Assembly: GCA_026399835.1 (NCBI GenBank)
Contig: JAPLQE010000071.1
Coordinates: 1-41,236 of the forward strand
Source of the DNA: Burkholderiales bacterium
GTDB taxonomy: Bacteria; Pseudomonadota; Gammaproteobacteria; Burkholderiales; Burkholderiaceae_E
Direction of reading: 5' to 3'
Length of the DNA stretch: 41,236 nt
In this document: positions 1 through 41,236 of the stretch, in pieces
Layout of the letters: the number at the start of each line of letters is the position of its first letter
How positions within the stretch are numbered: the stretch's first letter is position 1
Notes under the pieces: generated by a model
The model's input: the letters and a program-made list of their open reading frames with translations, nothing else
Databases searched by the model: none
What the model was told of the DNA's origin: nothing
Position numbers and translations under genes: made by a program

Positions 1-3
1 CTG

Positions 4-141
4 GCTGGAGCGCTCCCGCCGTCTGGTCATGCATCACGACCGCTCCAGCCGAAACGCCGCTGCATGGGCTTGGCTCGCTCAGTCGCATATGCTTCTGCAC
101 AGACTCGCTTCGCCCGCTTGATTTTGTCTAGACCCTGTCAG
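4..141 (-). repeat. 138-bp repeat, left copy (inverted relative to right copy)
   Basis: Read on the minus strand, this stretch is identical over 138 bases to 41099-41236 read on the plus strand. It begins with CTGACAGGGTCTAGAC, and the TGA in it is the stop codon of sppA. The element therefore lies directly downstream of sppA and in the same sense. Two possible hairpins are visible. One has arms GGC..AGTC and GACT..GCC around a small TGC-AGAA-GCA hairpin. The other has a perfect 10-bp stem, GGCTGGAGCG with CGCTCCAGCC, close to the window end. No ORF in it resembles a transposase. The outer boundary is unknown because the window ends here. I do not recognise the family. Confidence 0.9.
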
Positions 142-1205
142 CGCACCCGGGGCGCCTCGCCCGAGACGCCGAACTGGCGCGCCAGAACCTGGCCCGCGGA
201 CATCCCGACCCGCTTGGCGAGCCGCTCCGCGAGGTTGGCACGGCGGGTGAAGTCGACCAGTTCCTCGGCCTTGATGACGTCGCGCGCCACCGAGCGCAGC
301 GAGCCGATCTCGTCGGCGAGGCCGAGCTCGACGCTGGAGGCACCGGTCCAGATCAGGCCGGAGAACATGTCGGGCGTCTCCTTGAGGCGGTCGCCACGGC
401 CCTTGCGGACGGTCTCGATGAACTGCGCATGGATCGTGCCGAGCATCTTGCGCGCGTGCTCGCGCTGGACCTCCGACAATGGCGAGAACGGGTCGAGGAA
501 CCCCTTGTTCTCGCCGGCCGTCAGCAGCCGGCGCTCGACGCCGACCTTGCCCATCGCCTCGGTGAAGCCGAATCCATCCATCAGCACGCCGATCGAGCCG
601 ACCAGACTCGCCTTGTCGACGTAGATCCGGTCGGCGGCGGCTGCGACGTAGTAGCCGCCGGAGGCGCAGATCTCCTCGATGACCGCGTAGAGCGGGGTGT
701 TCGGATGCTGGGCGCGCAGGCGGCGCATCTCGTCGCTGATGAGCCCAGCCTGGACCGGGCTGCCGCCCGGGCTGTTGATGCGCATGACGACGCCCGCGGT
801 GCCGGTATCCTTGAAGGCCAGGCGCAGCGCATCGATGACCGCGTCGGCATCGACCTCGCCGCCCGCGTCGAGCACGCCCTGGATCTCGACCACCGCCGTG
901 TGGCGCCCGGTCGTGACGGCCTCGGGCGAATGGATCCAGCCGAAGGTGCTGGCCAGCACGAGGAGCACGACGCCGAGGCCGGCGAAGCGGAAGAAGATCC
1001 GCCAGCGGCGCGCGCGACGCTGCTCCTCGACCGTGGCCATGACCAGGCGCTCCAGCACCCCCCGCTCCCAGCCGGGGGGCTGGACGGCACGAGGCGACTG
1101 GCCGACCGGGTCGGGCTGGGCCGGCCCGGGCTGCCCGGGCTGCCCGGGCTGCCCGGGTTGCCAGGAGGGCTCGACCCTCGAACGCGTCGGATCCTGATCG
1201 CTCAT
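138..1205 (-). CDS. sppA: Signal peptide peptidase SppA (S49 family membrane serine peptidase)
   Basis: This 355-residue protein belongs to the S49 peptidases, which degrade residual signal peptides and membrane-bound peptides on the periplasmic face of the inner membrane. It has a Pro/Gly/Gln-rich cytoplasmic N-terminus (about 1-45), one membrane segment (about 70-89) and one peptidase domain. Motif RINSPGG is at 142-148, the nucleophile is Ser182 in ICASGGYY, and the general base Lys234 lies in AGENKGF. Its length matches the short single-domain, self-compartmentalising form. The ATG overlaps the upstream Rieske stop as ATGA, which supports this start over longer in-frame extensions. It is the last gene of the rluC-HAD-Rieske-sppA run, and its TGA stop lies inside the 138-bp terminal repeat. 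Confidence 0.93.
   Translation of the reverse strand: MSDQDPTRSRVEPSWQPGQPGQPGQPGPAQPDPVGQSPRAVQPPGWERGVLERLVMATVEEQRRARRWRIFFRFAGLGVVLLVLASTFGWIHSPEAVTTGRHTAVVEIQGVLDAGGEVDADAVIDALRLAFKDTGTAGVVMRINSPGGSPVQAGLISDEMRRLRAQHPNTPLYAVIEEICASGGYYVAAAADRIYVDKASLVGSIGVLMDGFGFTEAMGKVGVERRLLTAGENKGFLDPFSPLSEVQREHARKMLGTIHAQFIETVRKGRGDRLKETPDMFSGLIWTGASSVELGLADEIGSLRSVARDVIKAEELVDFTRRANLAERLAKRVGMSAGQVLARQFGVSGEAPRVR
1131..1157. repeat. 9-bp tandem repeat in the sppA 5' end
   Basis: Three perfect copies of CTGCCCGGG lie head to tail, with degenerate copies on both sides. On the coding strand they encode Pro-Gly-Gln units in the N-terminal tail of SppA. Because the unit is a multiple of three, copy-number change would alter tail length without breaking the frame. 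Confidence 0.85.
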
Positions 1206-1597
1206 CGCTCGCCCTTCACCACCGTGGCCTGCACTTCGATCCCCCCGTCGCGCTCGCGGCACGGTACCGCCTGCAGCGACTTGCCGCGGCACGGGCCGCC
1301 CACGCACACACCGTCCGAGGCATCGTACACGGCGCCGTGCGTGGCGCAGACGATGACCGTGCCGGTGTCGTCGAGGAAGCGCCCCGGCGTCCAGTCGAGT
1401 TCGACCGGCACGTGCGCGCACTGATTGAGCCAGGCGAGCGGGCGCCCCTCGATGCGAAGCACGAAGGCGGGAATCGGCCCGCCGCGGGCGGCGATCTCGA
1501 AGCGGACACCGTCGCCGCGCTCGGACAGCAGTCCGGCGTCGCAGACGCGCGCCCAGCCGTCGGCGAGGTCACCGGAGCCGCCGCAGTCAGCGCTCAT
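1202..1597 (-). CDS. Rieske [2Fe-2S] ferredoxin-like protein
   Basis: This is a small soluble Rieske-fold protein of 131 residues, probably a single-domain electron carrier. The cluster ligands are visible as Cys60-x-His62 and Cys84-x2-His87 (CAH and CATH), followed by the second ligand-loop region GVCVGGPCRG. There is no signal peptide or membrane anchor, so it is not a cytochrome bc1 subunit. The start ATG overlaps the stop of the upstream HAD gene (ATGA), and its own stop overlaps the sppA start (ATGA), so the three genes look translationally coupled. A Rieske gene next to sppA and rluC is a recurring arrangement in Burkholderiales as I recall it. Its redox partner cannot be read from the sequence. 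Confidence 0.88.
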   Translation of the reverse strand: MSADCGGSGDLADGWARVCDAGLLSERGDGVRFEIAARGGPIPAFVLRIEGRPLAWLNQCAHVPVELDWTPGRFLDDTGTVIVCATHGAVYDASDGVCVGGPCRGKSLQAVPCRERDGGIEVQATVVKGER

Positions 1598-2289
1598 CGC
1601 CGCGCGGGCACCGGACCGAGCAGCGAGCGCTCCACGCCGCAGGCCGCCGCGAGCCAGTCGGCCAACGCGCCGACCGAGCCCAGCAGCGCATCGGGACCGA
1701 TGGCCCGCAGCGCATCGGGCTCGTGGGCGCCGTACAGCACCGCGACGCTCGCCGACCCGGCCGCCTGGGCCATGCCGACGTCGTGGGTGGTGTCGCCGAT
1801 CATCACCATCCGGTCGGTGGGCGTCATCAGCGTCTCGCCGAGGTCGCGCAGCATCCAGGGATCGGGCTTCGGCGCGCCCTCGTCCGCACAGCGGGTCGCG
1901 GCGAAGCGCCGCCCCAACCCGGTCTGGGCCAGCGCCCGGTTCAGCCCGGCGCGCGACTTCCCGGTGGCAACCGCGAGCGGCACGCCGGCAGCGTCCAGCC
2001 CGCGCAGCAGTTCGGGGATCCCCTCGAACACCTTGAGCGTCGCGTCGCGACGAAGGTAATGCACCCGATAGCGCTCGACGAACGCCGGCACCTGCTCGCG
2101 CCGGATCGCCGGAACAGCGTGGTGGATGGCCTCGAGCAGCCCCATGCCGATCACCCAGCGGGCATCGTGTTCGGACGGTACCGGCAGCCCGAGGTCACCG
2201 GCGGCACCGATGATGGCGTCGGCGATCGCGCCGGTCGAATCGACGACAGTGCCGTCCCAGTCCCAGACGACGAGATCAAACTGGCGCAT
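1594..2289 (-). CDS. HAD-superfamily phosphatase (Gph/phosphoglycolate phosphatase-like)
   Basis: This is a 231-residue haloacid dehalogenase phosphatase with a helical cap. The catalytic motif DWDGT is at 10-14 (nucleophile Asp10, acid/base Asp12). Motif II is the Thr of AVATGKS, motif III is the Lys of GAPKPDP, and motif IV is GDTTHD. The layout matches the Gph/PgmB-like group, so 2-phosphoglycolate or a similar small phosphate ester is plausible, but the substrate cannot be set from sequence. The ATG at 2289 lies 14 bases inside the end of rluC. A longer in-frame extension upstream is antisense-like, Arg/Ser-rich sequence inside rluC and was not used. It is coupled to the downstream Rieske gene by ATGA. 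Confidence 0.88.
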   Translation of the reverse strand: MRQFDLVVWDWDGTVVDSTGAIADAIIGAAGDLGLPVPSEHDARWVIGMGLLEAIHHAVPAIRREQVPAFVERYRVHYLRRDATLKVFEGIPELLRGLDAAGVPLAVATGKSRAGLNRALAQTGLGRRFAATRCADEGAPKPDPWMLRDLGETLMTPTDRMVMIGDTTHDVGMAQAAGSASVAVLYGAHEPDALRAIGPDALLGSVGALADWLAAACGVERSLLGPVPARR

Positions 2290-3268
2290 CGCAGGCCCGC
2301 TGGAACGCCGCGAACGCCTTCGGGATCGGCGCCTCGAGGCGGACTTCGCGCTGATCGGCGGGATGACGGAATACCACTTGAAAAGCGTGAAGGAACATAC
2401 GCTTATGCCCCTCTTTCTCAAGTGACTTGTTAAGATCGAAGTCGCCGTACTTGTCGTCACCGAGGATCGGATGGCCGACATGGGCGAGGTGCACCCGGAT
2501 CTGGTGGGTGCGGCCGGTCTCCAGGTCGCACTCGAGCAGCGAGACCGGGCCGTAGCGGGGGTGCATCAGCCGCGCCCGTGCCTTCACCTTCGTGCCGGAC
2601 TCCTGCCCCCCGTCCCTGACCACCACCCGCTTCTCGCCATCGGCGGTGACGTACTTGTGCAGCGGGTAGCGCAGCGCGCGCTGCGGTCCGGACCAGTCGC
2701 CCAGCGCGAACGCGAGATAGCGCTTGCGGACCCGTCCGCCGCGCATCGCGTCGTGCATCGCGGTGAGCGCCGCGCGCTTCTTGGCGACCAGCAGTACACC
2801 CGAGGTCTCGCGGTCGATCCGGTGGACGAGTTCGAGCAGGCGCGCATCGGGCCGCGCGGCCCGCAGCTGCTCGATGACGCCGAAGCTCACGCCGCTGCCG
2901 CCGTGGACCGCGACGCCCGACGGCTTGTCGATCGCCATCAGCGCGTCGTCCTCGAAGAGGATCGGGAACTCCTGCCCCGGCACCGGGCGCGGATCCTCGG
3001 GGGCGGCTGTGCGCACCGGCGGGATCCTGACGACCTGCCCGATGGCGAGCCGGTGCTCGGGTGCCACGCGCCCCTTGTCGATCCGGACCTCGCCGCTGCG
3101 CACGATCCGATAGACATGGCTCTTGGGAACCCCCTTGAGCTGTCCGAGCAGGAAGTTGTCCAGGCGCTGACCCGCATGCGCCTCGTCGATCGTGACGTAC
3201 CGCACATCGGGTGTCGGGCGCTGCTCCGTCGAAGACGGCGCCTCAGGTTTTGCCGCTAAGGCATTCAT
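2276..3268 (-). CDS. rluC: 23S rRNA pseudouridine synthase RluC
   Basis: This 330-residue protein is an RluA-family pseudouridine synthase, expected to modify U955/U2504/U2580 (E. coli numbering) of 23S rRNA. An S4 RNA-binding domain covers about 33-80 (GQRLDNFLLGQLKGVPKS), and the catalytic domain follows. The catalytic aspartate is Asp152 in HRIDRETSG. KRYLAF and GRTHQIRVHLAHVGHPILGD are also family signatures. The start was placed at the ATG giving MNALAAK. A longer in-frame extension would run into the rne promoter and leader. It diverges from rne, the arrangement also seen in E. coli. It overlaps the downstream HAD gene and probably heads the rluC-HAD-Rieske-sppA operon. Confidence 0.93.
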   Translation of the reverse strand: MNALAAKPEAPSSTEQRPTPDVRYVTIDEAHAGQRLDNFLLGQLKGVPKSHVYRIVRSGEVRIDKGRVAPEHRLAIGQVVRIPPVRTAAPEDPRPVPGQEFPILFEDDALMAIDKPSGVAVHGGSGVSFGVIEQLRAARPDARLLELVHRIDRETSGVLLVAKKRAALTAMHDAMRGGRVRKRYLAFALGDWSGPQRALRYPLHKYVTADGEKRVVVRDGGQESGTKVKARARLMHPRYGPVSLLECDLETGRTHQIRVHLAHVGHPILGDDKYGDFDLNKSLEKEGHKRMFLHAFQVVFRHPADQREVRLEAPIPKAFAAFQRACDAPV

Positions 3269-3279
3269 CTTGCTATACT
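3250..3279 (+). promoter_or_regulatory. Candidate sigma-70 promoter for rne
   Basis: TTGCCG (3250-3255) and TATACT (3274-3279) are separated by 18 bp on the plus strand and point toward rne, predicting a start near 3286. The promoter overlaps the 5' end of rluC (start codon 3266-3268), so transcription of the two divergent genes may interfere. Confidence 0.6.
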
Positions 3280-3285
3280 TTGCGC

Positions 3286-3688
3286 TGTTGCGAAGCCGAC
3301 GGACCCGAATGGTCGTCTCGCCGCATTGTAGCGGTGACGGACGATGGAGCCCCGGACCAGGCAACAGAACGAACAAGCGCGGCGCCGAATGGTTCGGCGC
3401 GCGGAACCGACGCAAGAATCAACAAAACGAGTCCCGAGGCCAGCCCGGCCCGGGCGGCCGGCCACAGGCGCCGGCGTCCGCGCCCCAGGCTCCTCGCCCA
3501 TCCAACCACCCATGCAGCGCCCGACGTGAACACACGAAGCCGCCGATCCCCTTCGGATCGCGGGCTGCGCGCACGCTGCCCGGGTCCGAGGCGTTTTGGC
3601 CGGACGCGCTCCACGCGTTAGACCGGCATTCATGCGTTGATCCGCTGGCCACGCGCACCACGCCGGTTGCGCGAGTCGGAGATATTGG
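3286..3688 (+). promoter_or_regulatory. Long rne 5' untranslated leader
   Basis: About 400 bases separate the predicted promoter from the rne start, with no convincing gene between. E. coli rne has a leader of similar size (361 nt) that RNase E itself cleaves for feedback control. This leader holds a perfect 8-bp hairpin, GCGCCGAA/TTCGGCGC with a 3-nt loop, at 3382-3400. An ACCGGC/GCCGGT pairing follows near 3622-3667. A GGAG ribosome site at 3678-3681 sits 7 bp before the ATG. Autoregulation is inferred from family knowledge and from the leader length. Confidence 0.55.
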
Positions 3689-6600
3689 ATGAAACGCATG
3701 CTGTTCAACGCGACGCACTCGGAAGAGTTGCGCGTCGCGATCGTTGACGGCCAGAAGCTGATCGACCTCGACATCGAGTCGGCCGGCCACGAATCCCGCA
3801 AGAGCAACATCTACAAGGGTGTCGTCACCCGCGTCGAGCCCAGCCTCGAGGCGTGCTTCGTCAGCTACGGCGAGGAGCGTCACGGCTTCCTGCCGTTCAA
3901 GGAGATCTCGAAGGCGTACTTCAAGCCGGGCGTCGAGGCGTCCAAGGCGCGCATCCAGGATGCGATCGCGGAGGGTCAGGAACTCCTCGTGCAGGTCGAC
4001 AAGGAAGAACGCGGCAACAAGGGCGCGGCGCTGACGACCTATGTGTCGCTGGCCGGGCGTTACCTGGTGCTGATGCCGAACAACCCACGCGGCGGCGGCG
4101 TCTCGCGCCGCGTCGAGGGCGAGGACCGGCAGGAGCTCCGGGAGATCATGGACCGGCTCGAACTGCCTTCGGGCATGAGCCTGATCGCCCGCACCGCCGG
4201 CATCGGTCGCACGCAGGAAGAACTGCAGTGGGACCTGAACTACCTGATGCAGCTCTGGCGTGCGATCGACGGCGCGGCAGGCTCCTCGACCGGGGCGTTC
4301 CTGATCTACCAGGAATCGAGCCTGGTCATCCGCGCGATCCGCGACTACTTCACGCCGGACATCGGCGAGATCCTGATCGACACCGACGACATCTACGAAC
4401 AGGCCCGTCAGTTCATGGGTCACGTGATGCCGGACACCGTCGGACGGGTCAAGCGCTACAAGGATCCGACGCCGCTGTTCTCGCGGTTCCAGATCGAGCA
4501 CCAGATCGAGACCGCGTACTCGCGGCTCGTGCCGCTGCCCTCGGGCGGCGCCATCGTGATCGACCACACCGAGGCGCTGGTCGCGATCGACGTCAACTCG
4601 GCGCGCGCCACCCGCGGCTCCGACATCGAGGACACGGCGTTCCGGACGAACCTCGAGGCGGCCGAGGAAGCCGCGCGCCAGATGCGGCTGCGCGACCTCG
4701 GCGGCCTGATCGTCATCGACTTCATCGACATGGAGAACGCCAAGAACCAGCGTGAGGTCGAGCAGCGCGTCAAGGACGCCCTGCATCACGACCGCGCCCG
4801 GGTCCAGGCGGGCAAGATCTCCCGGTTCGGCCTGATGGAGCTGTCGCGCCAGCGGCTGCGCCCGGCGCTGAACGAGGGCACGCACATCACCTGCCCGCGC
4901 TGCAACGGCACCGGCGTGATCCGCGACATCGAGTCCTCGGCGCTGCACATGCTGCGCGTGATCCAGGAGGAGGCGATGAAGGAGAGCACCGCCTCCGTCC
5001 ACGCCCAGGTGCCGGTCGAGGTGGCGACCTACCTGCTCAACGAGAAGCGCGCCGAGATCGCGAAGCTCGAGGCCCGGGTCAAGGTCGAGATCGTCCTGAT
5101 CCCCAACAAGTACATCGAGACGCCGCACTACAAGCTCGAGCGACTGCGCCACGACGACGAGCGGCTGGCGACCTACCGGTCGAGCTACAGCCTCGCCGAA
5201 GGGCCGTCCGACGAGGGCGAGTACCTCGAGAAGAAGTTCGAAGCGGTCAAGCCGAGGCAGGAGGCGATGGTCAAGGGCATCACGCCCGACCAGCCCGCGC
5301 CGGTGGTGGCGCCCAAGCCCGAGCCGGTCGTGGCCGAGGCGCCCGCGCCGGTCGCGGCGGTGCCGGTGGCACCGGCGGCACCGGTCGCCGCGCCCGAGCC
5401 CGATGGCTTCTTCGGCAAGATCCTCGGTCTCTTCCGCCGCAAGGCGGCAAACGAGCCCGTGGCCGCCGAGGCGGTTCGCCCCGCGGCCGCGGCCGCGGCA
5501 GCGACTGCCGCCGCACCGGGTGTCACGGCGGCGGGCAAGCCCGGCGCACGCCCCGAGGGCGAAGGCGGCCGACGCAACCGCGACGACATGCGTCGTGGCG
5601 GCGGCCGCGGCCGTGGCAACGGCGAAGGCCGCGGTAATGGCGAAGGCCGAGGCAACGGCGAAGGCCGTGAAGGGCGTGAGGGTCGCGAAGCCCGCCCGCC
5701 GCGCGAAGGCGGCGAGCCGCGCGGCGAAGGCCGCGGGCGCGACCGTGGCGAGCGCAGCGAGCGTCCGGCCGAGCAGGCCGGTGCCGAGGCACGCGAGCCG
5801 CGCCGGGGGCGGGGCGAGCGGGGCGAGCGACGCCCCGGCGAGCGTGCGCAGCGTGACGAGAGCCGGGCACCGGTGGCCGATGCGGTGACCGATGCCGCCG
5901 GCATCGTCGCCGTCGCCGCGACGGCCGGTGCCGCCGTGGTGGCCGTCGAGGCCCGCGGCGAGGAGCCGCAGCGCCGCCGGCGCGAGCCGCGTCGTCCGGT
6001 TGAAGCCGAGACCACTGCCGCCGACGGCCAGGTCGCCGTCGAAGCGGTGATGGAGACCGGGCTGCCGCCGGATGCCGAGGCCCCCTCGGACGCCGCCGAT
6101 GGCGACGAGCCGCGTCGCCGCAGCCGCCGCCGTCGTGGCGGTCGCGGACGGGGCCGCGCGCCGGGTGAGGAGGGTTCGGTCGACGGCATGGAGGCGGACG
6201 GCTCCACCGACGCCGCCGTGCCGACGGACGCCCTCGTCGACGGCGATCAGCGGCCCGAGGCCGTCGAAGCGTCCGTTCCCGCGGGTGTGATCGCGGCGGA
6301 AGCGGTCACCGCGGTTGCAGCGGACACGGCCGTCGAGGCCCGCATCGAACCGGTCGTCGAGCCGGTCGTCTCGGAGGCGCCGGTCGCCCCCGCGGCGCCG
6401 GTCGAGATCCCGGGGCCCGCTCCGGTCGTCGAGGCGGTCCAGGACCCGGTCGAGCCGGCCCCGGCGATCCCGGTCGTGGCCGAGCCTGCCCCGGCACCCG
6501 TAGCCGAGGCCCCGGCAGCCGAACCGGCATACATCGCGCCCACGCCGGCGCCGATGCCCGCACCGATGGCGGCGAAGGTCGAGGAGCGCCCGATGCCCGC

Positions 6601-6817
6601 GAAGGCGGCCCAGCCGATCGACGCCAGCGCGCTGCAGTCGGTCGTCGAGAGCGCCGGCCTGCAGTGGGTGCAGACCGCGCCCTCGGCGATGGCCGCCGAC
6701 CCGGAGCCGGTCACGCCGGCAGTGCCGCGTGCACCGCGGGTGCGCAAGCCCCGCGTCGTCACGGCGAGCGAGCCGCTGGTGCAGGTGGAAACGCAGAACC
6801 CGCTCGGCGACGCCTGA
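3689..6817 (+). CDS. rne: Ribonuclease E
   Basis: This is a 1042-residue endoribonuclease, the core of the RNA degradosome, acting in rRNA/tRNA maturation and mRNA decay. The S1 domain lies at about 38-120 ([19 protein letters not shown]), followed by the RNase H-like/5'-sensor region. The DNase I-like catalytic subdomain has Asp301 in AIDVNSAR and Asp344 in IVIDFIDM, matching E. coli D303/D346. The zinc link is Cys402-x2-Cys405 (CPRCNGTG). After about residue 520 the chain becomes Ala/Pro/Glu/Arg-rich and is probably disordered. It contains arginine-rich RNA-binding stretches (about 630-720 and 810-830) and three GNGEGR repeats. A basic C-terminal segment ending [12 protein letters not shown] looks like a conserved terminal motif. 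The start is fixed by a GGAG site 7 bp upstream. Confidence 0.96.
5615..5668 (+). repeat. 18-bp tandem repeat in rne (GNGEGR x3)
   Basis: Three consecutive 18-base units encode Gly-Asn-Gly-Glu-Gly-Arg at residues 643-660 of RNase E, with small silent differences between units. They lie in the arginine/glycine-rich disordered scaffold and continue into EGREGRE-type degenerate units. Confidence 0.85.
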
Positions 6818-6869
6818 CGGCGTCGGGCCGTCGCCCGGGGCCACGCCCTCGACGACGGCCACGGTCTAC

Positions 6870-6904
6870 ACGACGCCCCGGCGAAAGCCGGGGCGTCGTC
6901 GTTT
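6870..6904 (+). terminator. Rho-independent-type terminator after rne
   Basis: A perfect 13-bp stem (6870-6882 with 6887-6899, ACGACGCCCCGGC and its complement) closes a GAAA tetraloop and is followed by CGTTT. The T tract is short, but the stem is very stable. It lies 53 bp after the rne stop and before moaA. Confidence 0.8.
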
Positions 6905-6934
6905 CCGGCTGGCGGCCCGCCCTCCCCCCTGGGA

Positions 6935-6940
6935 TAGAAT
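6935..6940 (+). promoter_or_regulatory. -10 element (TAGAAT) of the moa operon
   Basis: TAGAAT lies 10 bp upstream of the moaA ATG. No good -35 is visible. The predicted start would leave a leader of only a few bases and no ribosome site, so a leaderless or nearly leaderless mRNA is likely. Confidence 0.45.
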
Positions 6941-6950
6941 CGCCCGGCTC

Positions 6951-8056
<1,106 letters not shown>

Positions 8057-8057
<1 letters not shown>

Positions 8058-8950
8058 TGGCCCGCCCCAACCGCGTGACCCCGATCGCGCTCACCGACCA
8101 CGCCCGCCCGGTGACCACCACCGTCGACGCGATCGACGAGACCGGCCGCAGCGTGCCGACACCGATCGCCGGCGAGCATCCGCTGACGCTGTACCTCGAC
8201 CGGCGCGAGCTGGTCACGCTGATGACGCTGGGCGCGGCGCCCGAACACCTGGCGCTCGGCTGGCTCCGGAACCAGCGCCTGGTCGAGTCGATCGACGCGC
8301 TCGCGGCGGTCCAGGTCGACTGGGAGACCGGGTCGGTCGCGATCACGTCGCGCAGCCTGCGCGACGAGGGCACGGCACTGTGGGCCCGCGACGGGCGCGA
8401 AGCGGCGCTCGATGCGACGCTCGGTCGCCGGACCGTCACCACCGGCTGCGGCCAGGGCACGGTCTACGGCGACCTGATGCAGAGCCTGGACACGATCCGC
8501 CTGCCGCAGGACGCGCGCGTCTCGCAGGCGTCGGTCTATGCGGTGATGGAGCAGGTGCGGCGCCACGAGTCGATCTACAAGATCGCGGGCGCGGTGCACG
8601 GCTGCGCACTCTGCACCAACCCGAGCGACGGTTCGATGCCGACGATCCTGCGCTTCGTCGAGGACGTCGGCCGCCACAACGCGGTCGACGCGATCGCCGG
8701 ATGGATGTGGCTCGAGGGCATCGGGGGCGCGGACACGATCTTCTACACCACCGGGCGCCTCACCTCCGAGATGGTCATCAAGTGTGCGCAGATGGGCATC
8801 CCGGTGCTGATGTCGCGCTCCGGGCTGACCGGGATGGGCCACGAGCTCGCGGCACGGATCGGCATTACCATGATCGGCCGCTGCCAGGGGCGACATTACC
8901 TGCTGTTCACCGGCCGCGAGCGCTTCGAGTCCGCCCCACCGCCACCATGA
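8057..8950 (+). CDS. fdhD: Formate dehydrogenase accessory sulfurtransferase FdhD-like protein
   Basis: This 297-residue FdhD-family protein is expected to pass sulfur from a cysteine desulfurase to the bis-MGD cofactor of formate dehydrogenase. Family signatures are EHLALGWL near 63-70, FVEDVGRHNAVDAI, TGRLTSEMV and MSRSGLTGMG. The mobile loop reads TTGCGQGTVYGD with Cys131. Most FdhD proteins, including E. coli, carry CGVCG with two cysteines there, and here the second is glycine. Another cysteine-containing segment, HGCALC, follows. It may be a single-cysteine subfamily or have altered chemistry. It lies between moaA and mobA, overlapping both (TGATG and ATGA). No formate dehydrogenase gene is in the window. 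Confidence 0.88.
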
Positions 8951-9594
8951 CCCGGCCTGTCCCCGAACGTGCTGCGATCACCGGCATCGTGCTCGCCGGC
9001 GGCCTCGGTCGGCGCATGGGCGCCGACGGCGTCGGCACCGACAAGGGCCTTCGCGCCTTCCGGGGCCGCCCGATGGCCGCTCATGTCATCGATCGCCTCG
9101 CGCCGCAGGTCGGCACGCTCGCGATCAACGCGAACCGCAGCCTGGACGCCTGGCGCAGGTTCGGAGCGCCGGTCTTCCCGGACGAGGTCGAGGGCTTCGC
9201 CGGACCGCTGGCCGGCCTGCACGCCGCGATGGCACACGCCACGACACCGTGGCTCGTGACCGCCCCCTGCGACTCGCCGTTCCTGCCGGCGGACCTGGTG
9301 GCGCGGCTGGCGCACGCGCTGGCGCAGGCCGATGCCCAGCTCGCGGTCGCGCGCACCGGCGATCAGCCGCACCCGGTGTTCGCGCTGGTCGATCGCTCGC
9401 TGCGGGCCCACCTCGAGGCCTTCCTCGCTTCGGGGCGGCGCCGCATCGATGCCTGGTATGCCCCGCTTCGGGTCGTCGAGGTCGCCTTCGACGACGAGGC
9501 GGCGTTCCGCAACATCAACACCGCGGACGAGCTCGAGCGCTGGGAGCGCGATCCCGATCTCGAGCCGCCGTTGCAGCAGGCGCCCCCCCGATGA
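8947..9594 (+). CDS. mobA: Molybdenum cofactor guanylyltransferase MobA
   Basis: This 215-residue nucleotidyltransferase joins GMP to Mo-molybdopterin to give the MGD form used by DMSO-reductase-family enzymes such as formate dehydrogenase. The N-terminal motif LAGGLGRRMG followed by DKGL is typical, as are AGPLAGL, the metal site APCDSPFLP and the C-terminal FRNINTADEL. Its length is slightly above the usual ~195. The start ATG overlaps the fdhD stop (ATGA), and the stop overlaps the moeA start (ATGA), so translation looks coupled through the operon. Confidence 0.94.
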   Translation: MTRPVPERAAITGIVLAGGLGRRMGADGVGTDKGLRAFRGRPMAAHVIDRLAPQVGTLAINANRSLDAWRRFGAPVFPDEVEGFAGPLAGLHAAMAHATTPWLVTAPCDSPFLPADLVARLAHALAQADAQLAVARTGDQPHPVFALVDRSLRAHLEAFLASGRRRIDAWYAPLRVVEVAFDDEAAFRNINTADELERWERDPDLEPPLQQAPPR

Positions 9595-10862
9595 CCGCAC
9601 GCACCACGCTCGCCGAAATCGTCTCCTGCCTGTCCGACTTCGATCCGAAGGCGGTGCCGGTGGCCCGCGCGCGGGAGGCGATCGAGCGCTTCGTCGAGCC
9701 GGTGGACTGCGTCGAGCGGGTCGCGATCCGCTCGGCCCTCGATCGGGTGCTGGCACGCGACGTGGTCTCGCCGATCGACGTGCCGGCGCATGACAACTCG
9801 GCGATGGACGGCTGGGCGGTGCGATCGCAGGACCTGTCGCCCGACACGGACACCGTGCTGACCGGTATCGGCACGGCCTACGCGGGCGTGGCCTTCGAGG
9901 GCACGGCCGGCGCCGGCGAGGCGGTGCGGGTGATGACCGGCGCGGTGATGCCGGCGGGCTGCGACACGGTCGTGATCCAGGAGGTGGTGCGCCGCGACGG
10001 TGAGCGCGTCGTCGTGCCGGCCGGACAGCAGGCCGGGCAGAACCGGCGCCTGCGCGGCGAGGACCTGACGCGGGGACGCGCCGCACTGCGCGCCGGGCGG
10101 CTCGTCCGGCCGGCCGACCTCGGCCTGCTCGCTTCGCTCGGCATCGCCGAGGTGCCGGTGCAGCGCCGCCTGCGGGTCGCCTTCTTCTCGACCGGCGACG
10201 AGCTCAGGTCGATCGGCGAGCCGCTCGACCCGGGCTGCGTGTACGACAGCAACCGCTACACGCTGTACGGCATGCTGACCCGCCTCGGTGTCGATCTCGT
10301 CGACATGGGCGTGGTGCCCGATTCGCGCGAGGCGCTCGAAGCCGCGATGCAGGCGGCGAGCCGCCATGCCGATGCGATCGTATCGTCGGGCGGCGTGTCG
10401 GTCGGCGAGGCCGACTTCACGCGTGAGGTGATGAATCGCCTCGGCGAGGTGGCGTTCTGGACGATCGCGATGCGCCCGGGGCGGCCGATGGCCTTCGGTC
10501 GTGTCGGCGAGGCCTGGTACTTCGGGCTGCCCGGCAATCCGGTCGCGGTGATGGTGACCTTCCTCTTCTTCGTGCGCGACGCGCTGATCAGGCTCTCCGG
10601 CGCGAGCCCGCGGCCTGTGCTGCCGCTGCGCGCGCGCAGCGTGGGCCGGCTGCGCAAGCGCTCGGGGCGTACCGAGTACCAGCGGGCGGTGGTCGAGCCA
10701 GGCGCCGACGGGGTACTCGAGGCGCGGATCACCGGCAGCCAGGGCTCGGGCGTGCTGCGCTCGATGAGCGAAGCGAACGCGCTGGTGGTGCTGCATCACG
10801 CGCAGGGCGACGTGGCCGACGGCGACTTCGTCGATGCGATTCCCTTCGACGGACTGATCTGA
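9591..10862 (+). CDS. moeA: Molybdopterin molybdenumtransferase MoeA
   Basis: This 423-residue MoeA inserts molybdate into adenylylated molybdopterin. The order of motifs fits the family: PAHDNSAMDGWAV in the N-terminal substrate-binding region, VMPAGCDTVVIQE, FFSTGDEL and YDSNRYTLYGML. They continue with SSGGVSVGEADF and RPGRPMAFG, then GLPGNPVAVMVTF in the MogA-like domain, and a C-terminal beta domain. The ATG overlaps the mobA stop. It closes the moaA-fdhD-mobA-moeA operon, covering early, metal-insertion and nucleotide-attachment steps. moaC, moaD, moaE and mog are not in the window. The next gene is convergent after 100 bp, with no clear terminator hairpin. Confidence 0.94.
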   Translation: MTARTTLAEIVSCLSDFDPKAVPVARAREAIERFVEPVDCVERVAIRSALDRVLARDVVSPIDVPAHDNSAMDGWAVRSQDLSPDTDTVLTGIGTAYAGVAFEGTAGAGEAVRVMTGAVMPAGCDTVVIQEVVRRDGERVVVPAGQQAGQNRRLRGEDLTRGRAALRAGRLVRPADLGLLASLGIAEVPVQRRLRVAFFSTGDELRSIGEPLDPGCVYDSNRYTLYGMLTRLGVDLVDMGVVPDSREALEAAMQAASRHADAIVSSGGVSVGEADFTREVMNRLGEVAFWTIAMRPGRPMAFGRVGEAWYFGLPGNPVAVMVTFLFFVRDALIRLSGASPRPVLPLRARSVGRLRKRSGRTEYQRAVVEPGADGVLEARITGSQGSGVLRSMSEANALVVLHHAQGDVADGDFVDAIPFDGLI

Positions 10863-10962
10863 CACCCGCGGAGCGCACGGCGGATCCGCATCGAGCCCCC
10901 CGTGCATCCCGGCCACCCCGCGCCCGGGAAGCATCCGGTTCGCGCTGGCCGCAGGCGATGGC

Positions 10963-11478
10963 TCAACCTGGCAGCGGGCCACCCGCCGAGACGAGCCAGC
11001 CGTCGCGGTCGGCGTAGATCCAGTCGCCGGGGGACACGGTCACACCGGCGAACGCCAGCACCGGGTCCCGCTCGCCGCGGCCGCGACGGTCGCTGCGCCG
11101 CGGATGCAGGTGCAGTGCCCGCACGCCGAAGCGGCAGGCATCGAGCTCGCCCGCGTCTCGAACGCAGCCGTTCACGATCACGCCCTGCCAGCCGTTGCGC
11201 TCGCCGAGTTCGCCGAGCTTGCCGCCGACGAGCGCGCAGCGCGTGCTCGCGCCGCCATCGACGACCAGCACGCGGCCCGCGCCGGGCTGCTCGAGCACGG
11301 CGCGCACCAGCGAGTTGTCGTCGGGTACGCGCACGGTCACCGCGGGGCCTGCGAAGCGCTCGACCGCGCCGAGGGCGATCCAAGGCGGCGCGGCGACCCC
11401 CAGCCGGCCGTCAAGCAGGCGGGCCTCGTGGGCGTCGCACAGGTCGGTGGTGGCGAATGCGAACGGGGTGGCGCTCAT
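10963..11478 (-). CDS. RraA-fold protein, likely 4-hydroxy-4-methyl-2-oxoglutarate aldolase/oxaloacetate decarboxylase
   Basis: This 171-residue protein has the RraA/MenG fold. The aldolase-type pattern G-x20-R-D-x2-E is met by Gly86, Arg107-Asp108 and Glu111 (GCVRDAGE). This suggests a divalent-metal class II aldolase or decarboxylase acting on small oxo-acids. E. coli RraA of the same fold inhibits RNase E, and rne is in this window, so confusion is possible. The enzyme motif and the partnership with a transporter favour metabolism. The start ATG overlaps the stop of the MFS gene (ATGA), suggesting the transporter and enzyme act on the same substrate. Confidence 0.82.
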
Positions 11479-12785
11479 CGGGACGGCTCCTCGCGGACGG
11501 TGACGGAAACGGGCAGGCGGCGCGCGCGGCGGGCGATCTCCAGGCCGAGCACCGCAGTCACCAGCAGTGCCACCGAGGCGCTCGCATAGGCCGCCTCGGG
11601 CAGGTTGCGGTCGAGCCAGGCGCCGATGATCGCCGGGCCGAGCGCGGCGCCGACGTCGACGCCGGCGTACACGATCCCGTAGGCGCGTCCGGTCGCGCCA
11701 GGGGGCGTGGAGGCCCGAACGAGCATGTCCCGCGAGGGCGCGACGGTGCCGATCGCGAAGCCGGCGACGCAGGCGAGCGCACCGGCCGCTTCGGCGGGTA
11801 CGGCGTGCGCGGCCAGCAGCGCGATCACCGCGGCCGCCGCCAGCGTGCCTGCGGCCGCGACCCGCTCGTGATGGCGGGTTGCCGCCGCGACGAACCCGCC
11901 CGCGAGCATGCCGCCGCCCGCGCAGACGATGAACGCGGTCAGCCAGGCGGCGGCCGAGGCAGGCGAATACCCCCAGACGGACTGCAGCAGCGTCGCGCCG
12001 AAGCTCTGCATCCCGATCATCGCGATGTTGATGGTCACGAAGAAGGCCATGCAGGCGACGAGCGCAGGGTTCATGAAGGCGAGCGCCCCGCCGGCCGCGG
12101 CGGCCCCGGCAGCGCCGGTGCAGCCGGGGGCGCGACGCGGCGCGCGACCGCCGCCGAACACGCCCGCCGGCCTGAGCACCCAGGCGCCGATCGCGGCGCC
12201 GCCGGCGGCTGCGACCACGAGCGCGGCGCGCCAGCCGAATGCGGCCGCCAGCGCGGTCATCACGACCGGCGCGAGCGCATAGCCGACGTTGCCCGCCACC
12301 GCGTGCAGCGCGAACGCATGACCGAGTCGAGCCGGCGAGACGCGACGGTTCAGCGTGGAGAAGTCGGCCGGATGGAAGGCCGCATTGCCGAGGGCGATCA
12401 GTGCTGCGGCGACGAAGAGCACCGACGGGGTCGGGGCCGAGGCCGCCAGCAGCGCGCCGCCCGCGAGCAGCGCGAACGCCAGCGCGAGCACGCGGCGCGG
12501 CCCGTGCCTGTCGACGGCGAAGCCCGAAGCGGCCTGCCCGACGCACGACACCGCGTAGAAGACGGTCATCAGCAGGCCGAGCTGCGACCACGACAGTCCG
12601 AACGCGTCGCGCAGCGCCGGAAAGAGCGGCGGCAGCACGAGCTGGAAGAAGTGCGAACTCGCATGCGCGAGCCCGACCTCGGCGACGGTGCGCGCATCGG
12701 ACGGCGCTCCGCCGCGTTGCCCGGCGCCCGCGACCCGCCGCAGCCCATCGGAGGGCTCGGCCGGTGCGGCGCCGGCGGGGCTCAA
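11475..12785 (-). CDS. MFS transporter (Fsr-like)
   Basis: This is a 436-residue major facilitator with about 12 hydrophobic segments. The first transmembrane stretch contains [20 protein letters not shown] and SQLGLL, resembling the Fsr-like (fosmidomycin-resistance type) branch. DRHGPRRVL is the loop 2-3 signature. A Gly/Ala-rich stretch in the middle (about 205-235) corresponds to the central cytoplasmic loop. The likely start is TTG at 12785, overlapping the upstream cytochrome stop as TTGA. No ATG precedes the first helix. It is followed with ATGA overlap by the RraA-fold gene. The substrate is unknown, and an organic acid fits that neighbour. Confidence 0.82.
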
Positions 12786-13132
12786 CGCTTGACGCGCATC
12801 GAGCCGGGCAGGCTCGCGTAGTAGGCGGCCAGGTTCTCGATGTCGGCGCGCGACAGCGCCTGGGACTGGCCGGCCATGATGGCGTTCTTGCGGGCGCCGC
12901 TCTTGTAGTCGAGGAGCGCGCGCTCGAGGTAGTCGCGGTACTGACCCGCGAGCTTCGGGTAGGACGGGTCGATCGGCGTGTTGCCGTCCTTGCCGTGGCA
13001 GGCGGCGCAGACCGTCTCGGCCTTGGCCTTGCCGGCGGCGACATCGGCGGCCTGGGCGGCGAACGCGACGGACGACAGGGCGGCAGCGGCTGCGGCGTGG
13101 CGGAGGGTCGTGTGCATCTTCGAAGGCTTCAT
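12782..13132 (-). CDS. Class I monohaem cytochrome c (downstream of pair)
   Basis: This 116-residue periplasmic cytochrome has an N-terminal Sec signal ending near AFAAQA-AD (about residue 29) and the haem site Cys42-x2-Cys45-His46 (CAACH). The likely axial Met86 is in NAIMAGQ, and the C-terminal helix is [10 protein letters not shown]. Fold and size fit the c4/c553 type. It starts 17 bp after the paired cytochrome stops, and its TGA overlaps a TTG start of the MFS gene. A second ATG at 13117 is possible, but the first keeps a complete basic n-region. The pair probably carries electrons to a terminal oxidase. Confidence 0.9.
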
Positions 13133-13149
13133 CGCTTGGCTCGGTCGGA

Positions 13150-13518
13150 TCACTTGCTGCCGTACAGCGCGGCGAGGTCCGCGATGTCCTGGTCCGAGAG
13201 GCTGCCCGCGATCGCGCGCATCGTCGGATGGCTGCGGTCGCCCTTGCGGTAGGCGGCGAGCGAGGCCTCGATGTATTTCGCGGACTGGCCCGCGATCATC
13301 GGCACCGAGTACACGTTCGGGAACGAGGCCTTGTAGCCGGGGATGCCGTGGCAGCCGATGCACGTCGAGGCCTTCGCCTGGCCGGCTTCTGCGTTGCCCA
13401 CGGGCGCTGTGCCCTGCGCGAACGCCGAGCCGCCGACGAGCGCGCTGGCGAGCAGCAGGGCGCGAAGGGAGACCGACAGGGAAACCGACTGCGGACCGGG
13501 GGAGCGTGTTCTCGTCAT
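13150..13518 (-). CDS. Class I monohaem cytochrome c (upstream of pair)
   Basis: This is a 122-residue periplasmic cytochrome. The signal peptide runs to about AFAQG (residue 36). The haem motif is Cys53-x2-Cys56-His57 (CIGCH), and the likely axial Met100 is in SHPTMRA. The C-terminus [15 protein letters not shown] gives the typical packing helix. It resembles its downstream neighbour and is probably an ancient duplicate. It is the first gene of the minus-strand run and diverges from the MoxR gene across 181 bp. The ATG chosen gives a normal signal peptide. Longer in-frame extensions run through the promoter region. Confidence 0.9.
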
Positions 13519-13612
13519 TGGATGGGCGTGTATGTCTTCGTTCGGAACGCATACCGGACCTGCACCGGGCCCGGGGCAAACGCCGCATTCTACCCGAGGG
13601 GGCGCTTTTCCG

Positions 13613-13618
13613 TATACT
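13613..13618 (+). promoter_or_regulatory. -10 element (TATACT) for the MoxR gene
   Basis: TATACT lies 81 bp upstream of the MoxR ATG in the divergent region between the cytochromes and MoxR. A weak TTCTAC -35 sits 19 bp upstream (13588-13593). The predicted leader is about 75 nt. Confidence 0.4.
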
Positions 13619-13699
13619 CGGCCGCGTCGGGCAGCGGCCCGCCGCCCTGCCCCGCGGGCGGCCCGGGGCGCGACTTTCCACCGCGGGCGGACCCCATTC

Positions 13700-14542
13700 A
13701 TGCGATTCGAAGGCACCTCCACGTACGTCGCGACCGACGACCTCAAGCTCGCGGTCAATGCGGCGATCACGCTGCAACGCCCGCTGCTGATCAAGGGCGA
13801 ACCGGGCACCGGCAAGACCATGCTCGCCGAGGAAGTCGCTCAGGGCCTCGACATGCCGCTGCTGCAGTGGCACATCAAGTCGACCACCAAGGCGCAGCAG
13901 GGCCTGTACGAGTACGACGCGGTCTCGCGTCTGCGCGACTCGCAGCTCGGCGACGAGCGCGTGAAGGACATCCACAACTACATCGTCAAGGGCGTGCTGT
14001 GGCAGGCCTTCGAGGCCGATCGTCCGGTGGTGCTGCTGATCGACGAGATCGACAAAGCGGACATCGAGTTCCCGAACGATCTGCTGCGCGAGATCGACCG
14101 GATGGAGTTCTACGTCTACGAGACGCGCCAGCTGATCAAGGCGAAGCACCGCCCGGTGGTGATGATCACCTCCAACAACGAGAAGGAGCTTCCGGACGCG
14201 TTCCTGCGCCGCTGCTTCTTCCATTACATCAAGTTCCCGGACAAGGAGACGATGCAGAAGATCGTCGACGTCCACTATCCGGGCATCAAGAAGGCGCTGC
14301 TCAAGGAGGCGATGGAAAGCTTCTTCCAGATCCGCGAGCTGCCCGGCCTCAAGAAGAAGCCCTCGACCTCCGAGCTGCTCGACTGGCTCAAGCTGCTGGT
14401 GGCCGAGGACATCCCGGCGGAGGCGCTGCAGTCGAAGGACGGCAAGGCCGCGATCCCGCCGCTGCACGGCGCGCTCCTCAAGAACGAGCAGGACGTGCAC
14501 CTGTTCGAGCGTCTGATCTTCATGGCGCGACACAACCGCTGA
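13700..14542 (+). CDS. MoxR-family AAA+ ATPase
   Basis: This 280-residue AAA+ ATPase of the MoxR group works as a chaperone that, with a VWA-domain partner, remodels or inserts metal into target proteins. Walker A is GEPGTGKT at 33-40. Walker B is LLIDEID, sensor 1 lies in [14 protein letters not shown], and the arginine-finger region is [12 protein letters not shown]. The lid domain follows. It is about the normal length. Its usual partner, a CoxE-like VWA protein, is three genes downstream at 15584, with a small pump and an acetyltransferase between. The start at 13700 removes an implausible Arg-rich upstream extension. The target is unknown. Confidence 0.92.
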
Positions 14543-14591
14543 GCCGGCAAGACCGTCCCGACGCCCCGCCCAGCGCTCTCGCCCAAACCCG

Positions 14592-14915
14592 ATGCATTGG
14601 TATTACCTCGCCGCGGCGATCGTCTTCGAGGTCGCGGGCAGCACGTCGATGAAGCTGTCGCAAGGCCTGTCGAAGGCCGGCCCGACGGCGATGATGTTCG
14701 CGTTCTACGCCGTCGCCTTCGCCTGCAACGCGATGGCGCTCAAGAAGCTCGACCTGTCTGTCACCTATGCGATCTGGTCGGGTCTGGGCACAGCGGCGGT
14801 CGCGGTCATCGGCATGACCTGGTTCCAGGAGGAGATCAGTGCGCTGCGGCTGATCAGCATCGCGCTGATCATCTGCGGCGTGGTCGGTCTCGCGCTGTCG
14901 GCGCGGGGCGCCTGA
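14592..14915 (+). CDS. Small multidrug resistance (SMR, EmrE-type) transporter
   Basis: This is a 107-residue, four-helix membrane protein of the DMT/SMR family. The essential proton/drug-binding carboxylate is Glu13 in VFEVAGS (EmrE Glu14), and Trp62 in YAIWSGLG matches EmrE Trp63. The motif pattern is closer to EmrE than to SugE/Gdx, but the substrate (quaternary cations, guanidinium-type or polyamine) cannot be decided. It lies 49 bp after the MoxR gene and 13 bp before a GNAT gene on the same strand, so it is likely co-transcribed. SMR proteins are dimers, and only one gene is present, so a dual-topology homodimer is expected. Confidence 0.9.
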
Positions 14916-14928
14916 AGCGGTCTCTCCC

Positions 14929-15549
14929 ATGACCGACACAGCCCTCCTGCCCTGGCCACCGCAGCCCGTCGTCCTCGCTGGCGAGCATGTCCGCCTCGAG
15001 CCGATGGCCGCCGAGCATGCGGGCGGCCTCGTCGAGGCGATCGCCGACGGCGAGCTCGACCGGCTCTGGTACACGATCGTCCCGACCCCGGCCTCGATCG
15101 ACGCCTGGATCGCCACGGCGCTCGCACAGCAGGCCGCGGGCGGCGCCCTGCCCTTCGTCGTGCGACGGCTGCGCGACGGGCGCATCGTCGGTTCGACGCG
15201 CTACATGAACGTCGAACCGGTGCAGCGCCGGCTCGAGATCGGCACGACCTTCTACTCGGCCGGCGTGCAGCGCAGCGCGCTGAACACCGAATGCAAGCGG
15301 CTGCTGCTCGGACATGCCTTCGAGGCGCTCGGCTGCCTCGCGGTCGAGTTCCGCACGCACTGGTTCAACCAGCGCTCCCGCGAGGCGATCGCGCGGCTCG
15401 GCGCCAAGCAGGACGGCGTCCTGCGCAACCACCAGAGGCTGCCGGACGGCAGCTTGCGCGACACGGTGGTGTTCTCCATCATCGATTCGGAATGGCCGGC
15501 GGTGAAGCGCCACCTCGGCTTCCGACAGGCGAGGCTGCCGGCGCCCTGA
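14929..15549 (+). CDS. GNAT-family N-acetyltransferase (RimJ/RimL-like)
   Basis: This 206-residue single-domain GNAT resembles the RimJ/RimL group. It opens with VRLEPMAAEHAGGLVEA, carries GRIVGSTRYMNV and RRLEIGTTFYS in the core strands, and ends with the FRTHWFNQRSREAIARLGAK segment typical of this group. Possible substrates are protein N-termini, peptides or small amines. It starts 13 bp after the SMR pump. A drug- or amine-modifying role next to an efflux pump is an inference. The next gene is the VWA protein after 34 bp. Confidence 0.85.
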   Translation: MTDTALLPWPPQPVVLAGEHVRLEPMAAEHAGGLVEAIADGELDRLWYTIVPTPASIDAWIATALAQQAAGGALPFVVRRLRDGRIVGSTRYMNVEPVQRRLEIGTTFYSAGVQRSALNTECKRLLLGHAFEALGCLAVEFRTHWFNQRSREAIARLGAKQDGVLRNHQRLPDGSLRDTVVFSIIDSEWPAVKRHLGFRQARLPAP

Positions 15550-15583
15550 GCGCCGCGCCCAGCCGCCCCCAACGGAGCGACGC

Positions 15584-16759
15584 ATGCTGATCGAATTCTT
15601 CCTCCACCTGCGTCAGGCGAAGCTGCCGGTCTCGGTCAAGGAGTACCTGACGCTGCTCGAGGCGCTCAAGCAGCACGTGATCTCGAACTCGGTCGACGAG
15701 TTCTACCACCTGTCGCGCGCCACGCTGGTCAAGGACGAGCGCAACTTCGACAAGTTCGACAAGGCCTTCGGTTCGTATTTCAAGGGGGTGCAGAACGTCC
15801 CCGGCATCGACATCGACGTGCCGCTCGAATGGCTCAAGCGCCAGTTCCAGCGCGAGTTCACCGCCGAGGAGAAGGCGGCGATCGAGGCGATGGGCGGGCT
15901 CGACAAGCTCATGGAGCGGCTCCGCGAGCTGCTCGAGGAGCAGAAGGACCGCCACGAGGGCGGCAGCAAGTGGATCGGCACCAACGGCACCTCGCCGTTC
16001 GGCAACGGCGGCTTCAACCCCGAAGGCGTGCGTGTCGGCGGGCCGCCCGGCGGCAACCGCACCGGCGTGAAGGTCTGGGAGCAGCGCGCCTACCGCGATT
16101 ACGACGACCAGGTCGAGCTCGGCACGCGCAACATCAAGGTGGCGCTGCGCCGGCTGCGCAAGTTCGCGCGCGAAGGCGCGCAGGACGAGCTGGACCTCGA
16201 CGACACCATCGCTTCGACGGCGCGCAATGCGGGCTACCTCGACATCAAGATGGTCCCGGAGCGGCACAACACCATCAAGGTGCTGATGCTGCTCGACGTG
16301 GGCGGCACGATGGACGACCACATCAAGCGCACCGAGGAGCTGTTCTCGGCGGCCAAGACCGAGTTCAAGCACCTCGAGTTCTACTACTTCCACAACTGCG
16401 TCTACGACTTCGTGTGGAAGAACAACCGGCGTCGCCACTCCGAGCGGCTGATGACCTGGGACCTGCTGCGCAAGTACAACTCGGACTACCGGCTGATCTT
16501 CGTCGGCGACGCGACGATGAGCCCTTACGAGATCCTGCAGCCGGGCGGCTCGGTCGAGTACAACAACGAGGAAGCCGGCGCGCTCTGGCTGCAGCGGCTC
16601 GCCGAACGCTTCCCGAAGTTCGCCTGGCTCAACCCGGAACCCGAGGGCGTGTGGGAGTACCGGCAGTCGATCTCGGTGATCCGGCAGGTGCTGTCGAACC
16701 GGATGTACCCGGTGACGCTGGCCGGTCTCGAGAAGGCGATGCGGGAGATGTCGAAGTAG
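15584..16759 (+). CDS. VWA-domain protein, CoxE-like (partner of MoxR ATPase)
   Basis: This 391-residue protein is the VWA partner of MoxR. The N-terminal helical part (1-125) contains FFLHLRQAKLPVSVKEYL. A Gly/Asn-rich linker covers about 130-165. The VWA domain begins near 230. The metal-ion-dependent adhesion site reads DVGGT at 238-242 instead of canonical DxSxS. The following DD and the acidic residue of FVGDATMSP complete a probable metal site. The C-terminal part YPVTLAGLEKAM is conserved in the family as I know it. MoxR/VWA pairs often insert metals or mature enzymes, and the target is not visible here. Confidence 0.88.
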   Translation: MLIEFFLHLRQAKLPVSVKEYLTLLEALKQHVISNSVDEFYHLSRATLVKDERNFDKFDKAFGSYFKGVQNVPGIDIDVPLEWLKRQFQREFTAEEKAAIEAMGGLDKLMERLRELLEEQKDRHEGGSKWIGTNGTSPFGNGGFNPEGVRVGGPPGGNRTGVKVWEQRAYRDYDDQVELGTRNIKVALRRLRKFAREGAQDELDLDDTIASTARNAGYLDIKMVPERHNTIKVLMLLDVGGTMDDHIKRTEELFSAAKTEFKHLEFYYFHNCVYDFVWKNNRRRHSERLMTWDLLRKYNSDYRLIFVGDATMSPYEILQPGGSVEYNNEEAGALWLQRLAERFPKFAWLNPEPEGVWEYRQSISVIRQVLSNRMYPVTLAGLEKAMREMSK

Positions 16760-16807
16760 GCCCGGGTCTCGCCTCCCCCCACCACCCGAGCGGCGCGACG
16801 CTGCGTC

Positions 16808-19800
16808 CTACGCGGCGCCCCCCGACACCGAGCCGGTGATCACGCCCAGGATCACGTCCGGATCGACCGGCTTGACGAAGTGCCGGTCGAAGCCGGAGCG
16901 GAGGGCACGCTCGAGGTCCTCGGGCTGTCCGTATCCGGTCAGCGCGACGATCGTGCAGGCCGCCGTCTCCTGGCGGCTGCGCAGCGCCAGCGCAACCTGA
17001 TAGCCGCTTCGCCCGGGCAGTCCGATGTCGAGGATCGCGACGTCGGGCCGCACCCGGGCCGCGACGTCCAGCGCGGTCTCGCCCGAGAAGGCGGTCCAGA
17101 CGACGTGGCCGGCGGCCCGCAGCACCAGTGCGAGGCTCTCGGCGGCATCGACGTTGTCGTCGACGACCAGGACCCGGCGCGTGCCCGTGGCAGTGCGGAC
17201 CGGTTCGGGCAGCTCGATCGTCTGAAGGGGCGCGGGGGCCGCGATGAGCGGCAGATGCACGGTGAACCGGCTGCCGTGTCCGAGGCCGTCGCTGCGCGCC
17301 TCGACCCGCCCGTCATGCAGGGCGACCAGCTGTCGTACCAGGGTGAGGCCGAGTCCGAGGCCGCCGCGCGCACGGTCGAGCGTGGTGTCGGCCTGCGCGA
17401 ACAGGTCGAACACATGAGGCAGGGTCTCGGCGTCGATGCCCACCCCGTCATCCTCCACCGCGATCACGCCCAACCCGTCCTGATTCATCAGCGACAGCTT
17501 GATCGTCCCGCCTTCGTCGGTGTACTTCGCGGCATTGTTCAGCAGATTCGCGAGGACCTGGGTGAGCCGAATCAGGTCGCCGTCGACGAACAGCGCCTCG
17601 GCGGGCACCGCGACCGTCAACGTGTGCCGTCTCGCCTCGATCAGGGGACGCGCGACCTCGACCGCCCGCTCGACGAGCACCGACAGCTCGACGGGCATCC
17701 GATCGAGCTGCACCTTGCCGCGGGCGATGCGCGCGACATCGAGCAGGTCGTCGAGCAGCTTCGCCAGCGTCTCGGTCTGCCGCTCGATGACCCGCGCCGC
17801 CCACGCGGTCTGCGGCTCGGCCTGGCCGAGCCGCGAGATGATCGTGACGGCGTTGCGGATCGGCGCGAGCGGATTGCGCAGCTCGTGGGCGAGCATCGCC
17901 AGGTACTCGTCCTTGCGGCGGTCCGCGGCGACGAGCGCGCGCTCGGCGTTGCGGCGCTCGTCGATGTCGAGCGTCAGGGTCACGTCGCCGACGTAGCGCT
18001 CGGCCGAGTCGAAGCACGGGACGCTGATCGAGCGCATCCACGGATAGCTGCCATCGCCGCGGCGCAGTCGCAGATCGGTCTCGCGACGTCCGGCACCCCG
18101 GTCCGCGCCGCCGTGCACGGCGAGGAACCGGCCGCGGTCCTCGGGGTGGATGAACTCGAGCCACCCCCGCCCCAGCAGCGCCTCGCGCTCACGGCCGACG
18201 AATTCGGCGCAGGCCTGGTTGGCGAACTGGGTCCGTCCTTCGGCGTCGTCGACGCGCAGCAGCGCCGGGATGCGATCGATCAGACGGCGGAACTGCACCT
18301 CGCTCTCGGTCCGAAGCCGCTCGGTCAGATCGCGCTCGGTGGCAAGCACCCCTGTGACGGTGCCGTGCTCGTCGCGCAACGCCGACCCGGTGACCGATAC
18401 CGTGAGCAGACCGCCGCTGCGGATGCGACGGGCGATGTCCTCGGGACCGGCACGTCCCTCGTTGCGCACCCGCTCGATCATCGCCCGGGTCGCGCCGATC
18501 GCCTCGTCGGGCACCATCGCGAACAGGCCGGCGCTGCGGGCCTCCTCGGCACGCCAGCCGTAGAGCCGTTCCGCGCCGCGGTTCCACCCGGTGATGCGCC
18601 CGTCGAGGTCATGGACGATCACCGCGTCGTTGGAGTCCTCGAGCACCGCGAGCAGGTGCCGGGCGTTCTGTGCGGCGGTCCGCAGCGCGCTGACGTCGAC
18701 GCAGGTGAGCACCACGCCTTCGATCGCACCACCGCTGGTACGGTACGGCGTCGCCCGGCGCAACACGATCCGTCCGTCGTCGGTGGCGACCTCCACCGCG
18801 GCCGTCCGCCCCTCGGCGAGGACGGCGACGAGGTCGGACGCAAACTCAGGATCCCGCAGGCGGGAGGCGATGTCACCGAGCGGACGGCCTTCGTCGCCGT
18901 CCTTGAGCCGGAAGAATCCGCCGACGTTCGACGTGAACCGCCGGACCCGCTGCTCGCGATCGAGCAGGATCGTGGCGACATGCGAGCTCTCCAGCAGGTT
19001 CTGCAGGTCGTCGCGGTTGCGCGCGATCTCGACGACCTTCTCCTCGAGCTGTGCGTTGACCATCGACAGCTCCTCGTTGAGGGCCTGGAGCTCCTCCTTC
19101 GCGCTCTCGAGCTCCTCGTTCGACGACTGCAGCTCCTCGTTGAGCGCGAGCGCGTCCTCGTTCGACAGGCGCAGCGCCGCGTTGACGCGTTCGGCCTCGT
19201 CCAGCGCGAACGCCAGCTCGCCGTGCACGTCGTCGATCGCGGGTTCGGACGCGACGCCTGCGCGAGCCTCGTCCGAAGCAGACCCGCCCGCCGTGGACAG
19301 CGCCCCATCACCGCTCTGGAAGATGACGGCCCAGAGTCCGGCTCCGCTCTCTCCGTCGAGCGGCTCGACCGAAACCGTCAACGGACGGGCGGCAGGCCCC
19401 GAGCCGACCTGCATGCGCCGGACCGTGGTGACCTTCTCCGCCACGGTCCGCGACATCGAGGCGCGAACGCCCACCCTGAGCTCCGGACGGACCAGTCGGG
19501 CCAGGTCGAGCGTCGCATCGCCGCGTGGCTCGAGATAGTCCGAGACCGACCCCGCGAAGAACAGCGCGCGCCCTTCCCGGTCGACCAGCACCGCCGCGCT
19601 CGGGGTACGCGTGCCGATGTGATCGGCGAGCAGGCGCCCGGCGGACCGACCCACCCTCTCGACGGTCCGCCGGGCGGCGACCCGTGCGCCGCCGAGCCCC
19701 GCCCAGCCGCCGACGAACCCGCGCGGAAGATGGGTGCGCGTGCCGACCCGTCGGAACAGTCGCTCCTGACGGGTGACCGGCTCGAACAGGGCCGCCTTCG

Positions 19801-21184
19801 TGCCGAGCGACTCGGAACGCCCGAGCAGCAGGACCCCCTGCGGACGGAGCGCGAAGTGGAAGATCTCGAAGACCCGCTCCTGGAGCTCCGCCTCGAAGTA
19901 GATCAGCAGATTCCGGCACAGGATCAGGTCGAGCTTGGAGAACGGCGTGTCGCGCACCAGACTGTGCGGCGCGAACAGGACGGCGTCGCGAAGCGGCTTG
20001 CGCACGACATAGCGGTCTGCGCTGCGCTCGAAGAAGCGGGCCAGGCGGCGCGGCGAGACCGACGAGGCGAGCGTCAGCGGATAGCTGCCCGCACGGGCCG
20101 CCGCCAGCGCATCGAGGTCGATGTCCGTGCCGAACACCTGGACGGGCGGTGGATCGGGCAGCCCATCGAACTGCTCGAGCAGGAGCATCGCGATCGAATA
20201 GGACTCCTCGCCGGTGGCGCAGCCCGGGGTCCAGACGCGGATGGGTGCTCCGCGAGTCCTGTACCCCTCGATCAGCGCTGGCACGACGATCTGCTCGAGC
20301 GCATCCCAGGCCGGTCGATCGCGGAAGAACTCGGTATAGCCGATCAGAAACTCGCTCTTGAGCGCGAGCGCCTCGTCGGGTGTGCGGTCGAGCAGCGACA
20401 GGTAATCGTCGATCCGCTCGATGCCGCTCAGCGCCATGCGTCGCGCAAGCCGGCGGCGCAGCATCGCCGGCCGATACCAGCGGAAGTCGTGACCCGTGCG
20501 CTCGAGCACGACCCGCAGCGCGTGCTCCAGACTGTCGCCCAGAGGCCCGGGCCGGTCGCCCAGCACGGTCTCCGCGATACGGTCGCGATGGGCGAGATCC
20601 GCGCGCAACGCGGCTGGCATGTCCGCAGGCGCCATCACACGGTCCGTCGCGCCCGCCTCGAGCGCGCTGCGCGGCATGCCCTCGAACTCCGCCGTGTCGG
20701 GGCGCTGCGCATACGCGAGTCCGCCGGCCGCACGGATCGCCTTCAGGCCGATCGTGCCGTCGTGATCCGTTCCGCTCAGCACGATGCCCACGGCGTGATC
20801 GGAGCCGTGCTCGGCGAGGGAGAGCATCATCAGGTCGATCGGTCTGGGCGCCGGCGGACGCTCGGGCGGATTCGCCAGCTCGAGCCGTCCGTCGCGGTAC
20901 AGCAGCAGCCGCCCGGGCGGGGCCACGTAGGCGCGCCCGCCCTCGATCGGCATCGGCCCATCGACCTGCACCGCGGGCACCGGTCCGGCCGCCGACAGCA
21001 ACTCGGCGAGGTGGCTGACGCTGCGCAGGGGCAGATGGGTGACGACCAGGTAGGCGACGCGCGGATCGGGCATCGACGCGGCGAAGAACGACTTCAGCGC
21101 GACCAGCCCGCCGGCGGAGGCGCCGAGCCCGACGATCATGGCCAGGGGGGTCGGCTCGACTGGAGGATGGGAATGCTCGATCAA
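16808..21184 (-). CDS. CheB-CheR-PAS-histidine kinase-receiver hybrid signalling protein
   Basis: This giant cytoplasmic sensor of about 1458 residues has no transmembrane segment. In order it carries a CheB methylesterase (about 17-200; Ser23 of GASAGG, His50, Asp140). A CheR methyltransferase follows (about 215-480; TPGCATGEESYS, CRNLLIYF). Next come a coiled coil rich in NEEL repeats, two to three PAS domains (QRVRRFTSNVGGFF, ITGWNRGAERLYGW, RTQFANQACAEFVGRE) and a HisKA with His near 1100 (HELRNPLAP). It ends with an ATPase domain (DDGVGID, GGLGLGLTLV) and a receiver from about 1336 (Asp near 1386, Lys near 1438). TTG at 21184 is preferred because AAGAGG lies 8 bp upstream. ATG at 21139 (1443 residues) is the alternative. 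No chemoreceptor lies nearby. Confidence 0.9.
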   Translation of the reverse strand: MIEHSHPPVEPTPLAMIVGLGASAGGLVALKSFFAASMPDPRVAYLVVTHLPLRSVSHLAELLSAAGPVPAVQVDGPMPIEGGRAYVAPPGRLLLYRDGRLELANPPERPPAPRPIDLMMLSLAEHGSDHAVGIVLSGTDHDGTIGLKAIRAAGGLAYAQRPDTAEFEGMPRSALEAGATDRVMAPADMPAALRADLAHRDRIAETVLGDRPGPLGDSLEHALRVVLERTGHDFRWYRPAMLRRRLARRMALSGIERIDDYLSLLDRTPDEALALKSEFLIGYTEFFRDRPAWDALEQIVVPALIEGYRTRGAPIRVWTPGCATGEESYSIAMLLLEQFDGLPDPPPVQVFGTDIDLDALAAARAGSYPLTLASSVSPRRLARFFERSADRYVVRKPLRDAVLFAPHSLVRDTPFSKLDLILCRNLLIYFEAELQERVFEIFHFALRPQGVLLLGRSESLGTKAALFEPVTRQERLFRRVGTRTHLPRGFVGGWAGLGGARVAARRTVERVGRSAGRLLADHIGTRTPSAAVLVDREGRALFFAGSVSDYLEPRGDATLDLARLVRPELRVGVRASMSRTVAEKVTTVRRMQVGSGPAARPLTVSVEPLDGESGAGLWAVIFQSGDGALSTAGGSASDEARAGVASEPAIDDVHGELAFALDEAERVNAALRLSNEDALALNEELQSSNEELESAKEELQALNEELSMVNAQLEEKVVEIARNRDDLQNLLESSHVATILLDREQRVRRFTSNVGGFFRLKDGDEGRPLGDIASRLRDPEFASDLVAVLAEGRTAAVEVATDDGRIVLRRATPYRTSGGAIEGVVLTCVDVSALRTAAQNARHLLAVLEDSNDAVIVHDLDGRITGWNRGAERLYGWRAEEARSAGLFAMVPDEAIGATRAMIERVRNEGRAGPEDIARRIRSGGLLTVSVTGSALRDEHGTVTGVLATERDLTERLRTESEVQFRRLIDRIPALLRVDDAEGRTQFANQACAEFVGREREALLGRGWLEFIHPEDRGRFLAVHGGADRGAGRRETDLRLRRGDGSYPWMRSISVPCFDSAERYVGDVTLTLDIDERRNAERALVAADRRKDEYLAMLAHELRNPLAPIRNAVTIISRLGQAEPQTAWAARVIERQTETLAKLLDDLLDVARIARGKVQLDRMPVELSVLVERAVEVARPLIEARRHTLTVAVPAEALFVDGDLIRLTQVLANLLNNAAKYTDEGGTIKLSLMNQDGLGVIAVEDDGVGIDAETLPHVFDLFAQADTTLDRARGGLGLGLTLVRQLVALHDGRVEARSDGLGHGSRFTVHLPLIAAPAPLQTIELPEPVRTATGTRRVLVVDDNVDAAESLALVLRAAGHVVWTAFSGETALDVAARVRPDVAILDIGLPGRSGYQVALALRSRQETAACTIVALTGYGQPEDLERALRSGFDRHFVKPVDPDVILGVITGSVSGGAA

Positions 21185-21309
21185 CGGACAGGCCTCTTCG
21201 TGATCCCGGCAAGCGCCAGGGGGGCGTACCGCATCGGTGCCGGCGCAGAGACACGCCGTCTCGGGGCACTCCGCGCCTCGACGCGACACGCGCGCTGCGC
21301 CCCCGTCAC

Positions 21310-21315
21310 AGTATA
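21310..21315 (-). promoter_or_regulatory. -10 element (TATACT) upstream of the hybrid kinase
   Basis: On the minus strand, TATACT lies about 125 bp before the TTG start, with no good -35 at 17-18 bp. The 219-bp gap between the ABC exporter stop and this gene holds no other convincing gene. Confidence 0.35.
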
Positions 21316-21403
21316 GGTGCGCCCCCACCGCCACGCTGCCGGTGAACGGGCAATCCATTGATCTGGCGCAGACCGGGACAGGCCGCGTCGCAGCGGCGGC
21401 GGT

Positions 21404-23188
<1,785 letters not shown>

Positions 23189-23280
23189 CGGACGGGGAAC
23201 GGATCGGTGCGGCGCGCCGGACGACACGCTGCGTCAGCGTAGCAGAGCCCGCCCGCCGGACGCGGCCCCGGTGCACCGAC

Positions 23281-24045
23281 TCAATGCCCGGCTTGCGCCG
23301 GCCGGGCGCAGCGCGCCTTCACATGCCCGACCATGCTGCGGGCCAGCGCCTCCTCGCCGCTGAACACGGTGCCGATCCCGGCATCACGCATCAGCCTCGA
23401 TTCGGACTCGCCGTGGCTGCGGACCACGACCCCGATGCCCGGATTCAGCGTGCGCGCCGTGGCGACCATCCGCTCCAGGCCGACGGTGTCGGGAATCGCC
23501 ACCACCAGCATCGACGCGGTCACGACATGGGCCGGCACCAGGACCTCGGGCTCGGAGGCATCGCCGCTCACGGCCGCGATGCCCGCCTCGCGCAGCGACT
23601 CGATGCGCTCGCGGTTCAGGTCGACCACCACGACCGGAAGCCCGTCCTCGCGCAGGGCCGCGGTGATCTGCCGTCCGACCCGTCCGTAGCCGACGATGAC
23701 CACGTGGCCGGTGAGCACGTCCCGCCCGGTATCGGGCGGCAGCGCCGCCGACGGATCGCGGCGCGCGTCGAGCGCGCGGGCCCAGGCCGAGCGTGCGGTC
23801 AGCGCGCGAGCGAGCGGCTTGGCCGAGGCCATCACGAAGGGATTGATCGCGATCGAGATGAGCGCCCCGGCCACCACGAGGTTCATGCCCTCCGGCGGCA
23901 TCAGCCCGAGCGCGGCGCCCAGGCCGGCGAGGATGAACGAGAACTCGCCGATCTGCGCGAGGCTGCCGGAGACGGTCAGCGCGGTGCGCCGCGGATGCCG
24001 GAAGCCGACCGCGACCGTGCTGATCAGCGTGATGTCGTGGGGCAT
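23281..24045 (-). CDS. Internally deleted YbaL/KefB-type cation:proton antiporter with TrkA-N domain
   Basis: This is a 254-residue open frame. Full-length relatives (YbaL/KefB, about 560) have 12-13 helices plus a TrkA-N domain. The first 14 residues, MPHDITLISTVAVG, match the extreme N-terminus of YbaL. The next residues, FRHPRRTALTVSGSLAQIGEF, match a position about 300 residues further on. The helices between, including the ion-binding core, are absent without a frameshift. What remains is two hydrophobic segments (about 28-48 and 53-73) and a Rossmann domain with GYGRVG at 119-124. The junction is near 23995-24006. The product cannot be a working antiporter. It is a pseudogene in the making, a dominant fragment, or an assembly collapse. 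Confidence 0.8.
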   Translation of the reverse strand: MPHDITLISTVAVGFRHPRRTALTVSGSLAQIGEFSFILAGLGAALGLMPPEGMNLVVAGALISIAINPFVMASAKPLARALTARSAWARALDARRDPSAALPPDTGRDVLTGHVVIVGYGRVGRQITAALREDGLPVVVVDLNRERIESLREAGIAAVSGDASEPEVLVPAHVVTASMLVVAIPDTVGLERMVATARTLNPGIGVVVRSHGESESRLMRDAGIGTVFSGEEALARSMVGHVKARCARPAQAGH

Positions 24046-24136
24046 GCCGAGGGGTCCGCGAGGGGCACCCGATGGTACGAGAGCCCGGCAGCCCTGCCGC
24101 GCCGTAGGGGCTTGGCCCGCGTCGGAGGGCGCCGCG

Positions 24137-26023
24137 TCAGTGCGCGGGCGGGGCGTTCCTCAGCACTTCCTCGATCGTGGTCTGCCCGGCGGCGACCTTC
24201 ATCGCACCGGCCAGGCGCAGCGGCTTCATGCCGTCGCGCATCGCCTTTTGCCGGATGCGCCCGAGGTCGGGCCGCTCGTCGACGAGCGCGCGGATGCCGT
24301 CGCTCATCGTCAGGATCTCGTAGAGGCCGGCACGGCCGCGATAGCCGGTGTTGCGGCATTCGAGGCAGCCGACCGCTCGCCACGCGCTCGAGGGACGGCG
24401 CGCGCGGAAGGGCTTGATCATCCCCTCCCAGGCATCCTCGGGCAACGTGTCGTGCTGGGCCTTGCAGTGCGGGCACAGCGTGCGCACCAGGCGCTGCGCC
24501 ATCACGCCGATCAGGGTGGCATTCAGCAGGAAGGGCGCCACGCCGAGGTCGAGCATCCGCGTCACGGCGCTCGCCGAGTCGTTGGTGTGCAGCGTCGACA
24601 GCACCAGGTGGCCGGTGAGCGCCGCCTGGATCGCCATCTCGGCGGTCTGCAGGTCGCGGATCTCGCCGATCATGATGATGTCCGGATCCTGGCGCATCAG
24701 CGCGCGGATGCCGTCGGCGAAGCCGAGGTCGATGCCGTTGTTGACCTGCATCTGGTTGAACGCGGGCTCGACCATCTCGATCGGGTCCTCGACCGTGCAG
24801 ACGTTGACCTCCTCGTTCGCGAGCTGGCGCAGCGTCGAGTACAGCGTCGTCGTCTTGCCCGAACCGGTCGGGCCGGTGACCAGGATGATGCCGTTCGGCC
24901 GTCGCGTCATCTCGTCCCAGCGCGACAGGTCCTCGTCCGAGAAGCCGAGCTCGGAGAAGCCCTTGACCAGCACCTCCGGGTCGAAGATCCGCATCACCAG
25001 CTTCTCGCCGAAGACGGTGGGCAGCGTGGACAGCCGCAGCTCGATCTCGCGGCCCTCCGCGGTCCGGGTCTTGATGCGGCCGTCCTGGGGGCGACGCTTC
25101 TCCACCACGTCCATCCGGCCGAGCAGCTTGATGCGGCTGGTCATCGCCGACAGCACTGCCGGCGGCACCTGATAGACGTTGTGCAGCACGCCGTCGATCC
25201 GGAAGCGCACCACGCCCAGCTCGCGGCGCGGCTCGAGGTGGATGTCGCTCGCGCGCTGGTCGAAGGCGTACTGCCACAGCCAGTCGACGATGGTGATGAC
25301 GTGCTGGTCGTTGGCGTCCAGGTTGCGGCCGCTGCGGCCGAGCTCGACGAGCTGCTCGAAGCTGCTGGTGTGGCCGTTGCCGATGCCCTTGCTCGCACCC
25401 CGGACCGAGCGCGCGAGGCTGTAGAACTCGACGATGTAGCGGGCGATGTCGACGGGGCTCGCGACCACCCGCACGATCCGCCTGCGCAGCAGCGCGGACA
25501 GCTCCTCGACCCACTCGTCGAGCATCGGCTCGCAGGTCGCGATCACGACCTCGCCGGTCCGCACCTCGAGGGGCAGGATGTCGAAGCGGGTCGCGTAGCT
25601 GCTCGACATCACGTCGGCCACCTTCGCGAAGTCGACCTTCAGCGGATCGATGTGCGCGTGCTCGAGCCCGGTGCGCTCGGCGAGCCAGGCGGTCAGCGCC
25701 TCGAGGTCGAGCTCGCGGTGCGGCGCACGCGCGCTGCGCAACCTGCGCTCGGCGATCGCGACCAGCGCGTGGCGGCGGGCCTGGGTCAGGCGGGCGTAGC
25801 CGGTCTGCGTCTGCAGCTGCTTGGCGTCGATCAGCCCGTCCTCGTGCAGGGCGGCGAGCACGTCCTCCACCCCGAGCCGGCGTCCACGCGCGCCGATCGG
25901 CCGGCCCTGGTCAGGCGTGCTCGGCGCGGCCCGCCGCACAGGCGCGGGCTCGAGCACCGGGACGGGCACGGTCGGATCGCCGGGGTGAGCCGGCGGCGCG
26001 GTATCGACGAGGAGGCGCTTCAT
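24137..26023 (-). CDS. GspE/PilB-family secretion ATPase
   Basis: This 628-residue hexameric traffic ATPase is of the type II secretion/type IV pilus class. The N-terminal MshEN-like region (about 45-200) is followed by the N2 domain. Walker A is GPTGSGKT at 384-391, and the Asp box surrounds CTVEDPIE. Walker B is MIGEIRD at 451-457, and the His box is LSTLHTND. The zinc site has Cys517, Cys520, Cys553 and Cys556 (CPHC, CLEC). A Pro-rich N-terminus is variable in the family. It stands alone, with no gsp or pil genes in the window, and must serve a machine encoded elsewhere. The ATG at 26023 was chosen because sequence further upstream is low-complexity shadow. It follows the spermidine synthase-like gene after 140 bp. 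Confidence 0.9.
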   Translation of the reverse strand: MKRLLVDTAPPAHPGDPTVPVPVLEPAPVRRAAPSTPDQGRPIGARGRRLGVEDVLAALHEDGLIDAKQLQTQTGYARLTQARRHALVAIAERRLRSARAPHRELDLEALTAWLAERTGLEHAHIDPLKVDFAKVADVMSSSYATRFDILPLEVRTGEVVIATCEPMLDEWVEELSALLRRRIVRVVASPVDIARYIVEFYSLARSVRGASKGIGNGHTSSFEQLVELGRSGRNLDANDQHVITIVDWLWQYAFDQRASDIHLEPRRELGVVRFRIDGVLHNVYQVPPAVLSAMTSRIKLLGRMDVVEKRRPQDGRIKTRTAEGREIELRLSTLPTVFGEKLVMRIFDPEVLVKGFSELGFSDEDLSRWDEMTRRPNGIILVTGPTGSGKTTTLYSTLRQLANEEVNVCTVEDPIEMVEPAFNQMQVNNGIDLGFADGIRALMRQDPDIIMIGEIRDLQTAEMAIQAALTGHLVLSTLHTNDSASAVTRMLDLGVAPFLLNATLIGVMAQRLVRTLCPHCKAQHDTLPEDAWEGMIKPFRARRPSSAWRAVGCLECRNTGYRGRAGLYEILTMSDGIRALVDERPDLGRIRQKAMRDGMKPLRLAGAMKVAAGQTTIEEVLRNAPPAH

Positions 26024-26163
26024 CGCGACTGACGGTAGCACCGGCACCATCGGCCGCCCGCCGTCGACGGACGGACGGTCGGCACGGGCGGGTGATGCGG
26101 GCCTATCCCGTGGCGGGCGGCTGCGGACGGCGGCTCGCGGCGGCCCGCAGGCACCCGCCCGCC

Positions 26164-26964
26164 TCAGCCGCCCACGACCTGCTCGCGCAGCGCCTTGGCC
26201 CAGCCGCGGGCCGGCAGCCGCCAGCGCCGCTCGACCTCGGCGGCCCGATCGAAGAGCATCGCCGCGTCGACCGCCAGCGGCGGCCCGGCGAAGGCCAGCA
26301 CCACCAGGTTGCCGGCCTCGACCGGCGGCAGCACCAGCACCTGGCCGCCGAAGGCCTCGTCGATCCGCTGCCGGTTGCGCTCGAACGACGCGTGGTCGCT
26401 GCCGAAGAGGTTGACCACCATCATGCCCGGCTCGGCGATGGCGCGGCGGACGGCCGCATAGAACTCGGGCGATTCGAGCACCGGCCCGCGGGCATCGCGG
26501 TCGTACAGGTCGACCTGCACGACGCCGAACTGCCCGCGCGCGCCCGGCCTCGCCACGAACTCGCCGGCATCGCCATGGACGATCTCGAGGCGCGCGTCGT
26601 CCTCGGGCAGCGCGAAGAACCGTCGGCAGGCGGCGATCACGGTGGCGCCCTGCTCCACCGCCAGCACCTCGGTCTGCGGCAGCTGCTTCCAGCACCACTT
26701 GGTGAGGGCCGCGGCGCCCAGCCCGAGATGGAGCACGCGGCGCTGCGGCTCCATGAAGAGCAGCCACGCCATCATGTGGCGAACGTAGTCGAGCTCGAGG
26801 TCGAAGGGCTTGCGCAGCCGCATCGCGCCCTGGATCCAGCGCGAGCCGAAGTGCAGGTAGCGCACGCCGTCCTGCTCGGACAGCTCGATCGGCGGGTCGG
26901 CCGGCGCCGGAGCGACCCCGGTCGCACGCGAACGGCGCCGGGATCCGTCCTTCGTGCGGCTCAC
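26164..26964 (-). CDS. Spermidine synthase-like SAM-fold protein
   Basis: This 266-residue Rossmann-fold protein belongs to the spermidine/spermine synthase group. The glycine motif is VLHLGLGAAALTKW, the acidic end of strand 2 is AVEQGATVI, and the catalytic-loop region is VDLYDRDARGPVLESPEFY. It lacks the membrane part seen in some relatives. Aminopropyl transfer is possible, but many stand-alone bacterial members have unknown substrates. The start is GTG at 26964, which overlaps the upstream glycosylase stop as GTGA. No ATG is placed better. It belongs to the run htpG-glycosylase-this gene. Confidence 0.82.
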   Translation of the reverse strand: MSRTKDGSRRRSRATGVAPAPADPPIELSEQDGVRYLHFGSRWIQGAMRLRKPFDLELDYVRHMMAWLLFMEPQRRVLHLGLGAAALTKWCWKQLPQTEVLAVEQGATVIAACRRFFALPEDDARLEIVHGDAGEFVARPGARGQFGVVQVDLYDRDARGPVLESPEFYAAVRRAIAEPGMMVVNLFGSDHASFERNRQRIDEAFGGQVLVLPPVEAGNLVVLAFAGPPLAVDAAMLFDRAAEVERRWRLPARGWAKALREQVVGG

Positions 26965-27482
26965 GGCGAGATCCAGCCGTCGGTGCGCAGGGCCGACCAG
27001 CGCGCGAGCTTGGCCTCCTGCGACAGCGCCGCATGGGCCGGGCTGGTCGAGGGCAGGCGGAAGGTCGACAGGCCGCGCGCCGCGAACGCGGGCTCGGCAC
27101 GCGCCGCGGTCGCACCGTTGAAGGCGACCGCGCCCAGGCCCGGCGTCGCCGCGAGCAGCGCCTCGAAGTCGTTCCCGCGCGCGTCGCGGATCGCCGCATC
27201 GAGGCTGCCCTCGCGACGGCACGCCCCGAGCACGTCCCAGAGGGCGATGCGCCGCGCCTTCAGGCGCTCCAGGCGCGCCTCGTAGGCCAGCTCGGGCAGC
27301 GGCTCGTCGAGCAGCGCCCCGAGGATCGGCCAGAACCGGTTGCGCGGATGCGCGTAGTAGCGCGCCTGGGCGAGCGAGGCCTCGCCGGGGAAGCTGCCGA
27401 GGATCAGCAGCCGCGGAGCCGGGCCGATCACCGGCGCCAGCCCCTGCAGCAGCCCCCCGGCCTCGCGGTCCGCGGCGATCAC
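26961..27482 (-). CDS. DNA-deoxyinosine glycosylase (family 6 uracil-DNA glycosylase-like)
   Basis: This 173-residue protein of the UDG superfamily most resembles hypoxanthine-DNA glycosylase (family 6). It would remove deaminated adenine (hypoxanthine) from DNA. The first active-site motif is [13 protein letters not shown], followed by [13 protein letters not shown], both typical of this family. The second motif is LPSTSPAHA. The start is GTG at 27482, overlapping the htpG stop as GTGA. This gives a protein of normal size and explains why the frame appears open far upstream. Coupling to htpG places a repair enzyme behind a heat-shock gene. Mug-type G:T/U activity is the alternative. Confidence 0.85.
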
Positions 27483-29389
27483 CGCACCGACATCGCCAGC
27501 AGCATGTCGTTCAGGCGCCTGACGAAGCCGGCCGGATCCTCGAGCTGCCCGCCCTCGGCGAGCAGCGCCTGGTCGAACAGCAGCCGCGCCCAGCGCTCGG
27601 CGTCGGCGGTGTCGGCCTTCATCCGCTCGACCAGCGGATGCCCCGGGTTGATCTCGAGGATGGGCGTGCGGTCGGGCGCCTTCTGGCCGGCCTGCTTGAG
27701 CAGCCGCTCGAGGGTGCCGCTGATCTCGTTCTCGTCCGACACCAGGCAGGACGGCGAGTCGGTCAGCCGGTCGGTGACGCGCACGTCCTTGACCCGGTCG
27801 CCCAGCGCCTCGCGGATGCGGCCGACCAGCTCGGCGTAGGCCTTCGCAGTCTCCTCGACCTTCTGCTTCTCCTCGGCGTCCTGCAGCCCGCCCAGGTCGA
27901 GGCCGCCGCGCGACACCGACACCAGCGACTTGCCGTCGAACTCCTGCAGGAACGACAGCATCCACTCGTCGACGCGGTCGGCGAGCACCAGCACCTCGAT
28001 CTCCTTGCGGCGGAACACCTCGAGGTGCGGGCTGCTGCGTGCGGCCGCCTCGGACTCGGCGGTCACGTAGTAGACCTTGTCCTGGCCCGGCTTCATGCGG
28101 GCCACGTACTGCTCGAGCGACACGGTCTGCTCGCCGGTGCCGGTCGAGGTCGACGCGAAGCGCAGCAGCTTCGCGAGCCGCTCCTGGTTGGCGATGTCCT
28201 CGCCCAGGCCTTCCTTGAGCACCTGGCCGAACTCCTTCCAGAAGCTCGCATAGTCGTCGGGGCGGTTGGCGGCGATGTCCTCGATCATCGACAGCACGCG
28301 CTTCGTGCAGCCCTCTCGGATCGCGCGGACGTCGCGGCTCTCCTGGAGGATCTCTCGCGAGACGTTGAGCGGCAGGTCGGCCGAATCGACCACGCCCTTG
28401 ACGAAGCGCAGGTACACCGGCATGAGCTGCTCGGCGTCGTCCATGATGAACACGCGACGCACGTACAGGCGGATGCCACGCCGGTGCTGCCGGTCCCAGA
28501 GGTCGAACGGCGCGTGCGCCGGCACGTAGAGCAGCTGGGTGTACTCGCTGCGGCCCTCGACCCGGTTGTGCGTCCAGGCGAGCGGCGCGTCGGCGTCGTT
28601 GCTCAGGTGCTTGTAGAACTCGCGGTACTGCTCGTCGTCGAGCTCGGACTTCGAGCGGGTCCAGAGCGCGCTCGCCTGGTTGACCGTCTCCCAGCCGGCG
28701 TCCTCGCCCTCCTTCGCGTCCTCGGCCTTCATCAGGATCGGGAGCGAGATGTGGTCGGAGTAGCGACGCACGATCGAGCGCAGCCGCCATCCCGACAGCA
28801 GTTCGCCGTGATCGGCGCCGTCCTCGTCGTCGGCGCGCTTCTCGCGCAGGTGGAGCACGATCCGCGTGCCACGCTCGGCGCGCTCGATCGCCTCGATGCT
28901 GAACTCGCCGCTCCCGTCGGACTCCCAGCGCACGCCCTCGGCGGCGGGCAGCCCGGCGCGGCGCGATTCGACGACGACCCGGTCGGCCACGATGAACGAG
29001 GAGTAGAACCCGACGCCGAACTGGCCGATCAGGTTCGAGTCGCGCGCGCGGTCGCCGGTCAGGCTCGCGAAGAACTCGCGAGTGCCCGAGCGGGCGATCG
29101 TGCCCAGGTTGTCGATCGCCTCCTGGCGCGACAGGCCGATGCCGGTGTCGGTGACGGTGATGGTGCGGGCCGCCGGATCGACCTCGATGCGGATCTCGAG
29201 CTCGCCGCCGCCCTCGAGCAGCTCGGGCCGGTCGATCGCCTCGAAGCGCAGCTTGTCGCAGGCGTCCGACGCATTGGACACCAGCTCGCGCAGGAAGATC
29301 TCGCGGTTGCTGTACAGCGAATGGATCATCAGCTGGAGCAGCTGCTTGACCTCGGTCTGGAAGCCCAGGGTTTCCTTCATCGCGCCCAT
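27479..29389 (-). CDS. htpG: Chaperone protein HtpG (bacterial Hsp90)
   Basis: This 636-residue cytosolic ATP-dependent chaperone acts as a dimer on late folding intermediates. The GHKL ATPase domain carries [37 protein letters not shown] and [12 protein letters not shown]. The middle domain includes [29 protein letters not shown], and the segment [12 protein letters not shown]. The dimerisation domain follows. Length is normal for bacteria. The start could be ATG 29389 ([10 protein letters not shown]) or ATG 29380 (MKETLGF). The latter fits homologues better at the extreme end, and neither has a clear ribosome site. A heat-shock type promoter lies about 80 bp upstream. Confidence 0.96.
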
Positions 29390-29467
29390 GTCTTGGTGTG
29401 GTCTCGGGGGTTCGGGGGGCCGGGCGGGTCCGCGGCATGCGCGACCCCGACCCGGACGGTTGGCGGG

Positions 29468-29496
29468 ATTATCGGGGCGGTCCGGCGGATTTCAAG
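29468..29496 (-). promoter_or_regulatory. Heat-shock (sigma-32/RpoH) promoter for htpG
   Basis: On the minus strand, CTTGAA (29496-29491) is followed after 13 bp by CCCCGATAAT (29477-29468). The RpoH consensus is CTTGAA, a 13-15 bp spacer, then CCCCATNT, so the match is close. Predicted transcription starts near 29461, giving a leader of about 70 nt to htpG. The element overlaps the last codons and TAA stop of mocR. Confidence 0.75.
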
Positions 29497-31004
29497 CGCT
29501 GCCGGCTCCGCTCGAGCGTCTCCTGCAGCGCGCGCAGCATCCGCGGCTCCAGCGAAGTCGCCACATTGAAGCGCATCCAGGTGCTGGGGCGCTGGTCGGG
29601 CGAGAAGAGGCTGCCGGGCGCCATCAGGAACCCCTGCTCGAGCATCGCCTCGGCCAGCGGCACGGTGTCCAGGTCCGAGTCCGCCCAGACGAACATGCCG
29701 GCGGCGTTGCCCGGGGAGGGCCTGAACCCGAGCCGCTCCAGCGTGCGCACGACCGGCTCGCGAGCGGCGGCGAGCCGGCCTCGCAGCCGCTCCAGGTGCC
29801 GCCGGTAATGGCCCTCCGACAGCACCCGGTAGACCACCCGCTCGCCCAGCTCCGGGGTCGTGAGGCCGACCAGCATCTTCAGGTCGGTGAGCTGGCGCGC
29901 GAGCGGCGCCGCGCAGGCGATGAAGCCGACCCGCAGGTTCGCCGCCAGCGTCTTCGAGAAGCCCCCGACGTACAGCACCCGTTCGAGCCGGTCGAGCGCC
30001 GCCAGTCGCGTGCATGGCTGCACCGCCGGGCCCGGGTGCAGGTCGCCGTAGACGTCGTCCTCGACCACCCGGAAGTCGAATTCCTCGGCAAGGCGCAGCA
30101 CCTGGAAGGCCTTCGCCGCGCTGATCGAAGTGCCCGTCGGGTTGTGCAGCACCGAGCTCAGCACGTAGAGCTTCGGGCGGTGCTGGGCGCAGAGCGCACG
30201 CAGGCGGTCGAGGTCGGGCCCGTCGGCCAGCCGCGGCACGCCGATGACGCGCAGCCCCAGCAGCGAGAAGCGGCCGTACATCAGGAACCAGCCCGGATCG
30301 TCGACCAGGATGGTGTCGCCGGCCTTGGCGAAGGTCTGGGCGATCAGGTCCAGCCCCTGGGTGACGCCGATGGTCGTGACGATCTGCTCGGGCAGGGCGA
30401 CGATCTCGTGCTCGGAGAGCTTGAGCTGGAGCTGCTGGCGCAGCGGCAGGTAGCCCTGCGCCTGGCCGTAGCCGAGCATCGCCGCGCCGTTGGAGCGCCC
30501 GAGCGAGCGCAGGCTCGAGCCGACCAGCTCGGCATCCAGCCAGTCGGGGGGCAACACGCCGCCGCCGGGCATGTCGCGGGTCGGCAGCTGGCGGAACATG
30601 TTGCGCAGCAGCCAGACCACGTCCATCGACGGGTTCGGCGTCTCGGCCCAGGCCCGCGCGGCCGCCAGCCCGGCACCGAGGTTGCGCTCGCGCACGAAGA
30701 AGCCCGAGCCGCGCCGCGACTCGATGTAGCCGCGGGCGATCAGGCGGTCGTAGGCCTCGACGACGGTGAAGCGCGAGACGCGGTGGTCGGCCGAGAAGCC
30801 GCGGATCGAGGGCATGCGGGTGCCGGGCCGCAGCATCCGCTCGTCGATGCGCTGCGCGAACCAGCCGACGATCTGCTCGACCAGCGTGCGGTCGCTGCCC
30901 GCGGCGAGGAAGGAGCCGGGCCGCAGGGTCTGCGCCGCGGACGGGGCGGTATCGGCGGTGTCGGCGGTGTCGGCGGCCTGGGCGCTCCGGGCGGATTCGG
31001 GCAT
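29469..31004 (-). CDS. MocR/PdxR-type GntR-family regulator with aminotransferase domain
   Basis: This 511-residue transcription factor combines a GntR winged helix (about 38-107; [20 protein letters not shown]) with a fold-type I aminotransferase-like domain. The PLP-binding lysine is Lys351 in [16 protein letters not shown], preceded by HNPTG at 287-291 and EDDVYGDLH. Residues 11-20 are an ADT tandem run. Such regulators usually sense a PLP-linked amino compound and control adjacent divergent genes. Here those are an EamA transporter and a PhzF isomerase starting 102 bp away. The ATG at 31004 was chosen over longer Arg-rich extensions crossing the promoter. The 3' end contains the htpG promoter. 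Confidence 0.9.
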
Positions 31005-31061
31005 GGCGTCGCTCGCTGTGTCGGGAAACGGACCGGGCCGGCAGGCTGATCGGATCGGGCA

Positions 31062-31098
31062 ACCGTACCGGCACTGTACAGCGACCACAAGATAGCAT
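31062..31098. promoter_or_regulatory. Divergent mocR/eamA promoter region with CTGTACAG palindrome
   Basis: On the plus strand, TAGCAT (31093-31098) is a -10 element 7 bp before the EamA ATG, with no good -35. On the minus strand, TTGTGG (31090-31085), a 17-bp spacer and TACGGT (31067-31062) form a mocR promoter. The perfect palindrome CTGTACAG (31074-31081) and the related GTACCG (31065-31070) lie between them, a suitable place for a MocR operator controlling both directions. Confidence 0.4.
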
Positions 31099-31105
31099 CC
31101 GCCCG

Positions 31106-32122
31106 ATGGATCCCGCTGCCCACCCCGACGACACCGCGACGCGCGCGGGCGCGATGCGACCCGAGACCCGCGGCCTGCTGCTGGGTCTGGTCGGGGTCGC
31201 GGTGTTCTCGCTGACGCTTCCGATGACGCGGCTCGCGGTGGTCGACCTCGATCCGGTCTGGATCGGACTGACCCGTGCGCTGCTCGCCGCCCTGCCCGCT
31301 GCCGCCTGGCTGGCCTGGGTCGGCGCACCCCGGCCGTCGCGCGAGATGCTGCCGCGGCTGGCGATCGTCGCCGGCGGCGTCATCGTGGGCTTTCCGACCC
31401 TCACCTCGGTGGCGATGCGCCATGTCGACGCCTCGCACGGCGCGGTGGTGCTGGGCGTGCTGCCGCTGGCCACCGCCCTCGCCGGCGCCTGGCTCGCCGG
31501 CGAGCGGCCGTCGCGCAGCTACTGGGCGTTCGCGGTGCTCGGGGCGGGGCTCGTCTGCGCGTTCGCGCTGCGCGCCGGCGGCGGACGGCCGCAGCCCGCC
31601 GACGGCCTGCTGGTGCTCGCGGTGATCGCCGCGGCGATCGGCTACGCCGAGGGCGCGCGCGTGTCGCAGACGCTGGGCGGACCGCAGACCATCTGCTGGA
31701 CGCTGGTCTACGCGGCTCCGTTCCTCGCGCCGGTGGTCGCTTGGCTGAGCTGGGTGCACGGTGTCGAGGCGCGGCCCTCGGCCTGGCTCGGCTTCGCCTA
31801 CGTGACCCTGTTCAGCCAGCTGCTCGGCTTCTTCGCCTGGTACAAGGCACTGGCCATCGGCGGCATCGCGCGGGTCTCGCAGGTCCAGCTGCTGCAGACC
31901 TTCATGACCCTCGGCTTCGCCGCCGTGGTCGCCGGCGAGCGACCCACGCTCGCCACCTGGGCGTTCGCCGCGGCCGTGGTGGCGGTGGTGGCCGCCCAGC
32001 GGGCGTCGGCCATCGCCTTCGTGCCCCGCGGCGCGTCGGCCGTCGCGGCAGCGACGCCGCCAGCCGTCTCATCCGCTCCCGCGCAGGCCCGTCCTGCCCC
32101 CCCTACGGATCCTGACCGATGA
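31106..32122 (+). CDS. EamA/DMT-superfamily transporter
   Basis: This is a 338-residue inner-membrane protein with two EamA repeats and about ten hydrophobic helices from about residue 22 to 305. Recognisable features are the first helix LLLGLVGVAVFSLTLPMTRL, GFPTLTSVAM, and the second repeat ending LLQTFMTLGFAAVVAGERP. The C-terminal tail (about 305-338) is Ala/Pro-rich and probably cytoplasmic. Family members export amino acids or small metabolites. It is divergent from mocR and overlaps phzF by ATGA, so the pair is likely one MocR-controlled unit. The ATG follows a TAGCAT box by 7 bp, so the transcript may be leaderless. An in-frame ATG lies 17 codons in. Confidence 0.88.
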   Translation: MDPAAHPDDTATRAGAMRPETRGLLLGLVGVAVFSLTLPMTRLAVVDLDPVWIGLTRALLAALPAAAWLAWVGAPRPSREMLPRLAIVAGGVIVGFPTLTSVAMRHVDASHGAVVLGVLPLATALAGAWLAGERPSRSYWAFAVLGAGLVCAFALRAGGGRPQPADGLLVLAVIAAAIGYAEGARVSQTLGGPQTICWTLVYAAPFLAPVVAWLSWVHGVEARPSAWLGFAYVTLFSQLLGFFAWYKALAIGGIARVSQVQLLQTFMTLGFAAVVAGERPTLATWAFAAAVVAVVAAQRASAIAFVPRGASAVAAATPPAVSSAPAQARPAPPTDPDR

Positions 32123-32997
32123 GCGACACCCTCCCCTTCATGCAGGTCGATGTCTTCACCGACCGCCCATTCTTCGGCAACCCGGTTGCGGTCGTGCTCG
32201 ACGCCGACGGGCTCGACAGCGCCTCGATGCAGCGCATCGCCCGCTGGACGAACCTCTCGGAGACGACCTTCGTGCTGCGTCCGAGGGCGCCGGGCGCCGA
32301 CTACGCGCTGCGCATCTTCACCCCCGAACGCGAGCTGCCCTTCGCCGGTCATCCGACGCTCGGCAGCGCCCGCGCCGTGCTGGCCTCGGGACGCGCCCGG
32401 GCCCGCGACGACCGGCTCGTCCAGCAGTGCGCCGCCGGCCTGATCGCGCTGCGTGTCGACGAGGCCGGCGGACGGTTGTTCTTCGAGGTGCCCGCTGCAC
32501 GGGTCGGCGCGCTCGGCGATGTCGACTCGGCAGCGATCGCGCAGGCGCTCGGCCTGGACGGCGCCCCGCCGCGCTTCGAGGCGATCGACGTCGGGCCGGT
32601 CTGGCTCACGGCGGCCCTGGGCGATGCCACCGTGGTCCTGGGGCTGCGGCCGGACATGGCGGCACTGGAGACGATCAGCCGACGGCTCGGAGCGACCGGC
32701 ATCACCGTCCACGCGGCGACTGTGCAGGGCACGCCGGGCCCGTGGACCGACGCGCCCGACATCGCGGTGCGCTCGTTCGCGCCGGCCGCCGGCGTGCCCG
32801 AGGACCCGGTCTGCGGCAGCGGCAATGCCTGCGTGGCGCTGCAGCGGCGGGCGGCCGGACAGCGGGACGCGTACGTCGCCGCGCAGGGCGAGGCGATCGG
32901 ACGCGCGGGCCGGATCGCGGTGGCCTTCCGGGGCGAGACGATCGAGGTGGGCGGCGCGACCGTGATCTGCGTCGAGGGGCGGCTCAGGACGGCCTGA
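32119..32997 (+). CDS. PhzF-family isomerase/epimerase
   Basis: This 292-residue protein has the diaminopimelate-epimerase-like fold of PhzF. The catalytic glutamate is Glu48 in NLSETTF. Further signatures are FFGNPVAVV near the start, FTPERELPFAGHPTLGSA, and EDPVCGSGN in the second lobe. Members isomerise small amino or hydroxy acids, and the phenazine enzyme is only one case. No other phenazine genes are present, so that pathway is not implied. Its start overlaps the EamA stop (ATGA), linking an unknown metabolite isomerase with an exporter under a MocR regulator. It converges on the next gene across 43 bp. Confidence 0.88.
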   Translation: MSDTLPFMQVDVFTDRPFFGNPVAVVLDADGLDSASMQRIARWTNLSETTFVLRPRAPGADYALRIFTPERELPFAGHPTLGSARAVLASGRARARDDRLVQQCAAGLIALRVDEAGGRLFFEVPAARVGALGDVDSAAIAQALGLDGAPPRFEAIDVGPVWLTAALGDATVVLGLRPDMAALETISRRLGATGITVHAATVQGTPGPWTDAPDIAVRSFAPAAGVPEDPVCGSGNACVALQRRAAGQRDAYVAAQGEAIGRAGRIAVAFRGETIEVGGATVICVEGRLRTA

Positions 32998-33040
32998 GCC
33001 CCCGCGCCCGCGGCAAGCTGCCGGCGCGCCGCCGTGCCGA

Positions 33041-34162
33041 TCAGCCCGTCGCGAGCGGTGCGAAGAACCCGTCGACCCGCGTGTCGTCCACCGCCTCGAA
33101 CGAGGGCGGCGACCATGCGGCGTCGCGGGTCTTGTCGATCAGCAGCGCCCGCACGCCCTCGGGGAAGTCGGCGTGCCGCTGGCACTGCTTCGCGACCACC
33201 AGGTCGAGCGCCAGCACGTCCTCGAGCCCGAGGAGGCGGCAACGCCGCATGTACTCGAAGGTCACCCGCGCGGCGGTCGGCGAACCGTTGGCGAGGTTCT
33301 CAAGCGGCTTCGCGAACCACGGCTCGGCCGCGGCCGCGGCGCGCAGCGCGGCGAGCACCGCCTGCGCATCGCCCTGCTGGCCGATGCCGCGGATCGTGTC
33401 ATGGTGGCGGCGCAGCGCGCTGTCGGGCAGCGCGAGCGGCGCCTCGGCGGCAAAGCCCAGGCAGAAGGCCCGCAGCCGCGCCCGGTGGGCGGCGAGGCCG
33501 CCGGTCCAGTCCAGCGCGGCGAGGCGCTCGACGAAGGGCGGCTGACGCGCGTGCGCGATCGCATGGTCGGCGAGCCGCGCATACAGCGCGTCGGCCTCGT
33601 TGACCAGGGCGCCGGTCATCGCCATCAGCAGGCCCGCCTCGCCGGGGATCCGATTCAGGAACCAACCGCCGCCGACGTCCGGGAAGAGTCCGATGTGGAT
33701 CTCGGGCATCGCCAGCTTCAGGCCCTCGGTCACGATCCGCTCGCTGCCGGCCACCGACAGCCCCACGCCACCGCCCATGTCGACGCCGTGCGCCCAGGTG
33801 ACGAAGGGCTTCGGGTAGCGGTGGATCAGGGCGTCGAGCTGGTACTCGACGTCGAAGAACGCGTCGCCGTAGACGAAGCGGCGCGGGCCGCCGGCACGGA
33901 CCTGGCGGATCACCTCGGCGACATCGCCGCCGGCGCAGAAGCCCTTCGGGCCGTTGCCCGCCAGCATCACGCAGGCGATCGACTCGTCGGACGCCCAGTC
34001 GCGAAAGCGATCGAGCATCGACTGGCACATCGACAGGTTCAGCGCGTTGAGCTGCCCGGGGCGGTTCAGACGCGCGATGCCGATGCGGCGGCCCGGTGTC
34101 TCGCAGTCCACGGTCTCGTAGACCATGTCGTCGGGGGCGGTGGCGGTCGGGGTGGCGGTCAT
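33041..34162 (-). CDS. Enoyl-CoA hydratase/isomerase-family protein, 3-hydroxyisobutyryl-CoA hydrolase-like
   Basis: This 373-residue crotonase-fold enzyme has the long form typical of 3-hydroxyisobutyryl-CoA hydrolase in valine breakdown. The oxyanion-hole segments are GFCAGGD (74-80) and GVDMGGGVG (126-134). The catalytic-side residues are Glu154 in MPEIHIGLF and Asp162 in PDVGGGWF, and VGGGWFLNRIPG is characteristic of the hydrolase rather than classical hydratases. The C-terminal half contains FEYMRRCRLLGLEDVLALD. No other valine-degradation genes are here. The ATG at 34162 gives a short variable leader, and ATG 34126 (MVYETV) is an alternative. It is preceded by a 98-bp gap with no clear signal. 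Confidence 0.85.
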   Translation of the reverse strand: MTATPTATAPDDMVYETVDCETPGRRIGIARLNRPGQLNALNLSMCQSMLDRFRDWASDESIACVMLAGNGPKGFCAGGDVAEVIRQVRAGGPRRFVYGDAFFDVEYQLDALIHRYPKPFVTWAHGVDMGGGVGLSVAGSERIVTEGLKLAMPEIHIGLFPDVGGGWFLNRIPGEAGLLMAMTGALVNEADALYARLADHAIAHARQPPFVERLAALDWTGGLAAHRARLRAFCLGFAAEAPLALPDSALRRHHDTIRGIGQQGDAQAVLAALRAAAAAEPWFAKPLENLANGSPTAARVTFEYMRRCRLLGLEDVLALDLVVAKQCQRHADFPEGVRALLIDKTRDAAWSPPSFEAVDDTRVDGFFAPLATG

Positions 34163-34260
34163 GGCGGGACGGTCGCGATCGGAGACGCGAGCGTACCAGC
34201 GCGGCGCCGGCGAGGCGTTCCGAGGCGTGCGCGACGCCCGAGCCGTGCGCCGCGCCGGCC

Positions 34261-35336
34261 TCAGCGCCCCGAGTACGTCCGGGTCTCGCCGTGCCGGTAC
34301 AGCACGAACCGGTCTCGCGCGATGCCCTGCACATCGAGCGCCATCGCCAGCGCGCCGATCGGCGCGTCGAGCGGCTCGTCGGTGAGCTCGAAGGTGCCCC
34401 AGTGCACACCGATCGCGGCCCGTGCGCCGACCTCGCGGAAGATCCGCACCGCCTCGTCCGGGTTCACGTGCTGATCCTTCATGAACCATCGCGGCTCGTA
34501 GGCGCCGACCGGAATCGCCGCCAGGTCGATGGCGCCGAGCCGCCGACCGATCTCGGTGAAGATCGGCGCGTAGCCGGTGTCACCGCTGTACCAGAAGGTG
34601 AAGCCCGGCGTACGGACCGCGAAGCCGCCCCACAGCGTGGCGTTGCGGTCCCAGGGGCTGCGCGAGCTCCAGTGCTGCGCGGGGGTCAGCACGATCTCCA
34701 GGCCGTCGACGCGCAGCGTGTCCCACCAGTCGAGGCGCTCGACGCGGCTCGCGCCGACCGAGCGCAGCCACAGGTCGACCCCGAGCGGCGCGACGAACAG
34801 CGGCGGGCCGCCCGGCTGCGCCTGGAGCGCCCGCACGGTGGGCTCGTCGAGGTGGTCGTAGTGGTTGTGCGAGATCAGCACGACATCGGCCGTCGGCAGC
34901 TCGTCGAGCCGCGCCGGCAGCGGCACGCGCCGCTTGGGCCCGGCGAACGACACCGGCGAGACCCGATCGGAGAACACCGGATCGACCAGCAGATTGCGTC
35001 CGCCGAGCTGCATGAACAGCGTCGCGTGGCCGATCCAGGTGGCGGTGACCCGGGCGCCGCGCCGGTTCTCGTGAAGGAGCGCGAGGTCCGGCCGCTGCAC
35101 CGGAAAGCCGGCCTCGCCCGCGACCTGCCCGGCCGGCGGCCTGGGCAGTCCGTCGCGGGTGCGCTCGTACTGCCAGCGGGCGAACTCGGAAAACGGCTTG
35201 CCGCCGGTCGGTCCCGCGACGTTGACGAACCCGTCCGGACGGTGGTGCGGCCTGGAGGCGTCGTAGTGCGGATTGGTCGTGCCGCAGGCCGCAAGCACGA
35301 ATGCGGCGGCCAGCCCCGCCCAGCGAGCCCGCCCGC

Positions 35337-35340
<4 letters not shown>
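34261..35340 (-). CDS. Metallo-beta-lactamase-fold lipoprotein (NAPE-PLD/UlaG-like)
   Basis: This is a 359-residue probable lipoprotein. A signal with lipobox LAAC ends at Cys19, so the mature protein is membrane-anchored. The hydrolase domain shows [32 protein letters not shown] and the metal motif [19 protein letters not shown] supplies the bridging Asp, and a final His is in GVHWGTFEL. This order resembles bacterial N-acyl-phosphatidylethanolamine phospholipase D-like proteins, so a lipid substrate is plausible but unproven. The GTG start at 35340 overlaps the parC stop as GTGA, so the gene is coupled to parE-parC. The nearby ATGs lie inside the folded domain. Confidence 0.87.
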
Positions 35341-37685
<2,345 letters not shown>

Positions 37686-37728
37686 GGGCTCGGCTGCGTC
37701 GTCGTGGTGGGAGGGAGATCCGGCGTCC

Positions 37729-39738
<2,010 letters not shown>

Positions 39739-39777
39739 GCGTCGATTATCGCGCGACGCGGGAGGCGGCCTGCGCGA

Positions 39778-39797
39778 TACTGTTCATCCATCCAGTC
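39778..39797. promoter_or_regulatory. LexA-box-like palindrome upstream of parE
   Basis: TACTGT, 8 bases, CCAGTC matches TACTGT-N8-ACAGTA at 10 of 12 positions. It is 40 bp upstream of the parE start and next to a TATGAT -10 element (39803-39798, minus strand), so a bound repressor would cover the predicted start. A chance match is not excluded. Confidence 0.35.
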
Positions 39798-39828
39798 ATC
39801 ATACACGCGCAGGCGCACGGGGCGCCGC

Positions 39829-40008
39829 TCAGCGCAGGCCGCACCACTGCGCGAAGGCACCGAGGTCGAGCCTCAGGTCCGGACCGAGATACAGCCGGAA
39901 GGTTCCCGCCAGGGCCGCGACCAGCGCGAGCGCGAGCGCGATGCGCACCAGTCGGTGCACGGCGCGCGGCGCGGCCGCGGACCCGGCGTCGGTTCGAGGG
40001 GCGTCCAT
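39829..40008 (-). CDS. Small single-pass membrane protein, unrecognised
   Basis: This is a 59-residue open frame read directly from the minus strand. It has a polar, Ala/Arg-rich N-terminus (1-20), then a hydrophobic stretch VRIALALALVAALAG (21-35), and ends LGPDLRLDLGAFAQWCGLR. By charge the N-terminus is probably cytoplasmic, with a short periplasmic tail carrying one Cys. It fills the space between parE and the divergent threonine dehydratase-like gene, with the ATG 23 bp from the latter's -10 box. I do not recognise the family. Support is the clean ORF, sensible topology and lack of any competing gene in the gap. Confidence 0.55.
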   Translation of the reverse strand: MDAPRTDAGSAAAPRAVHRLVRIALALALVAALAGTFRLYLGPDLRLDLGAFAQWCGLR

Positions 40009-40031
40009 CCGACGATTCTAGCCGCCCTCGC

Positions 40032-40037
40032 TACACT
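40032..40037 (+). promoter_or_regulatory. -10 element (TACACT) for the threonine dehydratase-like gene
   Basis: TACACT lies 24 bp upstream of the ATG at 40062. The -35 region is weak. The predicted leader is under 20 nt and has no clear ribosome site. Confidence 0.35.
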
Positions 40038-40061
40038 GGGCGCCCGTGCCCGACGCGATGC

Positions 40062-41102
40062 ATGGCACGACACGCAGCCGAGGCCCGAGTGTCATCCCTA
40101 CCCGCCGCACGCCCCACCCTCCCTGCGCTCGACGCCATCGAATCGGCCGCCGCCATCGTCGCCGCCGCCATGCCGCCGACGCCCCAGTACGCCTGGCCGC
40201 TGCTCGCCCGCCGGCTGGGCACCGAGGTCTGGGTCAAGCACGAGAACCACACCCCGACCGGCGCCTTCAAGGTGCGCGGCGGCCTGGTCTACCTGGACGG
40301 CCTGGCGCGCACCGAGCCCGGCTGCCCGGGCATCGTCTCCGCCACCCGCGGCAACCACGGCCAGTCGCTCGCCTTCGCCGCGCGCCGCGTCGGCATCCCG
40401 GCGACGATCGTCGTGCCCCGGGGCAACAGCGTCGAGAAGAACGCCGCGATGCGGGCGTTCGGCGCCGAGCTGATCGAGCACGGCGAGGACTTCTCCGAGT
40501 CGGCCGAGCACGCGACGCATCTTGCCGCCGCCCGCGGCCTGCACCGCGTCCCCTCCTTCCACCCCGACCTGGTTCGAGGCGTGGCGACCTACTGGCTGGA
40601 GCTCTTCCGGGCGGTGCCCGGGCTCGACCTCGCCTTCGTGCCGATCGGCCTGGGCTCGGGCCTGTGCGGGGCGCTCGCCGCGCGAGCGGCGCTCGGACTG
40701 CGCGATCGGCTGCGGATCGTGGGCGTGGTGTCGGCCCACGCGCGCGCCTACGCGCTGTCGATCGAGGCCGGCCGCACCGTCGATGCCCCCGTGTCGACGC
40801 GGCTCGCCGACGGCATGGCGGTGCGCGTCGCCGATCCGGCGGCGCTCGCGATGATGCTCGGCGAGGTGGACGAGGTCCTCGAGGTCGACGACGCCGAGGT
40901 GGCCCGCGCGATGAAGGCCCTGTACGTCGACACGCACAACGTCGCCGAGGGCGCCGGGGCCGCCTCGCTGGCCGCGGCGATGCAGTGGGCACGCGAGCGC
41001 CCGGGCGGACTGGCGGGCCGGCGGGTGGGCCTGACGCTGTGCGGCGCGAACGTCGATCACGAGGTGTTCGCCGCGGTGCTGCGCGACACGCTGCTCGACT
41101 GA
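40062..41102 (+). CDS. PLP-dependent threonine/hydroxy-amino-acid dehydratase-like enzyme
   Basis: This 346-residue fold-type II PLP enzyme resembles threonine/serine dehydratases. The cofactor lysine is Lys70 in TGAFKVRGG. The substrate loop is SATRGNHGQS, the phosphate-binding glycine loop is PIGLGSGLCG, and the C-terminal site is LCGANVDHE. There is no regulatory ACT domain, so it is the short catabolic type. Likely activity is deamination of threonine, serine or 3-hydroxyaspartate to an oxo-acid. A GTG ten codons in is an alternative start. Its TGA stop lies within the 138-bp repeat, exactly as for sppA at the other end, and the C-terminus looks full length. Confidence 0.88.
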   Translation: MARHAAEARVSSLPAARPTLPALDAIESAAAIVAAAMPPTPQYAWPLLARRLGTEVWVKHENHTPTGAFKVRGGLVYLDGLARTEPGCPGIVSATRGNHGQSLAFAARRVGIPATIVVPRGNSVEKNAAMRAFGAELIEHGEDFSESAEHATHLAAARGLHRVPSFHPDLVRGVATYWLELFRAVPGLDLAFVPIGLGSGLCGALAARAALGLRDRLRIVGVVSAHARAYALSIEAGRTVDAPVSTRLADGMAVRVADPAALAMMLGEVDEVLEVDDAEVARAMKALYVDTHNVAEGAGAASLAAAMQWARERPGGLAGRRVGLTLCGANVDHEVFAAVLRDTLLD

Positions 41103-41236
41103 CAGGGTCTAGACAAAATCAAGCGGGCGAAGCGAGTCTGTGCAGAAGCATATGCGACTGAGCGAGCCAAGCCCATGCAGCGGCGTTTCGGCTGGAGCGG
41201 TCGTGATGCATGACCAGACGGCGGGAGCGCTCCAGC
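41099..41236 (+). repeat. 138-bp repeat, right copy
   Basis: The sequence is identical to the reverse complement of 4-141. It opens with the TGA stop of the threonine dehydratase-like gene and runs to the window end. The base before the shared block differs between the copies (Asp codon GAC here, Arg codon CGC in sppA), which fixes the inner edge at one base before TGA. The outer edge is not visible. Confidence 0.9.

Follow-up and report, generated by a model that had tools for sequence, protein, structure and literature searches.

The window, a stretch of 41,236 nucleotides from a Burkholderiales bacterium, raises the question of why two unrelated genes at its opposite ends, one sppA-like and one threonine-dehydratase-like, are joined to the same DNA exactly at their stop codons. 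A repeat search of the window shows that positions 4-141 and 41099-41236 are reverse complements with arms of 138 nt and 100% complementarity, far beyond chance, as the first-pass annotation had recorded. Its placement of this block, downstream of both genes in the same sense and starting one base ahead of TGA, agrees with the coordinates and strands (41099 is C and 41100-41102 are TGA; the corresponding positions on the minus strand are 141 and 140-138). That annotation proposed a dispersed repeat that either has an affinity for gene 3' ends or carries a terminal TGA that replaced the original ends. The analysis presented here points to an ordinary insertion sequence with a short target. The features discussed below are as follows.

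1..137, minus strand: right end of copy 2 of the IS5-family element, cut off by the contig edge
2..118, plus strand: 3'-terminal 39 codons of the transposase gene (IS5 family) in copy 2, closed by the stop at 119-121
120..137, minus strand: terminal inverted repeat, copy 2
138..140, minus strand: TGA, native sppA stop and target-site trinucleotide; the empty site in genome G008 reads CGC[TGA]G and contig C61 reads ...CACGTTC[TGA]GTGCC
138..1421, minus strand: sppA-like signal peptide peptidase gene (Pfam Peptidase_S49, 3.9e-33); frame as listed, true start probably inside
40062..41102, plus strand: threonine-dehydratase-like PLP enzyme gene (Pfam PALP, 7.3e-62)
41100..41102, plus strand: TGA, a target-site trinucleotide (TNA) at which the threonine-dehydratase-like gene also stops; same LD-TGA end in genome G005, TNA in relatives of the element
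41103..41120, plus strand: terminal inverted repeat of copy 1, CAGGGTCTAGACAAAATC; relatives have GAGGGTGTAGACAAAATC and CAGGGTGTGGACGAAATC
41103..41236, plus strand: right (transposase-3') end of copy 1 of the IS5-family element, cut off by the contig edge; exact match to 4-137 (minus strand) and to the C13 edge, terminal repeat as in named relatives
41122..41235, minus strand: 3'-terminal 38 codons of the transposase gene (IS5 family) in copy 1, closed by the stop at 41119-41121

Contig edges and the repeated block

The window is the entire contig C81 of a draft genome (G000) of 4,954,742 bases in 93 contigs. A search of the whole draft confirmed that the repeat is dispersed and raised the number of copies from two to three: two on C81, one per edge, and the third on C13, at its right edge. 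All three terminate at contig edges in a manner that fits a 141-base assembly overlap, in line with the earlier suggestion that the repeat broke the assembly. The last 141 nt are identical between the right edges of C81 and C13, and the left edge of C81 has 138 nt in common with both, an offset of 3 bases. This left edge sits 3 bases further in because its flank differs: CGAC-TGA is common to the right edges of C81 and C13, whereas the left edge of C81 has C-TGA only. Exactly 141 bases are also common to several other contig-edge pairs in G000; MEGAHIT typically uses a k of 141. Contig edges in a k-mer assembly have exact k-mers in common by the nature of the method, so the perfect identity of the blocks is expected and is no evidence for the recent spread or ongoing conversion suggested earlier. 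Perfect repeats at contig edges arise from assembly overlap.

Searched as DNA, the block gave no match in plasmid and phage sequences, nor did an exact 27-base search against the named genome contigs. Rfam found nothing on the three block-bearing contig edges, and the folded DNA of the block was no more stable than its shuffles (z = 0.47). Two of the 61 genomes searched, G000 included, gave block matches; the same-genus genome G010 carries a 72%-identical IS5 end (L005, 3999-4136), also at a contig edge and with CTCA in front.

The IS5-family element and its probable target site

Read from the contig edge, the block terminates in WLERSRRLVMHHDRSSRNAAAWAWLAQSHMLLHRLASPA followed by a stop. When this 39-residue tail was compared with plasmids by tblastn, 166 records were returned at E values up to 5, the best (51 bits, 59% identity) being annotated as an IS5 family transposase. 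Half of the 20 plasmid matches listed carry an IS5 family annotation, and the other 10 fall in unannotated stretches. IS5-family copies on named plasmids of Massilia, Pseudomonas putida, Halomonas and Cupriavidus, with ISPsy19-annotated ones among the matches listed, share 51-62% identity with the tail over 34-39 residues across those 20 matches. Pfam assigned no family to the two transposase tails alone, the 39-residue one included; two full-length relatives, P0002 and P0004, are recognised by NCBIfam NF033580 (IS5 family) and by the Pfam families DUF4096 and DDE_Tnp_1. The tail matches and the NF033580 relatives together place the protein among the IS5-type DDE transposases, the catalytic domain of the element itself lying outside the assembly. 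As the first-pass annotation had anticipated, the true element is longer than 138 bp, the block being its 3' end with 39 transposase codons and a terminal repeat. In the G000 bin, we found no full-length copy; a PF13586 profile search returned a single match below the cut-off, and a pattern search for the IS5 left end, allowing up to 3 mismatches, returned only the three known right ends. The terminal repeat of the plasmid copies, of the type [G/C]AGGGTGTNGAC, is akin to that of the window, the right one starting with CAGGGTC in the window and, similarly, with CAGGGTG in the Massilia copies; the window element, in contrast to the plasmid copies, is known from its right end only.

These relatives indicate what the element uses as a target. 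Eight of the 20 listed plasmid matches were fetched and checked for their ends. Seven of them show terminal repeats, flanked by a directly repeated 3-bp sequence: TTA four times, and TAA, TCA and TAG once each. A C stands before this repeat and a G after it in every case (C-TNN-G); in the eighth match (L016) no such terminal repeats or 3-bp repeat were seen. We then used a wider sample of 88 loci, made of the best 80 of 134 named-genome loci and the 8 plasmid loci. A script-based scan detected two repeat-like ends in 67 of the 88, and a cut-off of at most four mismatches per end retained 30 clean copies, the remaining loci being truncated or more distant copies in which the repeat does not fit. 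An equal 3-bp repeat flanks 22 of the 30 clean copies and is missing from the other eight; it reads TTA in 10, TAA in 5, TCA in 4, TAG in 2 and TGA in 1. The repeat is a TNA in 20 of the 22, is preceded by C and followed by G in 20, and forms a full C-TNA-G in 18. Read outward, the IS5 left end of the relatives finishes in C, followed by TNA-G. The IS5 right ends in G000 abut TGA in all three cases. An open frame of at least 100 codons ends at the repeat in 7 of the 22 copies, and only three of these frames contain a Pfam domain (a guanylate kinase, an ABC ATPase and a NAD-binding dehydrogenase). Landing at a stop codon thus occurs in the IS5 relatives and is not the rule.

According to PMC12016507, the IS1031 group of the IS5 family favours TNA and yields 3-bp repeats, TGA in its own case. 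The window element may be akin to this group in its putative TNA target and 3-bp duplication; the relative P0002 differs by an extra N-terminal HTH region.

We infer that the IS5 transposase would cut at C-TNA-G and duplicate the TNA. In a gene ending in C-TGA-G, the insertion would land against the stop, and such insertions would survive because the protein is left intact. Very probably, the 138-bp blocks are the right ends of IS5-family copies whose interior has collapsed in the assembly and is missing from the draft, with C-TNA-G as target and with survival of the insertions that fell at native stops. The window element is of a known kind, an ordinary insertion sequence, and the joint at the stop codon is explained by its target site.

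Host stop codons and a second element

Whether the TGA belongs to the genes can be read from homologues without the block. For sppA, we examined 10 of 14 loci (four from other families of the order were left out). The G008 gene, 92-95% identical and without insertion, ends in CGGGTACGC-TGA-GCCCC and provides the empty site CGC[TGA]GCCCC, the comparison that the first-pass annotation had called for. Same-genus homologues have TGA at the same place in seven of eight cases and TAA in one; G041, from another family, ends in TAG. As G008 has the TGA without the insertion and seven of the eight same-genus homologues end there, it is the native stop and belongs to the host gene sppA, not to the element. 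For the threonine-dehydratase-like gene, 7 of 10 loci were examined, three at 34-37% identity being left out. The G005 gene, 84% identical, has the same LD-TGA end but in the context CTGAC, not CTGAG; in four of the six homologues compared, the gene is closed by a TAG a few codons upstream.

At C13, the third copy differs in this respect. There the stop of a Crp-like gene lies 25 bp before the block, and the TGA at the block closes only a 10-codon frame (MSAATCDCAD). CTGA adjoins all three copies, and at C13 it does not close a full-length gene. In G008, a nitronate monooxygenase gene of 425 codons (L072, 2271-3548; Pfam NMO, 1.3e-32) has its start overlapping the stop of the Crp-like gene, and in G000 the frame starting at the Crp-like stop runs for ten codons and then reaches the TGA. 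A search of G000 with the G008 nitronate monooxygenase gene returned nothing beyond short matches; the gene may have been deleted, or its contig may have been too short to enter the bin. The flank of a left end at C53, belonging to the second element described below, matches G008 from the nitronate monooxygenase stop TGA onwards (GTC-TGA-G; 38 bases, 89%). On this match, the G008 site counts as another empty site, its native stop lying in CTGAG, and C53 may be the far flank of C13, with the nitronate monooxygenase gene missing between them.

The far side of the sppA insertion could also be located. The sequence 3' of sppA in G008 leads to the left edge of C61 in G000, which reads ...CACACGTTC-TGAG-TGCCGG, so that TGA stands on both sides of the insertion. 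The sppA end and this downstream flank adjoin in G008, at 94-96% identity over about 465 bases each side. The 135 bases before TGAG at C61 are not an IS5 end; they recur at several other contig edges, and a reading frame, MSTEPLERESAGQT..., starts within them; we named the corresponding element E2. Because the far flank is the left end of E2, an element that likewise uses CTGAG, the TGA pair at sppA does not directly record a single IS5 duplication. On the simplest reading, IS5 and E2 would be neighbours at a single CTGAG, where either could have landed beside the other. E2 starts with G at its right end, so CTGAG (again C-TNA-G) would be recreated at the junction with the gene, and a second element such as IS5 could stack beside it.

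We examined 145 of the 186 contig edges of G000 (83 starts and 62 ends, six of the starts being N) for ends of E2 and IS5. All nine E2 left ends (C61, C53, C26, C34, C37, C38, C44, C4 and C68) abut TGAG and all seven right ends (C10, C21, C41, C52, C57, C70 and C80) abut CTGA. None of these 16 ends has inverted flanks, when half would be expected if either orientation were used; some left and right ends may share one insertion. The two ends of E2 match each other at 13 of 17 bases, a score equalled by none of 200,000 random 17-mer draws from the window. TCG follows CTGAG at five of the nine left ends and at none of the 25 CTGAG sites of the window, a difference noticed after the fact; [TC][CG]G follows seven of the nine left flanks (P = 0.0003 at 0.2), this motif having been chosen after the flanks were seen. 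At five of the seven right ends, E2 adjoins the stop codon of a recognisable gene; these genes encode a BrnA antitoxin, a TPR protein, a class-III aminotransferase, a NUDIX_4 protein and a thioesterase; no recognisable gene stop was found at the other two. In all five genes, the Pfam match reaches within two positions of the profile end, the class-III aminotransferase match being below the Pfam curated cut-off (23.3 vs 30.5 bits).

The E2 N-terminus may resemble IS1182 transposases. As regards this likeness, comparison of E2 with libraries, plasmids and phages gave no match of weight: the 62-residue N-terminus matched no Pfam or NCBIfam family, E2 protein and DNA had no match in plasmids, and two weak phage matches had E values of 0.9 and 7. 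For ISPse1 of the IS1182 family, a table in PMC3281130 gives the figure 4, which we took as the length of the target repeat, whereas E2 fits 3 or 5. Only tentatively do we suggest that E2 is a site-specific insertion sequence which recognises an asymmetric site around CTGAG (often then TCG), inserts in a fixed orientation, lies harmlessly behind genes and allows IS5 to stack beside it; this full reading is possible rather than probable. E2 would slip behind genes without harm because its site often contains a TGA stop in a G+C-rich genome.

Stop codons as landing sites

Native stops are found at five of the seven E2 right ends and at two of the three IS5 ends, which could suggest that the 3' ends of genes, or stop codons, are themselves recognised, and not just a short sequence. 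We therefore counted the available sites in the window, which has 72% G+C and in which approximate gene calls with a home-made codon score gave 22 genes covering 79%. Contig edges left out, there are 25 CTGAG sites on both strands, of which 15 lie in genes, 6 at native stops (one of them being that of a weak 59-residue gene call without Pfam match) and 4 between genes, some of which may be hidden within unpredicted genes. If every CTGAG were equally open (6/25), five or more of seven E2 ends at stops would have P = 0.011; if insertions within genes are lost, so that only sites outside predicted genes count (6/10), P = 0.42. Pooling E2 and IS5 (seven or more of ten) gives 0.003 and 0.38, respectively, and as this pool includes the two ends that prompted the search, the E2-only figure is the fairer one. 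In addition, one IS5 copy and two E2 right ends lie away from any recognisable gene stop, and the IS5 relatives use TTA most (10 of 22), with only 3 of 22 at a Pfam-recognised gene stop. Recognition of gene ends is thus very unlikely, and the proposed affinity for them is not needed: we prefer the account in which a short target (C-TNA-G or CTGAG), together with selection against gene-breaking insertions, produces the coincidence with stops. A short insertion target combined with selection can mimic stop-codon targeting. Our literature search on insertion at stop codons found no paper, and neither "stop codon" nor "TNA" occurs in the text of PMC3281130; we do not claim such insertion as unreported.

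The rival readings overlap in part, and the weights we give them are not meant to sum to one. A TGA carried by the element, giving new stops in place of the original gene ends, would agree with the presence of CTGA within the common block in all three copies; it is contradicted at sppA, where G008 has the same TGA and the same C-terminus, and it fits poorly with the LD-TGA end in G005, which leaves this idea extremely improbable. We regard as equally improbable that the 41 kb are the cargo of one composite transposon. Two inverted copies, one per window edge, have the expected arrangement, but several of the nine window frames scanned are housekeeping genes (RNase E/G, HSP90, a gyrase-B-type subunit), and the sppA end and the C61 flank are contiguous in G008. 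Finally, the block could be an alternative right end of E2, a single element then existing in two forms with no separate IS5: its partner flank at sppA is an E2 left end, and nine left ends stand against seven right ends plus three IS5 ends with the same CTGA flank among the 145 edges. This is unlikely, if somewhat less so than recognition of gene ends, since the terminal repeat of the block matches the IS5 relatives, whereas its similarity to the E2 left repeat is at chance level (11% of random window 20-mers match the first 20 bases of the block equally well or better) and E2 has its own pair of matching ends. With the IS5 account retained, what stays of interest is the fixed orientation of E2, and its pattern of oriented insertion at CTGAG, mostly at native stops, would if confirmed neatly illustrate how a mobile element can land without doing harm.

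Some minor observations were made along the way. The IS5-family transposase at L012 (472-1623) has about 100 extra N-terminal residues with HTH matches, weakly IS630-like, before the usual IS5 domains, and the one at L014 (511-1614) is extended in a similar way, its extra part giving just a weak IS630 match. In G000, the starts of contigs C40, C72, C73 and C79 have about 139-140 bases in common, probably reflecting another repeated element. Further pairs of starts, C2/C63, C4/C13, C31/C43 and C42/C55, share exactly 141 bases, and C2 and C63 resemble two flagellin 3' ends.
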